A DNA stretch of 64,000 nucleotides from Rhodothermus profundi (GTDB lineage Bacteria; Bacteroidota; Rhodothermia; Rhodothermales; Rhodothermaceae). The notes under the pieces were generated by a model. That model saw only the letters and a list, made by a program, of their open reading frames with translations, did no database searches and had not been told where the DNA came from. How positions within the stretch are numbered: position 1 is the stretch's first letter; each line of letters opens with the position of its first letter. Of the stretch, positions 1 through 64,000 are shown piece by piece. Where the stretch lies: assembly GCF_900142415.1 (NCBI RefSeq), contig NZ_FRAU01000001.1:62001-126000 (forward strand), in the 5' to 3' direction. The position numbers were made by a program, and so were the translations under genes.

Positions 1-76
1 TTCCGTAGGCCCTGTTGGAGTAGCAAGGCAAGCGGAAAGAGCGGGGCGTCGAAGCCTGGCGCTTCAGAAAAAGCGA

Positions 77-105
77 ATAAAAAAAGCCCCTGCCTGCTGG
101 CAGGG
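77..105 (-). terminator. Rho-independent terminator of tRNA-Leu
   Basis: Read on the minus strand, a 7-bp GC-rich stem (CCCTGCC at 88-94 against GGCAGGG at 99-105, 4-nt loop) is followed by a T-rich run at 77-85. It lies 10 bp past the 3' end of the tRNA, so it most likely ends that transcript. Confidence 0.8.
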
Positions 106-115
106 ACTTACGCTG

Positions 116-199
116 TGCGAAAGGGGGGACTCGAACCCCCACGGCCTTACGGCCACGAGATCCTAAGTCTCGCGCGTCTACCAGTTCCGCCACTTTCGC
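116..199 (-). tRNA. tRNA-Leu (anticodon UAG)
   Basis: The minus strand folds as a class II tRNA. The acceptor stem is GCGAAAG (199-193) paired with CTTTCGC (123-117), with discriminator A at 116. The D arm contains CTGGTAGAC. The anticodon stem CGAGA/TCTCG encloses the 7-nt loop CTTAGGA with anticodon TAG, which reads CUA leucine codons. A long variable arm (CGTGGCCGTAAGGCCGT region) is typical of tRNA-Leu, and the T arm has GGTTCGAGTCC. CCA is not encoded. A terminator follows directly. The gene is divergent from the S46 peptidase genes, and no integrase or att-like repeat is seen beside it. Confidence 0.95.
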
Positions 200-280
200 A
201 CATTCTCCACGGACGTCTTAAATATATTGCGGAGCGAAGAGAGGTTCCAGAGGCAGGTGCGCGGTAAACCCAAAAATCGC

Positions 281-288
281 TATTTTTG
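281..288 (+). promoter_or_regulatory. Bacteroidota-type -7 element candidate
   Basis: TATTTTTG matches the Bacteroidota -7 consensus TAnnTTTG exactly and lies 29 bp before the ATG of the first S46 peptidase. No clear TTG is seen at the expected -33 position, so support is partial. AAAAATCGCTATTTTT around it also forms a small inverted repeat. Confidence 0.35.
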
Positions 289-317
289 AAACGGACTTTA
301 AACGACAGGCGAGTCCC

Positions 318-2570
318 ATGAAACGAACGCTGCGCTTGCTCCCGTTGCTGAGCCTGGTGCTCTTTTTCGGATGCGCAACCGGCCGGCCTGCCACTACGGT
401 ACAGGCTCCTGCTGCGCCACCTCCTCCCCAGACAGTACCTGAAGCACCGCTTGCGCCTCGTGCCATGCCGACACTGGACACGGTGCGCGCCGGGCGCTTC
501 GACAACGGTAAAATGTGGACATTTGACGATCCTCCCATTGATTACTTCGCTGAGGCCTACGGTTTTCGGCCCGATTCGGCCTGGTTCCGGCGGGCGCGGC
601 TGGGAGCCCTGCGTATTCCAGGCTGTTCGGCGTCGTTCGTCTCGCCCAATGGGTTGGTCATGACCAATCATCATTGCGGGCGGGAAGCGATCGTAGCCGT
701 TAGCCGTCCGGGCGAAAACTTGCTGGACAACGGCTTTTATGCCCGTTCGCTTGGCGAAGAGCGCCGCGTCGAAGACTACTACGCCGATCAACTCATCGAA
801 ATCCGAGATGTGACCGATGAGGTCTATGCTGCATTGGCCGGTGCGGAGACGGATGCCGAGCGGGCTATGGCACGCCAACAGGCTATTGATGCGATTGAAA
901 AACGATTGTTGGAAGAAAAAGGGGGAGAAGAGGCAGGCTATGTGGTCGAAGTCATTGCGCTTTACAATGGCGCTAAATATTCGGCCTACATCTTCAAGCG
1001 CTATCATGACCTGCGGTTGGTGATGGCGCCGGAGTTGCAGATGGGGTACTTCGGAGGGGATCCGGACAACTTCACCTATCCGCGCTATGCACTTGACGTA
1101 ACGTTCTTCCGCATTTATGATGAAAACGGTGCACCTCTGCGCACGACCCACTACTTCCGCTGGAGCCGTGACGGGGTTGAAGAAGGTGATGTCGTCTTTG
1201 TTATTGGCAATCCTGGATCGACCAGTCGGCTGCAAACCGTCGCGCAGCTTGAGTTTCGGCGCGACATACTTGAACCAGCCATCCTGCGGCTGATCCAGAC
1301 GCGCATGGCTGCGCTGCAGGACTACCTGCGCGAGTTGCCTGAAGGACCTGAACGGGAGGAAATTCGCAACGAAGTCTTCGGTCTCAGCAATGCAGAGAAG
1401 CTTTACACCGGCCGCGTCAAAGGACTGCGGGACCCCTACATTATCGCGCGCCGCCGCGACGCAGAGCGGCGTTTCCGAGAGGCGCTGCGCCGCGACTCGA
1501 CGCTGGCGCGTACGTACGATCCCCTCTTTGAGCGTATGGCCGAGCTGGTGGCGCAGCAGCGGGACTATGCAGCCGAGTTGCAAGCATTTCTGGCCTTCAA
1601 CCCGAACAGTGGGCTGAGCAGTACAACCGTGCGCCGCGCCATCCTGGCCTATCTCTACGTAAATCAACAGCAGGCCGGTGCTTCCGACGAGCAGCTTGCA
1701 GAATTGCGGGACGAAATGCTGGGGATCGCGGATCAACCCGTAGGGGTGCAGTGGCGCTACCTGAAGGCGCGTCTGGAAGACTTTGTGCGCTACTTTGGCG
1801 AGGATAGTCGACTCGTGCAACAACTGCTGCAAGGACGTTCGCCCGAGGAAGTGGCCCGCCATATCATTCACAACTCGGTGCTACGGGACTCGGCGCAGAC
1901 CGCGCAAGCGCTGGCCCAGGGCACACTGACCATGGAGGATCCAGCGGTGCAACTGGTGGCAACTGTATGGCCGCGTTTTCAGGCGTTCCAGAGTGCCTGG
2001 GCCGGTATCTCGGCGCAGCAGCAGGAAATTGCCAGCCAGCTCGGGCGGGCCCGCTATGAGGTGTACGGCACTTCGGTACCACCCGACGCTACCTTCTCCC
2101 TGCGCATCGCCGATGGAGTGGTCAAAGGGTACACGTACAATGGTACGATGGCGCCACCCTACACGACGTTCTATGGGCTCTACGACCGCTACTATGCCTT
2201 TGGGCCGGGTACGGACTGGGAGCTGCCCGAGCGCTGGCTGCATCCGCCCGAAACCTTTGATCGCTCCACGCCGCTGAACTTCGTAGCCACGGCTGACATC
2301 ATCGGAGGCAATTCTGGATCGCCTGTGATCAATCCGAAACTGGAAGTGGTCGGACTGATCTTCGACGGCAATATTGAGAGCCTGCCGGCCGACTACATTT
2401 ACATGCCAGATCGTGGCATGCGGGCTATTGCCGTAGACGTACGAGGAATTCTGGAGGCGCTTGACGAAATCTATGATGCCGACCGACTGGTGCTGGAGCT
2501 GACAACCGGACGGCTGGTGCGCTCCGAAGAAGAAGCTGATGCCTTGATGAACCGCGGGCGTGAACAATGA
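318..2570 (+). CDS. S46 dipeptidyl-peptidase, DPP7-like, lipoprotein
   Basis: A 750-residue S46-family serine exopeptidase that removes dipeptides from N-termini in the periplasm. The hydrophobic N-terminus ending FFGC (Cys19) suggests a lipoprotein. The catalytic His lies in TNHHCG (His118/119) and the nucleophile in GGNSGSP (Ser666). The residue 18 positions after the Ser is Gly684, in FDGN. In P. gingivalis enzymes this is position 673, where Gly marks DPP7 (hydrophobic P1) and Arg or Ser marks DPP11 (acidic P1). Length and motifs fit full S46 enzymes. The stop overlaps the start of the second S46 gene by 4 bp (ATGA), so the two are translationally coupled. The family is clear; the specificity is inferred from one residue. 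Confidence 0.92.
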   Translation: MKRTLRLLPLLSLVLFFGCATGRPATTVQAPAAPPPPQTVPEAPLAPRAMPTLDTVRAGRFDNGKMWTFDDPPIDYFAEAYGFRPDSAWFRRARLGALRIPGCSASFVSPNGLVMTNHHCGREAIVAVSRPGENLLDNGFYARSLGEERRVEDYYADQLIEIRDVTDEVYAALAGAETDAERAMARQQAIDAIEKRLLEEKGGEEAGYVVEVIALYNGAKYSAYIFKRYHDLRLVMAPELQMGYFGGDPDNFTYPRYALDVTFFRIYDENGAPLRTTHYFRWSRDGVEEGDVVFVIGNPGSTSRLQTVAQLEFRRDILEPAILRLIQTRMAALQDYLRELPEGPEREEIRNEVFGLSNAEKLYTGRVKGLRDPYIIARRRDAERRFREALRRDSTLARTYDPLFERMAELVAQQRDYAAELQAFLAFNPNSGLSSTTVRRAILAYLYVNQQQAGASDEQLAELRDEMLGIADQPVGVQWRYLKARLEDFVRYFGEDSRLVQQLLQGRSPEEVARHIIHNSVLRDSAQTAQALAQGTLTMEDPAVQLVATVWPRFQAFQSAWAGISAQQQEIASQLGRARYEVYGTSVPPDATFSLRIADGVVKGYTYNGTMAPPYTTFYGLYDRYYAFGPGTDWELPERWLHPPETFDRSTPLNFVATADIIGGNSGSPVINPKLEVVGLIFDGNIESLPADYIYMPDRGMRAIAVDVRGILEALDEIYDADRLVLELTTGRLVRSEEEADALMNRGREQ

Positions 2571-4840
2571 ATCGGTCTTACTGGATTGTTGCGCTGAGCC
2601 TGACGCTGGCTGCGCTGAGTCTCCAGTGTGCCGGGCCGCGCGAAACCGCCCGTCTGGTGGCAACACCTCCTCTGGTAACGGAGGCAGAAACCACGGCGGT
2701 AGTCAGGGTGCAGCGCGTCGGGAAGGCCTCCTGGATAGGAAGGGACACGGTACGGAGCGGACGGTTCGATACGGGACGGCTCTGGACGTTTGAAGCGCCT
2801 CCGCTGGACTACTGGGAAGCAACCTACGGCTTTCGTCCCGACTCCGCCTGGCTGACGCATGCGCGCATGGGAGCACTGCGGCTGGTCTTTGAAAGCGGCC
2901 GCTGCTCGGGTGCTTTTGTTTCCCTCTACGGACTGGTCGTAACCAACCATCACTGCACCTGGGAAAGTCTTGATCTCATTGACCGCCCCGGAGAAGCCTT
3001 GTTGGAAGAAGGATTCTATGCGGCGACCCTGTCGGAGGAGCGGCGGCTGCCCGGCCTGTATGCCGAGCAGCTTCTGGAGGCCCGCGACGTGACGGCTCAG
3101 ATTGCCCGGGGTCTAGAGGAGATTCGCGACGACGTAGCACGGGAACGCCTGCGCAACCGCCGCCTGGAACGCCTCAAGCAGCAACTGGAGGCGGAAGTCC
3201 GATCGCGAGACACCACGCTACACGTAGAAATTGTTCCGCTGTACTACGGGGCGCGCTATACCGCCTACATCTGGCGTCGCTATTACGACGTGCGTCTGGT
3301 CATGACCCCCGAGTTGCGTGTCGGCTATTTCGGGGGGGACTATGATAACTTCACGTATCCCCGCTACAGCCTGGACATCAGCTTTCTGCGCATTTATGGA
3401 GCAGATGGACAGCCCCTGAAAAGTCCCTGGTACTTCCGCTGGAATAGGGAAGGTGCTCAGCCTGGCCAGCTTGTCTTTGCCATAGGCCATCCCGGCGCCA
3501 CGCGGCGTCACATGACTGTGAGTCAGCTTGAATTTGAACGCGACTACACGCTGCCGCAGCGGCTCCGGCTGCTGCGACGCCGCGCACAGATTCTGGAACG
3601 TTATCTCCACCAACAACCAGACTCGGCCGACATCTATGGGTTGCGCAGCGTGTACTTCGCACTGAAGAACACTATCAAAGCCACGGAAGGGCAGCTTCAA
3701 GGGTTGCGCGATCCATACCTGCTGGCGCGCAAGCAGGCAGCCGAGCGGGCGCTACGCGACAGTATGATGGCTAACGATTCGCTGCGCAACCGCTACGGCA
3801 ATGTGTTTGCGCAGCTCGAAGCCCTGCAGCGCAGCAAGGCAGCGGCAGCTCCGCAAACCGCCGCCTTCCAGTTTTTTGGAACCAGCACGCTCCTGAGCTC
3901 CCATATCCTGCTGCGCGCACTCTTTGGTTATGCGCACGACGTAATGCGCCGACGGGGTGCGTTCGCAGCCCGCCTGGCTGAGCTGCGGCGGGAGGCGCTC
4001 AAAATCCGAAATTGGCCCGACTCGGTCGAAGTGGGTTATATCACGGCTCGCCTGGAAGAGCTGCGCGACTATCTGGGACCGCAGCATCCGAGCGTGCAAC
4101 GCCTGTTAGGCGATCGAACACCGGCCGAGGTAGCGCGCGATCTGGTAGCACGTACGGCACTGAAAGACTCGGCTGCCTTTGCGCGGCTGCTGCAGGAAGG
4201 ATACCTGCAGAGCGGTGACGCATCGGTGCCGGTAATCGAGGTGCTCGGACCCCTGTACTTTACGCTTGGCCAGCAACTTGATCAGTTCGAAGCGCGCGAG
4301 CGTTTCCTGAATGCACGCCTGGCGGCGCTCCGCTTTGCCGTTTATGGGCGCACCGTACCTCCCGACGGAACGGGCACGCTGCGGATTGCCGATGGGCGCA
4401 TTGAAGGCTACGCTTACAATGGGACGCAAGCGCCAGCGTTTACTACGTTTTACGGCATGTATGATCGGTTCTACAGCTTCCGGGGACGGAGTGGCTGGAG
4501 CTTGCCGGCGCGGTGGCTGACGCCTTCCGAAGCGTTTGAACGGGCAACCCCGCTTAATCTGGTAGCTAGCACGGACATTTCAGGAGGCAGCTCTGGGTCG
4601 GCCCTGATTGATCAGGAACTCCGTCTGGTGGGCGTCATCTTTGACAGTAATCTGGAGGGACTGGCCGGCAGTTATATCTACATGCCGGATCGGGGCATGC
4701 GCGCTGTAGCGGTCGATAGTAGAGGCGTGCTGGAGGCCCTTCGCGACCTTTACGGAGCCGATCGACTGGTGCTGGAGTTGACGGCCGGGAAGCTGGTGTC
4801 GGATGAAGCGGAGGCAGAAACGCTCATGGAGATGAATTAG
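2567..4840 (+). CDS. S46 dipeptidyl-peptidase, DPP11-like paralogue
   Basis: A 757-residue paralogue of the preceding gene, in an operon with it through an ATGA overlap. The N-terminus is a signal sequence ending LSLQC (Cys21), possibly a lipoprotein although the lipobox is poor. The catalytic His is in TNHHC (His128/129) and the nucleophile in GGSSGSA (Ser676). The specificity position 18 residues later is Ser694 (FDSN), which in the family groups with Arg as the DPP11 class preferring Asp/Glu at P1. The pair would therefore cover hydrophobic and acidic dipeptides. The 3' end overlaps the convergent phosphatase-like gene by 17 bp. Confidence 0.92.
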   Translation: MNRSYWIVALSLTLAALSLQCAGPRETARLVATPPLVTEAETTAVVRVQRVGKASWIGRDTVRSGRFDTGRLWTFEAPPLDYWEATYGFRPDSAWLTHARMGALRLVFESGRCSGAFVSLYGLVVTNHHCTWESLDLIDRPGEALLEEGFYAATLSEERRLPGLYAEQLLEARDVTAQIARGLEEIRDDVARERLRNRRLERLKQQLEAEVRSRDTTLHVEIVPLYYGARYTAYIWRRYYDVRLVMTPELRVGYFGGDYDNFTYPRYSLDISFLRIYGADGQPLKSPWYFRWNREGAQPGQLVFAIGHPGATRRHMTVSQLEFERDYTLPQRLRLLRRRAQILERYLHQQPDSADIYGLRSVYFALKNTIKATEGQLQGLRDPYLLARKQAAERALRDSMMANDSLRNRYGNVFAQLEALQRSKAAAAPQTAAFQFFGTSTLLSSHILLRALFGYAHDVMRRRGAFAARLAELRREALKIRNWPDSVEVGYITARLEELRDYLGPQHPSVQRLLGDRTPAEVARDLVARTALKDSAAFARLLQEGYLQSGDASVPVIEVLGPLYFTLGQQLDQFEARERFLNARLAALRFAVYGRTVPPDGTGTLRIADGRIEGYAYNGTQAPAFTTFYGMYDRFYSFRGRSGWSLPARWLTPSEAFERATPLNLVASTDISGGSSGSALIDQELRLVGVIFDSNLEGLAGSYIYMPDRGMRAVAVDSRGVLEALRDLYGADRLVLELTAGKLVSDEAEAETLMEMN

Positions 4841-5780
4841 CGGTATCTTCTAGTGCGGCCACAATCGCAGGCGTTACGTCGCGCAGGTCATGGGCATGGC
4901 GGAAGCAGGTTGCCCCCCGTCCATAGACAAACAGGGGAACAGGATTGCGCGTGTGCGTGCGGACGCGCAGGTCTTCCAGGTTACCATGGTCGCTGGTAAC
5001 AACAAGCAGATGACATTCAGGGTCAAGGAGTGCAACCAGTTCGGTAAAGAAGCGGTCCAGCGATGCGAGCACCCATTGAGCTTCGCTTGCGTCTTGCCGG
5101 TGACCGGCCTGATCGGTCAGGAAGTACTCAAAGAGCGTGAAATCGTGGCGTTGGGCCAGGGCAAGTAGCTGGCGGGCTGCTCTGGATTCATCAACAGGCG
5201 TAATCGGAAAACCGGCTGTCCGCAGGCGCCGGCCTGTCAGGTCGGCTGCTACCGCTTCACCACGCTCCAGGTCGTCCAGCGTGCGCAATCGGACGCCTGC
5301 CTCCCGACAGCAACGAGTGGTGACGCTCCAGCGGTCACGTTGCTGAGCATAAGCAAAAAAGGGAGGTGGATAGGCATTAGCAAACGCCACGGAAAAGCCT
5401 CGTGTTTTCAGACGTTGGAACAGATTGTATTGAGCAAGCAGGGGGCGGGTTCGAGAGTGGGCAAAGGGGCCGTAGTGGCGGCCTGCAATGCGTGGCGCAT
5501 TGAAGCCGGTTAGCAGAGCGGTCTGGCCGGTGCCGCTTTGCGGCAGGCCGGGCACGCCCAGCGTAGCATCCAACGATCGGAAGACGTGCCGGGCGCTGTG
5601 AAAAAATTGCGCCTGGCAGGTCCAGCACTGACCGCGGCTGAGCTGGGCAAGCCCGGGCCAATCGGTTGCCAGTGGATTATGCGAATGGGGCGGGCCCAGC
5701 CCAACCCCATCCAGGAAGACAAACAGCACGTGCAGTTTCAGTCGGTTGGTGAAGTGCGACGAGCTGCTTCGACTACCCAT
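4824..5780 (-). CDS. Alkaline-phosphatase-superfamily metalloenzyme (iPGM-like)
   Basis: A 318-residue protein of the alkaline phosphatase / cofactor-independent phosphoglycerate mutase superfamily. An N-terminal metal-binding Asp is in FVFLDGVG. SGTGQTALLTG resembles the catalytic Ser/Thr loop. TSDHGNLED and HTRNPVP near the C-terminus match the iPGM metal motifs (DHGN and HTxNPVP). It is much shorter than iPGM (about 510 residues) and lacks its inserted phosphotransferase domain, so the substrate is unknown. The ATG at 5780 overlaps the DprA-like gene by 43 bp. A GTG at 5729, just past that gene's stop, would give a protein starting VLFVFLDG and is a credible alternative start. Confidence 0.75.
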   Translation of the reverse strand: MGSRSSSSHFTNRLKLHVLFVFLDGVGLGPPHSHNPLATDWPGLAQLSRGQCWTCQAQFFHSARHVFRSLDATLGVPGLPQSGTGQTALLTGFNAPRIAGRHYGPFAHSRTRPLLAQYNLFQRLKTRGFSVAFANAYPPPFFAYAQQRDRWSVTTRCCREAGVRLRTLDDLERGEAVAADLTGRRLRTAGFPITPVDESRAARQLLALAQRHDFTLFEYFLTDQAGHRQDASEAQWVLASLDRFFTELVALLDPECHLLVVTSDHGNLEDLRVRTHTRNPVPLFVYGRGATCFRHAHDLRDVTPAIVAALEDTANSSP

Positions 5781-6631
5781 TCAAAATCGACAGATTCGCG
5801 GATAGAATGCACTTCTGGTAGGGTACGGGTACTGATATCAAAAACCGATAGATGCGTCTGCACTGCCCACTCAAGCGCGGCTTGCTCCGGCGTTTCGGCG
5901 CGGGGCTCGACAAAGACCGCCACATGCGCCAGCGCCGTTTGCAGAAGCGCGCGCTGGCGGTCACGCTGCGCACTTACGCGCTGTTCCATGAGAAAAGGAG
6001 AAAGCAAAAGGCCTCCTGCTCGCAACGTAGCCGTTGCAACAGGCCGCATAGGCGGTAGTAGCTGGGCAAGTCCGGTATGAGCAACCATGATGGCCGGGTA
6101 AGGACGGGGGGCATTGTGGCAGAGCTTCTGCACGGCTATATCAAAACCAGACAACGCACCGGTTACCGGAATGCAGCCCGCTTCGATCAGGTGTAACGTC
6201 AGGTTCTGCGCGCGTTCGTGCGATGCTTCGGATATCGGGGGGCGCGCCAGCAAGGCAACCATGGGGCGCTCAAGCAGTTTCAGGTTCCCAAAGGCAAAGA
6301 GTAAAAAAGGACGTTGCGGTTCAGGGAGCCTTTCTAACCTGGAGGGCCAGGGTTCGTCGTGGGGTGTTAAGACGCGAACGCGCCTGGTGATCAGCTGGGT
6401 CAGCTCAGCTTTTGCCTGTTCGCGCATCTGATGCAGGAGCGCAGCGTTGAAGAGCTGAGCGAGTCGCTGCGCTCCTCGTGGACAGTGACTCAGTGCGGCG
6501 CGCAGGGCTTCTGGAGAGTAAGCGTGCAAGGCTTCAAAATGGCCGATGGTGCGCACGGCCCATCCTGCTGCCGTCCAATCATCCGGCAACAGCCGGGCTA
6601 TTGTCAGGGCGAAAAGTGTCGTGGCCGTCAC
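5738..6631 (-). CDS. Degenerate DprA/Smf-like protein
   Basis: A 297-residue protein whose central part follows the DprA Rossmann fold. It has the pattern WPSRLERLP then PFLLFAFG, a strand MVALLARPP where DprA has the GSR motif, and TGALSGFDIAVQK where DprA has SGxAxGID. It then has GGLLLSPF where DprA has SEYPPG, and RDRQ in place of the RNRIIA element. The ssDNA/RecA-loading residues are thus mostly lost and the C-terminal winged helix is absent. It may be a diverged nucleotide-binding protein rather than a transformation factor. It is cotranscribed with the phosphatase-like gene. Confidence 0.6.
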   Translation of the reverse strand: MTATTLFALTIARLLPDDWTAAGWAVRTIGHFEALHAYSPEALRAALSHCPRGAQRLAQLFNAALLHQMREQAKAELTQLITRRVRVLTPHDEPWPSRLERLPEPQRPFLLFAFGNLKLLERPMVALLARPPISEASHERAQNLTLHLIEAGCIPVTGALSGFDIAVQKLCHNAPRPYPAIMVAHTGLAQLLPPMRPVATATLRAGGLLLSPFLMEQRVSAQRDRQRALLQTALAHVAVFVEPRAETPEQAALEWAVQTHLSVFDISTRTLPEVHSIRESVDFEWVVEAARRTSPTD

Positions 6632-6719
6632 GGCATCTGTGCGTTCCTGCCAGGGAAAGTAGCTGGTTGCTTTCTGGAATGCAACCAGACATAGGCTTTT
6701 TTTGCATATACTTTCCTGC

Positions 6720-6734
6720 AGTATCGTCGATACT
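6720..6734. promoter_or_regulatory. 15-bp palindrome, candidate operator
   Basis: AGTATCG-T-CGATACT is a perfect inverted repeat in the 129-bp gap between the divergent DprA-like and patatin genes, 26 bp before the patatin ATG. Its position suits a repressor site. No regulator gene is adjacent, so the binding protein is unknown. Confidence 0.35.
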
Positions 6735-6760
6735 TGCTAATAGGATAAGCTAAGCCAGCG

Positions 6761-8038
6761 ATGAACTGGAAAGGATGGGCGCAGATGCGCCGCTGGTGGG
6801 CGCACTGGAAACAGCGTATCGGGCCGCAGGGTGACTGGGCGCTGGTGCTCAGTGGCGGAGGAGCCCGTTCGGCCTATCAGGCAGGCGTGTTGCACTATAT
6901 TGCCGAGGCGTTTCCAGACCGGGCTTTTACGATCCTGACCGGCGTGTCGGCCGGGGCGATCAATGCAGCGCAACTGGCTAACCATACGGGAACGTTTCCG
7001 GAAGCGGCTGTGCGTCTGGTGCAGACCTGGCAGGCAGTCCGCCTGGAAGATGTGATGGAGCCCGAATCGCGCTGGAAGGTGCTGCGTACGCTGCTGCGCC
7101 GGGCCCGATCGAACGGAGAGCAGCCGCTTCCCGAAGACACGTTGCGCGGCCTGGTGGATAATGCCCCGCTGCGTGCATTTTTAAAACGGCACCTGCAAAC
7201 GACCGATGGAAGACTGCATGGCGTGGCTTTTAACCTGAAACGCGGTACGCTGCGGGCCTTTGCGGTAACGACCACAAACTACTCAACCGGCCAATCAGTT
7301 ACCTGGGTGGAGGGGCGCAACATTCAGAACTGGGAGCGGCCAGACCGACGCGGAGTGCAGACCGAACTGACGGTTGAGCATATCCTGGCCTCTGCTGCGT
7401 TGCCGCTGGTTTTTCCAGCCATTCGGCTGGGCGATGCCTGGTATGGCGATGGGGGAATTAGTCTGCTAACGCCGCTGGCGCCGGCCATTCATCTGGGGGC
7501 CCACGCTATTCTTGCGATCTCAACGCGCTACAAGCGAAGTCAGGCAGAAGGGGATGCGCACGACGTAGCAGGTTATCCACCGGCCGCCCAGATTCTGGGC
7601 CTTATGCTCAACGCAATCTTCCTGGATACGCTGGACCAGGACGCAGCAATGCTGGCGCGCATTAATCGACTGGTGGAAAAGTTGCCACCGCATCGCCGCG
7701 AGGGGCTTCGTCCCATTCGTCTTTTAATTCTGCGTCCTTCTATAGATCTGGGTAAGCTAGCCGCAAACTATCGTCCCCCGCTCAAGGGGGCCCTGCGTTT
7801 TCTCACCTGGGGGCTAGGGGCTACAGAAACAAAAACCCCTGATTCGCTCAGCATGATGCTGTTTGATCCGGACTACATTGCGCGGTTGCTGGAAATCGGC
7901 TACCAGGACGCGCAGCGCCAGCACGACCGCATTGCCGCCTTTCTGGAGGAGGCGCCGAGGCGGCCACCCGGCAACGGACAGCCAGGTAGTGCGTCGCCAG
8001 CGATCAGTGGCGCGGAAGCACCACCCGCAGCCCGATAA
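6761..8038 (+). CDS. Patatin-like phospholipase
   Basis: A 425-residue patatin-family serine hydrolase (Ser-Asp dyad) expected to cleave acyl esters of phospholipids or neutral lipids. The oxyanion-hole loop LSGGGARSAYQAG is near residue 30. The nucleophile elbow GVSAG lies near residue 66, and the catalytic Asp is in WYGDGG near residue 230. No signal peptide or membrane segment is evident, so it is probably cytoplasmic or peripheral. The C-terminal about 40 residues are Pro/Ala/Gly-rich. The 3' end overlaps the convergent S9 peptidase by 35 bp, so its last 11 codons are read on both strands. Confidence 0.9.
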   Translation: MNWKGWAQMRRWWAHWKQRIGPQGDWALVLSGGGARSAYQAGVLHYIAEAFPDRAFTILTGVSAGAINAAQLANHTGTFPEAAVRLVQTWQAVRLEDVMEPESRWKVLRTLLRRARSNGEQPLPEDTLRGLVDNAPLRAFLKRHLQTTDGRLHGVAFNLKRGTLRAFAVTTTNYSTGQSVTWVEGRNIQNWERPDRRGVQTELTVEHILASAALPLVFPAIRLGDAWYGDGGISLLTPLAPAIHLGAHAILAISTRYKRSQAEGDAHDVAGYPPAAQILGLMLNAIFLDTLDQDAAMLARINRLVEKLPPHRREGLRPIRLLILRPSIDLGKLAANYRPPLKGALRFLTWGLGATETKTPDSLSMMLFDPDYIARLLEIGYQDAQRQHDRIAAFLEEAPRRPPGNGQPGSASPAISGAEAPPAAR

Positions 8039-10736
8039 AGGAAGGAGGAGGAGCGGACAATTCGCCGGTGCGCGGGTCGCGTACCGTGACGGCCGATGCG
8101 CCAGACGGTTGCAGCGTGCCTTTTGCGGCTACTGCCCACTCGGCTACGTTGCCGTCTAAATCATATAGTAGCGGAGCCTCTGGATCTCTGGCATTGCCCG
8201 GTGGACGCGACCCGACGGGCAGGAGCAGCTCGTCGGGGCGAAAGCCAGCCAGCACATCTTCCAGCTGCCGGCGTTCATCGGGGTTGGGCGTATAGCCCAG
8301 CCAGTAAGCCAGCGTATTTTCGGAGGGTCCGGCCTTCTTCTGCAGCGTTTCTAGCTCACGCTTTGTAGGCAGTCGATACGGCTGGCCAGTCTGGCGACGG
8401 AGCCAGGCCACGTAAGCGCGGGCTTCGTCGGCCGTAATGCCGCTGGCCGGGTAGTTTTCGGTGCCTGGAGGTACCGGGTAGTCGGGCTTGAAAGCCCGAA
8501 ACTGCGCGCGGGTAATCTCAAAGCGACTGACCAGAAGCGTGTCGCCCAGCGGGACCATCTCTGGTAGCAACCGTCCCTGATGTTCGACGCCGTAGAGGCC
8601 GTCAGCCGTGCGGGCAATCTGACGGGCCCGCAGACGCAGCGCCAGCGGAGCATCTTCAGGCAGCACGCGCTGGCGCAGACGTTCCGCCATCGACGTGCGT
8701 CCAAACAGATAGGTATCAGCCCAGGCCAGGTCTTCTTCCATTTTACGCCGCTGGTGAGAGGGACGCCGGAAGCTATGGGGTTCGTCAGGATACAGGATAA
8801 AGCGAACCGGGGCCTTGCCTAACTGCTGGAGCGCTCGATAGTGCTGCCATCCCTGCTCGGTAGGTACGGCCGTGTCTTTATCGCCAAAGTGAATCAGCGT
8901 GGGCGTAATGACCCGGTGCAGTCGGAAAAGGGGACTCTTGGCGATGTAGTGATCCAGCCGCTCCCAGGGAGGGCCTCCAAAGTAAGAGTCGTCAAAACGC
9001 ACCCCAAAGGCACAGTTGCCATAGTCGGAGATCCAGTTGACATCGCCAGCACCTGGCATGGCCACCTTGAAGCGCTCGGGATACTCGACCGTCAACGCAA
9101 TGGTCAGAATCGCTCCGTTAGACCAGCCCATCACCCCCAGGGAATCCGGGTCAACCAATCCCTGGGACACGAGATAGTCGATCCCCTGGATAATGTCGGG
9201 CAGTTCCAGTTCATAGTAGCGTCCTTTGATGGATTCGACGAATTCCAGGCCATGGTGACCGCTTCCGTGGTAGTTGGGCCGTAGTACGAAGGCGCCTCGT
9301 TGCGCCCACAGCGGCGGATAGACGGTCCAGTCGGCGCGCCAGGCATCTAGATCAACTCCACTGGGGCCGCCATGAATGACCACCATCAGGGGATAGCGAC
9401 GGCCCGGCCGGTAGTTGAAGGGGTAGTAGAGGATGCCGTTGACCGTGTCGCCTTCAGCGCCTTTCCAGTAGATTACGTCAGCGCGGGGAATGGGGTAGTC
9501 TTTAAGGTACGTGTTGAGTTGCACGAACGGACGGACGTCGCGCAGGCGACCGCGTTGATAGGTCCCCACCAGGTATTGCGGGAGCAAATCGGCTCGTGAA
9601 TACACAAAGGCAATGGTGTGACCATCCGGACCGATTCGAATCGACGTGCTATGGCGCAGACGCGCGTCCAGAACGGGATGGGCGCGCCAGCCGTCGGCCG
9701 TCTTTTCATAAAAGCGGGGTTCCATGCGGGGACCGGCTGCGAGTTGCACATGCACGCCCCCTTCCGTTACCTGATACCCTCCGTAGCCGACACCGGCCTC
9801 CCAGCCCAGCGGGACTTCCCGGTAGGTGCGGCGTGCAACGTCAAAGTAGTAGAGTTTGGTGATGCCAGCTCCCTCGTTTTCCGGATCTGAAGCAAACTCG
9901 TCACTTGCATAAAAGCCCGCGCCATCGCGGGTCCATACAAATCGTTCGGGATCAAAATAGCGTTCAGCAAAAATTTCGACCGTCTCATTGCGATGGAGGT
10001 CCAGCAGATACTGGCGCGGCTGGTGGCGTGCATCAGCATCAACCGGATGCGGATCAATGCTGTAGACAAGGTAACGCCCGCTTGGATCGACAGAAAATTC
10101 CAGAATTTCCCCTTCGTTCTCGGTCAGCCGTTCGATTTTCTTCGAGTCGATAGCGATGCGGAAAAGCCGTACCGGATAGAATTCGGTAGTGTCTTCGATA
10201 GCCTGGGCGTCGTCTTTTCGCTTTTTGCGTAGCTGTTCGTCATAGGTAGGCGTCTCACGTGCAGCGAAGACGAGCCGTGTGCTGTCGAACCAGGCAAAAG
10301 ATTGGACGGGCACGTCCAGCTCGGTGAGGCGATACGGCTCGCCGCCAAAGGTGTCGAGCAGCCAGATCTGGCTCCCCTGCGTCGGGTCATTGCTGTGGAT
10401 CTTTCGGGAGGACAGAAAAGCGATGTAGCGGCCGTCCGGGCTCCATCGGGGCGCACGGTTGTTACCGCTGCGCGTAAGCTGCACCGTCAGGGGCAGACCA
10501 TCGGGACCCTGACGGTCGAGGTAGGTCAAAAACAGATCGGTTTCAAAACGATCCTTGTCGAAGTTGGCCTTGCGTCGCACCCAGACAATGCGCCGGCCAT
10601 CCGGGGCGATTTCCAGGTCCGTGAGTCGTTCCTGCCGCAGGATGTCTTCGATGGTCCAGGTGCGTTGAGGTTGCGTCTGGCCAGGCGCCGCCAGCAGCAA
10701 CCAGCAGATCAAACCAAGGCCCAATTGCCGCGTCAT
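8004..10736 (-). CDS. S9 prolyl-oligopeptidase family peptidase fused to FGE-sulfatase domain
   Basis: A 910-residue protein. Residues 1-21 are a signal peptide. Residues about 25-420 hold the TolB-like beta-propeller repeats (for example RWSPDGRYIAFLSS). Residues about 430-680 form the S9 alpha/beta-hydrolase with triad Ser539 (GWSNG), Asp621 (FGDKDTAVP) and His654 (DEPHSF). Residues about 710-910 carry a formylglycine-generating-enzyme-like domain with the hallmark DLDGNVAEW, RLPTKRELE and a final FIGLRVVL. This second domain has no cysteine, so it cannot work as a Cys-dependent FGE and is probably a binding fold. It should be exported. It lies 33 bp downstream of the lipase gene on the same strand. 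Confidence 0.9.
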   Translation of the reverse strand: MTRQLGLGLICWLLLAAPGQTQPQRTWTIEDILRQERLTDLEIAPDGRRIVWVRRKANFDKDRFETDLFLTYLDRQGPDGLPLTVQLTRSGNNRAPRWSPDGRYIAFLSSRKIHSNDPTQGSQIWLLDTFGGEPYRLTELDVPVQSFAWFDSTRLVFAARETPTYDEQLRKKRKDDAQAIEDTTEFYPVRLFRIAIDSKKIERLTENEGEILEFSVDPSGRYLVYSIDPHPVDADARHQPRQYLLDLHRNETVEIFAERYFDPERFVWTRDGAGFYASDEFASDPENEGAGITKLYYFDVARRTYREVPLGWEAGVGYGGYQVTEGGVHVQLAAGPRMEPRFYEKTADGWRAHPVLDARLRHSTSIRIGPDGHTIAFVYSRADLLPQYLVGTYQRGRLRDVRPFVQLNTYLKDYPIPRADVIYWKGAEGDTVNGILYYPFNYRPGRRYPLMVVIHGGPSGVDLDAWRADWTVYPPLWAQRGAFVLRPNYHGSGHHGLEFVESIKGRYYELELPDIIQGIDYLVSQGLVDPDSLGVMGWSNGAILTIALTVEYPERFKVAMPGAGDVNWISDYGNCAFGVRFDDSYFGGPPWERLDHYIAKSPLFRLHRVITPTLIHFGDKDTAVPTEQGWQHYRALQQLGKAPVRFILYPDEPHSFRRPSHQRRKMEEDLAWADTYLFGRTSMAERLRQRVLPEDAPLALRLRARQIARTADGLYGVEHQGRLLPEMVPLGDTLLVSRFEITRAQFRAFKPDYPVPPGTENYPASGITADEARAYVAWLRRQTGQPYRLPTKRELETLQKKAGPSENTLAYWLGYTPNPDERRQLEDVLAGFRPDELLLPVGSRPPGNARDPEAPLLYDLDGNVAEWAVAAKGTLQPSGASAVTVRDPRTGELSAPPPSFIGLRVVLPRH

Positions 10737-10769
10737 CGTTGCAGAAAGCGTTTTTCTTTATCGGACAGA

Positions 10770-11630
10770 CTAATCTACGAAAGCCGACATTTCAATGGCG
10801 CAGCACAACCGATAGCACAGGTAGCGGAAAAACATTTTTTCATGGAAGCGAGCGCCGGGACCAAGGTGCACGCCAACCTGGCGCAGGTGATCGACCGGAA
10901 GCGTACCCAGAAAGTGCCCCCACCGGGCACTCCGGACCGCGACATACCCGTCATTGAGCCCTTCGTGTCGGTAAATGTAGCGGGCAAGCGGGGCAATGCA
11001 GGGAGTAATAGGCACGTTGGTCCCGGGACCGGCCATACCGGCCCAGGAGAAATAGGGAATGTCGGGACAATCAGGTACTTCCGGGTTGAAAACGTCGGTG
11101 AGGTAGGCTGGTGTCAACTGAGCTACTGCCTCTAGTAGGGCGGCCGGTTCGTCAGGGAGCAGCAGATGGCTGAGGCGTCGGGCCAGGCGATCCAGCCAGC
11201 GTCGGATGACTTTGGGACGCTCCAGGATGAGTTGGGCGAGGGCGGTGCCTCGGTGTGGCGTGGCAATGGTGGTTAACGAAGCGACATGGCGATAGCCGTC
11301 GAGGCAACTGATCAGGTAGCGGGCGTCAAGCCCACCCATGGAGTGTGCGATCAGGTGAGCTTTCGGGGCCCGCGTCTCTTCTAGGATCGTTTGCAGATGC
11401 TGGCGCCAGCGTTCAGCCCGCCGGGCAATCGGGGCGTACGGCGCCACGTTCGGTGCGTAAGCGCGGATGCCGTGCTGGCGCAAATAGGTGGCCACTGGGT
11501 GAAGTTGACTTTTGCGCCAGGGGAAAACCAGGGCCCCCAGGCCATGCATCAGCAAGACGGGATAGTGCAGGGGCACCACCGGGGGATCCGGAAAAGATGG
11601 CGTGCGCAGCCAGGTTGTGGAAGAACCCAT
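10770..11630 (-). CDS. Alpha/beta-hydrolase, triacylglycerol-lipase-like
   Basis: A 286-residue alpha/beta-hydrolase. The oxyanion loop is LLMHGLG near residue 30. The nucleophile elbow is AHSMGG followed by LDARYL, the pattern of bacterial family I lipases. TIATPHRGTALA follows, and a His in the final quarter could complete the triad. No signal peptide is visible from this start, although true lipases of this type are usually secreted, so the protein may act inside the cell. It is probably cotranscribed with the downstream S9-FGE gene (33-bp gap). The substrate cannot be told from the sequence. Confidence 0.82.
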   Translation of the reverse strand: MGSSTTWLRTPSFPDPPVVPLHYPVLLMHGLGALVFPWRKSQLHPVATYLRQHGIRAYAPNVAPYAPIARRAERWRQHLQTILEETRAPKAHLIAHSMGGLDARYLISCLDGYRHVASLTTIATPHRGTALAQLILERPKVIRRWLDRLARRLSHLLLPDEPAALLEAVAQLTPAYLTDVFNPEVPDCPDIPYFSWAGMAGPGTNVPITPCIAPLARYIYRHEGLNDGYVAVRSARWGHFLGTLPVDHLRQVGVHLGPGARFHEKMFFRYLCYRLCCAIEMSAFVD

Positions 11631-11815
11631 AGGGCGGTATCATCATCTTTGCCTGCAGCCTGCATGATAACGATCAAGTTTCCAGGAAGCAAAGCGGCAA
11701 GCGTCTTTATTATGCGCTCTGGCATCTGCTCGTTTGGCCTGCCCTCCAGTGCTACCATATCGCTCGGAGACGCATGAGGGCAATGGGTGCGTAGCCAGAG
11801 AGTGCCTCTTCGGAG

Positions 11816-12436
11816 CTACAGTCCCTGCAGCAGCCAGAGCAGTAAAGCGACGGCAAGGGGGACGCGTACATTGTCATTGAGCGGGAGAGGCAGTACCTCT
11901 AGGATGGTGGCCAGCAAGGCGGCTAAGATGCCATGTCCCATCGGCACAGGAAAAAACCAGGCGGTAAGCAGGGCGGTGCCAAAAAAAGCGAGCGAGCCTT
12001 CGAAGGTCCGATGACTGCCCGGCCAGTAGTGACGCCCGAAGCGGCGTCCCACAATGGCGGCTGCTGCATCGCCAACCATGAACACCGCAAAAGCGGTGGC
12101 GGCTACCGGTAGGGGAAACAATGTAGCGAGCAGGGCACTGGAGAGCAAAACCCAGGTGGCTCCGTTGATCGCAATAGGGCCGCCAGGTGGGGGTAGCTCC
12201 TCGGGACGCATCATGCTGCCAAAGACCTGGCGAATGAGCTGGTGAAAAGCCGGCCACCGGGCCCGTAACAGGTCGGCACCGAGCGCCACCAGGGCCAGAG
12301 GCCAGAGCACCGCCAGGGCGGTCGAACGCGACACCTGGAGCATGCCGACGGGAATGCTTAGCGCCAGCAGGTGTAAAGCCTTGCGGAGCAATTCGCCTCG
12401 ATAGGTCAGGGCGGAGACCGGAGACACGTTTGCCAT
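11816..12436 (-). CDS. Dolichol/phytol kinase-like CTP-dependent membrane kinase
   Basis: A 206-residue polytopic membrane protein with about six hydrophobic segments. It resembles the SEC59/VTE5 family of CTP-dependent polyprenol kinases, related to phosphatidate cytidylyltransferases. Supporting motifs are RKALHLLAL near the N-terminus, GDAAAAIVGRRFGRH near residue 125, HRTFEGSLAFF, and LNDNVRVPLAVALL at the C-terminus. It probably phosphorylates an isoprenoid alcohol (phytol, geranylgeraniol or dolichol-like). The nearby genes do not decide the substrate. Confidence 0.78.
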   Translation of the reverse strand: MANVSPVSALTYRGELLRKALHLLALSIPVGMLQVSRSTALAVLWPLALVALGADLLRARWPAFHQLIRQVFGSMMRPEELPPPGGPIAINGATWVLLSSALLATLFPLPVAATAFAVFMVGDAAAAIVGRRFGRHYWPGSHRTFEGSLAFFGTALLTAWFFPVPMGHGILAALLATILEVLPLPLNDNVRVPLAVALLLWLLQGL

Positions 12437-12572
12437 GGTCCTTTCGGGTCGGTATTGAACCGATCAACGAGACGTCTCCTCTTTCGGTTCGGATGTTGGG
12501 ATTTAACGAAACGGGAACCCACTTGGACATTGGTCAATAGGCTGAACGCTTTCGCACAGACTTCCGATTTCT

Positions 12573-13634
12573 ATGGCAGATTTTCCCGCGCTTCAGAATG
12601 ATCTATTGTTGCGGGCGGCGCGACAGGAGCCCGTCGAACGCACGCCTGTCTGGATCATGCGCCAGGCCGGTCGTTATTTGCCGGAGTACCGAGCGCTTCG
12701 TGCCGACGAGGCCTTTTTCGACGTGGTGCGCACGCCGGCCCTGGCTGCTGAGGTGACCCTGCAACCGTTGCGGCGCTTTCCGCTCGACGCTGCCATCATT
12801 TTTTCGGATATACTGGTTGTGCCGCAGGCGATGGGGCTTCGGGTGGAGATGATTCCAGGGCGTGGCCCGTACTTTCCGGACCCACTTCGGACGGTTGAAG
12901 ACCTGCGGCGGCTCCGGCGGCCAGATGTGCAGGACGCGTTGCACTACATGTTGGAAGCGATTACCCTGACGCGCAAGGCGCTGGCCGGCAAGGTGCCGCT
13001 TATTGGCTTTTGCGGGGCACCCTGGACGCTCATGGCCTACATGATTGAAGGAGGCAGCAGCAAGACGTTTGCGCGGGCTAAAGGCTGGCTTTACCGGCAA
13101 CCAGAGGCCAGCCATCGACTGCTTACGCTGCTAACCGACGTGCTGGTGGATTTTCTAATTGCCCAGATTGATGCCGGCGCGCAGGTCGTGCAGGTGTTTG
13201 ATTCCTGGGCGGGCGTGCTGAGCCCGGATCTGTTCCGTGCGTTTGCGCTTCCGTATTTGCGGCGCATTGGCGAAGCCGTCAAAAAGGCGCGGCCCGAGGT
13301 TCCCCGCATTGTGTTTGCCCGGGGAGCTCACGCATCGCTTGCGGAGCTGGCAGACGGCAGCTATGACGTCGTGGGACTCGACTGGACGGTTGACCCGCGA
13401 CAGGCGCGGAAACTGACGGGCGGGCGTGTGGCGCTGCAGGGCAACCTGGATCCCTGTGCGCTGTACGCCGACCCTGAAACGATTCGTCAATTAACGCACC
13501 AGATGCTGGATGCCTTTGGGCCGCGCGGCCATATCGCTAATCTTGGCCACGGTTTGCATCCTGATCACCATCCCGATCACGTGCGTGCTTTTGTAGAGGC
13601 CGTGCACGACTACGTGCCGGTTACGTCTACCTGA
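12573..13634 (+). CDS. hemE: Uroporphyrinogen decarboxylase
   Basis: A 353-residue enzyme that decarboxylates uroporphyrinogen III to coproporphyrinogen III in heme synthesis. The family signature [18 protein letters not shown] is at residues about 24-41. The catalytic Asp is in IIFSDIL (near residue 75). [17 protein letters not shown] and [12 protein letters not shown] near the C-terminus are also diagnostic. Length is typical. It heads a run of heme genes that continues with hemF, hemH and hemL in this window. It overlaps the convergent histidine kinase gene by 8 bp. Confidence 0.97.
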
Positions 13635-15561
13635 TGGCCGGAAGCACAATGGTAAACGTGCTGCCCTGTCCCGGGGCACTTTCTACCTCAATGCGTCCAC
13701 CCATGCGTTCCACAATTTGCCTGGTGATGGCCAGCCCCAGGCCACTGGAGGGTTCGTCGCCTGTAGGTTGAGCTGAAAGGCGCTGGAAGTAGCCAAACAA
13801 CCGCTTACGATCTGCTTCGGTCAAACCAGGACCTTCGTCTTGAACGCTCAACCGCACCGTACTGGTATGGCGATGGAGTCGAACAACAATGCGTTTGCCA
13901 GCAGGCGTAAACTTGAGCGCATTGCTTAGCAGGTTGGCAAGCGCGCGGCGTAGCTGTTCGGGATCGGCTTCCACAAAGCAGGGCATATCCGGAGGCCCTG
14001 CAAAAGTAAGCTGCTGCTGTTTACGCGCAGCGCATAGTTGATAGAAGCGGACGGTTTCGGCTGTCAGGGCGGCCAGGTCCAGACGTGTCCGGCGGAAAGT
14101 GACGCGGCCGCTTTCGAGCGCGGAGGCCGTGATTAACTGCTCAAGGGTATCCAGCATGCGACGTCCGGCCGCTTCGGCCAATTCGAGCAGCTCCTGGTGG
14201 GGACTGGAAGGGGGAAGTTCTTCGCGTACTGTCTGGATCAGCCCCTGAAGGCTGCTCAGCGGATTGCGCAGGTCATGGGCCGTGGCACCCAACAGATGTG
14301 TTTTCAAGGCATTAACTTCTTGCAGGTGCTGCTCGGTTGCTTCGGCGCGGGCCCGGGCCAGCAGGGCTTGCTCGCGTTCGCGCGTGAGCTGGCGAATACG
14401 GGCTCCCAGAGCCAGAGAAAGCAGGAGCGCTTCCGCAGCTGAACCTATTTGAGCGCTATAGCGGGTTGCCGGCAGGACAGGGAGCAGGCCCCACCAGACG
14501 GCTACGTATACTAGCAGGCCCAGTACAAAAGGCAGGGCGGCCAGCAGATAGTAGCGGGCCAGGGGATGTCGCCGGCGGTGCACCTGCCAGGCTGCTCCCA
14601 GGCTAAGCAGGGCTACCGTTGCAGCGAGCAGGGCAGCCATCCGTTCTGCCACAACCCAGTAGTTCAGGAGTCCCATCCATGCAGGCAATGCCAGCGCGCC
14701 CATTAGCATGCGCAGCAAGCGGTGATAGCGCGGCGCATAACGGGCGGTCTCCAGAAAGGCAATCGTAAAGCACAGATAGCTAAGTCCAGCGCCCAGCAGA
14801 AGATAAAAGTCAAGACTGTGCGGGTAGGTGCGGTTGGCAGGCCAGAACAGATCTGCCAGATACCCGGAAGCAGATAGCCAGAACAACGCCAGCAGGGCGG
14901 TCAGCATGACATAGTACAGGTAGCTGCGCTCACGCACCACAAGAAACAGAAACAGATTGTACAGCGCCATGGCTAACAACAGGCCCGCCAGCACTCCCTG
15001 CACGACGCGGTGAGCGCGCTCGGCCGCCAGCGCTTTATCGATGGGATAAAACTGGATGGATATCGGAACACCGGGCGAGATGTAGCTGACGAAGCGGTGT
15101 CGGATGCGCAAATACAACTGCTGGGGGACATCTGGCGGCAGGTGAAGCGACAGATAAGGTGGCCGAAAGACTGCAAGATCCCGTTCCTGAAGCGGCACCT
15201 GATATCCGGTGCGCAGGGTGTCGTGTGGCGGCAGGCGGCCCTCCATGAGCACATAGCCAACTACCTGGTCGACAGGAATCTTGATCAACCAGTGTGAGTA
15301 CCCTGCCGGCGCAACGAGATTCAGGCGAAGCCAGTAAGTGCCAGGAGGTAGATCGGGGTGCAGGTGGCCGGGCGTGGTCCACCGGTCTAGCTGGATTACC
15401 TGAGCGAGCGTCAGGGTATCGGTGGGGTCAATCAGCAGGGAGGTATATTTTTCCTGTACGGTCAACGTTGCGTTACGGTCGAGGCGAAGGATAGGCGTGG
15501 GAGAAGTATCGCGGAAGAGCGGCAAAAAGCAAAGTAAAAGGAATATATATCCGGGCGGCAT
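13627..15561 (-). CDS. 7TM-DISM sensor histidine kinase
   Basis: From the ATG at 15561 ([16 protein letters not shown]) this is a 644-residue membrane sensor kinase. The start was chosen because it gives a clean signal peptide; the frame stays open to 15621. Residues about 25-165 form a periplasmic 7TMR-DISM extracellular domain, about 180-370 are seven hydrophobic segments, and a short coiled coil follows. HisKA is [13 protein letters not shown] with phospho-acceptor His429. The HATPase has LSNALKF (N box), DEGPGL (G1) and GLGLAITR (G2), with no receiver domain. DISM kinases sense small carbohydrate-like or unknown ligands. No response regulator is nearby, so it is an orphan. Confidence 0.9.
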
Positions 15562-15683
15562 TACGGTACAGCTCCCGCCAGGAGACCGGCTTTGGTGATG
15601 TAATACAGCTCCTACCCGCAACTGAAGCGGAAGGTCCTCGTTGGATAGTTTACCTACGGAGATTATGGAGGGGAAGTGAGACC

Positions 15684-16412
15684 ATGTTGCAGGTAGCGGA
15701 ACTCCCTGTGCTTTACCTGGACAACCACTTGCTGGTTGTCAACAAGCCTGCCGGGTTGCGCAGTCAGGGGGATCGAAGTGGAGCGCCAACTGTACTTTCG
15801 TTGGGGAAGGCGTTGATTAAGGAGCGTTTCAATAAGCCGGGTAATGTCTATCTGGGATTGGTGCACCGGCTGGATGCGCCCGTGTCGGGCGTAATGGTAC
15901 TGGCGCGCACGTCAAAGGCAGCAGCCCGCCTGATGCAGCAATTTCGGGAACGGACGGTGGAAAAGATCTATCTGGCATTGGTAGAGGGCGAACTGGAGGG
16001 AGAGGGGGTCTGGGAGGATTTTATTGCACCGGCGCGCGATCATATGCGACTGGTCTCGGCCGATCATCCCTGGGGTAAGCGGGCAGTGTTGCGCTGGGAG
16101 GCATTGATGACACGTAACGGGCTGACGCTCGTGCGATTGATTCCTGAAACCGGTCGCAAGCACCAGATTCGGGTACAACTGGCTTTTCGGGGATATCCCG
16201 TTCTGGGAGATCGCCGATATCGGGCGCGCCGGTGGTTGGCTCCCGGACAGATGGCGCTGCATGCCTGGAAGCTGTCGGTTACGCACCCGACGCGCCGGGA
16301 ACGCATGCAATGGACGGCTCCAGTGCCCTCCTGCTGGGACAGCGCTTTTCGGCTGAAAGTTGACCGGTTACTGGCTTACCTGGAAGCGTCCGGTCCCGAA
16401 GGCATGCGATAG
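15684..16412 (+). CDS. RluA-family pseudouridine synthase
   Basis: A 242-residue pseudouridine synthase of the RluA class acting on rRNA or tRNA. The catalytic Asp is in VHRLDAPVSGVMVLAR (near residue 60). The protein begins with the YLDNHLLVVNKPAG strand, and RLIPETGRKHQIRVQLA is the C-terminal RNA-binding motif. There is no N-terminal S4 domain, as in RluA and RluC-like short forms, so the target uridine is not predictable. The 3' end overlaps the convergent small gene by 37 bp. Confidence 0.92.
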   Translation: MLQVAELPVLYLDNHLLVVNKPAGLRSQGDRSGAPTVLSLGKALIKERFNKPGNVYLGLVHRLDAPVSGVMVLARTSKAAARLMQQFRERTVEKIYLALVEGELEGEGVWEDFIAPARDHMRLVSADHPWGKRAVLRWEALMTRNGLTLVRLIPETGRKHQIRVQLAFRGYPVLGDRRYRARRWLAPGQMALHAWKLSVTHPTRRERMQWTAPVPSCWDSAFRLKVDRLLAYLEASGPEGMR

Positions 16413-16687
16413 CCCTGCACCGCTTCTGCACAGATAGCCGGTGCGGGCACGACGCAGACCTCGTCTTCACGGAACGGATCGACTACAATGGGGATGTGCT
16501 GGTACGTTTCGAACCGACCAGCACCTCGCTGAAACTGCCGTCCAATGGCCTTGCATAGCCGTCGATAGGCCGCGCGCCCGACTAGGATGTAGCGCGCTTC
16601 ATGTCCAGCTTCTTGAAGCTGCCGCAGACTGTCGTGAATGAACGGCAGCATTTCGTCATCATTCGGCGTATATTCCAGAATCGTCAT
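16376..16687 (-). CDS. Small conserved-looking protein, possible HK97 A-domain fold
   Basis: 103 residues from the ATG at 16687 (MTILEYTPNDDEML); a further ATG at 16696 adds three. An N-terminal acidic helix (FIHDSLRQLQEAGHEA) precedes ARYILVGRAAYRRLC, then an Arg/Gly loop (about 50-60), then HIPIVVDPFREDEVCVVP. That order (helix, strand with ~ILVxxxAYxxL, loop, GIPVVVDP-like strand, short strand) resembles the A-domain of HK97-type capsid proteins, as in truncated 'family 4' encapsulins of thermophiles. This is a pattern resemblance only. It lies between rluA-like and hemF and is transcribed opposite to both. Confidence 0.55.
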   Translation of the reverse strand: MTILEYTPNDDEMLPFIHDSLRQLQEAGHEARYILVGRAAYRRLCKAIGRQFQRGAGRFETYQHIPIVVDPFREDEVCVVPAPAICAEAVQGYRMPSGPDASR

Positions 16688-16716
16688 AAGCCCCAACCTG
16701 TGTGTAGACGTAGGCC

Positions 16717-17697
16717 ATGTTGGACGATCATGCGCGCGTCAACCGGTTACGCGAGGAACCGCGTACCGATATTCCCATGGCGCATCGCGTGCAACGCTTT
16801 GTTGAAGCGCTGCAGCAGCGCATCTGCAAGGCCATAGAAGACGTCGATGGCGCCGCACAGTTTCGCCGGGACTCCTGGAATTACCGCGAAGGGGGCGGTG
16901 GACTGACCTGCGTGCTGGAAAACGGTGCCGTTTTCGAAAAAGCGGGGGTCAACACTTCAGCGATCTGGGGCCAGCTTACAGAGCGAGCAGCTCGGGCTAT
17001 TGGCGTGCATCCGGCTCCGTTTTTTGCGACAGGGCTCTCGCTGGTGATTCACCCGCGCTCGCCTTACGTTCCCAGCGTACACGCCAACTTTCGCTACTTT
17101 GCGCTCGGGGAAGACCTGTTCCATCCGGAAGATCAATGGTTTGGAGGGGGAGCAGACCTGACTCCTTATTATCCCTTTCTGGAGGACGTGCAGCACTTTC
17201 ACCGCGTCTGGAAAGAGGTATGTGATCGGCATCCCGGGGTGGCCGACTATGCGCGCTTCAAGGCAGCCTGTGATGCCTACTTTTATTTGCCGCATCGCGG
17301 TGAGATGCGGGGGGTAGGCGGGATTTTTTATGACTATTTGCGCGACGATCCCGAAGGCGCCTTCTTTTTTACCAGAGAAGCCGGGCGGGCTTTTCTGCGC
17401 GCCTATCTTCCCATTGTTGAACGCCGCAAGGACCTGCCTTATGGGGAGCGCGAACGGCACTTCCAGCTGCTGCGACGGGGACGCTACGTAGAGTTCAATC
17501 TAATCTATGATCGAGGCACGCGCTTTGGACTGGAATCGAACGGGCGTACGGAAAGCATTCTGATGAGTCTCCCGCCAGAAGTTCGCTGGCAGTACGATTG
17601 GCGTCCGGTACCCGGTTCTCCAGAAGAGGCCGCGCTCTGGTTTTTTCAGCCCCGCGACTGGCTGTCGCTCACAGAAGCCGATGTGCCCCAGCCGTAG
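16717..17697 (+). CDS. hemF: Oxygen-dependent coproporphyrinogen III oxidase
   Basis: A 326-residue aerobic oxidase that converts coproporphyrinogen III to protoporphyrinogen IX using O2. Motifs are RRDSWNYREGGGG, FEKAGVNTSAIWG, the signature block VHANFRYFAL then WFGGGADLTPYYPF, and GIFYDYL and EFNLIYDRGT near the C-terminus. Length matches HemF and not the radical-SAM HemN. The ATG at 16717 is used; an in-frame ATG at 16777 (MAHRVQRF) would still keep the fold. Its presence shows heme synthesis under oxic conditions. Confidence 0.97.
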   Translation: MLDDHARVNRLREEPRTDIPMAHRVQRFVEALQQRICKAIEDVDGAAQFRRDSWNYREGGGGLTCVLENGAVFEKAGVNTSAIWGQLTERAARAIGVHPAPFFATGLSLVIHPRSPYVPSVHANFRYFALGEDLFHPEDQWFGGGADLTPYYPFLEDVQHFHRVWKEVCDRHPGVADYARFKAACDAYFYLPHRGEMRGVGGIFYDYLRDDPEGAFFFTREAGRAFLRAYLPIVERRKDLPYGERERHFQLLRRGRYVEFNLIYDRGTRFGLESNGRTESILMSLPPEVRWQYDWRPVPGSPEEAALWFFQPRDWLSLTEADVPQP

Positions 17698-17738
17698 CGT
17701 TGGTTTTTGAAATCTCCGCATGCCGAGGCTGGTGTTAA

Positions 17739-17759
17739 CAATTTGCTAGCAATTTGCTA
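17739..17759. repeat. Tandem direct repeat before inositol-lipid operon
   Basis: CAATTTGCTA occurs twice with an 11-bp period (17739-17748 and 17750-17759), that is, on one face of the helix. It lies 54 bp upstream of the first operon ATG. It could be an activator site or overlap the promoter; nothing else in the 115-bp gap stands out. Confidence 0.4.
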
Positions 17760-17812
17760 ACTTATGGCCGGTTTTATGCGTAAACTGGCGGGGTTTCTGA
17801 CAGTGGGAGTCT

Positions 17813-18748
17813 ATGGACAACACCGCGGAAGCGCAACGCGCCTGGCGCACGCCAGAGATTGAAGAGCCAACGAACCGGTATGTAATTCATCCGCTGAGCT
17901 GGGCACTGGTGCAGCGGCTGGCGCGGTGGGGGGTACATCCGAACACGGTATCGCTGGTGGGGCTGGCACTGGGGGCCGGCGCGGCCGTGGCCTATTACCA
18001 CTACACCGCCTGGCAGGCCTCGGTGCTGGGCTTTTTGCTGATGATAGGGTGGCACGTCATGGACGGTGCCGATGGGCAGTTGGCCCGGCTTACAGGACGC
18101 ACCTCTGAGATTGGGAAAGTGCTTGACGGGCTCTGCGACCACGGCACGTTCGTGCTGATCTACCTCAGTCTGGCCCTGGCAACGTATCCATCAGCGGGCT
18201 GGATGGCCTGGGTGCTGGCTGTGCTGGCCGGAGGCAGCCACGTGGTGCAGGCAAGCACCTATGAATTTCAGCGGCAGTCGTACGACTACTGGGTGCATAA
18301 CAAACGGAGCGCGCGGCCAGTAACGCCCGAAGCGTTCTACAAAACGCTTGCGCAGAAACGAGGACTGGCCCGCTGGATGGGGTGGCTCTACTGGACGTAT
18401 CTGCGCGTGCAGTACGGCGTAGGGGCTGCCGACCGGGAGCTGATGCAGTTGCTGGAAAAGGCACTGGCGCAGCTTGGATATCCTGAGAAAGTGCGGCAGA
18501 TGTACCGTTTCGTACATCGGCCGCTGGTGCGGCGCTGGGCGCTGATGAGTTCAAACTATCGTACGTTGGCTATCTTTTTCGCCTGCCTGTATGGCAAGCC
18601 GCTGGCTTTTTTTGTGTTTGAACTGGTAGGACTCAATCTGATCTTCCTGGTACTGGTCATCCAGCAGCGCATCCGGAACCGGAGGTTCCGATCCTGGTTG
18701 CGCCGCCAGTTAGAAGCAAAGCCAGCGGACGTCTGGCTGTCAAGGTAA
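17813..18748 (+). CDS. CDP-alcohol phosphotransferase, probable CDP-inositol-dependent lipid synthase
   Basis: A 311-residue integral membrane enzyme with the complete CDP-alcohol phosphatidyltransferase motif Dx2DGx2ARx8Gx3Dx3D, starting MDGADGQLAR near residue 82. Hydrophobic segments flank it, and a C-terminal pair of segments is near 255-285. In R. marinus a gene of this family was shown to move inositol-1-phosphate from CDP-inositol to dialkylether glycerol, giving an ether inositol phospholipid. That is the reverse logic of the usual CDP-diacylglycerol route. The downstream neighbours (inositol-phosphate synthase and an NTP-transferase) fit that role, and the operon is tight (30-bp gap to the next gene). 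Identity with the published enzyme is inferred from context. Confidence 0.85.
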   Translation: MDNTAEAQRAWRTPEIEEPTNRYVIHPLSWALVQRLARWGVHPNTVSLVGLALGAGAAVAYYHYTAWQASVLGFLLMIGWHVMDGADGQLARLTGRTSEIGKVLDGLCDHGTFVLIYLSLALATYPSAGWMAWVLAVLAGGSHVVQASTYEFQRQSYDYWVHNKRSARPVTPEAFYKTLAQKRGLARWMGWLYWTYLRVQYGVGAADRELMQLLEKALAQLGYPEKVRQMYRFVHRPLVRRWALMSSNYRTLAIFFACLYGKPLAFFVFELVGLNLIFLVLVIQQRIRNRRFRSWLRRQLEAKPADVWLSR

Positions 18749-18778
18749 ACCCACGATCATCCTGAGCGAGAACTGTCT

Positions 18779-20107
18779 ATGAGCGAAGCTGTTTTCATTC
18801 GGCCTCCAGAGGGTAAGTTGCTGGTGCTGACGCCCGGCCTGGGCGCGGTGGCCACAACGTTTATGGCAGGGGTCGAAGCCGTTCGGCAGGGACGCGCGCG
18901 TCCTTATGGATCGTTAACCCAGATGCAGACAATTCGGCTTGGACGCCGATCGGCTGGACGCAACCCCCTGATCAAGGAATTTCTTCCGCTGGCAGAACTT
19001 GAGGATCTGGTCTTTGGCGCCTGGGACATTTTCCCAGACGACGCCTATGAGGCGGCTGTGCGGGCTCAGGTGCTTGAGGCGCAGGACCTAAAGCCCCTGG
19101 AAGATTTCCTGCGCACGATTCGGCCAATGCCGGCCGCTTTTGACCGGCGGTACGTGCGTCGGCTAGACGGGCCCAATGTGAAGCAAGCCCGTACCAAAAA
19201 GGAGCTGGCCGACATGCTCCGCGAGGACATCCGGCGCACAATTGAGGAGACCGGGGCCAGTCGGGCGGTGATGATCTGGTGTGGCTCGACCGAAGTGTAC
19301 ACCCGACCCTCCGAGTGTCATCGCTCGGTGGAGGCCTTCGAAGCTGGCATGGAAGCGAATGACCCTTCTATTACGCCTTCTCAGCTCTACGCCTATGCCG
19401 CTATCATGGAGGGCGTGCCGTACGCCAACGGTGCGCCTAACCTGTCAGCCGATGTGCCGGCGCTGGAGCAACTGGCCATAGAAAAGGGCGTCCCGATTGC
19501 TGGAAAGGACTTTAAAACCGGCCAGACAATGCTCAAGACAGCACTGGCACCGGCGCTCAAGGTGCGCATGCTGGGCGTGCGGGGCTGGTTTTCGACAAAC
19601 ATTCTGGGGAACCGCGACGGCGAGGTGCTTGACGACATCGACAGTTTCCGGGCGAAGGAAGTAACCAAAGCCGGCGTGCTCGACACGATTCTGCAGCCCG
19701 ATCTGTACCCAGAACTGTACGGCGATCTGTACCACAAGGTACGTATCAACTTTTACCCGCCCCGCGGGGATGCAAAAGAGAGCTGGGATAACATCGACAT
19801 TTTTGGCTGGATGGGCTACCCGATGCAGATCAAGGTCAACTTCCTGTGTCGGGATTCCATTCTGGCTGCGCCGATTGTGCTGGATCTGGCCCTGTTCCTG
19901 GATCTGGCAGCGCGGGCAGGTTTGAAAGGCATCCAGGAGTGGCTGTCGTTCTATTTCAAAAGCCCACATGTGCAGGAAGGACACGTGCCGGAGCACGATC
20001 TGTTTATCCAGCACATTCGGCTGAAAAACACCCTGCGCGTACTGGGTGGGGAGTCGCCGATTACGCACCTTTCAGAGGAATTTGAGCTGTACGAAAACCT
20101 GAAATGA
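18779..20107 (+). CDS. Inositol-3-phosphate synthase
   Basis: A 442-residue NAD-dependent enzyme that converts glucose-6-phosphate to L-myo-inositol phosphate. The N-terminal Rossmann region is LVLTPGLGAVATTFMAGVEAV. WCGSTEV, PYANGAPNLSADVPALEQLA, GKDFKTGQTMLKT and FSTNILGNRDGEVL are typical of the actinobacterial/archaeal-type synthases, as is the final catalytic region DNIDIFGWMGYPMQIKVNFL. It supplies inositol phosphate to the cytidylyltransferase encoded next, with which it overlaps by 4 bp (ATGA). Confidence 0.95.
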   Translation: MSEAVFIRPPEGKLLVLTPGLGAVATTFMAGVEAVRQGRARPYGSLTQMQTIRLGRRSAGRNPLIKEFLPLAELEDLVFGAWDIFPDDAYEAAVRAQVLEAQDLKPLEDFLRTIRPMPAAFDRRYVRRLDGPNVKQARTKKELADMLREDIRRTIEETGASRAVMIWCGSTEVYTRPSECHRSVEAFEAGMEANDPSITPSQLYAYAAIMEGVPYANGAPNLSADVPALEQLAIEKGVPIAGKDFKTGQTMLKTALAPALKVRMLGVRGWFSTNILGNRDGEVLDDIDSFRAKEVTKAGVLDTILQPDLYPELYGDLYHKVRINFYPPRGDAKESWDNIDIFGWMGYPMQIKVNFLCRDSILAAPIVLDLALFLDLAARAGLKGIQEWLSFYFKSPHVQEGHVPEHDLFIQHIRLKNTLRVLGGESPITHLSEEFELYENLK

Positions 20108-20865
20108 TGCAGAATGGCACAGGCCCCCGGACGGGTATCGTACTAGCTGCCGGACTGGGCTCGCGGCTGGCGGGCGCTCGCCCCGGCTTTCATCTAAAGC
20201 CCCTGACTCCGGTAGCAGGTATGCCGTTAATCCTGCGGACGCTGCGCAGCGTAGCGCTGGCCGGTTGCCGGGACGTGGTCATCGTGGTGGGTTACCACGG
20301 GGATGAGGTCCAGGAAGCGGTGACGCAGCACTACCGAGGACCGCTGCGGGTGCATTTTGCTTACAATCCGCATTACGAATTGCAGAATGGTCTTTCTGTG
20401 CTGGCCGCGCGGCCTTACGTCCACGAAGCACCTTTTCTGCTTACGATGGCCGACCATGTGCTGGGGGACGAACTCATGATGCTGGTGCGCACGCACCGGC
20501 CACCCAGCGACGGCGCTACGCTGCTGGTGGATTACCGGATCGACCAGGTTTTCGACCTGGACGATGCCACCAAGGTGCAGGTTGAGCATGGTTGGATTGT
20601 GGACATTGGCAAGCACCTGACCGATTATAACGCCATTGATACGGGCGTCTTTATCTGCACCTTTGCCCTGATGGAGGCGCTGGAGCGCGTCTATCGGGAG
20701 CAGGGGGATGCGTCGCTGTCCGACGGCGTGCGCCAGTTGGCACGGGCGCGTCGCATGGCTGCTCTTGATATTGGCGACAGCTTCTGGCAGGACGTTGATA
20801 CGCCGGAGATGCTTGCCTACGCTGAGCGTCGCCTGCTAGAAATGACCCCGTCTGTTCGGTCATAA
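20104..20865 (+). CDS. CTP:inositol-1-phosphate cytidylyltransferase-like NTP-transferase
   Basis: A 253-residue soluble nucleotidyltransferase (GT-A fold). The nucleotide loop is GIVLAAGLGSRLAG, and LKPLTPVAGMPLI replaces the usual K-P-L signature. ELQNGLSVLAARPYV and LLTMADHVLGDELM match the inositol-phosphate cytidylyltransferase subgroup, and DVDTPEM closes the active site. In archaea this domain is often fused to the CDP-alcohol transferase (IPCT/DIPPS); here the two are separate genes flanking the synthase. CDP-inositol is the expected product. A sugar-1-phosphate nucleotidyltransferase is possible but is less consistent with the operon. Confidence 0.87.
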   Translation: MMQNGTGPRTGIVLAAGLGSRLAGARPGFHLKPLTPVAGMPLILRTLRSVALAGCRDVVIVVGYHGDEVQEAVTQHYRGPLRVHFAYNPHYELQNGLSVLAARPYVHEAPFLLTMADHVLGDELMMLVRTHRPPSDGATLLVDYRIDQVFDLDDATKVQVEHGWIVDIGKHLTDYNAIDTGVFICTFALMEALERVYREQGDASLSDGVRQLARARRMAALDIGDSFWQDVDTPEMLAYAERRLLEMTPSVRS

Positions 20866-20870
20866 ACAGC

Positions 20871-20903
20871 AAAAGGGGAAGGTCGCCGAGACCTTCCCCT
20901 TTT
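20871..20903. terminator. Bidirectional hairpin terminator
   Basis: A perfect 14-bp stem (AAAAGGGGAAGGTC at 20871-20884 against GACCTTCCCCTTTT at 20890-20903) with a 5-nt loop has A/T runs on both flanks. It sits between the convergent cytidylyltransferase and pckA genes and can end both transcripts. Confidence 0.92.
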
Positions 20904-20920
20904 GCTAAAAACACTTCGCG

Positions 20921-22525
20921 TTACACGTTAACGACGCGTGGACCGGCCTCCGCTACTTCTCGGGAGCATCCAGCGCGATATTTTTCAAAGTTCTGAGCAA
21001 ACAGCCGGGCCAGGCGGTCGGCCATTTCATCGTAGGCTGCCGGATCACTCCACGTGTTGCGGGGCTGCAGGATTTCCTCCGGAATGCCAGGGCAACGCGT
21101 GGGAATGGCAAACCCGAAGCGTTCGTCCACAACCGTTGGCATTTGCGCCAGCGTGCCGTCGTGAATGGCATCAATGATAGCCCGAGTATGGGCCAGCTTG
21201 ATGCGGCGGCCTACGCCGTAAGGTCCCCCTGTCAGGCCTGTATTGATCAGCCAGGCCTGCGTGTTATGGCGCCGCATGCGCTCGGCCAGCATTTCTGCAT
21301 ATTTGAACGGATGCCATACGAGAAAAGCCGCGCCGAAGCAGGCCGAAAAAGTTGCCTGGGGCTCCGTTACGCCGACCTCAGTGCCCGCTACCTTGGCCGT
21401 GTAGCCGCTGATGAAATGATACATGGCCTGTTCGGGCGTTAGCCGCGCCACGGGGGGAAGCACGCCGAAGGCATCGTACGTCAGGAAAATGATGTGGCGG
21501 GGATGGCCTCCCATGCACGGGATTTTGGCGTTGTCAATGAATTCGATTGGATAAGAGGCCCGCGTGTTTTCGGTAATGGAGGCGTCGGCATAGTCTACCT
21601 CGCGCGTTTCCGGGTCAAAGACCACGTTTTCGAGCACAGTCCCAAAGCGAATGGCGTTGTAGATCTGCGGCTCCCCTTCGGGAGAAAGATTGATCACCTT
21701 TGCATAGCAACCTCCCTCAATGTTGAAAACACCCTCGTCGGTCCAGCAGTGCTCGTCATCACCGATGAGTCGACGTTTGGGATCGGCCGACAGGGTGGTC
21801 TTACCAGTACCGGAAAGACCAAAAAACAACGTTACGTCCCCGTCTGGACCTTCGTTAGCGGAGCAGTGCATGGAGAGCACGCCGCGGAGAGGCATCAGAT
21901 AATTCATAACCGTGAAAATGCCTTTTTTCATTTCACCGGCGTACTCGGTACCCAGGATTACCATTTCGCCCCGCTCGAAGGAGAGATCCACACTGGTTTT
22001 GGAGGTCATGTGAGAGGTGTAGCGGTTGGCAGGGAAACGCCCCGCGTTGTAGATGACGTAGTCTGGTTCTCCAAACTGGGCCAATTCCTCGCGCGTGGGG
22101 CGAATCAACATGTTATGCATGAAGAGGGCATGGTAAGGGCGCTCGCAGATGACGCGCACTTTGATCCGATACTTGGGCGCCCATCCAGCAAAGCCGTCAA
22201 TCACGTACAACCGGTCCCGCGTGTTCAGGTAATCAATGGCACGTTCACGGTTGATCAGAAAGGTATGTTCGTCAAGCGGAATGTTAATGGGCCCCCACCA
22301 GATGTTTTCCTGGCTGTCGGGATGTTCGACAATGCGTTTGTCGGCCGGGCTGCGCCCTGTTTTGGCACCAGACGTACAGGCCAGCGCGCCGCTGCTGACA
22401 ATAGCTGCACGGGCATCATAGCGAACGGCTTCTTCGTAGAGCACGGCCGGCGAGGGGTTGCGCAGCACATGCGGCACGCGCAGTCCGTAGGCTGTCAAAT
22501 CCATCGTCATAGTCATTTTTGACAT
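20921..22525 (-). CDS. pckA: Phosphoenolpyruvate carboxykinase (ATP)
   Basis: A 534-residue ATP-type PEPCK that decarboxylates oxaloacetate to PEP in gluconeogenesis. The kinase-1a loop [11 protein letters not shown] and kinase-2 LIGDDEH lie near residues 245-265. RSPADK and [25 protein letters not shown] are also characteristic. Several ATGs lie at the start ([10 protein letters not shown]); the outermost is given. It is divergent from hemH across a 197-bp region carrying two inverted repeats. It fits growth on acetyl-CoA or succinyl-CoA-yielding substrates such as phenylacetate and peptides. Confidence 0.97.
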
Positions 22526-22555
22526 GAATTCAAAGCATCACCTGCGCATTTCGTA

Positions 22556-22571
22556 TTATGCTTAAGCATAA
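22556..22571. promoter_or_regulatory. 16-bp perfect palindrome upstream of pckA
   Basis: TTATGCTTAAGCATAA is a perfect 16-bp palindrome in the pckA-hemH divergent region, 31 bp before the pckA start. A symmetric dimeric regulator site is the simplest reading. Confidence 0.45.
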
Positions 22572-22592
22572 GAAAAGCACTCCTCGGCTTTG

Positions 22593-22608
22593 TTAAACAT
22601 CTGTTTAA
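22593..22608. promoter_or_regulatory. Inverted repeat TTAAAC-N4-GTTTAA
   Basis: The second inverted repeat in the same divergent region (TTAAAC at 22593-22598, GTTTAA at 22603-22608), about 37 bp centre-to-centre from the first palindrome. It could control hemH, pckA or both. Confidence 0.35.
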
Positions 22609-22722
22609 GAATTCCTGAGATTCTACAGGATCTCGGCGTTTGGGCGAAACTTCAAACAGTTACTGGAACCGGTCGATGACGGCCGGTTCTAATCAAAAGT
22701 TCTGAACAGAAAAGGTGAGGGT

Positions 22723-24054
22723 ATGACGCCTCGGCAGTTTCTGCAGCTTTATCGGTATGACGACCGTCTGGTTCGGGGAGGGTATTTCTCCTCGGCACCG
22801 CTTCCGGTCAACTCTGGTGAAACGGTAGGCGTGGTGCTGCTCAACCTGGGCGGCCCGGAACATGTGGAAGATGTGGAGCCCTTCCTGTACAACCTGTTCA
22901 TGGATCCTGCTATTATTGATATTCCTCTGAAAGGAATTGCGCGCCACTGGCTCTGCCGGCTGATAGCTCGGCTGCGGGCAAAAAAAGTGGGCAAGGACTA
23001 TGAGCTGATCGGAGGCGGATCCCCACTCAACCGACTGACGCGGGAGCAGGCGCAGGCATTGGAGCGGTTGCTGAACCGGCGCTTTGGGCAACCGGCCGGC
23101 GTACACTTCCGGACCTACGTGGCCATGCGTTACTGGCACCCCTTCAGCGAGGAAGCGGCCCGGCAGATGCAAACAGAAGGGGTGGATAAGGTGGTGCTCC
23201 TGCCTCTCTATCCTCAGTACTCTAAGACCACCACTGGTTCCTCTCTCCTTTACTGGTGGATGTTGGAGCAGACCGGAGAAATTCCTCGGTGGCCTACTAC
23301 GTATATCTACGAATACGCCGCCCATCCCAAATACATTCAGGCGCTGAGCGAGCGCATTGACGAAGCGCTGCAGCGTTTTCCTAAGGGAATGCGGGCAGAG
23401 GTCCACCTGGTCTTCAGTGCGCATGGCACGCCGCTCCTTGAAATGAAAGAACGCCGCGATCCCTACTGTTGCCTGATTCATTCTACGGTGGACCGTGTCA
23501 TGGCCTATCGCAAGCACGATCTGCCTTACCACGTCTCTTTCCAGAGCAAAGTGGGACCGGGGGAGTGGTTGACGCCAAGCACGCCTGATAAGCTTGCCGA
23601 GCTGGCGCAGCAGGGCGTTCGAGCGGTGCTGATGGTTCCGGTGGCATTTGTGACCGATCATATTGAAACGTCTTTTGAACTGGACATCGAAGTGCGGGAG
23701 GAGGCAGAGCAGTTGGGAATCACCCATTACGAAGTGATGCCTGCGCTGAACTGTCATCCCCTGTTCATTGAAGCGCTGGCAGAAGTAACGGTAGCGCAGC
23801 TTCAGCTACCCATATCTCCTGCAACGCCTGGCGCCTCGGGAGATGGCGTTTCGACCGCCCCCGCTTATCCACTTCGGCCGCTTGACGAGCTGCCGCGGTA
23901 TCATCCACGGGTGCGCAAAACGCGCTGTCACCAGTGCGAACACATCACAGAGGCGCGATGCTGGATTCCATCCGAGTGTGAGCCAGCGCGCGAACGCGCC
24001 GAAAGCACGGCGCCTCCGAAACCTTCCGTTTCGTCCAAACGGCCTGCTTCGTGA
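22723..24054 (+). CDS. hemH: Ferrochelatase with cysteine-rich C-terminal tail
   Basis: A 443-residue ferrochelatase that inserts Fe2+ into protoporphyrin IX. The core has GVVLLNLGGPEHVEDVEPFL, GGGSPLNRLT, the active-site His in VFSAHGTPL, and FVTDHIETSFELDIE carrying the conserved acid. Beyond the core is a tail of about 90 residues: a Pro/Ser/Ala linker, then Cys402, Cys405, Cys413 and Cys419 (C-x2-C-x7-C-x5-C). Animal and some bacterial ferrochelatases bind a [2Fe-2S] cluster through C-terminal cysteines, so a cluster or zinc site is plausible, but the spacing differs. AAAGGTGAG lies a few bases before the ATG. hemL starts 3 bp past the stop. Confidence 0.95.
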   Translation: MTPRQFLQLYRYDDRLVRGGYFSSAPLPVNSGETVGVVLLNLGGPEHVEDVEPFLYNLFMDPAIIDIPLKGIARHWLCRLIARLRAKKVGKDYELIGGGSPLNRLTREQAQALERLLNRRFGQPAGVHFRTYVAMRYWHPFSEEAARQMQTEGVDKVVLLPLYPQYSKTTTGSSLLYWWMLEQTGEIPRWPTTYIYEYAAHPKYIQALSERIDEALQRFPKGMRAEVHLVFSAHGTPLLEMKERRDPYCCLIHSTVDRVMAYRKHDLPYHVSFQSKVGPGEWLTPSTPDKLAELAQQGVRAVLMVPVAFVTDHIETSFELDIEVREEAEQLGITHYEVMPALNCHPLFIEALAEVTVAQLQLPISPATPGASGDGVSTAPAYPLRPLDELPRYHPRVRKTRCHQCEHITEARCWIPSECEPARERAESTAPPKPSVSSKRPAS

Positions 24055-24057
24055 GAC

Positions 24058-25371
24058 ATGATGCAGTTGTCGGAGAGCCAGGCGCTTTTCAAAGCGGCGC
24101 AACAGGTCATTCCCGGAGGGGTTAATTCTCCAGTTCGAGCTTTTGGCAGCGTAGGAGGAACGCCGCCTTTTATTGCACGGGCGCAGGGCGCCTACGTGGA
24201 GGACGTAGACGGTAACCGATACATCGATTACGTAGGCTCCTGGGGGCCTATGCTCTTTGGACATGCTGATCCAGACGTGGTGCAGGCCATCCAGGAGGCA
24301 GCCAGTCGGTCCCCTTCGTTCGGAGCTCCCACCGAGCTGGAAGTGCGTGTGGCCGAACTGATCTGTGAGCTGGTGCCCTCTATCGAAATGGTGCGCCTGG
24401 TCAACTCCGGTACGGAGGCCACGATGAGTGCGGTTCGGCTGGCACGCGCCTATACCGGGCGCTCCAAGATTATCAAATTTGAGGGCCACTACCATGGGCA
24501 TGCTGACTTCTTCCTGATTGCGGCTGGAAGTGGTGCGCTCACGTTTGGGCAGCCCAATTCGCCCGGCGTTACACCCGGTACGGCGCAGGACACGCTGCTT
24601 GCCCGCTTCAATGATCTGGCGCACGTCGAGCAGTTAATCGCAGCCAATGCCGGTGAGATAGCCGCCATTATTCTGGAGCCAGTAGCCGGCAACATGGGCT
24701 GCGTGCCGCCAGAGCCCGGCTTCCTGGAAGGTCTGCGGGCGCTGTGCGATCGGCATGGCATCGTGCTCATCTTTGACGAGGTAATGACGGGCTTCCGCGT
24801 GGCGCGGGGAGGCGCGCAGGAGCGCTATGGCGTGCGTCCTGATCTGACGACGCTGGGCAAGGTCATTGGGGGGGGCCTGCCGGTCGGAGCCTACGGCGGA
24901 CGCCGGGAGATCATGGAGTATGTTGCTCCTCGGGGACCCGTTTACCAGGCCGGCACCCTCTCAGGTAATCCGCTGGCTATGGCAGCGGGCTATGCTATGC
25001 TGCGTAAAATTGCCGATACGCCGGACCTGTACGAACGGCTGGAGACTTTTGGCGCAGCGCTGGAAGCCGGCGTCCGAGAAAACTTGAAAGGACTGGGACT
25101 GGACCTGTACTTCACACGGGTGGGCGCTATGGCGACGCTCTTCTTTACGTCCGAGCGGGTCGTGGACTACGAAACAGCCCGTCGCTGCGACACGCGGCGC
25201 TTTGCTCGGTACTTTCATGCTATGCTGGAAGAGGGGATCTACCTGCCGCCCTCGCAATTTGAGGCGTTCTTCTTTTCAATAGCCCATGGCGAACGGGAAC
25301 TTGAGCAGACGCTCAGCGCCCAGCGCCGGGCGCTTGCGCGCGCTTTCGCCGACGACGGCGACGCGGCGTAG
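24058..25371 (+). CDS. hemL: Glutamate-1-semialdehyde 2,1-aminomutase
   Basis: A 437-residue PLP enzyme that makes 5-aminolevulinate from glutamate-1-semialdehyde in the C5 route of tetrapyrrole synthesis. Motifs are [12 protein letters not shown] at the start, [39 protein letters not shown] and the PLP lysine in [19 protein letters not shown] (near residue 270). It is coupled to hemH (3-bp gap), linking the first and last steps of the pathway. Its last 59 bp overlap the convergent rnr gene. hemA is not in the window. Confidence 0.97.
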
Positions 25372-27571
25372 CTGCCTGGCTCTCGTGGTCTGAAATCGGT
25401 TCGACAAAGCGCAGGTCGATCTGTCGAGTAGCCGGATCGGCTCGCACGACCATCACCTCCACCACATCTCCGGGCCGGTACCGCTTACCGGTGTACAGTC
25501 CACGTAACGTGTACCGACGCTCGTCATACTCATAGTAGTCGTCGCCCATGTCGCGCACGTGCACGAGACCTTCTACCCAGACGTCTTCAAGTTCGACAAA
25601 CACGCCAAAGTTGGTTACGCTGCTAACAACGCCTCGAAAACAATCGCCCACGTGCTGCTGCATGTACTGCACCTGCTTGAGCCGAATCGAATCGCGCTCA
25701 GCTTCTTCGGCGGCGCGTTCACGTTCGGAGCAATGCTGGCAGCGCATTTCCAGCGCGTCTGCGTCAACAGCCGATGCGCTGGTCCCTTTCTTTAGATATG
25801 CCTTCAGCAGACGGTGCACCATCAGGTCGGGATACCGACGAATCGGACTGGTAAAATGCGTGTAAAAGTCAAATGCCAGTCCATAGTGGCCAATGTTCTG
25901 CGTGGAATAGCGGGCTTTGGCCATAGCCCGGAGGGCTGCCTCTTCAATAACAGGTTCCTCGGGCGTTCCCTTTACATGTTGAAGCAGTTCATTGAGCGCT
26001 TTCGAGGAGACGCTCCCATCTTCTATCTCCAACCGGTACCCAAAAACGCGCACGTAGTGCGCAAGCTGGCGAATTTTTTCGGCGTCAGGCCGGTCATGGA
26101 TGCGGTAGACAAAAGGAGGGGCTGCGGGACGCTTGCCAATGGTCTCAGCCACCAGCCGATTGGCCAGCAGCATAAACTCTTCGATGAGCTGGTGAGCAGC
26201 CAATCGGGCTTTGCGATAGATGCGTACCGGATTGCCTGCTTCATCTAGTTCAACCTTTACTTCAGGCAGATCGAAATCAATTGCGCCGGCTTGCATGCGG
26301 GCTGCGCGCAGCCGTTGCGCCAGCTCATGGGCCAGTCGCACCGGCTCGGCCAGTGGATGATCCGCGCCGTCGATAATGCTCTGCGCTTCTTCGTAGGTGA
26401 AGCGCTGGCGCGAATGGATAATGGTTTCGCGGATCTGGTAGCGAACCACCCGGGCGGCAGGCGTCAGCTCGATGAGCACCGAATACGTCAGCTTATCTTC
26501 GCCCGGCCGGAGCGAGCAGACCTGGTTCGAAAGCTTTTCGGGGAGCATCGGAATCACACGGTCTACAAGGTAGACACTGGTGCCGCGCTGGTACGCCTCC
26601 TCATCCAGCGCAGAGCCGGGACGAACGTAATAGCTGACGTCTGCAATGTGCACGCCAACTTCGATATGGCCATTAGGCAGGCGCCGCAGGTGAAGCGCAT
26701 CGTCAAAGTCTTTAGCGTCGGAGGGGTCAATTGTGAAGACCTCACGGTCGCGCAGATCCAGCCGGCGGCGGTATTCGCGTTCAGGGATCGTTTCCGGAAT
26801 GCGCGCTGCTTCCTGAAGCACGGCTTCGGGAAAGCCGGTGCGCACATCTTTGCTGAGCGCCAGCGCCAGCACCTGCACCCGCGGATCACTGGCTGGACCA
26901 AGCACTTCAAGCACGCGCCCTTCAGGCGACCCTTTGGGGTCGTCGAAGCGATCAATAGAAACCACCACCTTGTCGCCGGCATGGGCGCCGTTAAAGGCTT
27001 CGCGAGGCACATAGATGTCGCGCGTCAGGCGCGGGTCATCGGGCACCACCAAGGCGAAAGCCCCCCGAGGATGGAAGGTCCCCACGGTGCGGGTCCGCCG
27101 GCGCTCTAACACCTTGAGCACTTCTCCTTCGCGGCGACGGTCGCCGCGGGCCGGCGCGGCCAGCCCCACTAGTACGCGATCGCCATCGAGCGCCGTGCCC
27201 ATGTGCGCCTCGCTGATGTAGATGTCCTCCTCTTCCTGGCCTTGAATTTCCACAAATCCATAGCCCTGAGGGTGCACGCGCAGGATGCCTTCTACGCGGT
27301 AAGGCCGGCGTTCGTAGGTGTAACGTCCTCCTTTGACGCGGGCAATTAGATGTTGATGCTCTAGCTCGGAAAGCACTTCCCAGAAGCGCTGGTAAGCTTC
27401 ATAGTCCCGCAGCGCCAGCAACTTGGCCAGCTCTTTAGGTCGGTATGCTCGGTGGGCATTATTACGCAACAGCGAGAGGATGGCCCGCCGGATTTGCAGT
27501 CGGGTAGGCGAGCGTTTGGGCTTTGCCGCGCTTGCTTTTTTCTGTGAGGTCGTTTTTTTCTTGCGTGCCAA
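25313..27571 (-). CDS. rnr: Ribonuclease R (RNB/VacB exoribonuclease)
   Basis: A 752-residue 3'-to-5' hydrolytic exoribonuclease acting on structured RNA. A basic N-terminus ([20 protein letters not shown]) precedes a winged-helix region (about 25-90), two cold-shock domains, and the RNB catalytic domain with [12 protein letters not shown] (near 285). A C-terminal S1 domain ([20 protein letters not shown]) and an Arg-rich tail follow. The start is TTG. The tail (about 19 codons) is encoded on the DNA that also encodes the end of hemL. It is the last gene of aroB-tamB-rnr (26-bp gap). Confidence 0.95.
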
Positions 27572-27597
27572 GGATGCTTGCAGCGATCTATTTCAGA

Positions 27598-30500
27598 TTA
27601 GCGGTGCTGTTCAACGTTCGCCTGCTCCGAGTTGTTGCCGACCTGGGTCAGAGGAGGAACCCTGTCGGAGGAACGATCTGGAAACAACCAGCCAAACAGC
27701 CGATCCAGCAGGCGACGCCAGGTAGGAAAAGCGGTCTGATAGGAAAGGCCAGCGCCCGTAACACTGGTAAGCGTATAGTCGTTCAGCACGTCGTCCTCCC
27801 GGCGGTAGAAGACCTGCACCGAAACGTTAGGCGTTAGCCGCACCTCCACAATAAACTCGCCTAACAGATTCTGCTGGCCATCGGCGGTGCTTTCGCCCCG
27901 GTAGACTCCCTGGCCGCGGATGATCAGGCGTTCGTTTAGTAGACGGAGCGCAATACCGTAGGTAACGTCCAGTCGCTGAGCCCCTTCGCCCTGCACACCC
28001 AGCAGCAGGTCCACGTTGGGCAATACCTGGCTCAGATAGCGGTTGAGCTGGCTGGCAATCAGTTGGGAGAGGCTATTGAAAGCCAACTGGTTGCCCGACA
28101 GGGTGAGCGTTTCGGGATCTGTTCGTTCGGTGGTCAGCAAGAACGAATTGGTTAGCAGGACGCTGGTAGCATATTCAGCAGCCCGCTCCGGCTGATTAAG
28201 CAACGCTTCGAGCCCTTCATATCCTGCCAGCGGTTCGTTGATGGAACGATCAATGGCCAGGCGGAGGCTGACCTGAGGAGCCTCAACACGTCCGGTAATG
28301 CGCATCTGCACCACAAGTGGGATGAGCCCTGTTCCCTGGCCTAATGCGCCGGGCAGTCCAGCGCGGGAAGCGCGCGTGCGATAGGCTGCTTGCAGGTCGA
28401 GTCGGGCGTTAATAGGATCGCCGTCCCAGGTGATCGTGCCACCTTCGATTAAAAAGCGCCGAACGAAAATTTCACCGGCGGTGAACAGGTAGTCTCCCTC
28501 GGTGACGTCCAGTTGTCCAAAGGCCTGAAAGCTTCCCTCCTGGCGGATAATTTGTAGCCGCCCGCTCCCCCGCGCATTGATTACATCCCCCAGCAACGGG
28601 TCAATGACGAGCCGGACAGTGGTTCCCTGCGGAGCCAGCAGGTTCAGGTCAAGATCCAGCCCATCCAGGAAGGGACGTTCACCGGGTGGGCGCCGCGCGA
28701 GCAAGTTGGCGCGGCGGGTTGGCCGTTCCGGAATGCGTCCTGTTGAATCAGCGAAGATGATGAACGCTTCGTCTGCTTCGGTGCCGCTTTCGGCCAGCGG
28801 AATGTAAATTTCACTTTCCGGCAATACTTCAGCTTCTGCGGTCTGCAACAGTGCGTCGTAGAGTGGTCCGCGAAGCGTAAACAGCCCGCGTCCCCATATT
28901 TTCCCGTAAAAGGGCAGGTCGCGGCTGTAGGTTACGTTCATAACCTGCAGGCCTTCCAGGCGGGCCATGAGTCCAAAAGAAAAGAACCGGTACTCATTGA
29001 AATAGATGCGTCCGTTAACGTAGGCCTGTCCCCCTGTTGGATCTTTCAGCCGCACGCCGTCCAGCAAAAAGCCTGTTTCGTCGACCAGCACCGGTCCTTC
29101 AATGGTATAGCGCAGGTTGAAGCGGGGAATGTCAAAAGCACCTGCGTGGAGCTGCATGGCTGCGTTGAACACGGGACGCCGGAACGATCCGGTGATGCGC
29201 CCGCGGCCCACGAAGTAGCCCCGTACGTTCGCGATTAATTCAGGGAAGATGTAGGTGAAAAAGAAAGCGTCGGCGTGTCCGGTTTCCAGGCGCAGGTCGA
29301 GCTGGCCGGCATCGCGGGGCGAAGGGAGGCGCAGCGTTCCAAATAGATGCAGCCGATTGGCGGCACCGATGGTAGGGTCCGGTTCGAGGCGGGCGTCCAG
29401 GGCTATCAGGGGTGATCCGGGCATGTAGTGGCTGACCAGTCGCAACGTGCCAAGGGGGTGCTGGTCGTAGCGGAGTTGATTGATCCGCAAAAAGCCAGCC
29501 AGTTGAGGAGTGCCCAGGGCGCTCACCAGGCTGAGCCGTCCTTCCAGATGTCCGCTTAGCTTACGCGCACGCCCCAGTGCCCGGGTGAGTTCTGCCAGCG
29601 CAATGCCGCGTAAAGCTATGTGCAGGGTATCCGTGATCTGAGCAGAAAGCAGTCCCTGCAGTTCAATCTGCCCGGCTGTTGTGTCGGATGAAGGAGGGTT
29701 GCGCAGCGCAAGAGGATGGATGACGATAGCATCGGCGTAGAGGTCAAGCCGAGCCGGATGCTCCAGGTACCAGCGGTAGCCGTTTACCTGCCAGAGAAAT
29801 TCCTGCAGGGTCAGACGGTTGAAGCGGGAAAAGAAGTCCAGCGTAGCGGTTAACCGCAGCGTTTCCCCGGCTGTGTCTGGACGGCTGCTCAGGCTAAGCT
29901 GGGCACTTCCTGGCTGAATATAGCCCACCAGTCGAATGTTTCGAAGCTGTTGCAGGTGGGCACTCTGCCATTCCAGCAAGCCGATCAACGAACGGTCCAC
30001 CATGCGTCCTGTGGCGAGCTGAAGGCGCCCCTGCACCTTCTGTTGCTGCAGGGTACCTACGTGGAGGGTGTCGGCCTGCCACGTCAGAGCAAGCTGGAGC
30101 GTGTCGGCATCGGCCCGGGCCCAGAAGGTGCCTGTCAGGTTGGTCTGAATGGCGGGAGTTCCCAGCAGAGGAGGAAGCCAGTCCAGTCGATGGATCTGGA
30201 AGCGCGCCTGTAGAGATAGCGAAGGGAGAGGGGGGGGGATTGTAGCAGGCGCAAAGGGACGGGGGAGTCGATAAAAGGGCTTTTCTATCTGACGATAGAA
30301 AGCGGTTGCCATTGCCTGGAGCCAGTATCGAAAGAGGCGAGCGATCTGGGGGGGAGGAAGGTTGCTCGTAAGATGGGCCGTCAGAAAGTCTCCTTCAATG
30401 TGAAGCTGCTGCCGGTCAGAAGCTTCAGGGGTCAGTTGCAGGTGGACCGAGGCTGGAGGAAGCGGCCAGGATTGGCCGGCCTGCCAGGCGTAGGAGGAGT

Positions 30501-32175
30501 CGAGATGCAGATGGGCGGTCGCGGTCAGATGCGACCAATCGGTACCGGCGCCTTCTACCGAAAGCGTTGCATTGAGGCGCGTGCGCAGGGTATCGGTGGA
30601 TAGATAGGGGCTCAGGTCGAACTGACGCGCCACCGCCAGCATCCAGAAACGCGCGCTGTCTGGATCAGCCTGGTGAAAAGCAGTGGCGGTCAGGCTTCCT
30701 GTAGGCTGGGGAAGCGAAAAGGTGGCCCAGAAGCGCGTGTCATTACGCTGCAGCGTAAAGGAAAGCGAGTCGTCCGCACCCCCTCCAAAAGGCCTGGGAT
30801 CCAGGCGAAGATGGAGGTCGAACTGACGCGTCCCCTGTCCATGCAGCTCGGCGATGCCGTTCAGGATGGTTGGCAGCGGACTACCTGGCCCCAGGCGGGC
30901 AAGCTGGACGTGGCGCAGTCGAAAGCGTGCCTCATAGGTAACAGCACCGGTCGAGTCGTTCCGAGTCAGCCAGAAAGGGCCCGCTAAAATGCCAGGAAGC
31001 CCTTGCAGATGCACGCGTCCTTCCAGATGGCGGAAGGTTACCGGAGCGGATATGTTAAGCAGACCACGCGTCTCCAGACGTAAGGCGAGCGGCGTGGACG
31101 TATGAAAGGCAGAGGGAAGAGGAAGCGTGGGCCAGAAGGCTACCAGGTCGGCCGTTCGTAACGCAGAGCCGGTCAATAGCAGATCAAAATCGAGCGAATC
31201 GGGGAAGCCGAACAGGGTTCCTTCCAGACGAAAATGACTGCTGCCCGCCGCCAAATCCAGGTGCTCCAGTACCAGGCCGTTGAGGGTTCCGTGCAGTTGT
31301 CCTGTGATTTCTAAAGCCTGGCGGAAGGGAAGGGCAGGAAACAAACGATGGAGCGCATCCGCGTCCAGGTTCCCGCGCTGCAACTGGAGTTGTAGCGCAG
31401 AGGTGGCAAAAGGAACGCGCGGAATTAGCTGGCCGCTGAGCGATAGCTGACTTTCGCCTAGCGACAGCTCCAGGCGAGGCAGGTACCACCGTCCGTCTTG
31501 ATAGAGAAGCTGTCCCGACAGATGATGCAGGCGTTGCCGGGGATGTGTCAGGGACGCACTGAGCTGCAGCAAATCAACCAACAGACGGTCGGGATAGTAC
31601 TCCAGCGTGGCGTGAAGCGTCAGACTATCCAGACGCGACCGGGTGTAATCGAAGAGCTTTTGTTGTTGTACCAGGCGAGGCGGTGGACCGGTGCGGTGGG
31701 TTTGAACGACCCCATTATGCAGGCGAAATTCAGCAATCGTCAGACTCCATTGCGGGCGTGCAGCAGGAGCGGTTGTGTCCTGCAGTTGCGCAAAATTCCA
31801 GTGCCCATGCGCATAATGCAAAAACAGTTGGGGATGGTACAGCTCCACGCGGCGAAAGGCTAAAGTGCGGCGGAAGATGAGACGCCAGGAGGGGTGAAGG
31901 GCGAGGGAGTCAACCGTTAGCAGCAATTGGCCGTCGGGCGTATAAAGTTGCACGCGCGTAGCATACAGCCCCCGAATCAGGTCTCCGTCCAGGCGTTCGA
32001 TTTGAAGCCGACCGTTGAGGTACGTTTCAAAAGCTATTTCCAGTTGCGTGCGCACAAAGTCCCGGCCGACGCGCGTGCGCGTCAGCGCTATAAAAAGAAT
32101 CAGCCCAACGGCCAGCAGGCTGGCCGTCAGGAGCAGCAGCCTACGGACAATATGTCCAAGAATACGCAGGGGCAA
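27598..32175 (-). CDS. TamB-like translocation/assembly module protein
   Basis: A 1525-residue inner-membrane-anchored protein of the TamB (DUF490, AsmA-like/VPS13-like bridge) family. It has one N-terminal transmembrane segment (RLLLLTASLLAVGLILFIAL) and a long beta-rich periplasmic part. The C-terminal TamB domain carries SEIYIPL, INARGSGRLQI, GQLDVTEGDYLFT, and the ending NVSVQVFYRREDDVLNDY. TamB proteins bridge the two membranes and serve lipid transport or outer-membrane protein assembly. The start shown is TTG. No tamA is adjacent; the gene lies 18 bp after aroB and 26 bp before rnr. Confidence 0.87.
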   Translation of the reverse strand: MPLRILGHIVRRLLLLTASLLAVGLILFIALTRTRVGRDFVRTQLEIAFETYLNGRLQIERLDGDLIRGLYATRVQLYTPDGQLLLTVDSLALHPSWRLIFRRTLAFRRVELYHPQLFLHYAHGHWNFAQLQDTTAPAARPQWSLTIAEFRLHNGVVQTHRTGPPPRLVQQQKLFDYTRSRLDSLTLHATLEYYPDRLLVDLLQLSASLTHPRQRLHHLSGQLLYQDGRWYLPRLELSLGESQLSLSGQLIPRVPFATSALQLQLQRGNLDADALHRLFPALPFRQALEITGQLHGTLNGLVLEHLDLAAGSSHFRLEGTLFGFPDSLDFDLLLTGSALRTADLVAFWPTLPLPSAFHTSTPLALRLETRGLLNISAPVTFRHLEGRVHLQGLPGILAGPFWLTRNDSTGAVTYEARFRLRHVQLARLGPGSPLPTILNGIAELHGQGTRQFDLHLRLDPRPFGGGADDSLSFTLQRNDTRFWATFSLPQPTGSLTATAFHQADPDSARFWMLAVARQFDLSPYLSTDTLRTRLNATLSVEGAGTDWSHLTATAHLHLDSSYAWQAGQSWPLPPASVHLQLTPEASDRQQLHIEGDFLTAHLTSNLPPPQIARLFRYWLQAMATAFYRQIEKPFYRLPRPFAPATIPPPLPSLSLQARFQIHRLDWLPPLLGTPAIQTNLTGTFWARADADTLQLALTWQADTLHVGTLQQQKVQGRLQLATGRMVDRSLIGLLEWQSAHLQQLRNIRLVGYIQPGSAQLSLSSRPDTAGETLRLTATLDFFSRFNRLTLQEFLWQVNGYRWYLEHPARLDLYADAIVIHPLALRNPPSSDTTAGQIELQGLLSAQITDTLHIALRGIALAELTRALGRARKLSGHLEGRLSLVSALGTPQLAGFLRINQLRYDQHPLGTLRLVSHYMPGSPLIALDARLEPDPTIGAANRLHLFGTLRLPSPRDAGQLDLRLETGHADAFFFTYIFPELIANVRGYFVGRGRITGSFRRPVFNAAMQLHAGAFDIPRFNLRYTIEGPVLVDETGFLLDGVRLKDPTGGQAYVNGRIYFNEYRFFSFGLMARLEGLQVMNVTYSRDLPFYGKIWGRGLFTLRGPLYDALLQTAEAEVLPESEIYIPLAESGTEADEAFIIFADSTGRIPERPTRRANLLARRPPGERPFLDGLDLDLNLLAPQGTTVRLVIDPLLGDVINARGSGRLQIIRQEGSFQAFGQLDVTEGDYLFTAGEIFVRRFLIEGGTITWDGDPINARLDLQAAYRTRASRAGLPGALGQGTGLIPLVVQMRITGRVEAPQVSLRLAIDRSINEPLAGYEGLEALLNQPERAAEYATSVLLTNSFLLTTERTDPETLTLSGNQLAFNSLSQLIASQLNRYLSQVLPNVDLLLGVQGEGAQRLDVTYGIALRLLNERLIIRGQGVYRGESTADGQQNLLGEFIVEVRLTPNVSVQVFYRREDDVLNDYTLTSVTGAGLSYQTAFPTWRRLLDRLFGWLFPDRSSDRVPPLTQVGNNSEQANVEQHR

Positions 32176-32193
32176 GGTGGGGCATCGCAGGTT

Positions 32194-33294
32194 TTAGTAG
32201 GCTACGGCTGTCTGGCGGCTTGCGCACGCAAATTGCCAGGCCGCTTGCAGCGCTTCTTCGGGCACGTCGTCGGCCAGGTAGGCTTCGCCCAGGCGGCGCA
32301 GGAGCACAAAGCGAAGTTGTCCGGCCAGCGTCTTTTTGTCTACTTGCATAACCTGGCGCAGGGTTTTGAAATCCAGGGTTTCCGGTAAGGGAGGAACCGG
32401 AAGCCGCTGGAGCAGGGCGCGGATTCGGGTCAGCGGAAGATCTGGATGGCGCTGGTGCGACAGCCAGAGGGCGGCCAGCATGCCGAGGGCCACGGCTTCG
32501 CCGTGGGTGAAATGGCCATAGCCGGCTACGCGTTCAATCGCATGGCCAAATGTATGGCCAAAGTTCAGAATAGCTCGCGGTCCGGCTTCTCGTTCGTCCT
32601 GCACCACGATACGTATCTTGACAAGGACAGCCCGGGCGATCAGGTCCGGAAGCAGGGAAGGGTTGCGTTGAAGGACGTCCGTCCAGCGCATCTCTAGCAG
32701 CGAAAACAGCGCCGGGTCTCCGATCAATGCATGCTTGACGACTTCGGCCAGGCCACTGGTCCACTCTCGCTCGGGCAACGTCTGCAAGAGCGACGGATCC
32801 GCTAAAACAAGGGCAGGCTGGTAGAAAGCTCCGATCAGATTCTTACCCAGGGCATGGTTGATACCGGTCTTGCCCCCGATAGCACTATCGACCTGGGCGA
32901 TCAGCGTGGTAGGAAGCTGCACCAGCGGCAGTCCGCGCAGCAGGGTGGCGGCAGCAAACCCGGCCAGATCCCCGATCACGCCGCCGCCAAAGGCCAGCAG
33001 GGGAGTGCGTCGGTCAATACCCCAGCGCAACGCTTCGTCGTAGATGCGTTCCAGGTAGGGGAGTGCTTTGGTAGGTTCTCCGGGTGGCAGTACCAGCACG
33101 TAGGGGGTCCATCCTGCCGTTTTCAGGATAGCCTGGAGCGATTCTAAATGAAGGTGCGCAACGTGCTCGTCGGTCACAAGGAAACAGCGGCCTCGGGGCA
33201 CTGCAACGCGCTCCAGCCATACCGGAAGCGTCTCCAATGAGTCGATCACGACCGGGTAGCACCGGCCATCCGGTAGTTCTACGTAATGGACCAC
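32194..33294 (-). CDS. aroB: 3-dehydroquinate synthase
   Basis: A 366-residue NAD-dependent enzyme of the shikimate pathway that cyclises DAHP to 3-dehydroquinate. Motifs are LPPGEPTKAL, GGGVIGDLAGFAAATLLRG, QLPTTLIAQVDSAIGGKTG, EWTSGLAEVVKHALI and the metal-binding ILNFGHTFGHAIE then GYGHFTHGEAVALGM. Length is normal. The start codon is GTG at 33294. It is first in the aroB-tamB-rnr minus-strand series and diverges from the methyltransferase gene 87 bp away. Confidence 0.96.
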   Translation of the reverse strand: MVHYVELPDGRCYPVVIDSLETLPVWLERVAVPRGRCFLVTDEHVAHLHLESLQAILKTAGWTPYVLVLPPGEPTKALPYLERIYDEALRWGIDRRTPLLAFGGGVIGDLAGFAAATLLRGLPLVQLPTTLIAQVDSAIGGKTGINHALGKNLIGAFYQPALVLADPSLLQTLPEREWTSGLAEVVKHALIGDPALFSLLEMRWTDVLQRNPSLLPDLIARAVLVKIRIVVQDEREAGPRAILNFGHTFGHAIERVAGYGHFTHGEAVALGMLAALWLSHQRHPDLPLTRIRALLQRLPVPPLPETLDFKTLRQVMQVDKKTLAGQLRFVLLRRLGEAYLADDVPEEALQAAWQFACASRQTAVAY

Positions 33295-33381
33295 GGCGGC
33301 AGTTTGTAGGTTATTTCATAAACACAGACGTCTCCGTAGAAAACCCGCGAGCCGGGCGACTGGTCCCTGGAATTTAGCGAA

Positions 33382-33990
33382 ATGCCGGGCGGTTCGACAG
33401 ATCGGCCATTTTTTCTTGAGTGGACGACGCTGGCGCATCGGATCGTAGAAGCGGTCCTGCGGCCGGGTGAAGTCGCGGTTGATGCAACTGTAGGGAACGG
33501 ACACGACACCCTGTTTCTGGCCCAGCGCGTAGGACCCGAGGGCCACGTTTATGGCTTTGACGTGCAGGCAGAGGCCCTGGCGCGGACGCGCGCGCGTCTG
33601 GAAGCGGCTGCGGTGCACGAGCGCGTAACGCTTTTTCTGGCGGGGCATGAACACATGGCGGAGAAAATTCCCCGCGCATGGCACGGACGCCTGGGCGCTG
33701 TCATGTTTAATCTGGGATATTTGCCGGGTGGAACCAATCGCACCTGTATTACGCGGCCTGAAACAACGCTGCCAGCGCTTGAGGCTGCTTTGTATTTGCT
33801 ACGCCCCGGGGGGGTGCTCACGCTTGTTGCCTACCGAGGGCATCCAGGCGGTGCAGCAGAAGCCGAGGCAGTGCAGCAATGGGCAACCAGACTGCCACCA
33901 GACCGCTACGTAGCGGCCCGTTATACCTTCTGCAACCGCCAGCGTCCAACGCCAGAACTGATCGTGGTACACAAAATGGTTAGTGCATGA
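33382..33990 (+). CDS. YtqB/MnmM-type SAM-dependent methyltransferase
   Basis: A 202-residue class I methyltransferase of the family formerly called 'rRNA methylase' (PF06962). Motif I is AVDATVGNGHDTLFLA, motif II GFDVQAEAL, and the family signature is FNLGYLPGGTN (usually NLGYLPGGDK). The B. subtilis homologue YtqB is MnmM, the tRNA mnm5(s2)U34 methyltransferase, so tRNA wobble modification is the best guess. Its last 11 bp overlap the convergent T9SS-exported protein gene. Confidence 0.82.
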   Translation: MPGGSTDRPFFLEWTTLAHRIVEAVLRPGEVAVDATVGNGHDTLFLAQRVGPEGHVYGFDVQAEALARTRARLEAAAVHERVTLFLAGHEHMAEKIPRAWHGRLGAVMFNLGYLPGGTNRTCITRPETTLPALEAALYLLRPGGVLTLVAYRGHPGGAAEAEAVQQWATRLPPDRYVAARYTFCNRQRPTPELIVVHKMVSA

Positions 33991-35164
33991 CCACCAGACG
34001 ACGCGTCCAGGATTGCCCCGGGGTTTCGACGCGGCACAAATACAGGCCGGTTGGCCAGGTCCGGGTGGGAATGGATAAAGGATGCGTCCCGGCAGGTAGC
34101 ATTCCTTCAAAGGGCCGCGCTATTTCCTGGCCCAGCAGGTTGTATACTCGTACCGTGATTGATTGAGGCGCAGAGAGGTGCAGCGTCAACGTGGTCTGCC
34201 CTGCAGCCGGGTTGGGATAAGGGCCCCACAGGCGCACCGTTGGGGTCTGGGGTAGCGGCTCACCGGCTACCGGTCGAAGCGTTGCCACGCTGTAATAGGC
34301 ACCGCTGGGCACCTGGGTAAGAACAGGCGGAAAGCCCTGCGAAACGGTCAGTGTGGTCACAATTTCCGCCTGAATTATCTCCGCAGGATTCGATTGTAAC
34401 CAGTCTGCAGAGAGCCAGATATAGCTGATGAAGATATCCAGGGGCTGAGAAAACCCGCTTACGCCACTGACCCGGACCGTACGTTTCAGACGAAGGGTTT
34501 CGCGTGAGCCAGCAGGTGTGGTCAGCGTGCCGTACCCATCTACTTCCCAGAAAATCTGTACCGTAGCGCCCTGAAGCTGATCGCGGTATTGTTCATATGT
34601 CTGAATGGCGGTGCTATCGCCGGTGATTGCCGTTAAAAACCGGGCGATAGCTTCCAGGTCGGTCGAAGGCGTTGATGGCCATTGCCAGCTTACGCCCTCT
34701 GTCAGGGGAAACTTCAGGTTAAGAAACGGTTCATCCAGCACCAGCGTTGAGTCACCTGTTGCCAGACCATAGTAGTAGTTACCGTCGTCCTGAAGCAGGC
34801 TTCCATAAATGTAGGCTCTGAGCAGCACCGCATGGTCAGCCTGGGTAAAGGCTGCGGCTCCAGGCAGGGTATTGTCGTACGGCAGGTAAGGAATGGAGAA
34901 CGTAGTGGGTTGCTGATAGGACAACGTCGTAAAATCCCAGGTCTGAGACGGGCCATTTTTGCGGATAAGTGATTGCAGGGCCAGTCGGGTCTGAGCCTGC
35001 TCATCCTGCGTATTCCCGAAGTTTACATTATAAATTGTGCTGGCATAGGCTTTCCCTATCAGCGTCTGAAAATGATTGGCGTTTAACGTAATCTGCGCAT
35101 GCAGCGGAGCCGATTGCCACCAGCCAAACAGTCCGAACAGTAGCCAGTATGCACACCGCCTCAT
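33980..35164 (-). CDS. Secreted protein with T9SS C-terminal sorting domain
   Basis: 394 residues from the ATG at 35164 (five shorter than the outermost ATG). A signal peptide (MRRCAYWLLFGLF, cleavage near APLHA) precedes about 290 residues with no recognised domain, rich in Thr, Gln and aromatic residues. The last about 85 residues are a type A T9SS C-terminal domain: LWGPYPNPAAGQTTLTLHL, VRVYNLLGQEIA, LPAGTHPLSI, TGLYLCRVE, RLVV. It should be exported through the type IX system and attached to, or released from, the surface. The function of the passenger is unknown. No T9SS component genes are nearby. Confidence 0.85.
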   Translation of the reverse strand: MRRCAYWLLFGLFGWWQSAPLHAQITLNANHFQTLIGKAYASTIYNVNFGNTQDEQAQTRLALQSLIRKNGPSQTWDFTTLSYQQPTTFSIPYLPYDNTLPGAAAFTQADHAVLLRAYIYGSLLQDDGNYYYGLATGDSTLVLDEPFLNLKFPLTEGVSWQWPSTPSTDLEAIARFLTAITGDSTAIQTYEQYRDQLQGATVQIFWEVDGYGTLTTPAGSRETLRLKRTVRVSGVSGFSQPLDIFISYIWLSADWLQSNPAEIIQAEIVTTLTVSQGFPPVLTQVPSGAYYSVATLRPVAGEPLPQTPTVRLWGPYPNPAAGQTTLTLHLSAPQSITVRVYNLLGQEIARPFEGMLPAGTHPLSIPTRTWPTGLYLCRVETPGQSWTRRLVVMH

Positions 35165-35233
35165 AATAAACAGCAGCAAAAACTTTGGACAGGTATCTGT
35201 TCAAAGGTAAGAAAAAGCCCGTTGCGCAACAAG

Positions 35234-36028
35234 ATGTGTCTGGTACTCTGGGCCTATCGACAGCATCCCCGTTATTGGTTGGTGCTGGCCGCCAACCGTG
35301 ATGAATTTTATGAACGGCCAACGGCGCCTGCGCATTGGTGGACCGAAGCGCCGCATGTGCTGGCCGGACAAGATCTGGAAGCTGGCGGTGCCTGGCTGGG
35401 AATTTCCCGCCGGGGACGCCTGGCACTGGTTACCAATTACCGGGAACCCGACCGACGCGCCGCTGGCCGGCGTTCTCGGGGCTGGCTAACCCGCGATTTT
35501 CTACTGGGCGATGAACCGCCGGCGTCCTACCTGCAGCACGTGCTGGCTGGTTCTACTGCTTATAACGGATTCAACCTGCTTGTGGGCGACGCCGAAACGC
35601 TCGTTTATGGATCCAACCGCAGAGAAGGTATCGACGTCCTGGCACCTGGCCTGTACGGGTTGAGCAATCACTTACTGGGCACGCGCTGGCCAAAAGTAAC
35701 GCGCGGGTTGGAGCGCTTCAGACGTATTCTGCAAACCGATCCGGTTGACCCTGAAGCGCTGCTGGCGCTGCTGGCCGACCGCACACCAGCGCCAGATGAA
35801 GCCCTGCCTGAAACAGGCCTGGGATATGCATGGGAGCGCCGGCTGTCTGCTATCTTTGTGGCTACACCGCTGTACGGCACCCGGAGTTCGACCGTACTGC
35901 TCTGGAGCTGGGAGGGGACGCTGACGTTTGTGGAACGCACCTTTGGACCAGGCGGCCGTCCCCTCGAAACGCGATATTATCAGACCGAGATAGCGAGCAG
36001 TGCAGGCGCCTCCCCGCGCACGTCCTGA
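35234..36028 (+). CDS. NRDE (TANGO2-like) family protein
   Basis: 264 residues from the ATG at 35234, chosen because Cys2 (MCLVLWAYRQHP) is the conserved N-terminal residue of the family. An in-frame TTG lies four codons earlier. The name-giving NRDE motif is in VLAANRDEFYERP near residue 25, and GGAWLGISRRGRLALVTNYRE and LYGLSNHLLGTRWPKV are conserved. The family resembles Ntn-hydrolases and its human member TANGO2 is linked to metabolism and heme trafficking, but the bacterial role is unknown. It probably shares an operon with sixA, 31 bp downstream. Confidence 0.85.
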   Translation: MCLVLWAYRQHPRYWLVLAANRDEFYERPTAPAHWWTEAPHVLAGQDLEAGGAWLGISRRGRLALVTNYREPDRRAAGRRSRGWLTRDFLLGDEPPASYLQHVLAGSTAYNGFNLLVGDAETLVYGSNRREGIDVLAPGLYGLSNHLLGTRWPKVTRGLERFRRILQTDPVDPEALLALLADRTPAPDEALPETGLGYAWERRLSAIFVATPLYGTRSSTVLLWSWEGTLTFVERTFGPGGRPLETRYYQTEIASSAGASPRTS

Positions 36029-36059
36029 CTGCTCGGGCAGCCAACCGTACGATAGAACC

Positions 36060-36548
36060 ATGCGACTCTGTCTATTACGTCATGCGGAGGCGCAGCCGGC
36101 GATGCCCGGCCAGCCCGATGCGGATCGTCCGCTTACCGAATCGGGCGAGCAGACAGCGCGCCGGATAGGAGAAGCGCTGCGGCGCATCCGGCTGGCTCCA
36201 GGCACCATCTATACCAGTCCATACCGACGCGCGCAGCAGACGGCGTGGGCTGTGGCCCACGCGTTGGGCGTTCCGGTCATCGAAGACCGATTGCTGGCGC
36301 CCGGCTGCGGTCCGGCTGAACTGGAGCTGCTCCTGCATGCCTATGCGCCAGAGGAGACAGCGCTTATTGTCGGACATCAGCCCGATCTGGGGGAACTGGT
36401 GCGGTGGCTAACCGGGGCAGCCATCCGACTGCCCGCCGGTGGACTGGCCGTTGTGGATATGCCGGCATTGCGCGAACGGGCAGGGACACTGCACGGCCTG
36501 TATGACCCTGCGTGGTTGGCCGCTGTTATGACAGGTAGGACCACTTAA
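36060..36548 (+). CDS. sixA: Phosphohistidine phosphatase SixA-like
   Basis: 162 residues from the ATG at 36060. The catalytic RHG-type motif LCLLRHAEAQP begins at residue 3, so the outer in-frame starts upstream are unlikely. IYTSPYRRAQQTAWAVA, the second active-site His in LIVGHQPDLGELV, and the short length fit SixA rather than larger phosphoglycerate mutases. The enzyme removes phosphate from histidine, as in phosphotransfer proteins; the local target is unknown. Confidence 0.85.
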   Translation: MRLCLLRHAEAQPAMPGQPDADRPLTESGEQTARRIGEALRRIRLAPGTIYTSPYRRAQQTAWAVAHALGVPVIEDRLLAPGCGPAELELLLHAYAPEETALIVGHQPDLGELVRWLTGAAIRLPAGGLAVVDMPALRERAGTLHGLYDPAWLAAVMTGRTT

Positions 36549-36614
36549 CGGACGTTTCTTCCGGGCTTGACTGGCTTTTCACCAGGGGTCCTTTCGGTCT
36601 TTATTTAGATAAAG

Positions 36615-36626
36615 TACTATTTAGTA
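36615..36626. promoter_or_regulatory. Inverted repeat upstream of nirK
   Basis: TACTA-TT-TAGTA lies 33 bp before the nirK ATG, within an AT-rich stretch. TATTTAG also occurs as a direct repeat at 36602-36608 and 36618-36624. The sequence does not match an FNR/NNR box (TTGAT-N4-ATCAA), so the regulator class is open. Confidence 0.35.
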
Positions 36627-36658
36627 GAAAATGATGCTGTTGTCCAATAACCAAACCG

Positions 36659-37735
36659 ATGCACGCCATGAAAGCCAGCTCGCGTCGTGATTTTCTGAAA
36701 GGTCTCGGGGTAGCCGCTGCTGGTGGCCTGATCACCTCTGGACTGTCGCTAGAGGCAGAGGGGCGTGGCCGGCGGCAGGCACGCTCTGCTGCAGGACCCA
36801 TGGGGCGTCGGGTGGAACGAGTGGCGGCCGATCCGTCCGACATTCCACCTCCGATCCACCGGGACTGGCCCATCACGCACAACATTACGTTGCGGGTGGA
36901 AGAGGTTGTGGCGGAAATCGAGCCGGGCGTAACGTTCAACTTCATGACCTACAACGGTCAGATTCCGGGCCCCATGATTCGCGTGCGTCAGGGGGATGTG
37001 GTCAACCTGACGCTGGAAAATCCGGCAACCAATCGGCTGCCCCACAATGTGGACTTTCACGCTGTTTACGGACCCGGAGGCGGGGCCGCGCATACGCTTG
37101 TAGCGCCAGGCCAGTCGAAAACCATCCGTTTCCGCTGCCTGTATCCAGGGGCGTATGTGTACCATTGCGCGGTGCCCGATCTGGACTACCACATCTCCAG
37201 TGGCATGTTCGGGATGATTCTGGTCGAGCCACCTGAGGGGCTACCGCCGGTAGACCGGGAGTACTATCTGGGGCAGCACGAGCTCTACACGGATAAGCAG
37301 CCCGGGGAGCCCGGACACCACAACTTTGATTTTGATAAGCTCTTTGCCGAGAAGCCTACCTATGTGCTGTTCAATGGGGCTAAGTATGGATTGACGGCCG
37401 AGCGTTATGGTGCCCTGAAGGCCAAGGTGGGCGAGACGGTACGCATCTTCCTGGCGGTGGGAGGCCCCAACGTGACCAGCAACTTCCATCCGATTGGGAA
37501 CGTGCTCTCCTACGTCTGGCGGGAAGGAGCTATTCTGAGCAACCCGGAGCGTAATGCACAGACAGTTGCGGTGCCGCCCGGGAGTTGTGGCATCTTCCAT
37601 ATGCGGCTGCCAGTGCCCGGTCCGGTTAAGCTGGTCGATCATGCCCTCACGCGCGTGGCCCGTAAAGGGCTGCTGGCCGTGCTGGAGGTCGAAGGGCCCG
37701 AGCAGCCAGACATCTACAATCCGAATCCTGCATAA
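36659..37735 (+). CDS. nirK: Copper-containing nitrite reductase
   Basis: A 358-residue periplasmic enzyme that reduces nitrite to NO. The Tat signal is SSRRDFLKGLGVAAAGG (residues about 6-22). The first cupredoxin domain carries the type 1 and type 2 copper ligands in PHNVDFHAVYGPGGG and YVYHCAVPDLDYHISSGMFG. The second domain supplies the type 2 His in SNFHPIGNVLSYVW. This arrangement and the length fit two-domain NirK/AniA. A blue copper protein follows 25 bp downstream and is a likely electron donor. No NO reductase is in the window. Confidence 0.92.
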   Translation: MHAMKASSRRDFLKGLGVAAAGGLITSGLSLEAEGRGRRQARSAAGPMGRRVERVAADPSDIPPPIHRDWPITHNITLRVEEVVAEIEPGVTFNFMTYNGQIPGPMIRVRQGDVVNLTLENPATNRLPHNVDFHAVYGPGGGAAHTLVAPGQSKTIRFRCLYPGAYVYHCAVPDLDYHISSGMFGMILVEPPEGLPPVDREYYLGQHELYTDKQPGEPGHHNFDFDKLFAEKPTYVLFNGAKYGLTAERYGALKAKVGETVRIFLAVGGPNVTSNFHPIGNVLSYVWREGAILSNPERNAQTVAVPPGSCGIFHMRLPVPGPVKLVDHALTRVARKGLLAVLEVEGPEQPDIYNPNPA

Positions 37736-37760
37736 GTCCTAAATAACGGAGCGCACAGCC

Positions 37761-38201
37761 ATGATGACGCGAATGATTCTATTGCTGGGCCTGCTGGTAG
37801 CAGGTGGGGTGCAGGCAGAGCCTGTCAAGAAGGTTGTTATTGAGCCAGTAGGCGATGAGCTCAAGTTCAAGCAGACAACCTTCACCGTGGCACCGGGTCA
37901 AACCGTGCAGCTCATTTTCAAAAACACAGCGAGCGTCATGCCGCATAACGTGGTGGTGCTGAACACCGACAGTCCAACCGTAGTGAATCGGGTTGGCACG
38001 GCGGCCCTTACAGATCCAGACTATGTGCCTGATGATCCAGCCATTCTAGCCTTTACGAAGGTGGCCCAACCGGGCCAGACCGTAGAGGTAACGTTTAAGG
38101 CGCCAGACAGGCCCGGCCGCTATCGTTACATCTGCACGTTTCCCGGGCACTACACCCTGATGCAGGGAACGATGGTCGTCTCCGGCAAGGCGACCAGTTG
38201 A
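37761..38201 (+). CDS. Azurin/plastocyanin-like blue copper protein
   Basis: A 146-residue periplasmic cupredoxin with an N-terminal signal peptide (about residues 1-20). Type 1 copper ligands are visible as His in VMPHNVVVL and Cys-His-Met in ICTFPGHYTLMQG near the C-terminus. It is cotranscribed with nirK and probably passes electrons to it. Azurin and auracyanin are both near this pattern; an exact subfamily cannot be given. A strong terminator follows. Confidence 0.9.
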   Translation: MMTRMILLLGLLVAGGVQAEPVKKVVIEPVGDELKFKQTTFTVAPGQTVQLIFKNTASVMPHNVVVLNTDSPTVVNRVGTAALTDPDYVPDDPAILAFTKVAQPGQTVEVTFKAPDRPGRYRYICTFPGHYTLMQGTMVVSGKATS

Positions 38202-38231
38202 TGGGGGAGGTTAAGCCTGCATCGCCAGGCA

Positions 38232-38262
38232 GGGGCGGATGCCATGGCATCCGCCCCTTTTT
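38232..38262 (+). terminator. Terminator of nirK operon
   Basis: A perfect 26-nt inverted repeat (GGGGCGGATGCCA at 38232-38244 against TGGCATCCGCCCC at 38245-38257) is followed by TTTTT. It lies 30 bp past the cupredoxin stop and faces the convergent DUF72 gene. Confidence 0.93.
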
Positions 38263-38284
38263 ATATAGGGATGAACCAGGCAGC

Positions 38285-39016
38285 TCAGCTGGTGGTTAGC
38301 AGCGTTTTCAGCGTACGAGCGTTCAGGACAGCGTGGCCGTCGATGTCATTATTGAAGTACACGTACACGTCGCGGCCTTCAGCCAGCCAGTCGTGGATGC
38401 GGTGGGCCCACTGTTGGAGCGTTGCCTCCTCATAGCTGCCTGCATAACGTCCGCTGGTGCCATGGAACCGAACGTAGACAGCAGGACCAGTGGTCCACAA
38501 GGGTACCTGAAGGCGCGACCAGTCGTGCAGGCAAAAAATCAGCCCCTGCTGAGCCAGAAACGCCTGTACGGATTCGGTGAACCAGCTTCGATGGCGAAAT
38601 TCGAAGACATGCAGATAGCCGGGTGGTAACAGGGCTGTGAAGGCCTCCAGACGCTCCAGATCGGCATGCAGACCGGGAGGAAGCTGGTAAAGAATAGGGC
38701 CCAGATGCTCCTGAAGCGGCTCGATGGCCTGAAAAAAAGTCTGAAGCGCCTCGGCGCAGTCGCGCAGGCGACGCTGGTGCGTAATGAGGCGACTGACTTT
38801 TACCGCAAAGCGAAAGCCTGAGGGCGCTTGATCATGCCAGCGTTGCACGGTAGTAGGGCGTGGGAGGTGATAGAACGTGCTGTTGAGTTCGACGGTATCG
38901 AAAATTTGCGCGTAGTACCCCAGCCACTGACGGGAAGGCACCTCTTCCGGATAGAACACGCCCCGCCAGTGGCGGTAGGCCCATCCTGAAGTGCCAATCC
39001 AGGCGCGTCCCCTCAT
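38285..39016 (-). CDS. DUF72 family protein (TIM-barrel, YecE-like)
   Basis: A 243-residue DUF72 protein. Diagnostic parts are WIGTSGWAYRHWRGVFYPE at the start, FDTVELNSTFYHLPRPTTV, FRFAVKVSRLITH, GPILYQLPPGLHAD, FEFRHRSWF, and VYVYFNNDIDGHAVLNA at the end. The fold is a TIM barrel; the activity is unknown, although structural work suggests nucleic-acid-related roles for some members. It is a single gene facing the nirK operon. Confidence 0.9.
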   Translation of the reverse strand: MRGRAWIGTSGWAYRHWRGVFYPEEVPSRQWLGYYAQIFDTVELNSTFYHLPRPTTVQRWHDQAPSGFRFAVKVSRLITHQRRLRDCAEALQTFFQAIEPLQEHLGPILYQLPPGLHADLERLEAFTALLPPGYLHVFEFRHRSWFTESVQAFLAQQGLIFCLHDWSRLQVPLWTTGPAVYVRFHGTSGRYAGSYEEATLQQWAHRIHDWLAEGRDVYVYFNNDIDGHAVLNARTLKTLLTTS

Positions 39017-39171
39017 GCAAAATCGGCAGCTTGTTCGGAACCGCCTATAAAACCGGCCGTTGCAAGCCTGTGTTCACGGTATTGTTTCACTGACCGGTGC
39101 CCTCTCGTTGGCTGCACGGCATTTCTGCCTGACAGAGCGAAGGACTTCCGGTCCCAGTACACAGGTTTGTT

Positions 39172-39384
39172 ATGTCTCAGGGTACCGTCAAATGGTTCAG
39201 CGCCGAGAAAGGCTACGGCTTTATTGAGCAGGACGGTGGGGGCGAAGATGTCTTTGTACATCGGACGGCCGTAGCCGGGCTGGGCTATGGCGAAGAGCTG
39301 CGTAAAGGGGAGCGGCTGAGCTTTGAGATTCGCCGCACGCCCAAAGGACTCCAGGCCGTCAACGTGCAACGGCTGGACAGGTAA
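39172..39384 (+). CDS. Cold-shock domain protein (CspA family)
   Basis: A 70-residue single cold-shock domain protein that binds ssDNA/RNA as a chaperone. RNP1 KGYGFIEQ and RNP2 DVFVHRTAV are intact, after the usual MSQGTVKWFSAEKG start. It has its own terminator 18 bp past the stop and a 155-bp upstream region, which fits a monocistronic message with a leader. Confidence 0.96.
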   Translation: MSQGTVKWFSAEKGYGFIEQDGGGEDVFVHRTAVAGLGYGEELRKGERLSFEIRRTPKGLQAVNVQRLDR

Positions 39385-39402
39385 ACACCCGCGCAGACGA
39401 CA

Positions 39403-39435
39403 AGGCCCGGCGTCACGCTGGGGCGCCGGGCCTTT
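39403..39435 (+). terminator. Terminator of the cold-shock gene
   Basis: A 10-bp stem AGGCCCGGCG (39403-39412) and CGCCGGGCCT (39424-39433) with an 11-nt loop, then a short T run. It also faces the convergent SnoaL-like gene and may act in both directions. Confidence 0.85.
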
Positions 39436-39444
39436 GTACAACGC

Positions 39445-39873
39445 CTATCGATTCGGGCGGGAAGACCAGTGGATGGCACCTATGCGCCAACCATCAGGGG
39501 TGCGGTGGAGTACCAGCAGCTCCGCACTGGACAGGTCATATGACCGCTCCCGAAACGTACCCTGCAGGCGAGACACGGTGCTCACGTAGGCCAGCTCACC
39601 CGCTACCCGCACCTGTTGCCAGACAATGCTGCGTCGCATGGCCTGCAGGAAGGCCACGTCTCGACCATAATGATGACCTAAGTATTCGGCTTTGGACTCG
39701 CGGCGCCCCCCTTCTAAGATGATCACCTCCTCCAGGAGCAACTGCGCCACAGTGGCACGGTCGCCCTGAGCAAGCGCTTCATGAAAGCGCGCGACGGTCT
39801 GCTGAACCGCAGCCGTGTCGGAAGGCACCGGGGCCAACCATAACCCTATCAGGAGCCAGCTAAGACCCAGCAT
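39445..39873 (-). CDS. SnoaL/DUF4440-like exported protein
   Basis: 142 residues from the ATG at 39873. A signal-peptide-like start (MLGLSWLLIGLWLAP) precedes a cone-shaped NTF2/SnoaL-type domain: AAVQQTVARFHEALAQGD, VIILEGG, AYVSTVSRLQG, LVLHRTPDGWRIGAIHWS. The frame stays open to 39933, but a TATAAT box lies inside that extension, so the inner start is preferred. Members range from enzymes to ligand-binding proteins; the function here is unknown. Confidence 0.75.
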   Translation of the reverse strand: MLGLSWLLIGLWLAPVPSDTAAVQQTVARFHEALAQGDRATVAQLLLEEVIILEGGRRESKAEYLGHHYGRDVAFLQAMRRSIVWQQVRVAGELAYVSTVSRLQGTFRERSYDLSSAELLVLHRTPDGWRIGAIHWSSRPNR

Positions 39874-39909
39874 AAGCGATAACCCGTTCGTGTGAGAAAA
39901 AGTCTCTAG

Positions 39910-39915
39910 ATTATA
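39910..39915 (-). promoter_or_regulatory. -10 box candidate (TATAAT)
   Basis: On the minus strand TATAAT lies 37 bp upstream of the SnoaL-like ATG at 39873. TTTCCT, 18 bp further upstream, is only a weak -35 match. The box supports the downstream start of that gene. Confidence 0.35.
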
Positions 39916-39943
39916 CACACTAAACCTGTACAAAGGAAAGATA

Positions 39944-40618
39944 ATGGGAATGGCTTCCGAACGTGTCCGAAAACGGTATGTTCATGCCCTGCGATTCCAA
40001 TGGCTGACCCCCGCCTACGATACGATTATAAAGACGACTACCCGCGAGCAACGCTTCAAGCAGGCATTAATTTCGCAGGCTCAGCTGGGGGCAGGCCATC
40101 AGGTTCTGGATGTGGGGTGTGGAACCGGCACTTTGGCTATCTGGATTAAGCAGCGGCATCCGGATGTCTCCGTAACCGGTATCGACGGAGAGCCGGCAAT
40201 TCTTGCCATTGCGCGTCAAAAAGCGCAAAAAGCTGGCGTCTCGGTTGTTTTTAAGCAGGCCCTTGCTTATTCGCTTCCCTTTCCAGATCACTGTTTTGAT
40301 CGCGTTTTTTCAAGTCTGCTGTTGCACCACATGGTCTGGGAGGACAAGGTGCGTACGGCCCGTGAAGTTTTTCGGGTACTGAAGCCGGGAGGGACGTGGC
40401 ATGTCGCAGACTGGGGAGCACCAGCGCACAGGATCATGCGGCTGCTGTTTTTTTCCATTCAACTGCTGGATGGATTCGAGCAGACACGAGACCATGTGAC
40501 CGGTCGGCTTCCCGAACTGTTCGCACGTGCTGGTTTTCAGGAAGTGCAGGTGGGGCCTTCGTTTTCTACCCTCTATGGTACCCTGACCCTTTACCAGGGA
40601 CGCCGACCCCTTGCGTAA
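39944..40618 (+). CDS. Class I SAM-dependent methyltransferase
   Basis: A 224-residue methyltransferase with motif I VLDVGCGTGTLAIWI (near residue 52), a post-I acidic residue in VTGIDGEPAIL, and the FDRVFSSLLLHHMVWEDKV segment typical of UbiE/Methyltransf_11 proteins. GGAAAG lies just before the ATG. It could act on a quinone, a lipid or a small molecule. The divergent SnoaL-like and convergent FAD oxidoreductase genes do not decide. Confidence 0.85.
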   Translation: MGMASERVRKRYVHALRFQWLTPAYDTIIKTTTREQRFKQALISQAQLGAGHQVLDVGCGTGTLAIWIKQRHPDVSVTGIDGEPAILAIARQKAQKAGVSVVFKQALAYSLPFPDHCFDRVFSSLLLHHMVWEDKVRTAREVFRVLKPGGTWHVADWGAPAHRIMRLLFFSIQLLDGFEQTRDHVTGRLPELFARAGFQEVQVGPSFSTLYGTLTLYQGRRPLA

Positions 40619-40628
40619 CACGCGAGGT

Positions 40629-41807
40629 TCAAAAAGCGGCCGTCAGGTATGGTGGAACGCACTGCTGGAGCGAAGCATGATCCACATGTTTGCCATGTCG
40701 GCACCAGAGGCAGGTGCATTCTGTCTCGCGGCATGCTTGCTCCCGCAGCGTTGGAAAAAGACGGTGCCGGGCTACCCGGTACAGCCGCTGTTTGAATTTC
40801 GAAGGTTGGTATTGGCGACGCAGCTCCTGCAGCACATCGGACTGGCTGAGGTGCTGCAGCATCCAACGGTAACCGTGGTTGCCTAATTGGTTATAGAGCA
40901 ATCGGTTGACCAGGGAGGTTTGCAGCCAGGGCACAAGGTACTGCCGGCACCACGCATTGTAGTCAGCTTGTTCCAGAATAGCCCGCGCAGCCAGGTAGCC
41001 AGACCAGAGGGCATAGCGGAGCCCGAATCCCCAGAGGGCATCTTGAAAGCCTGCCCGTTCGCCTACAAAGTAGACGCGGTTGCCGCGGGTCCAGGTGTCG
41101 CGTACGGCGAAATTGACATATCCGCCAAAGACGCGCGGATTACGGACAGGCATGCGCACGACGCGGCTGACCGTCTCCAGGGTGCGTTCGAAGTACACGC
41201 GTGCCAGCGGAAAGTCGTCGAACAGGCAGGTTGCCAGTGTAGCTCGTCCCCGATGCACCAGCAGATACGCGTATCCCCGGGGCGCGATGCGGTCGTCCAG
41301 AAAGCCGTAGCAGGCGTCCGGATGGTCGGTTTCAAAGACCAGTCCCCGGGCGATGGCGTCTGCAGCGTAGGGACCGGTAGCTACGATGACAGGGCCTCCG
41401 GTAATTCGTTCTACGCGCTGGCGAAAGTGGAGCGCAGCGCCTGCCTCCAGGGCCTGCTGCTTTAAGCCCTGGTCCAACGATCCGGGATGGGGCCCTCGCG
41501 TGATCAGGTAAAACCAGGGGCGTTGGGTTCGGATCGGAAAGCCCTCCAGCGAAGGATCATAAAAAACGCCTTCGGTGTACGGCACGCACTGAAAATTCGT
41601 TTCAAGGCCCAGAGCTGCCAGAAAGTCGAGCACATCCTCGTCAGTGGACCAGTTCTCCAGTCCCTGAAAGTCGCCGTGAAAGCGGGCGCCCACATCCGGG
41701 GCCTGTTCAAAGACGTCGACCTTTACGCCGGCGCGGGCCAGCGTTATCGCGGCAGTCAGGCCGGCAGGACCTGCGCCAATCACCTGTACGTCGGCTCGGG
41801 TATTCAT
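40629..41807 (-). CDS. FAD-dependent oxidoreductase, geranylgeranyl-reductase-like
   Basis: 392 residues from the ATG at 41807, chosen because the FAD-binding VQVIGAGPAGLTAAITLARAG follows at once and the upstream cupredoxin stop overlaps it by 4 bp. It resembles the geranylgeranyl reductase/halogenase group of GR2 flavoproteins (VFEQAPDVGARFHGDF, VYFVGERAGFQDALWGFGLR). The C-terminus has a cysteine cluster (Cys-x4-Cys-x-Cys-x2-Cys within RETECTCLWC) that may bind metal. Substrate unknown. It is the last gene of the copper island, so a role in copper or membrane-lipid redox is possible but not shown. Confidence 0.8.
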   Translation of the reverse strand: MNTRADVQVIGAGPAGLTAAITLARAGVKVDVFEQAPDVGARFHGDFQGLENWSTDEDVLDFLAALGLETNFQCVPYTEGVFYDPSLEGFPIRTQRPWFYLITRGPHPGSLDQGLKQQALEAGAALHFRQRVERITGGPVIVATGPYAADAIARGLVFETDHPDACYGFLDDRIAPRGYAYLLVHRGRATLATCLFDDFPLARVYFERTLETVSRVVRMPVRNPRVFGGYVNFAVRDTWTRGNRVYFVGERAGFQDALWGFGLRYALWSGYLAARAILEQADYNAWCRQYLVPWLQTSLVNRLLYNQLGNHGYRWMLQHLSQSDVLQELRRQYQPSKFKQRLYRVARHRLFPTLREQACRETECTCLWCRHGKHVDHASLQQCVPPYLTAAF

Positions 41808-42223
41808 GCGTTTGCTCCCTGTTCGATAAGCTGAATCGTTCCTTTCAGGCGTCCTCGCATGCAGGAGAACGTGTACGTACCGGCGGCGGTAGGGGGTAGC
41901 TCGATGCGGGTTGCCGAGGTCTCTTCCAGCAAGACCTTCCGTCCCCAGGACAGCAGGTGCAGCCGGCGGGCGCACAAGGGTGCGTCCGGATCCCGATGGA
42001 AGACGAGCCGGAGGGGATGGTGGGCAAGCGCCTGGATCCGTCGTGGCCGGAACCCGTCTGGCCCTACCTGAATGTGGGCTTCCTGAAAGCCGTCAGGTCC
42101 GGGGTGAAGGCGCATGCGGCGTCCGGGCCAGGGACCCAGTAGCAGAGCCAGGGTCAGCATCCCGCCCAGGCCAACGAGAAGCAGCGCAAGCATGGCGTCT
42201 GGTCGTTGTCGGTCCGTATCCAT
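41804..42223 (-). CDS. Membrane-anchored cupredoxin-domain protein
   Basis: A 139-residue protein with one N-terminal transmembrane segment (MLALLLVGLGGMLTLALLLG) and a periplasmic cupredoxin-1 type domain. That domain has LRLVFHRDPDAPLCARRLHL (conserved Cys) and the final TYTFSCMRGRLKGTIQLIE, where C-x-R/M-x3-KG corresponds to the usual CGMGMxxG copper end. Such proteins often accompany copper P-type ATPases and probably take up or deliver copper. An ATG at 42193 (MLALLL) would avoid the hairpin that abuts 42223 and is an alternative start. It overlaps the FAD oxidoreductase by 4 bp. Confidence 0.78.
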   Translation of the reverse strand: MDTDRQRPDAMLALLLVGLGGMLTLALLLGPWPGRRMRLHPGPDGFQEAHIQVGPDGFRPRRIQALAHHPLRLVFHRDPDAPLCARRLHLLSWGRKVLLEETSATRIELPPTAAGTYTFSCMRGRLKGTIQLIEQGANA

Positions 42224-42224
42224 A

Positions 42225-42253
42225 AAGAAAGACGCCCGCCGGGCGTCTTTCTT
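42225..42253 (-). terminator. Hairpin between copB and the cupredoxin gene
   Basis: A 13-bp stem (AAGAAAGACGCCC at 42225-42237 against GGGCGTCTTTCTT at 42241-42253) with a 3-nt loop ends one base before the cupredoxin ATG at 42223. It can act as a weak terminator after copB or as a structure that limits translation of the cupredoxin. It lacks a long downstream U run. Confidence 0.6.
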
Positions 42254-42278
42254 ACAGAAGCCCTCTGGTGAAGCCGCG

Positions 42279-44393
42279 TTATTTTTCCACTTTCAGGAAG
42301 CGGGCATTGATCGAGACAATCACTGTGCTGGCCGACATAAACACAGCCGCTACGGCCGGTCCGAGCAACAGGCCCAGCTTATAGAGCACGCCGGCTGCCA
42401 GCGGAATAGCAATGATGTTGTAGCCGGCTGCCCACCAGAGATTTTGTACCATTTTGCGGTAGGTGGCGCGGCTTAGCCGGAGGATTGAGACTACGTCACG
42501 GGGATCGTTGCGGACCAGCACGATGTCGGCGGTCTCGATGGCCACGTCGGTACCTGCGCCGATCGCAATCCCTACGTCAGCCTGTGCCAGGGCAGGCGCA
42601 TCGTTAATGCCATCCCCGACCATCGCCACGCGCAGGCCGCGCTGCTGCACTTCCCTGACTTTGGCGGCTTTCTGATCGGGAAGCACCTCAGCGAAGTAGT
42701 CGTCCAGGCCAATTTCACGGGCAACCCAGGCGGCCACGCGGCGGTTGTCGCCCGTGAGCATCAGAACCTGCAGGCCCATCTGTTTGAGCTGGCGGACCGC
42801 CTCTCTGGATTCTGGCCGGATGACGTCGGCCAGCGCAATGGCGCCCGCAACCTGGCCGTCGCGCACGACAAACACAACGGTTTTGCCCTGTTCGGCCAGG
42901 GCATCGACCCGGGGGTCCTGGACGGCCAGCCCATGCTCGCGCAGGTAGCCCGGGCTAACAACCAGCACTTCCTGACCGTTAACGCGGGCGCGCGCCCCTT
43001 TCCCGGGAATGGCCTGAAAGTCGTCCGCTGCAAGCGGCTGCTCCACCGCTTCGACAATCCCACGGGCAATCGGATGTTCGGAATGCTGCTCTACCGCTGC
43101 CGCCAGGCGAAGCAGTTCTTCTTCGGAAAGACTATCCTGGAAAACCAGCGTGTCGGTAACGCCAAAACGTCCTTCGGTCAGGGTCCCGGTCTTGTCAAAA
43201 ATGACCGCTTGCAAATTGCGTGCGTTTTCAAAGGCGGTGCGGTCACGAATGAGCAAGCCGTTCTGGGCAGACAGGGCGGTGGAGACCGCCACTACCAGGG
43301 GAACGGCCAGACCCAGCGCATGCGGGCAGGCAATTACCATGACCGTTACCATCCGTTCCAGGGCAAAGTCGAAGGGCTGCCCTATCAGCAGGGTCCAGAC
43401 GGCCAGCGTCAGGCCGCCTCCACCTAGCGCCACAATGGTCAACCAGCGGGCGGCTCGGTTGGCCAGGTCCTGCGTGCGTGATTTGGCTTCTTGCGCCTGG
43501 CGCACGAGCTCAATTACCTGGGATAGGTAGCTCTCAGCGCCGGTCTTCTGCACTTCAATGGTCAGCGATCCTTCGCCGTTGATGGCACCGCCAATGACGG
43601 TATCGCCAACCTTCTTTTCCACAGGAGCTGATTCTCCGGTCAGCAGGGCCTCGTTGACGGTCGTGTGCCCTTCGACAATCACGCCGTCGGCCGGGATTTT
43701 TTCGCCGGGGCGTACCAGCACCCGGTCGCCTGGATGCAGTTGATCAAGCGGGACGTCCTGGATCGTTCCGTCAGGCAGCACCTTGTGCGCTTCGGAAGGC
43801 ATCAGGCGCGCCAGCTCTTCCAGGGCACGGGAGGCGCCCAGCACCGAGCGCATTTCGATCCAGTGTCCCAGCAGCATCACATCGATCAGGGTGGCCAGCT
43901 CCCAGAAAAAGATCTTGCCAGCCAGTCCAAACACGACGGCGCTGGAATAGAGATAAGCGGTCGCAATGGCGATCGCAATGAGCGTCATCATGCCCGGATT
44001 GCGCTGGCGCAGCTCGTCAAACAGCCCTTTCAGAAAGGGCCATCCACCGTAGAAGAACACGACGGATGACAGCGCCCAGAGTACCAGCAGGTCGCCCGGA
44101 AAACGCAGGGCGTCGCCCAGCCCCAGAAACGACTGGATCATGGGCGAAAGCGCCAGGATAGGAATAGTCAGCACCAGCGAGATCCAGAAGCGGCGCCGGA
44201 AGTCTTCTACCATGTGCGCGTGATGCGCGTGGTGGTCGTGATGGGCATGATGGTCAGGGTGGGCATGCGCGTGGTGGGCTGCTGCAGGCGTCGCCTTGTG
44301 GGCGGTGTGGTGGGCATGATGATCGGGCGTGTGGCCTTTATGCGTATGATGCGCGTGTTCCGTATGGGAACGATCCGGGGTAGTCATGGCCAT
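42279..44393 (-). CDS. copB: CopB-type copper-translocating P-type ATPase with His-rich N-terminus
   Basis: A 704-residue P1B-type ATPase exporting copper. The first 60 residues contain 24 histidines in HHAHHxH-like runs and no CxxC domain. Eight transmembrane segments are expected. TM6 carries CPH (Cys356, VIACPHALGLAVP), the mark of P1B-3/CopB rather than CopA (CPC). LLTGES, DKTGTLTEG and GDGINDAPAL are the actuator, phosphorylation and hinge motifs. CopB proteins favour Cu2+ or Cu+ export. It lies between an ECF sigma factor gene and a cupredoxin gene on the same strand. Confidence 0.95.
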   Translation of the reverse strand: MAMTTPDRSHTEHAHHTHKGHTPDHHAHHTAHKATPAAAHHAHAHPDHHAHHDHHAHHAHMVEDFRRRFWISLVLTIPILALSPMIQSFLGLGDALRFPGDLLVLWALSSVVFFYGGWPFLKGLFDELRQRNPGMMTLIAIAIATAYLYSSAVVFGLAGKIFFWELATLIDVMLLGHWIEMRSVLGASRALEELARLMPSEAHKVLPDGTIQDVPLDQLHPGDRVLVRPGEKIPADGVIVEGHTTVNEALLTGESAPVEKKVGDTVIGGAINGEGSLTIEVQKTGAESYLSQVIELVRQAQEAKSRTQDLANRAARWLTIVALGGGGLTLAVWTLLIGQPFDFALERMVTVMVIACPHALGLAVPLVVAVSTALSAQNGLLIRDRTAFENARNLQAVIFDKTGTLTEGRFGVTDTLVFQDSLSEEELLRLAAAVEQHSEHPIARGIVEAVEQPLAADDFQAIPGKGARARVNGQEVLVVSPGYLREHGLAVQDPRVDALAEQGKTVVFVVRDGQVAGAIALADVIRPESREAVRQLKQMGLQVLMLTGDNRRVAAWVAREIGLDDYFAEVLPDQKAAKVREVQQRGLRVAMVGDGINDAPALAQADVGIAIGAGTDVAIETADIVLVRNDPRDVVSILRLSRATYRKMVQNLWWAAGYNIIAIPLAAGVLYKLGLLLGPAVAAVFMSASTVIVSINARFLKVEK

Positions 44394-44407
44394 TGCGGGT
44401 TGGGTTT

Positions 44408-44953
44408 TTAGCAGGCACAGTCAAAGTAACTATGATCCAGACAGAAAGTACAGGCGGCCTCCAGACGCCGTCGGAGTTGGCGACGCGCTCGGTGAAGCCG
44501 CACGTGCAGGTTGTTTGGCGTAATGCCCAGTTCCTGGGCTACCTCTTTCGGTCGTTTCCCATTTAAGTCGATTGCCTCAATCAGATGGCGGTAGGCCGGT
44601 CGAAGCGTTGGCAACAGTTCCTGAAAACAGCGACAGATCATCTGGCGGTCTTCAGGCGACAGCGATGCCTCTTCGGCAGCCTCTGCGTAGCGTCGATACG
44701 CCTGCTGTTCACGTCGATGTTTGCGGTACGTGTCGGCAATAGCTCGCTGGACAATGCGATAGAACCAGGGAATCAGCTTCTCCCGACTCCGCAGATTGGG
44801 GGCTGCCTGGAGAGCTTTCAGCAGGCTGTCCTGCAGGATGTCTTCCGCTAAATGCGGGTCATGGACTTTGTACTGGATATAGGTTAGCAATTGCTGGCCT
44901 CCGCGGGCGAGCAACGTTTCGAGTTCAGGATATTGAATCTTACGGGTAAGCAT
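44408..44953 (-). CDS. ECF-type sigma factor with C-terminal Cys cluster
   Basis: 181 residues from the ATG at 44953 (MLTRKIQYPELETLL), which lies just beyond the ICMT-like stop; the frame stays open further upstream. Region 2 is HLAEDILQDSLLKAL and IPWFYRIVQRAIADTYRKHRR. Region 4 is LRPAYRHLIEAIDLNGKRPKEVAQELGI then HVRLHRARRQLRRRL. The protein ends in CTFCLDHSYFDCAC (C-x2-C-x7-C-x-C), a tail seen in SigZ/CorE-like factors where cysteines may sense metal. No anti-sigma gene is adjacent, so the tail could be the sensor. It is next to copB and may control it. Confidence 0.85.
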   Translation of the reverse strand: MLTRKIQYPELETLLARGGQQLLTYIQYKVHDPHLAEDILQDSLLKALQAAPNLRSREKLIPWFYRIVQRAIADTYRKHRREQQAYRRYAEAAEEASLSPEDRQMICRCFQELLPTLRPAYRHLIEAIDLNGKRPKEVAQELGITPNNLHVRLHRARRQLRRRLEAACTFCLDHSYFDCAC

Positions 44954-44955
44954 GG

Positions 44956-45621
44956 CTAGGCTCGGGGATGGTGAACAGGGGTTGGACGATAACGCCGGCC
45001 CGGGCGTGGCACAAAAGCGGGAATCTGGGCAAGGTAAGCGGCATAGGCAGGGCCAAATCGGGCGCGCAACTGCTGTTCTTCGCGGCGGGCCAGTCCGACA
45101 TACAGGCTGACCAGTACGGGAAAGAGCACCAGCGTGATCAGGGTAGGCCACTGAATCAGAAAGCCGATCAAGACCAGGATAAACCCTGCGTATTGCGGAT
45201 GTCGGATGCGGGCGTACGGGCCGGTAACAGCCAGCGTGCCGTTGCGCTGCGCCTGGTAGAGCACCTTCCAGGCGGCAGCCACAAGCCAGAGTCCACTTCC
45301 AATTAATCCATAGCTCAGCAGATGAAGCAGTCCCAGATGGGAGGCTCCTTCAAGCCCCAGCAGAACTTGCCAGAGGTGGCCGTTTTCATGGGCAAACAGA
45401 TCCAGTTGGGGATAGCGCGTTCCTAACCATCCGTAGAGTAAATACAGCGTCAGCGGGACGCCATACATTTCGGTGAACAGGGCCACAATGAAGGCCGAAA
45501 AGACACCGAAAGCTCGCCAGTCAGCCCGCCGCTGTGGCCGGGCAAACCAGAAGGCGAATCCAATAAACAGCAAAGACGCAAGAATTACTAAAGGCCATAG
45601 GCCATAGTCATAGCGTTCCAT
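44956..45621 (-). CDS. Isoprenylcysteine methyltransferase (ICMT)-family membrane protein
   Basis: A 221-residue protein with about five membrane segments. The C-terminal part carries GPYARIRHPQYAGFILVLIG and RREEQQLRARFGPAYAAYLAQIP, the SAM- and substrate-binding pattern of the ICMT/phosphatidylethanolamine methyltransferase (PEMT/NnrU-like) fold. The methyl acceptor is unknown. It is directly followed by the ECF sigma gene (2-bp gap), so the two are cotranscribed. Confidence 0.83.
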   Translation of the reverse strand: MERYDYGLWPLVILASLLFIGFAFWFARPQRRADWRAFGVFSAFIVALFTEMYGVPLTLYLLYGWLGTRYPQLDLFAHENGHLWQVLLGLEGASHLGLLHLLSYGLIGSGLWLVAAAWKVLYQAQRNGTLAVTGPYARIRHPQYAGFILVLIGFLIQWPTLITLVLFPVLVSLYVGLARREEQQLRARFGPAYAAYLAQIPAFVPRPGRRYRPTPVHHPRA

Positions 45622-45690
45622 GGCGGATGCCGGTTGGTGCGGTCATGTGTTTTCATGAGGATAGACGTCGGGTTGATTAAATCCTTACAC

Positions 45691-46752
45691 TTAGTGAACG
45701 GGCTGGACGGTCAGGGTGCGCAGGCGGATCGTACCGGATCCCCGGAGATAAAGACCCGCTGGACCAGGTCGGGCGGCTGAACCATGGCCATGCACCCGCA
45801 TTTGCCCATTTACATAACCGCGAAAGTGGGTGCCGTAGGCGATGGCCCGCACCTCAAGCCAGCCCGTTTCAGGTAGCGGTGCTTCGTCGAAGAGACGCTC
45901 CTGTCCTGCAACGAGGCGGCCCTGACGAATGCGGGCAGGACCGATTTCCAGAAAGTCATAGTTGTTTGCATCCTGCAGGTGATAGACCAACCGGACAATC
46001 CCCTGCAGACTGTCGCGATGAAGTCGTACCGTGATCTCGGTACCGGACAGCGTGCCCGGACCTGTGAACAGCAATGTTTGATCGGCGAGCGTCAGACGCA
46101 GTTCGTCAGGGCCTGCTTCCAGGCTTAGCTCTGCAAGGCTTCCGGCGTGCACAGTGAATGAGTCGGCTAGCACCTGTTCTGCGCCAGGCCCCGGCATCCA
46201 GTGCCAGCCACCATCAGGTTGTTGCTCGAACTGCGCAGCGGCCAGTAAGAGGCGAAGCTGTCGGGCCAGGGAGTCACGCTCCGCCTCCAACTCATGCACG
46301 GTGGAAACGCCCAGGCCATGTGCAAAGACGAGCTCGGCACCGCGCTCGCCCGTCTGATACAGAAGCCACAGCCCCCCAAGGCCAACCGCTACCAGAAGAC
46401 CATGCAGCCAGCCAGCGCGTGCCAAAGGATGCCGCCACCAGGCCAGTCCCAACCGGATCAGGGCAAATATGCCAAAAAACCACAACGTACGCTCGGCCCA
46501 GTCGGCATGGGCAGAAACGGCTGGAATGACAGATGAGGGTAGGTCAAGGCCGTCGGCGGCTGCTCGCCCGGTCAGGTAAGCCACCAGCGCGCCCAGCGCA
46601 CCGAGCCCATACAACACGGCCGTCACCCACACCAGTGATTTAGGGCGACGTAGCAGCAACGTCACGAAGTCAAAGCCGACGGCCAGGAAAAGCAGCGCAA
46701 TTGGAAAATGAACGACCAGGGGATGCAGGTTAGGTGCCCACTCAGGAAGCAT
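45691..46752 (-). CDS. DUF2231 membrane protein with C-terminal beta-sandwich domain
   Basis: A 353-residue protein. Residues about 1-150 form the DUF2231 unit of four membrane segments with conserved LHPLVVHFPIALLFLAVGFD at the start and His/Glu residues able to bind metal or heme. A linker with heptad character (VHELEAERDSLARQLRLLLAA) follows. Residues about 190-353 form a beta-sandwich like family-16-glycosidase/LamG domains (VYHLQDANNYDFLEIG, ending LYLRGSGTIRLRTLTV), probably periplasmic. DUF2231 proteins often accompany heme-copper or copper genes; the function is unknown. It is the first gene of the minus-strand copper island. Confidence 0.75.
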   Translation of the reverse strand: MLPEWAPNLHPLVVHFPIALLFLAVGFDFVTLLLRRPKSLVWVTAVLYGLGALGALVAYLTGRAAADGLDLPSSVIPAVSAHADWAERTLWFFGIFALIRLGLAWWRHPLARAGWLHGLLVAVGLGGLWLLYQTGERGAELVFAHGLGVSTVHELEAERDSLARQLRLLLAAAQFEQQPDGGWHWMPGPGAEQVLADSFTVHAGSLAELSLEAGPDELRLTLADQTLLFTGPGTLSGTEITVRLHRDSLQGIVRLVYHLQDANNYDFLEIGPARIRQGRLVAGQERLFDEAPLPETGWLEVRAIAYGTHFRGYVNGQMRVHGHGSAARPGPAGLYLRGSGTIRLRTLTVQPVH

Positions 46753-46834
46753 TGCCGTCTTCGGGTAGGTGAACAGATACGACTCAGATTGCCATAAAAA
46801 AATCGTGAGGGGCTATGGGCAGGCTGTATGCAAA

Positions 46835-46850
46835 CTTAAAATTTGTTAAG
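46835..46850. promoter_or_regulatory. Inverted repeat in the divergent region
   Basis: CTTAA-N6-TTAAG (46835-46839 and 46846-46850) lies in the 213-bp region between the DUF2231 and thiolase genes. The enclosed and flanking bases include AAAATTTG, a near match to the TAnnTTTG -7 element. Confidence 0.3.
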
Positions 46851-46965
46851 CTACCATAGACAGGCCCGGCAGGGCGCATGCCGGCGAAGGGAAGCGTCGG
46901 AGCGAAACCCAATGGGGCGCCCTCCGGTTCGATCCAGACCTGTTGGCAGCTAACCGGAAGCCATC

Positions 46966-48159
46966 ATGCAGGAGGTATACATTGTAACGGCCGTACGCAC
47001 GCCTATCGGAAGGTTTGGCGGTGCGCTCAAGGATTTCCACCCGGCTGATCTGGCTGCGCACGTCATGAAAGCAGCGCTTGAAAAAGCAGGGGTGGAGGGA
47101 GAAAAGCTGGATGGATACATCTTTGGTCATGTGCTCCGGGGAGGACATGGCCAGCTTATTCCACGCCAGGCCGCGCTAAAAGCAGGCATTCCCAAGGAAG
47201 TAGATGGCGTGGCTGTGGACATGGTCTGCTCATCCGGAATGATGAGTGTCATGACGGCGGCCACTATGATCCGTGCGGGCGAAGCCGACTTGCTGCTGGC
47301 CGGTGGCGTGGAGTCGATGTCGCAGGCAGGGTTTTATCTGTCAGCACGGGCCCGCTGGGGGTACAAGTTTCTGCTGGGAGCTCCTGAGCAACTTGTCGAT
47401 CTGCTGCTCTATGACGGTCTGACCGACCCTATGAGTGGGGAGGCAATGGGTGAGCAGACCGAGCGCCTGGCTGCTGAGCACGGCATCACCCGTGAAGCGC
47501 TCGATGAAATTGCCTTGATGTCCCATCAGCGGGCAGCCGAAGCGACCACCCGCTGCTATTTTGCCGAGGAAATCATTCCCATTACCTACCGTGAGCGGCG
47601 GGAGACAAAGACGCTCGACCGGGATGAAGGCATTCGGCCTGACACGACGCGGGAAGCGTTGGCTGCCCTGAGGCCGGCCTTCAAAAAGGACGGGGTGCTA
47701 ACGGCGGGCAACAGTAGCCAGATCAGTGACGGTGCCGCTGCCCTGCTGCTGGCCAGCCGAGCGGCCGTTGACCGTTACGGGTTGCAGCCCATCGCACGTC
47801 TGCTCGGAGGCGCCTGGGCAGCCGGTGAACCATGGCGCTTTCCGGAAGCACCCGTTCCGGCGGTCCGACGGCTGCTGGATCGGCTGGGACGCCGCATTGA
47901 AGATTTTGACCTGTTTGAGAACAACGAAGCCTTTGCAATTAACAGCATTCTCTTTCACCGCATGCTGGGCGTGCCCTACGAAAAGCTGAACGTGCATGGA
48001 GGAGCTATTGCGCTGGGACATCCTATTGGCTGCTCTGGTGCGCGCATCATCGTGACACTTGTGCATGCGCTGCGTCAGCACGGAGGCGCGCTGGGACTGG
48101 CTGCGATCTGCCATGGTACAGGAGGGGGGACGGCAGTAGCCGTAGAACGCCTTGCATAG
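46966..48159 (+). CDS. Acetyl-CoA C-acyltransferase (thiolase)
   Basis: A 397-residue thiolase of the acetyl-CoA acetyltransferase type. The nucleophilic Cys is in VDMVCSSGMMSVM (near residue 89). The C-terminal His and Cys are in NVHGGAIALGHPIGCSGAR and AICHGTGGGTAVAVE (the usual form is CIGGGMGxA). It is separate from the paaJ thiolase and may serve acetoacetyl-CoA formation or fatty-acid breakdown. It stands alone; the next gene is 253 bp away. Confidence 0.93.
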   Translation: MQEVYIVTAVRTPIGRFGGALKDFHPADLAAHVMKAALEKAGVEGEKLDGYIFGHVLRGGHGQLIPRQAALKAGIPKEVDGVAVDMVCSSGMMSVMTAATMIRAGEADLLLAGGVESMSQAGFYLSARARWGYKFLLGAPEQLVDLLLYDGLTDPMSGEAMGEQTERLAAEHGITREALDEIALMSHQRAAEATTRCYFAEEIIPITYRERRETKTLDRDEGIRPDTTREALAALRPAFKKDGVLTAGNSSQISDGAAALLLASRAAVDRYGLQPIARLLGGAWAAGEPWRFPEAPVPAVRRLLDRLGRRIEDFDLFENNEAFAINSILFHRMLGVPYEKLNVHGGAIALGHPIGCSGARIIVTLVHALRQHGGALGLAAICHGTGGGTAVAVERLA

Positions 48160-48412
48160 CAGCGGCCCATCCTCTGACGACAGGGGCCTTCGAGCCGTCG
48201 GGGACGTCCCAGCAGCTAACGCCCCCCTGTTAGGGAGCGCGGCCAGCCATGCTGTCGGTTAATTAACGGCGCTGGCAAAACGAGACGGCCTGCTTCCGGC
48301 TGATCGTTTTCCAAGCCAGCGTGCTATGTTCATTGCAGGAGAACTATTGGGCCGGCCGTAGGCCTGTGGCAGGCCGGCGCTGGCTGTCCGCAACTCAGAA
48401 CCGCAGCAACGA

Positions 48413-49417
48413 ATGGCGATGGTAGCGAAACGCCTGGTTCGGGTTGGGCTCGGGCTAGTCCTTATTCTGTTTATTCTGGCGGCGATCGGGTACGTCTGGC
48501 TGCATACCCCTTCTATTCCGCGGGCTGAACTGGAGCAACTGTACGCCAACGTCCGTTCGCAATTTCTGGATCTGGAAAGTGGCACGCGCATCCATTTCCG
48601 GGACGAAGGGCCGCAGGATGCTCCCTTGGCCGTCGTGTTGCTCCATGGTCTGGCCAGCTCCTTGCATACCTGGGAAGGATGGGTAAAAATGCTTGCAGAC
48701 CGCTACCGCGTGGTCACGCTTGATCTGCCCGGGCATGGGCTAACCGGGCGCACCGTCGAAGATCAATACGACCGCGTCGAGATGGTGGCCGCCATTGCCG
48801 CCGTGGTCGATCAGCTTGGACTCGAACGTTTTGTAATCGGCGGCAATTCGATGGGAGGAGAGATGGCAATGGCGTACACGCTTGCCCATCCTGAGCGGGT
48901 TGTTGGGCTGATCCTTGTAAATTCGGCGGGATTGCGCAGGCGCTCTTCCAACCAGCAGGTACCCATCGGTTTTCGGATAGCTCAGCTTTCCTGGGTGCGC
49001 CCCCTGGTTCAGCACATTACGCCCCGAGCCTTGATCGCGCATAGCGTTGCAGCCGTCTATGCCAATCCTGACCAACTGACGCCTGAGGTGGTGGATCGTT
49101 ACTGGAAACTGCTGCGCATGGAAGGGTCGCGCCTGGCGCTGATGAAGCGCTTTGTGGTAATGGTTGAAGAGCCGCCGTTGCCCGTGGAGCAGATCAAGCA
49201 GCCGGCCCTGGTGCTGTGGGGACGCGAAGATCGCCTGATCCCTCTTGCTATCGGCGAGGTGCTGGCGCAACGTCTGCCACATGCCAGGCTTGTCGTTCTT
49301 GACGGGCTGGGCCATGTGCCTCAGGAGGAAGATCCGGTGCGTTCACTGCTGCCCGTGGAAGATTTTCTGGTAAGCCTGCTTCAGTCCGACGGACAGACCG
49401 AGAGCAAGAATCCGTAA
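48413..49417 (+). CDS. Membrane-anchored alpha/beta hydrolase
   Basis: A 334-residue alpha/beta-fold hydrolase with an N-terminal membrane anchor (GLGLVLILFILAAIGYVWL). The oxyanion region is VVLLHGLASSLHTWEGW, the nucleophile elbow is IGGNSMGGEMAMAYTLAHP, the acid is near LVLWGREDRLIP, and the His is in GLGHVPQEEDP. Substrate unknown; esterase, lipase or C-C hydrolase are possible. Confidence 0.87.
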   Translation: MAMVAKRLVRVGLGLVLILFILAAIGYVWLHTPSIPRAELEQLYANVRSQFLDLESGTRIHFRDEGPQDAPLAVVLLHGLASSLHTWEGWVKMLADRYRVVTLDLPGHGLTGRTVEDQYDRVEMVAAIAAVVDQLGLERFVIGGNSMGGEMAMAYTLAHPERVVGLILVNSAGLRRRSSNQQVPIGFRIAQLSWVRPLVQHITPRALIAHSVAAVYANPDQLTPEVVDRYWKLLRMEGSRLALMKRFVVMVEEPPLPVEQIKQPALVLWGREDRLIPLAIGEVLAQRLPHARLVVLDGLGHVPQEEDPVRSLLPVEDFLVSLLQSDGQTESKNP

Positions 49418-49804
49418 ACCTCTTGTCTCCTCTTTGAGGCTGTTTCGCATTCCCAGACGGTACGTGGGGCGTGGGAGAAAACACCACATGCTATGGACGC
49501 TATGCCTGGCTATCGCTTAAATTGGTGTGGCCAGGAGAGCGAGCGTACAACGGTTCTTTTTTCGGGCGTGCGACTAAGGTGGGCGGAGGGCTCGACATAG
49601 TCAAAATGCGCGGCTGGAAGTAGCGCTACCCCTGCCTGACGATGCTTTACCCACTGATGCGCAGCGTTTGCAGGCGCTTGAAAAATGTGCAGGCGTTTCA
49701 TCGTGCGCGTAATTGAGGAACACAGGTTCGCCTGCCACATGCTCCGTGAGTAAAGTACCTGTATGGATGGGACGACAAAAGGCGGGCCTCTTGCTGTGAG
49801 CAAT
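49418..49804. other. Gene-free stretch, one weak small ORF candidate
   Basis: About 390 bp between the hydrolase and AAG genes. A 63-codon minus-strand frame from ATG 49701 to a stop at 49510 has an ordinary composition and no recognisable motif, so it is only a candidate. No clear terminator is seen after the hydrolase gene, and no repeat stands out. Confidence 0.3.
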
Positions 49805-50425
49805 ATGGCGCCCCTCCCCGCGTCTTTCTTTGCGCGACCGACGCTGGAAGTGGCCCGGGATCTGCTGGGGCGATGGCTGGTCCATGAACATCCAAGCGGC
49901 GTCCGTCTGGTAGGACGGATCGTAGAGACCGAAGCCTATCGGCAGGACGATCCGGCCTGTCATGGGTGGCGCCTGGTTGACCCAACCACGGGTGCTGTGC
50001 GTCCGAAAGGGCGCGCCTACGATCTGTTTGCGTCGCCCGGTACGGCCTATGTGTATCTGAACTACGGCATGTACTGGCTGCTCAATGTGGTAACTGAGCC
50101 GGAAGGCGTGGGTGCAGCGGTGCTCATTCGGGCCGTAGAGCCGGTGGAAGGCCTTGCCTTCATGCAGACCCGGCGCCCGAGAGTGCGCCGACCCTATGAG
50201 CTGACGAGTGGACCAGGGCGCCTTACCGTGGCCTTTGATATCGACGGACGGTATCACCGAAAACCGCTAACAGCACCGCCGCTCTACTTTGCCCCGGGAA
50301 TGCCCGTCTCGGATCAAGAAGTGGGCACTTCTTCCCGCATTGGCCTATCACGGGGCACCGACCGCCCCTGGCGCTTTTTTATCCGAGACAACCCTTATGT
50401 GTCTGGCCGACGGCTGCAGCAATAG
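49805..50425 (+). CDS. 3-methyladenine DNA glycosylase (AAG/MPG family)
   Basis: 206 residues from the ATG at 49805 (MAPLPASFFARPTLEVA); an ATG at 49763 is in frame but adds a non-conserved stretch. The enzyme removes alkylated purines from DNA. Family motifs are LPASFFARPTLEVARDLLG, RIVETEAYRQDDPACHG (catalytic Glu in VETEAY), AYVYLNYGMYWLLNVV, LIRAVEP, LTSGPGRLTVAFDI, and SSRIGLSRGTDRPWRFF. This Aag type is not related to E. coli AlkA or Tag. Confidence 0.93.
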   Translation: MAPLPASFFARPTLEVARDLLGRWLVHEHPSGVRLVGRIVETEAYRQDDPACHGWRLVDPTTGAVRPKGRAYDLFASPGTAYVYLNYGMYWLLNVVTEPEGVGAAVLIRAVEPVEGLAFMQTRRPRVRRPYELTSGPGRLTVAFDIDGRYHRKPLTAPPLYFAPGMPVSDQEVGTSSRIGLSRGTDRPWRFFIRDNPYVSGRRLQQ

Positions 50426-50552
50426 TAACGAAACGCTTGGGCCGCCACTTGCTTGTCACCAGGAGGAGCCTGAGCGGGACGGGCACTTTGAACGCGAATC
50501 AGGCGTTCCCTTCAGTCCTGAAATGACCCAAGGGTATGCAGACAGCCCACCA

Positions 50553-53414
50553 ATGAGCACCTATAAATCCTCCGAGCAGATTCGGCAGTCGTTTCTGGAC
50601 TTCTTCCGGGAAAAAGGCCACGAAATTGTCCCGAGCGCGCCGCTTGTGCCCCAGAATGATCCGACCCTGCTGTTCACCAACGCAGGCATGAACCAGTTCA
50701 AAGACGTGTTCCTGGGCACGGGCACGCGTCCGTACAGGCGGGCAGCTAATACCCAGAAGTGCCTGCGCGTCTCCGGCAAGCACAATGATCTCGAAGAGGT
50801 GGGGCACGATACGTACCACCACACGTTCTTCGAGATGCTGGGCAACTGGAGCTTCGGGGATTACTTCAAGCGCGAAGCCATCCGCTGGGCCTGGGAGCTG
50901 CTCGTTGAACGCTGGGGATTGGACCCGGATCGGCTCTACGTAACCGTTCATGAAGGGGACGAAGCGCTGGGGCTGGCGCCCGACACCGAAGCAGCCGACC
51001 TATGGAAGTCGGAAACGTCCATCGATCCTTCACACATCAAGTTCTGCCCGACCAAGGACAACTTCTGGATGATGGGAGACACCGGCCCCTGTGGTCCCTG
51101 TAGCGAAATTCACATTGATCTTCGCCCCGATGAGGAGCGGCAGCGCGTGCCGGGCATCACGCTGGTCAATGCCGACGATCCGCGCGTTATTGAGATCTGG
51201 AACCTGGTTTTCATCCAGTACAATGCGCTACCGGACGGCCGCCTGGAGCCGCTCAAGGCAAAGCACGTCGATACCGGCATGGGGCTGGAACGTATTGTGG
51301 CGGTGCTTCAGGGCAAAACCTCAAACTACGACACCGATCTGTTTGCCCCTATCCTCCAACGGGCGGCCGAGCTTTCACCACGCCCGGAAGTGCGCGGCTA
51401 CGACGACCTGCGCGTGGAGGACGAGCGGGAACGTGAACGCATCCGGGTAGCCCTGCGTGTTGTGGCCGACCATATCCGCGCCATCGCTTTTGCCATTGCT
51501 GACGGGGTGGTGCCGGGCAACACCGGCCGCGGATACGTCATTCGGCGCATTCTCCGACGGGCTGTCCGCTACGGGTACCAGACGCTGAATTTCCGCGAAC
51601 CTTTTCTCTACCGGCTTGTCGAGCCGCTGGCCCATAAGATGGGCAACGTCTTTCCGGAAATTGAGCGGCATCGCGCCTATGTAGAACGGGTCATCCGGGC
51701 AGAGGAAGAAAGCTTCCTGGCAACGCTGGGTACCGGCCTGGCCTTCTTCGAACGCCTGTTGCCCTACCTGAAGGCGGCTGCCGAAGGGCGCCCGATAGAG
51801 GCGATTCGCGAAGATCTGCAGCGCGACAGCCAGGCAATTGACCTCCTTCAGAAAGCGTATGTGGATACAGCCGACCGAAAGGCAATGGTGGAAGCCTTTC
51901 TGAAAAGTGCGGCGGAAAAGAACGTGCCTGGCGAAGTGGCTTTTCTGCTGCATGACACCTATGGCTTTCCGATAGACCTGACGCAACTCATGGCCCGTGA
52001 GGAGGGGCTGGGCGTGGATATGGCGCGCTACGAGGAGCTGATGCAACGCCAACGCGAACGGGCACGGGCCGCCTCTACCTTCGGAGCAGTGGTGCTGACA
52101 GCCGACGACGAAGAAGCCGGTTGGAAGCGCATCAGCGAAGGGGAGGATTCCGTCTTTGTGGGCTACGACACCACGCGCGTTGAAGCAGCACGCATCCGGG
52201 CCCTGCGCACCGTCGAAACGCCCCACGGGCCACGCCATGAGCTGGTGCTCGACCAGACACCTTTTTACGCAGAAAGTGGCGGTCAGGTAGGGGATACAGG
52301 CGTGCTGCGCGTGGGCGACGAGGAGATTCAGGTCCGGGACACCCAGAAGCTCGGCGGCCACATCGTCCACTATGTAGATCGACTTCCAAAGGAGCCGGAT
52401 GCGCCGGTCGAGGCTGTGGTGGATGCGGCGCGCCGCAAGCGTATTGAAAAGCACCATACGGCCACGCACCTGCTGCACGCCGCGCTGCGTGAGATCTTAG
52501 GAACGCATGTGCAGCAGAAGGGCTCGCTCGTAGCACCCGACCGACTACGCTTCGACTTTAGCCACTTTGAGCGCGTAACGCCTGAACTGCTACGCCAGAT
52601 CGAAGCCCGGGTCAATGAAGTCATTCAGCGAAACGTGCCGCGCATCGAAGAACGCGACGTACCCTTTCAGGAGGCCATTGCGCGGGGCGCCATGGCGCTT
52701 TTCGGGGAGAAGTATGGCGACCGCGTGCGTGTGATTACCTTTGACCCGAACTTTTCCATGGAACTCTGCGGCGGCACCCATGTGGCAGCGACCGGCGAAC
52801 TGGGCGTATTTCGCATCATTTCGGAAGGATCGGTGGCCTCGGGCATTCGGCGCGTGGAAGCGTTAGCCGGACAGGAAGCGCTCAACTGGATTAACCAGCA
52901 GCTCTCCGAACTGGAACAGGCGCGCGGGCAGTTCAAGAGCCTGCAACGGCCGTTGGATGAGGAGATTGCCCTCCTGCTGGAAACGCAGCGTCGGCTGGAA
53001 AAAGAGCTGGCAGCCCTCCGACGGGCGCAGCAGAAAGCGCGGCTGGCAACGCTGGTCGAACAGGCACATCGCGTAAACGGGCTGCGGGTGGTGACTGGCG
53101 AAATGGAGGCACTCTCTATGGACGAACTGCGCGAACTGGTGCAGGCGCTGCGGGACCAGATGGGCCGGGAGGGAGTGGCCGTGCTTGGTACCACGGACCC
53201 CGAGAAGCGCAAGGTGTATCTGGCGGCCGCGGTGACCGACGACGTGGTAGGACGGGGCGTAGAGGCCGGTCGGCTTGTTGGCGAGGTGGCTCGGATCGTA
53301 GGCGGAGGCGGCGGCGGACGCCCAACGCTGGCCACGGCCGGCGGGCGCCAGCCTGAAAAGCTTCGGGAAGCGCTTGAAGCCGTGCCGCGTCTGGTGCAGC
53401 AAATGGTGGGCTGA
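50553..53414 (+). CDS. alaS: Alanyl-tRNA synthetase with an internal insertion
   Basis: 953 residues from the ATG at 50553, where MSTYKSSEQIRQSFLDFF matches the usual AlaRS start; a longer in-frame extension overlaps the AAG gene and was rejected. Aminoacylation motifs (FTNAGMNQFKDVFLG, HHTFFEMLGNWSFGDYF) are followed by the editing domain with HHTATHLLH and CGGTHV, and a C-terminal C-Ala domain with GGGGGGRP. It exceeds the common length of about 870-880. Residues about 405-455, between GLAFFERLL and VPGEVAFLLHDTYGFP, look like an insertion of about 45 residues. Confidence 0.96.
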   Translation: MSTYKSSEQIRQSFLDFFREKGHEIVPSAPLVPQNDPTLLFTNAGMNQFKDVFLGTGTRPYRRAANTQKCLRVSGKHNDLEEVGHDTYHHTFFEMLGNWSFGDYFKREAIRWAWELLVERWGLDPDRLYVTVHEGDEALGLAPDTEAADLWKSETSIDPSHIKFCPTKDNFWMMGDTGPCGPCSEIHIDLRPDEERQRVPGITLVNADDPRVIEIWNLVFIQYNALPDGRLEPLKAKHVDTGMGLERIVAVLQGKTSNYDTDLFAPILQRAAELSPRPEVRGYDDLRVEDERERERIRVALRVVADHIRAIAFAIADGVVPGNTGRGYVIRRILRRAVRYGYQTLNFREPFLYRLVEPLAHKMGNVFPEIERHRAYVERVIRAEEESFLATLGTGLAFFERLLPYLKAAAEGRPIEAIREDLQRDSQAIDLLQKAYVDTADRKAMVEAFLKSAAEKNVPGEVAFLLHDTYGFPIDLTQLMAREEGLGVDMARYEELMQRQRERARAASTFGAVVLTADDEEAGWKRISEGEDSVFVGYDTTRVEAARIRALRTVETPHGPRHELVLDQTPFYAESGGQVGDTGVLRVGDEEIQVRDTQKLGGHIVHYVDRLPKEPDAPVEAVVDAARRKRIEKHHTATHLLHAALREILGTHVQQKGSLVAPDRLRFDFSHFERVTPELLRQIEARVNEVIQRNVPRIEERDVPFQEAIARGAMALFGEKYGDRVRVITFDPNFSMELCGGTHVAATGELGVFRIISEGSVASGIRRVEALAGQEALNWINQQLSELEQARGQFKSLQRPLDEEIALLLETQRRLEKELAALRRAQQKARLATLVEQAHRVNGLRVVTGEMEALSMDELRELVQALRDQMGREGVAVLGTTDPEKRKVYLAAAVTDDVVGRGVEAGRLVGEVARIVGGGGGGRPTLATAGGRQPEKLREALEAVPRLVQQMVG

Positions 53415-53426
53415 GCACGCGCTGTA

Positions 53427-54860
53427 ATGTCCGCCACCGTTTTTGTTGATCCCGCGCCGACGCTTGGCTACCTGCCCTGTTGCGTGGAAGGGCCAGCAGC
53501 CTGGTTGCCAAAGGCCGCCTACGCTCTGCGCATGTTGCTACTGCCGTTGGGCTGGGCACCGCGCTGGGTAGACCGCCTTACGCTGAAGACGCTGGGCCAA
53601 GGAGTTTATTACGGACCGGCAGCAATGGGGTGGCCAGAGGGGGTGCTGGCTATTTGGCTTCACGAAACAACCCCTGCCTACTTTGCCTCTGGCCAACCCT
53701 ATGGGCCTGAACGGGTACGCTGGCGATGGAATGGCGTGGAACCCTGGCCGGTGCTTTTTGGCAGTCCCGATGGCGCTTTCGATGATCCCATCGCGTCCGT
53801 CTTTTTCTGGCTTTCGGGCTGGCAGGAACAGGTTGTGCCGGCCCGTGACGAGCACGGGCGCACGCGCCATGCCGATTCGCTCCAGGCTGCGCTGGGAATC
53901 GCCACGCGACCGCCTGTTGAAGCAACGCGCGCCGCGCTGGCCCGAGCGTTGGCGCACCACGGCATCTCTGTGCGGCCTCGCCAGTGGCAGGGCCACCGCT
54001 GGGCATTTTGCCCCACCATCGATGTAGACTATCTGCGTAAATGGCGGCCTGGCATTCTCTACCGGGAGTTTGTGCTGTATCCTGTTCGCAATCTGCGCCA
54101 GCAGCCGCTTGCTGCTCGTCTGCGACGGCTGGGAGAGGTGATAGGGGAACTGCTGAGCCAGCCCGATCCCTTCCGGGTGGCCTTCTGGCGCATTGTCGAA
54201 CGGATTCGGCCGCTAGGCACCGGTACGTTCTTTTTCAAAGCCGGCGCTACCAGCGCGCACGACGTACGCTATCGATTAAAGGCAGCGCACCGGTGGGTGC
54301 ATGCATTGCAGCGCGCTGGCATGGAAGTCGGGTTGCATCCGAGCTATCATGCGGCCGTCCATCGCGAACACCTGGAACGTGAACGCCATCGTCTGGCAGC
54401 GCTGCTGGATCGCCCCCTGCTATCGGTCCGGACGCATTACCTTCGCTGGATGGAGCCAGCGACGCCTCGGCTGTTGGCAGCGGCCGGTTTCCGAATTGAC
54501 AGCACGCTGGGCTGGCCGGATCATGAAGGATTCCGACGAGGCACCTGCCTGCCCTTCCAGTTGTTCGATGTGCAGGCCAACGCGCCGCTGCCGCTCTGGG
54601 AGTTGCCGCTGGCCGTGATGGAATCGGTGCTGTTTGTGCGGCGCGGTCTGACGCCGACCAAAGCGCTGCGTGTGACCGAGACATTACTCCAGACATGCCG
54701 GCAGTACGGGGGCGTGTGCGTCGCGCTCTGGCATACTACCCTGTGGGACGAACGCGACTTTCCCGGTTGGGGCGCCCACTTCGAGCAGACCCTGCAACAG
54801 GCCGCGGCTCAGGAGGCATTGATTGTAGATTTGCGATCAGCGATAAAAAACTGGCGTTGA
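53427..54860 (+). CDS. Polysaccharide-deacetylase-like protein (DUF7033 type)
   Basis: A 477-residue protein that starts 12 bp after alaS. The first about 170 residues match no known fold but carry WLHETTPAYFASGQ. The rest is a polysaccharide-deacetylase-like (CE4) barrel: TIDVDYLRKWRPG supplies the Asp pair, GLHPSYHAAV the metal His residues, and CVALWHTTLWDE the last strand. It could remove acetyl groups from an exopolysaccharide or lipopolysaccharide sugar; the substrate is unknown. It may share a transcript with alaS. Confidence 0.78.
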   Translation: MSATVFVDPAPTLGYLPCCVEGPAAWLPKAAYALRMLLLPLGWAPRWVDRLTLKTLGQGVYYGPAAMGWPEGVLAIWLHETTPAYFASGQPYGPERVRWRWNGVEPWPVLFGSPDGAFDDPIASVFFWLSGWQEQVVPARDEHGRTRHADSLQAALGIATRPPVEATRAALARALAHHGISVRPRQWQGHRWAFCPTIDVDYLRKWRPGILYREFVLYPVRNLRQQPLAARLRRLGEVIGELLSQPDPFRVAFWRIVERIRPLGTGTFFFKAGATSAHDVRYRLKAAHRWVHALQRAGMEVGLHPSYHAAVHREHLERERHRLAALLDRPLLSVRTHYLRWMEPATPRLLAAAGFRIDSTLGWPDHEGFRRGTCLPFQLFDVQANAPLPLWELPLAVMESVLFVRRGLTPTKALRVTETLLQTCRQYGGVCVALWHTTLWDERDFPGWGAHFEQTLQQAAAQEALIVDLRSAIKNWR

Positions 54861-54870
54861 GCGGTACGGC

Positions 54871-55266
54871 TTATGTCTGGCTACTTGTTTCGCGTTGGGC
54901 CAGCACCTCTTCACGAGTGGGCACGCGCCGGCACAGGTACCAGATGCCAATGGCGCCCAGCATGACCACCAGTATTTTAGCGGTCAGCGTGGGCAGGCGC
55001 CAGGCGCTCAGCAGGAGGGACAGTACGATAATCGCGATGGCCCATCGCTTGGTGCGGCGTGGGACGCCGAGCCCGGCGCGGTAAGCACGGATAGCGGGGC
55101 CAATGCGCGGGAGATTCAGCAGCCATTGCTCCAGGCGCGGGCTGCTGCGGGCAAAGAAGTAAGCTGCTAGCAGGAAAAATGGCGTGGCAGGCAGAATAGG
55201 TAGAAAAATACCTAAGAATCCCAGACCAGTGCAGAGCAACCCACTGCCGAGACGAAGCAATCGCAT
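54871..55266 (-). CDS. DUF454 (YbaN) family membrane protein
   Basis: 131 residues from the ATG at 55266; the upstream in-frame ATG at 55317 adds 17 non-conserved residues. The family signature is GLGFLGIFLPILPATPFFLLAAYFFARSSPRLEQWLL. Three to four hydrophobic segments are seen. The function of YbaN is unknown. It lies 10 bp from the stop of the convergent deacetylase-like gene. Confidence 0.88.
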   Translation of the reverse strand: MRLLRLGSGLLCTGLGFLGIFLPILPATPFFLLAAYFFARSSPRLEQWLLNLPRIGPAIRAYRAGLGVPRRTKRWAIAIIVLSLLLSAWRLPTLTAKILVVMLGAIGIWYLCRRVPTREEVLAQRETSSQT

Positions 55267-55355
55267 AGCCGCAGGGCCGATTGGCACGGTGTTGCAGCAG
55301 GCACCTACGCTTGGCACAAACGGGCGTTTCCAGGCGAGATGCTTTTCTACAGCCT

Positions 55356-55913
55356 TTAACGAGAAGGCTGGCGGGACGAGTCGGCCGGCACCGAAACGTC
55401 GGGAGGAAGGGAGAGAAGCGTGCGCAAATCGATGGTTTCAAAGGGCCGTCCTTTCAAATAGAGTGGGCAGCCAAAACGTTCGGCATAATCGAGCAGGGCA
55501 TGCCCAAGTTCTGAAAAGTCAGCATGCCAGCAGGGGATGATTAATTGCTGGCCGTCTACCGTTTCCACGCGCAGATCTTGATCGGTCAATTCCAGGCGAT
55601 AGACATGCGCCCAGTCGAGCGTCCAGGCATGCCGACTGTAATCATAGCCGGTAAGCGTTGTCTCAGACAGGTGCAGGCGCCAGATTTGATGCTGTAGCCG
55701 ATAGAGGCGCAGGGCGGCCCAGACGGTCAGGCTGCCCCAGAGCAGGCAGAGCAGCCCTGCCACCCACAGGTCGGAAGGAGCCTGGCGCCGCGCCGCAGCC
55801 AGGAGCACCAGCCCGCCAACAAATCCGGCCGCTGCAAGCACGACGGTCCATAAGGCCTGGCGACGCAGGCGTCGGAAAGCGGCCGGGTCATCAAAGATAA
55901 GCGGTTCTGCCAT
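55356..55913 (-). CDS. Hypothetical two-TM protein with PH-like domain
   Basis: A 185-residue protein not recognised at family level. Residues about 17-70 hold two membrane segments. After them LHLSETTLTGYDYSRHAWTLDWAHVYRLEL then VDGQQLIIPCWHADF resembles the bacterial PH-like (bPH) fold. The tail is Pro/Ser-rich. It is followed on the same strand by the DUF454 gene, so the two may be cotranscribed. Confidence 0.6.
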   Translation of the reverse strand: MAEPLIFDDPAAFRRLRRQALWTVVLAAAGFVGGLVLLAAARRQAPSDLWVAGLLCLLWGSLTVWAALRLYRLQHQIWRLHLSETTLTGYDYSRHAWTLDWAHVYRLELTDQDLRVETVDGQQLIIPCWHADFSELGHALLDYAERFGCPLYLKGRPFETIDLRTLLSLPPDVSVPADSSRQPSR

Positions 55914-55982
55914 GATTGCGGCGCGGTCTTCTTAAAGATTTACGATGGGAAGGCCGATGGGTTCAAGACGTCTCCGGAAAAC

Positions 55983-56015
55983 AAAAAAGCACCGCCGGTA
56001 ATCCGACGGTGCTTT
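55983..56015 (-). terminator. Terminator of the paa operon
   Basis: Read on the minus strand, AAGCACCG (56014-56007) pairs with CGGTGCTT (55994-55987), followed by a T-rich run. It lies 22 bp past the paaZ stop and closes the paa transcript. Confidence 0.85.
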
Positions 56016-56036
56016 GTCGCAGGAGCAAAGGGAGCA

Positions 56037-58112
56037 TCACGCTTCTGGCTCGGGTCGGCGAGCGACCAGCGTCAGGATGTCATAGGTGGCGACCAGTTCA
56101 TCGTCCTGATTGGTTACATCCACGTGCCACCGGACGACTCCGCTGGGGCGCTCCCCTTTTCGGGCCTCGCGCGGAATCTTCTGCTTTACAGTCAGTTTGG
56201 CCTGGATGGTATCGCCTGGTTTGACCGGCTTTGTAAAGCGAAGGTTTTCCAGGCCGTAGTTTGCCAGGACCGGACCTGGACGCGGATCGACAAACAGACC
56301 GGCGGCTGCCGACAGCACAAAATAGCCATGGGCGACCCGTCCCTGGAAAAGCTCGCTTTCGCGGGCGGCCAGGTCGTCCATGTGGGCATAGAAGAAGTCG
56401 CCACTGATGCCGGCAAAATTGACAATGTCGGCTTCGGTGACGGTGCGTCGGGCCGTGGTGTACGTTTCGCCGATGCGCAGCTCATCGAAGTACTTGCGGA
56501 AGGGGTGTATGTCAGCTTCCGGTCGGGAAGCGCCAGGCATCCATTCGTTGGTGATGGCCGTGAGCATGTCGGGAGATCCCTGAAGGGCGGTGCGTTGCAT
56601 GTAGCGATAGAGCCCGCGGATGCCCCCCATCTCTTCGCCGCCGCCGGCGCGGCCGGGTCCCCCATGCACCAGATGCGGCAGGGGGGAGCCGTGGCCCGTG
56701 TTTTCACGGGCGCAGGTGCGGTCCAGTACAAGCAAGCGGCCATGATAGGGGGCTGTGCCGAGCACAACGGTGCGGGCCACGTCAGGATCGGCTGTAACCA
56801 GCGACCCTACCAGACTGCCCCGTCCCATACGGGCCAGCCGGACGGCCTCTTCCAGATCGTGATACGGCATGACGGTGTTGACCGGACCGAAAGCTTCTAC
56901 TTCGTGCGGAGCCGTATGCTCGAAGGGACGAGCGCAGTAAAGCAGGGTCGGTGGGAAAAAGGCACCGCGCTCAGGGTCTGCGTCAACGATTTCAAAACCA
57001 TTACGGCTACCCCAGACGATCTCGCCAGCGGCTGCCAACGCCTCCAGACGAGCCTGCACTTCCGCTACCTGGTCGCGGCTGACGAGCGGCCCCATCTGCA
57101 CGCGTTCATTGGCGGGGTCACCCACTACGACCTGGCGCAGCCGGTTGGAGAGGGCTTCGAGCACCGCATCGACGCGGTCAGCTGGTACCAGCGTGCGTCG
57201 AATCGCAGTGCATCGCTGGCCCGTTTTGATGGTCATTTCTCGGACCACTTCATTGACAAAGAGCTCGAACTCGGGCATATCGGGTGTTACATCAGGGCCG
57301 AGCATGGAAAAGTTGAGCGAGTCGGCTTCCATGTTGAAGCGGACCGACTCGCGCAGAATGGTCGGATGCGACTTCAGGCGCAGACCGGTTTCAGCCGAAC
57401 CTGTGAACGTTACGACGTCCTGACCGGTCAGGTGATCGAACAGGTCGCCCACACTGCCGCAGATGAGCTGGAGCGCCCCTTCCGGCAGCAGCCCCGATTC
57501 CAGCATGAGCCGGACGACACGCTCGGCTACATAGGCGGTTACTGAGGCGGGCTTGACGATGGCCGGCATGCCGGCCAGGAAGGTGGGCGCCAGCTTCTCC
57601 AGCATGCCCCAGCAGGGAAAGTTGAAGGCGTTGATGTGGACGGCTACGCCTTCAAGGGGCACCAGCAGGTGATGACCGAGGAACGTGCCGCCCCGGGAGA
57701 TGCGTTCCGGGTCGCCATCGAGCAAAAAGCGTTCATCGGGTAGTTCGCGGCGGCCTTTGCTGGCATAGACGAAGAATGTGCCAATGCCGCCGTCAATATC
57801 GAGCCAGGCGTCCTGTTTGGTGGCGCCGGTAGCTCGAGAGAGCTCATACAGTTCTGCTTTGTGCTCGTTGAGGTAGAGCGCCAGTGCTTTAAGCATGCGG
57901 GCGCGTTCGTGGAAGGTCATCTGGCGAAGTTTGGGGCCGCCTACGGTGCGGGCATATTCCAGCATGCCTTTGAAGTCGAGGCCTTCGCTGGAAATTTCGG
58001 CAATTGGTTCACCGGTGACCGCATGATACACCGTGCGGCCTTTTCCCTGGGGCGTGTGCCAGCGGCCCTGCGCAAAGCTCTGCACTTTGCCGAGATAGAC
58101 GGTTGTCTCCAT
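56037..58112 (-). CDS. paaZ: PaaZ, oxepin-CoA hydrolase / aldehyde dehydrogenase
   Basis: A 691-residue bifunctional enzyme of aerobic phenylacetate breakdown. The aldehyde dehydrogenase domain (about 1-520) has [12 protein letters not shown] and the catalytic Cys in [15 protein letters not shown], and oxidises the semialdehyde. The C-terminal MaoC-type hydratase (about 540-691) has [19 protein letters not shown] and the [17 protein letters not shown] segment, and opens the oxepin-CoA ring. Both domains are complete. It is the last gene of the paaG-H-I-J-Y-Z series, 36 bp after paaY, with a terminator behind it. Confidence 0.95.
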
Positions 58113-58148
58113 GGCGTTTGTGGAATGGTTGGTCTACAGGGGAGGATT

Positions 58149-58763
58149 TCAGGAGTTCTGGTGCGCTGCCAGCGTTTCACGAAACGTCTTGTAGATTGCT
58201 TCCATTCTGGGACGGTTGGGCGGTACTTCGCGCAACGGTTCGCAGGGGCGCAGGCTGCGGCGTAGTTGCTCGGGCAACTGCTGGTACAGGCGTGTGCCGG
58301 CCGTTTTCCAGGCCAGCCGTTCGTCGCTCACGTCTCCTACGATGCGAGCAGGAACGCCCACGGCAATTTTGCGGGCAGGGATTTCCATCCGCTCGGGTAC
58401 CAGGCAAAGCGCACCAACGATACTGCCGGCCCCCACGATGGCATGGTCCATCACCACTGCGTTCATGCCTACCAGCGCATTGCGGCCGATTCGGGCTCCG
58501 TGGATGACGGCGCCATGTCCGATATGTGCTGATTCCTCCAGATGAACTGTTACGCCCGGAAACATGTGGATGACACAATTCTCCTGGACATTGCACCCGT
58601 CCTCAATGATAATTTCGCCCCAGTCGCCCCGGATGACCGCACCGGCAGCTACATACACGTTCCGGCCGATAATAACGTTGCCGATCACCGTTGCGTTAGG
58701 ATGAATGAAGGCGCTCTCATGAATAACGGGGCGAAAGCCTTCAAATTCAAAAATGTTAGCCAT
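58149..58763 (-). CDS. paaY: PaaY, gamma-carbonic-anhydrase-fold protein
   Basis: A 204-residue left-handed beta-helix protein of hexapeptide repeats (FIHPNATVIGNVIIGRN; YVAAGAVIRGDWGEIIIEDG; NALVGMNAVVMDHAIVG). The metal-binding His residues lie in the MFPG and GHGAVIHGA segments. PaaY of other bacteria is a metal-dependent thioesterase acting on ring-CoA dead-end products of phenylacetate breakdown. The operon position (17 bp after paaJ) supports this. Confidence 0.9.
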   Translation of the reverse strand: MANIFEFEGFRPVIHESAFIHPNATVIGNVIIGRNVYVAAGAVIRGDWGEIIIEDGCNVQENCVIHMFPGVTVHLEESAHIGHGAVIHGARIGRNALVGMNAVVMDHAIVGAGSIVGALCLVPERMEIPARKIAVGVPARIVGDVSDERLAWKTAGTRLYQQLPEQLRRSLRPCEPLREVPPNRPRMEAIYKTFRETLAAHQNS

Positions 58764-58780
58764 CGTCTGGCTCTGGATAG

Positions 58781-59986
58781 TTATACGCGTTCGATTACGG
58801 TTGCCATGCCCTGGCCTACGCCTACGCAGAGCGTGCAGAGTGCGTAGCGGGCCTGTCGTTGTTCTAACTCGACGGTAGCCGTCAGGATCAGACGGGCGCC
58901 TGACATGCCCAGGGGGTGGCCCAGGGCGATGGCGCCACCGTTCGGATTGAGGCGGGGATCATCGTCAGCCACGCCCCACTGGCGGATGCAGGCCAGCACC
59001 TGCGCCGCAAAAGCCTCGTTGAGTTCGATCACGTCCAGGTCGTCGAAGGTCAGGCCGGCCCGTTGAAGGGCTCGACGCGCTGCTTCGACGGGACCAATGC
59101 CCATTATGCGCGGTTCCACGCCGACAACGGCGGAGCTGACAATGCGGGCTCTGGGTTTCAAGTTAAAGCGGCGCACCGCCTCCTCGGAGGCTAACAGCAG
59201 GGCGCAGGCACCGTCGTTCAGCCCGGAGGAGTTGCCAGCTGTTACGGTTCCCCCTTTTCGAAAAACGGGGGGTAGCTTGGCAAGGGCTTCAAGCGTTGTG
59301 TCCGGGCGGATATGCTCGTCGTCTTTTACCAGGCGGGGAGGCGCTTTGGGCTGGGGCGCCTCAATGGGAGCAATTTCCAGTGCCAGCCGGCCTCGCGCGC
59401 GCGCAGCAGCCGCTTTCTGGTGGGAGCGATAGGCGAACAGGTCCTGATCTTCTCGTGCAATACCGTACAGCTCCACCAGGTTTTCGGCGGTGCAGCCCAT
59501 AGGCTCGGCGCCATAGCGGGCTTCCATTCTGGGGTTGACAAAGCGCCAGCCCAGGCTTGTGTCGTAGAGCGCTACGTCGCGTCCAAACGGACGACTGGCT
59601 TTGGAAAGTACAAAGGGGGCGCGCGTCATGTGTTCAATACCACCGGCCAGAAAGAGGTCGCCGTCGCCTGCCCGGATAGCACGGGCGGCCTCTACGACCG
59701 CACTCATGCCCGAGGCGCAGAGGCGGTTGATGGTTACGCCCGGGACGCTGGGCGGCAGATCGGCCAGCAGCAGTGCCATGCGGGCCACATTCCGGTTGTC
59801 CTCGCCGGCCTGGTTAGCGCAGCCCATGTACACGTCGTCAATGGCGGCCGGGTCGAGGTCCGGGTGGCGGTTCAGCAGAGCGCGCAGTACGTGAGCGGCC
59901 AGGTCGTCGGCCCGCACGGTAGCCAGCGCTCCTCCCAGGCGGCCAATGGGCGTACGAACGCCATCAATGATGTAAGCGTCACGCAT
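58781..59986 (-). CDS. paaJ: PaaJ, 3-oxoadipyl-CoA / 3-oxo-5,6-dehydrosuberyl-CoA thiolase
   Basis: 401 residues from the ATG at 59986 (MRDAYIIDGVRTPIG), the usual thiolase start. ATGs at 60004 and 60031 are in frame but add residues with no counterpart. The nucleophilic Cys is in RLCASGMSAVVEAARAI, and GGAIALGHPLGMSGAR and CTLCVGVGQGMATV carry the catalytic His and Cys. In phenylacetate breakdown it acts twice, releasing acetyl-CoA and succinyl-CoA. The gap to paaI is about 50 bp. Confidence 0.93.
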   Translation of the reverse strand: MRDAYIIDGVRTPIGRLGGALATVRADDLAAHVLRALLNRHPDLDPAAIDDVYMGCANQAGEDNRNVARMALLLADLPPSVPGVTINRLCASGMSAVVEAARAIRAGDGDLFLAGGIEHMTRAPFVLSKASRPFGRDVALYDTSLGWRFVNPRMEARYGAEPMGCTAENLVELYGIAREDQDLFAYRSHQKAAAARARGRLALEIAPIEAPQPKAPPRLVKDDEHIRPDTTLEALAKLPPVFRKGGTVTAGNSSGLNDGACALLLASEEAVRRFNLKPRARIVSSAVVGVEPRIMGIGPVEAARRALQRAGLTFDDLDVIELNEAFAAQVLACIRQWGVADDDPRLNPNGGAIALGHPLGMSGARLILTATVELEQRQARYALCTLCVGVGQGMATVIERV

Positions 59987-60036
59987 AGGGTTGAACGTAG
60001 CCATTCCGTGATTAGAAGCGCTTCCGCACAAACGGT

Positions 60037-60477
60037 TCAGGCATGCGTCTGTTTCGTGCGGTATACGGTTCCGCGCACATATGCCACGCGGGTACCGTCG
60101 GCTCGGGTGACTATGACATCATAAAGTGCGACGCGACGGCCTGCTGACACCTCTTCAGCTACCGCCGTGAGCACATCGCCGGCTTTTACGGGCGTTGCAT
60201 AGAAAACAGTGCTTTCCAGGGTCATGGTTACTACGCCGCAGGTATTGGAGGCAAAGGCCAGGGCACTGTCGGCCAGCGCAAAGGCAATGCCGCCATGAGC
60301 GACGGCAAACCCGTTGAGCATTTCCGGGCGCACCGTCATGCGCACCCTGGCGCGTCCCGGCTCGACCGAAAGGACCTCGATTCCCAGCCACTGGCTAAAC
60401 GCATCGCGCGCCATCATCTGGTCCACAATGCGCCGGGCCCGCTGTTCGGGCGTTTCGTGCTGCGTCTGAGTGGGCAT
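60037..60477 (-). CDS. paaI: PaaI, hydroxyphenylacetyl-CoA thioesterase
   Basis: A 146-residue hotdog-fold thioesterase. LNGFAVAHGGIAFALADSALAFASN carries the active-site Gly/His/Asp region, and the following strands (TVFYATPVKAGDVLTAVAEE) are typical. It rescues CoA from dead-end hydroxyphenylacetyl-CoA. The gap to paaH is 23 bp. Confidence 0.93.
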   Translation of the reverse strand: MPTQTQHETPEQRARRIVDQMMARDAFSQWLGIEVLSVEPGRARVRMTVRPEMLNGFAVAHGGIAFALADSALAFASNTCGVVTMTLESTVFYATPVKAGDVLTAVAEEVSAGRRVALYDVIVTRADGTRVAYVRGTVYRTKQTHA

Positions 60478-60500
60478 AGGCCTATCAGGGTGCAGTGGTA

Positions 60501-61712
60501 CTACGTTGCATCCTCAAAGAAACGGGCTCCCTGCCGAATCATCTGTCGAAAGAGTGGACTGGGGCGGTATCGGTCTTCTCGGTAGGTTTCGTAGAGCGCC
60601 TCCATCCACCCCAGTACTGTTTCCAGCCCTAATTCGTCGGCCCAGTGCAACAGGCCTCGGGGGTAATTAACCCCTCTGGTCATGGCCAGGTCGAGATCGG
60701 CCGGGGAAGCTATCTGCCAGAAGACAGCATCGACCGCTTCGTTAATCAGCATGGCCAGGATGCGTTGAAAGATCTGCTGCCCGAGCGTCGGGTCTGTGGT
60801 TGGGGCAGGGTTGGTGGCCCCTTCGCGGTAGTCGTAAAAGCCGATGCCCGTCTTGCGGCCCAGCCGACCGGCTTCGACCATGCGCTGCTGCGTGAAGGAG
60901 GGCCGGTAGCGGGGCTCGTAGAAGAAGGCTTTCCAGAGCGTTTCCGTTACGCGATAGTTGATATCGTTGCCGATCAGGTCCATTAGCTCAAAGGGCCCCA
61001 TGCGAAAGCCCCCGAGCGTGCGCATCGCCCAGTCAATGGTAGGTACATCAGCAATGCCTTCTTCCAAGATGCGCAGCGCTTCGCCATAAAAAGGACGCGC
61101 TACGCGGTTGACGATAAACCCGGGCGTGTCGCGGGCCACGACCGGCGTTTTGCCCCAGGCTTCCATGAGCGTGCGGGCGCGGTCCACCACCTCGGAAGCG
61201 GTGGCGACACCCGGCACGACTTCCACCAGCGGCATCAGGGGAGCCGGGTTGAAAAAATGCAGGCCGAGCACCCGCTCGGGGTGCTGGCAGGCAGCGGCAA
61301 TGGCCGTTACCGACAGCGACGAGGTATTGGTGGCCAGAATTGTTCCGGGTGCTACCTGGCGTTCCAGCTGCGCAAAAAGCGTCTGCTTGGCCGCCAGATC
61401 TTCAACGATGGCCTCAATGATCAGTCCGCAGGCAGCCAGGGGCTTCAGATCGTCAGAGAGGAACGTGATACGGCCCAGGATTTCGGCGTCCTGCCCCGGC
61501 GGCAGTTTGCCCTTTTCGACGAGCCGCTCCAGGATGCGCTTCAGGTGAGCCCGCGCGCTTTCCAGCGCCTGCGGATTGGTGTCGTGAAGAAACACGGAGT
61601 GTCCAGAGGTCGCGGCTACCTGCGCGATGCCGCGGCCCATCGTACCAGCCCCGATGATGCCTACTGGTGTGTTGGCGGACAGGTCCGGAAACGTGATCGA
61701 AAGGGAGCTCAT
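60501..61712 (-). CDS. paaH: PaaH, 3-hydroxyacyl-CoA dehydrogenase
   Basis: A 403-residue NAD-dependent enzyme that oxidises 3-hydroxyadipyl-CoA. The NAD loop is VGIIGAGTMGRGIAQVAATSG, LATNTSSLSVTAIAAACQHPERVLGLHFFNP holds the catalytic Ser/His, and DTPGFIVNRVARPFYGEALRIL closes the domain. A duplicated C-terminal helical part follows. It overlaps paaG by 4 bp. Confidence 0.94.
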   Translation of the reverse strand: MSSLSITFPDLSANTPVGIIGAGTMGRGIAQVAATSGHSVFLHDTNPQALESARAHLKRILERLVEKGKLPPGQDAEILGRITFLSDDLKPLAACGLIIEAIVEDLAAKQTLFAQLERQVAPGTILATNTSSLSVTAIAAACQHPERVLGLHFFNPAPLMPLVEVVPGVATASEVVDRARTLMEAWGKTPVVARDTPGFIVNRVARPFYGEALRILEEGIADVPTIDWAMRTLGGFRMGPFELMDLIGNDINYRVTETLWKAFFYEPRYRPSFTQQRMVEAGRLGRKTGIGFYDYREGATNPAPTTDPTLGQQIFQRILAMLINEAVDAVFWQIASPADLDLAMTRGVNYPRGLLHWADELGLETVLGWMEALYETYREDRYRPSPLFRQMIRQGARFFEDAT

Positions 61713-62500
61713 TTCCCCTGAAAGTTGGGTTTACGTTTTTCAAGAAAAGCGGCCACGCCTTCTTGATAGTCGTGCGTGCGACCGGCTTCGGCCTGCAGCT
61801 GGGCTTCCAGTTCGAGCTGAGCATCCAGGTTATTGGTGAACGTGTGGTTCAGCGCTCGCTTGATCATGCCCAGCGCGCGGGTGGGCATGGCAGCCAGGCG
61901 ACGGGCCAGGGCGGTTGCTTCGTCCATCAAGCGGTCGGCCGGACATACCTGATAGATCAGGCCCATCGCATGGGCTTCAGCGGCCGAAAGCTTTTCTCCC
62001 AGCATCATCAGGGCCGTAGCGCGGGCCAGTCCGACCAGACGAGGCAGCAAGAAGGTGCCGCCGCTGTCCGGAATCAGGCCAATGCGCGCAAAAGCCTGGA
62101 TAAACGCAGCATTTTCGGCTGCTACCACAAAGTCGCAGGCCAGGGCAATGTTGGCACCGGCACCTGCAGCGGCTCCGTTGACGGCGGCTACAAAGGGCTT
62201 TTCGGTATGACGAATCAGGCGGATGATCGGGTTGTACTGGGCGCGCACGATTTCGCCCAGGTCCGGTGCGGGTTCTCCTTCACGGGGCAGCACGGCCTGC
62301 AGGTCCTGTCCGGCGCAGAAGGCGCGTCCCGCACCGGTCAGCACAATGGCACGCACGGCCGGGTCTTGGGCTGCCTGTTGCAGCGCATGGATGGTTTCGT
62401 CGGCCATGGGCCGGTGAAAGCTGTTGAGCACGTCCGGCCGGTTCAGCGTCAGTGTGGCTACGCCTGCTGTCACTTCGTAACGGATGAAGCGATAGTCCAT
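61709..62500 (-). CDS. paaG: PaaG, 1,2-epoxyphenylacetyl-CoA isomerase (crotonase family)
   Basis: 263 residues from the ATG at 62500 (MDYRFIRYEV), which removes a non-conserved N-terminal extension present in the longer open frame. The crotonase fold shows LTGAGRAFCAGQDLQAV (oxyanion hole), AVNGAAAGAGANIALACDF, and the acidic residue in FARIGLIPDSGGTFLLPR used by PaaG. It isomerises the ring-1,2-epoxide to oxepin-CoA. It is first of the six paa genes in the window. paaK and paaABCDE are not seen. Confidence 0.93.
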   Translation of the reverse strand: MDYRFIRYEVTAGVATLTLNRPDVLNSFHRPMADETIHALQQAAQDPAVRAIVLTGAGRAFCAGQDLQAVLPREGEPAPDLGEIVRAQYNPIIRLIRHTEKPFVAAVNGAAAGAGANIALACDFVVAAENAAFIQAFARIGLIPDSGGTFLLPRLVGLARATALMMLGEKLSAAEAHAMGLIYQVCPADRLMDEATALARRLAAMPTRALGMIKRALNHTFTNNLDAQLELEAQLQAEAGRTHDYQEGVAAFLEKRKPNFQGK

Positions 62501-62578
62501 GGCAATGTTGTGAATTGGAAGCGGTTTTGATCTGAAAGAAAACTTATGAAAGAAGGGACCAAAACGGAAAGCCCCGTA

Positions 62579-62591
62579 GGAGGTAGCCTCC
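62579..62591 (-). terminator. Weak hairpin after dnaG
   Basis: GGAGG-TAG-CCTCC (62579-62591) with partial outer pairing lies between the dnaG stop and the paaG start in a 185-bp gap. It lacks a clear U run, so termination is only possible. Confidence 0.3.
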
Positions 62592-62685
62592 GGCTCTGCC
62601 TTTGCTGAAGCGCGCGGCAGCAGCGTGCCCGTTGAGATCCTGGCGCGCCTGGAAAGGCGGAGAGGCATTCGGGGGCCGGTACAGA

Positions 62686-64000
62686 TCAGGGACGGGGGAG
62701 TAGTTCAGGATTAAGAAAAGCGCGGCGTTCGATCTGACGGCGAAGTTGCAAGATGTGGTTGAGACGGGCAATAATTTCACGCAGACGCGCCTCATTATGC
62801 TGCGCGCGCAGTTGTTCTTCTTTGAGCTGGTGAATGAGCTCATCAATACGTTGCAGTTTAAGGCGCATCATTGCATCGGCGGCCGCTTCATAGGCGCGGT
62901 CGCGCAGGCGAGGAACAGGAATGCCTTTGCGCGCCCAGTTTTCAGAAGGTTCGTAGGGTTCCATAAGGGCCTCTGTGGCGAGGCGTTGCAGCTCGGGGCC
63001 ATAACGACCTTCCAGGAAGGGGCGTGCGTCAACGGCACCGGTTTCGTACTGTTCAAGCAATCGGGTAATCAGTTGACGAGGGGGGCCTTCGGTGAATTCC
63101 TCCAGCGCCATATGCCCCAGGACAAAGGCAATCATCGGCCGACCTTCTTCCAGCATGAGGCGCACCAGCAGGCGCTCGGCTTCGTGCCAAACGGGAGGAG
63201 GCTGCGGCGGTAGCGACACCGACGTAGAGCGGGGGGAAGGCGCTTCGCGTGCAGGAGCCGTTTCAGTTGCCTGCAGGATTTCCAGAAGGCGAACCGGAGG
63301 AATTTTCAGCAGTTCAGCAGCGCGGCGCACGTAGGGTTCGCGTAGTAGCGGGTCAGGAAGGCGCGCAATAGCCTCCACAATAGTGCGGGCCACTTCGGCT
63401 TCGCCCTCCGGCGTATCGAGCTGTCCCTGACGGCGCGCCAGTTCGTAGTGGAAAGTCACAAAATCCCGGCGGTGGCGCTGCAGATATTCCTGGAAAGCCC
63501 GCGCGCCCTGCGCCCGCACGAACGAATCGGGGTCTTCGCCCGGAGGTAGCGATACCACGTAGACGCTCAGGCCGCGTGCAAGAAACAGTTCAATGCTGCG
63601 CAGGGCTGCCTGCTGGCCGGCCGCATCAGCATCATAGAGCAGTACAACCCGCCGCACATAGCGAGCCAGCAGACGGGCTTGGTCAGGCGTAAGGGCGGTA
63701 CCACTGGTAGCGACTACGTGCTCAATGCCGGCCTGATGCAGCGCGATCACGTCGGTGTAGCCTTCGACCAGAATGGCTTCGCCCTGGGCTCGCAATGCCT
63801 GCCGTGCCTGGTAGAGTCCATAGAGCGTGCGCCCTTTGTGATAGACAGGCGTTTCAGGCGTGTTGATGTACTTAGGCTGGTCTGGATGCGGCGTGAGCAG
63901 CCGTCCACCAAAGCCAACGACCCGGCCGGTATGCGAAAAAATGGGAAACATGAGCCGATGGCGAAAGCGGTCGTAATACCCGGTGCGCTCTTTACGAGGG
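62686..64000 (-). CDS. dnaG: DNA primase, 5' end beyond the window
   Basis: The C-terminal about 438 residues of DnaG; the reading frame continues past base 64000, so the zinc-ribbon and part of the catalytic core are missing from view. The visible part starts RKERTGYYDRFRHRLMFPI and has the Toprim domain (ILVEGYTDVIALHQAGIEHVVATSGTAL; LLYDADAAGQQAALRSIELFL). Then come LPPGEDPDSFVRAQG and a C-terminal DnaB-interaction region with long helices. It makes RNA primers for replication. It is followed by the paa genes after 185 bp. Confidence 0.96.
   Translation of the reverse strand, partial: PRKERTGYYDRFRHRLMFPIFSHTGRVVGFGGRLLTPHPDQPKYINTPETPVYHKGRTLYGLYQARQALRAQGEAILVEGYTDVIALHQAGIEHVVATSGTALTPDQARLLARYVRRVVLLYDADAAGQQAALRSIELFLARGLSVYVVSLPPGEDPDSFVRAQGARAFQEYLQRHRRDFVTFHYELARRQGQLDTPEGEAEVARTIVEAIARLPDPLLREPYVRRAAELLKIPPVRLLEILQATETAPAREAPSPRSTSVSLPPQPPPVWHEAERLLVRLMLEEGRPMIAFVLGHMALEEFTEGPPRQLITRLLEQYETGAVDARPFLEGRYGPELQRLATEALMEPYEPSENWARKGIPVPRLRDRAYEAAADAMMRLKLQRIDELIHQLKEEQLRAQHNEARLREIIARLNHILQLRRQIERRAFLNPELLPRP

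Follow-up and report, generated by a model that had tools for sequence, protein, structure and literature searches.

What an FGE-type fold without its catalytic cysteines contributes to a peptidase is the question raised by one gene in the window, the 64,000-nucleotide stretch of Rhodothermus profundi DNA analyzed here. FGE folds that lack these cysteines are widespread among bacteria and, to our knowledge, mostly unexplained. In this gene the disarmed fold is permanently fused to a peptidase whose activity can be read out; removing the fold would make its contribution measurable.

The gene (8004..10736, minus strand, as are all features given for it below) starts with ATG and runs as a single frame of 910 codons with no internal stop. 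Pfam analysis of the whole protein placed PD40 (61 bits) and Peptidase_S9 (PF00326, residues 475-677, 140.5 bits) above their curated cut-offs, together with FGE-sulfatase (PF03781) at residues 750-868 (25.3 bits against a cut-off of 23.3); the last score rose to 29.7 bits when the tail was scanned by itself. The N-terminal 21 residues (10674..10736) resemble an export signal, with a basic start followed by a hydrophobic stretch, and the N-termini of the homologs were similar but variable; the protein is thus probably exported and either periplasmic or extracellular. A beta-propeller occupies about residues 30-410 (9507..10649), as seen from PD40, from an alignment to 8wt1 that begins at residue 30 and from an all-beta model. 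It is followed by an alpha/beta-hydrolase of the Peptidase_S9 type (about residues 411-680, 8697..9506), a linker (residues 681-696, 8649..8696) and an FGE/SUMF-fold tail (residues 697-910, 8007..8648). The full-length AlphaFold model was confident overall (pLDDT 92, pTM 0.81), and confidence dipped locally to about 72-76 in the linker, which is little conserved, so the placement of the tail relative to the rest is not firmly predicted. The hydrolase had the lowest dN/dS within the genus (about 0.017), followed by the propeller (about 0.055) and the tail (about 0.094), and purifying selection acts on all three parts. The fusion of an S9 peptidase to an FGE-fold domain lacking catalytic cysteines, first proposed in a sequence-only reading of the locus, was supported in agreement by Pfam, AlphaFold and Foldseek.

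The peptidase half has the propeller and hydrolase of family S9 with the catalytic order Ser-Asp-His. The triad that had been predicted, Ser539 (9120..9122), Asp621 (8874..8876) and His654 (8775..8777), was numbered correctly and was kept in 98 of 98 homologous rows, Ser539 being invariant across all 99 rows when the window protein is counted. The top full-length structural matches by Foldseek were the S9C carboxypeptidases 8wt1, 7ep9 and 5yzn (TM normalised to the target, 0.81-0.86), and acylaminoacyl peptidases (PDB 4hxe) were also among the best sequence and structure matches of this half, which therefore has the overall fold of S9C-type carboxypeptidases and acylaminoacyl peptidases. The resemblance to these four enzymes covers propeller and hydrolase throughout the S9 part at 18-26% identity, whereas their chains stop at the hydrolase, without an FGE-fold tail. 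The serine motif also differs: it is GWSNGAI, near-invariant across the S9-FGE family, in place of the GGSYGG of S9C-type and acylaminoacyl enzymes, and NYHGS stands at the position of NPRGS in 8wt1. None of the signatures quoted for S9A to S9D (GGSXGGLL, GWSYGGY, GGSYGG and GGHSYGAFMT; PMC12871690) fits GWSNGAI, and substrate preference therefore cannot be transferred from those subfamilies. A further stretch, NWxSDYGxCxFGxxFDxSYFxGxPW, was extremely conserved in the alignment, and its position makes it a probable component of the substrate pocket; its conservation suggests that the members of the family share one specificity. The best reading of the window protein is an S9C-like oligo- or exopeptidase.

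The tail by itself was modeled by AlphaFold with high confidence (pLDDT 95.1, pTM 0.91) and matched FGE-fold entries of the PDB in Foldseek with E-values down to 1e-6 and a probability of 1.00, so the prospect that structure prediction would reveal an unrelated C-terminal domain was not borne out. The top matches were all FGE-fold proteins (CarF, PvdO, ToxD, OvoA, FGE, PorK, a Treponema variable protein and EgtB) at a TM of about 0.5, a value that points to a compact form of the fold. In profile comparison, PorK/GldK were the closest solved sequences, followed by ToxD and PvdO. The tail thus combines an FGE-like fold with a PF03781 match over the curated cut-off; because that match is barely over it in the window protein, the reality of the domain was judged from homologs, and 75 of 78 tails (the window and 77 homologs) matched PF03781 independently, with a best E-value of 3.4e-17. 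The tail shares with FGE/SUMF1 and PvdO both the fold and a DxxGNVxEW-type motif, which in the window protein is the DLDGNVAEW noted earlier, at residues 859-867 (8136..8162); D859, G862, N863 and E866 were present in 98% of rows. Conserved motifs specific to the family are ENTxxYWxGY and DxxGNVAE.

In a genuine FGE, two copper-binding cysteines come after the GGS motif. At the FGE catalytic positions no cysteine was found in any of 99 rows (the window and 98 homologs). Unlike in FGE, only a short segment separates GGS/GAS/GYS (879-881) from GFR/GLR (902-904), with no cysteine conserved in it across the family, and residues 883-901, the counterpart of the cysteine-pair region, are shortened and variable. 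Acidobacteriota and KSB1 members have GGSA here, which is nearer to other FGE-family proteins than the GASA of the window. The description of the domain as cysteine-less holds for the window tail, which has no cysteine (the two in the whole protein are C11 in the signal region and C575 in the hydrolase), but not for the family as a whole: cysteines occur in the tails of members from KSB1/Calditrichota, Acidobacteriota and some Bacteroidota, never at the catalytic positions. Only two tail positions, AYC (776) and EWC (868), had a cysteine in common in at least 10 rows, and these cysteines are likely structural. Most of the KSB1/Calditrichota-type loci L088-L095 have both, at positions unlike those of the FGE catalytic pair, and there the pair is possibly a disulfide. 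No histidine was found among the highly conserved tail positions of the alignment.

The spread of proteins with S9 and a C-terminal FGE domain, which the sequence-only reading had left to be surveyed, proved wide. A search of named genomes found the architecture, about 880-980 residues long, in at least 80 loci, nearly all of them full-length matches, spread over Rhodothermota, Balneolota, Bacteroidota, Calditrichota/KSB1, Acidobacteriota and Gemmatimonadota. Many of these loci lie on contigs of metagenome-assembled genomes, and individual phylum labels may be wrong. They came from Rhodothermus, Salinivenus, Balneolales, Fodinibius, Lewinella/Neolewinella, Winogradskyella, Lutibacter, Leeuwenhoekiella, Cyclobacteriaceae, Calditrichota, candidate division KSB1, Acidobacteriota and Gemmatimonadota. 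The tail was kept in all 98 homologous rows except those truncated by a contig end. When the tail was used as query against 394 genomes of the phylum, it yielded a clear set of frames of about 920 residues from several families and classes. With a full-length family profile, a member was found in 17 of the 394 genomes, always full length, scoring 1180-1440 bits and aligned to the last positions, whereas the remaining S9 matches scored at most 350 bits and their alignments ended at about residue 680, near the hydrolase end and the point at which an FGE domain would start. S9-FGE is therefore a discrete family, and the fusion is not broken in this sample. Longer S9 frames in two genomes (G240 and G228) were considered as independent FGE fusions and rejected, since their chains stop soon after the hydrolase and the extra length is N-terminal.

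In a tree built from the S9 part only, the FGE-fused peptidases clustered together (SH-aLRT 99) and were ordered roughly by phylum, with Acidobacteriota and Gemmatimonadota adjoining KSB1; as this tree was made by a quick method with partial outgroup rows, it supports a single fusion but does not prove it. The distribution is patchy: one genome (G195) has no S9-FGE gene, and four sampled members of its genus have one. The genome of the window has eight S9 genes, and its one PF03781 match is the S9-FGE gene.

The earlier remark that this fusion had no named architecture stood in part. No Pfam or NCBIfam model naming the full-length family was found, and a 2008 survey of serine proteases makes no mention of an FGE domain. 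The family is nevertheless large and multi-phylum, and the Fig. 3 legend of a 2014 paper (PMC4522959) lists an FGS (formylglycine-generating sulfatase) domain among bacterial POP architectures. This is apparently the same domain combination; the available part of that paper gives it no organism, domain order, function or family, and no discussion beyond the figure legend was found there. A search for functional studies of the family found none in the literature covered, most subscription journals being outside its scope. The family thus appears to be uncharacterised rather than unseen: it is solid and widespread and is made from known parts. Being conserved, it would give a definable S9 subgroup for annotation.

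As to function, the account that we find on balance somewhat probable is an exported S9C-like peptidase bearing a non-catalytic FGE-fold module for docking, assembly or access. Ser539, Asp621 and His654 would trim short peptides inside the chamber between propeller and hydrolase. The tail, having presumably lost the copper-binding cysteine pair while the loop that carried it shortened, would make no formylglycine and would instead have a structural and docking role from a fixed place at the end of the hydrolase, setting the oligomeric state, partner contacts or entry to the active site, in a manner similar to the FGE fold of PorK. Like the tail, PorK/GldK of the type IX secretion system has an FGE-fold domain without catalytic cysteines, and PorK showed that such a fold can serve as a docking hub for protein-protein contacts, which was resolved experimentally (PMC12421860). 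In S9 enzymes, moreover, a "sticky beta-edge" on the hydrolase gives rise to differences in oligomeric state (PMC12871690). This precedent, the sticky edge and the attachment of the tail to the hydrolase end together speak for a role in assembly or access rather than for a second enzyme. The likeness to PorK has its limits, because PorK is a stand-alone lipoprotein of the secretion ring without a peptidase domain, and the S9-FGE tail is fused and scored 20.7 bits with the PorK/GldK model (NCBIfam TIGR03525) against a cut-off of 350. A link to type IX secretion through PorK/GldK was rejected, as no GldK above cut-off was found in the genome of the window. A broader proposal, which we put forward tentatively as somewhat less than an even chance, is that GWSNGAI and the strongly conserved pocket mark a distinct, undescribed S9 subfamily in which a disarmed FGE domain was acquired a single time and has become indispensable to the peptidase, as its regulator or assembly hub, in at least six phyla.

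The original suggestion that the tail docks substrates or anchors the enzyme is plausible. In one version of it, peptides, glycans or cell-wall material would still bind in the former FGE peptide groove, or in a pocket on the surface, and this would feed or localise the peptidase. The presence of a ligand-binding member of the fold among the tail's matches (the Treponema variable protein, 2y3c) and the persistence of the conserved family motifs are in accord with this, but the region that bears the cysteine pair and lines the substrate site in FGE is the very one that is shortened and variable here. Furthermore, no gene neighbor of any kind was found to recur across phyla at the S9-FGE loci, where only synteny within the genus and a tricorn-like/M28 context in Flavobacteriia were seen; with no partner indicated in this way, the result weighs against the favored docking account as well. 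We regard substrate recruitment as unlikely, though a serious contender.

Considerably less probable is a bifunctional protein whose tail is a cysteine-independent enzyme of the PvdO type. Among NCBIfam models the tail matched PvdO ("dihydropyoverdine dehydrogenase") best, and PvdO was close in Foldseek as well; its score, however, was 29.8 bits against a cut-off of 500 (NF051459), the OvoA and EgtB models were likewise far below their curated cut-offs, the tail has neither a conserved cysteine nor a highly conserved histidine, and no biosynthetic context was seen at the loci. Fusion of the peptidase to a genuine formylglycine-generating enzyme that activates sulfatases would account for a significant PF03781 match that is the only one in the genome, but it was ruled out as extremely improbable, given that no aligned tail has the cysteine pair. 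A frame error or chance resemblance, for which only the 2-bit excess of the single-sequence match could be cited, is negligible in view of the intact 910-residue frame, the full-length homologs found across numerous separate genomes and phyla, the independent PF03781 tails, the high-confidence fold, the family profile and the purifying selection.

Several Flavobacteriia have a gene for a tricorn-like protease about 28 bp upstream of the S9-FGE gene, with an M28 peptidase gene nearby; one such tricorn-like protease (L119:2644-5937) has PD40, tricorn C1 and PDZ, and S41 domains. A functional pairing of two propeller peptidases is possible there, and this context fits peptide degradation. In the window, two full-length S46 peptidase genes, of the dipeptidyl-peptidase 7/11 type by family, stand in tandem on the plus strand (318-2570 and 2567-4840) and overlap by 4 bases, so that with the S9-FGE gene there are three peptidase genes in about 10 kb. 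The S46 tandem and the Flavobacteriia tricorn-like context both fit peptide use.

Immediately upstream of the S9-FGE gene, at a distance of 33 bases and on the same strand, is an alpha/beta-hydrolase gene (lipase/PGAP1-like, 10770-11630, minus strand); the two are probably co-transcribed, and this neighbor was retained in Rhodothermus only. On the other side, a patatin-like phospholipase gene (6761-8038, plus strand) converges with the S9-FGE gene, their 3' ends overlapping by 35 bases (8004-8038). A 7TMR-DISM sensor histidine kinase gene is located further along the window at 13627-15621 on the minus strand.
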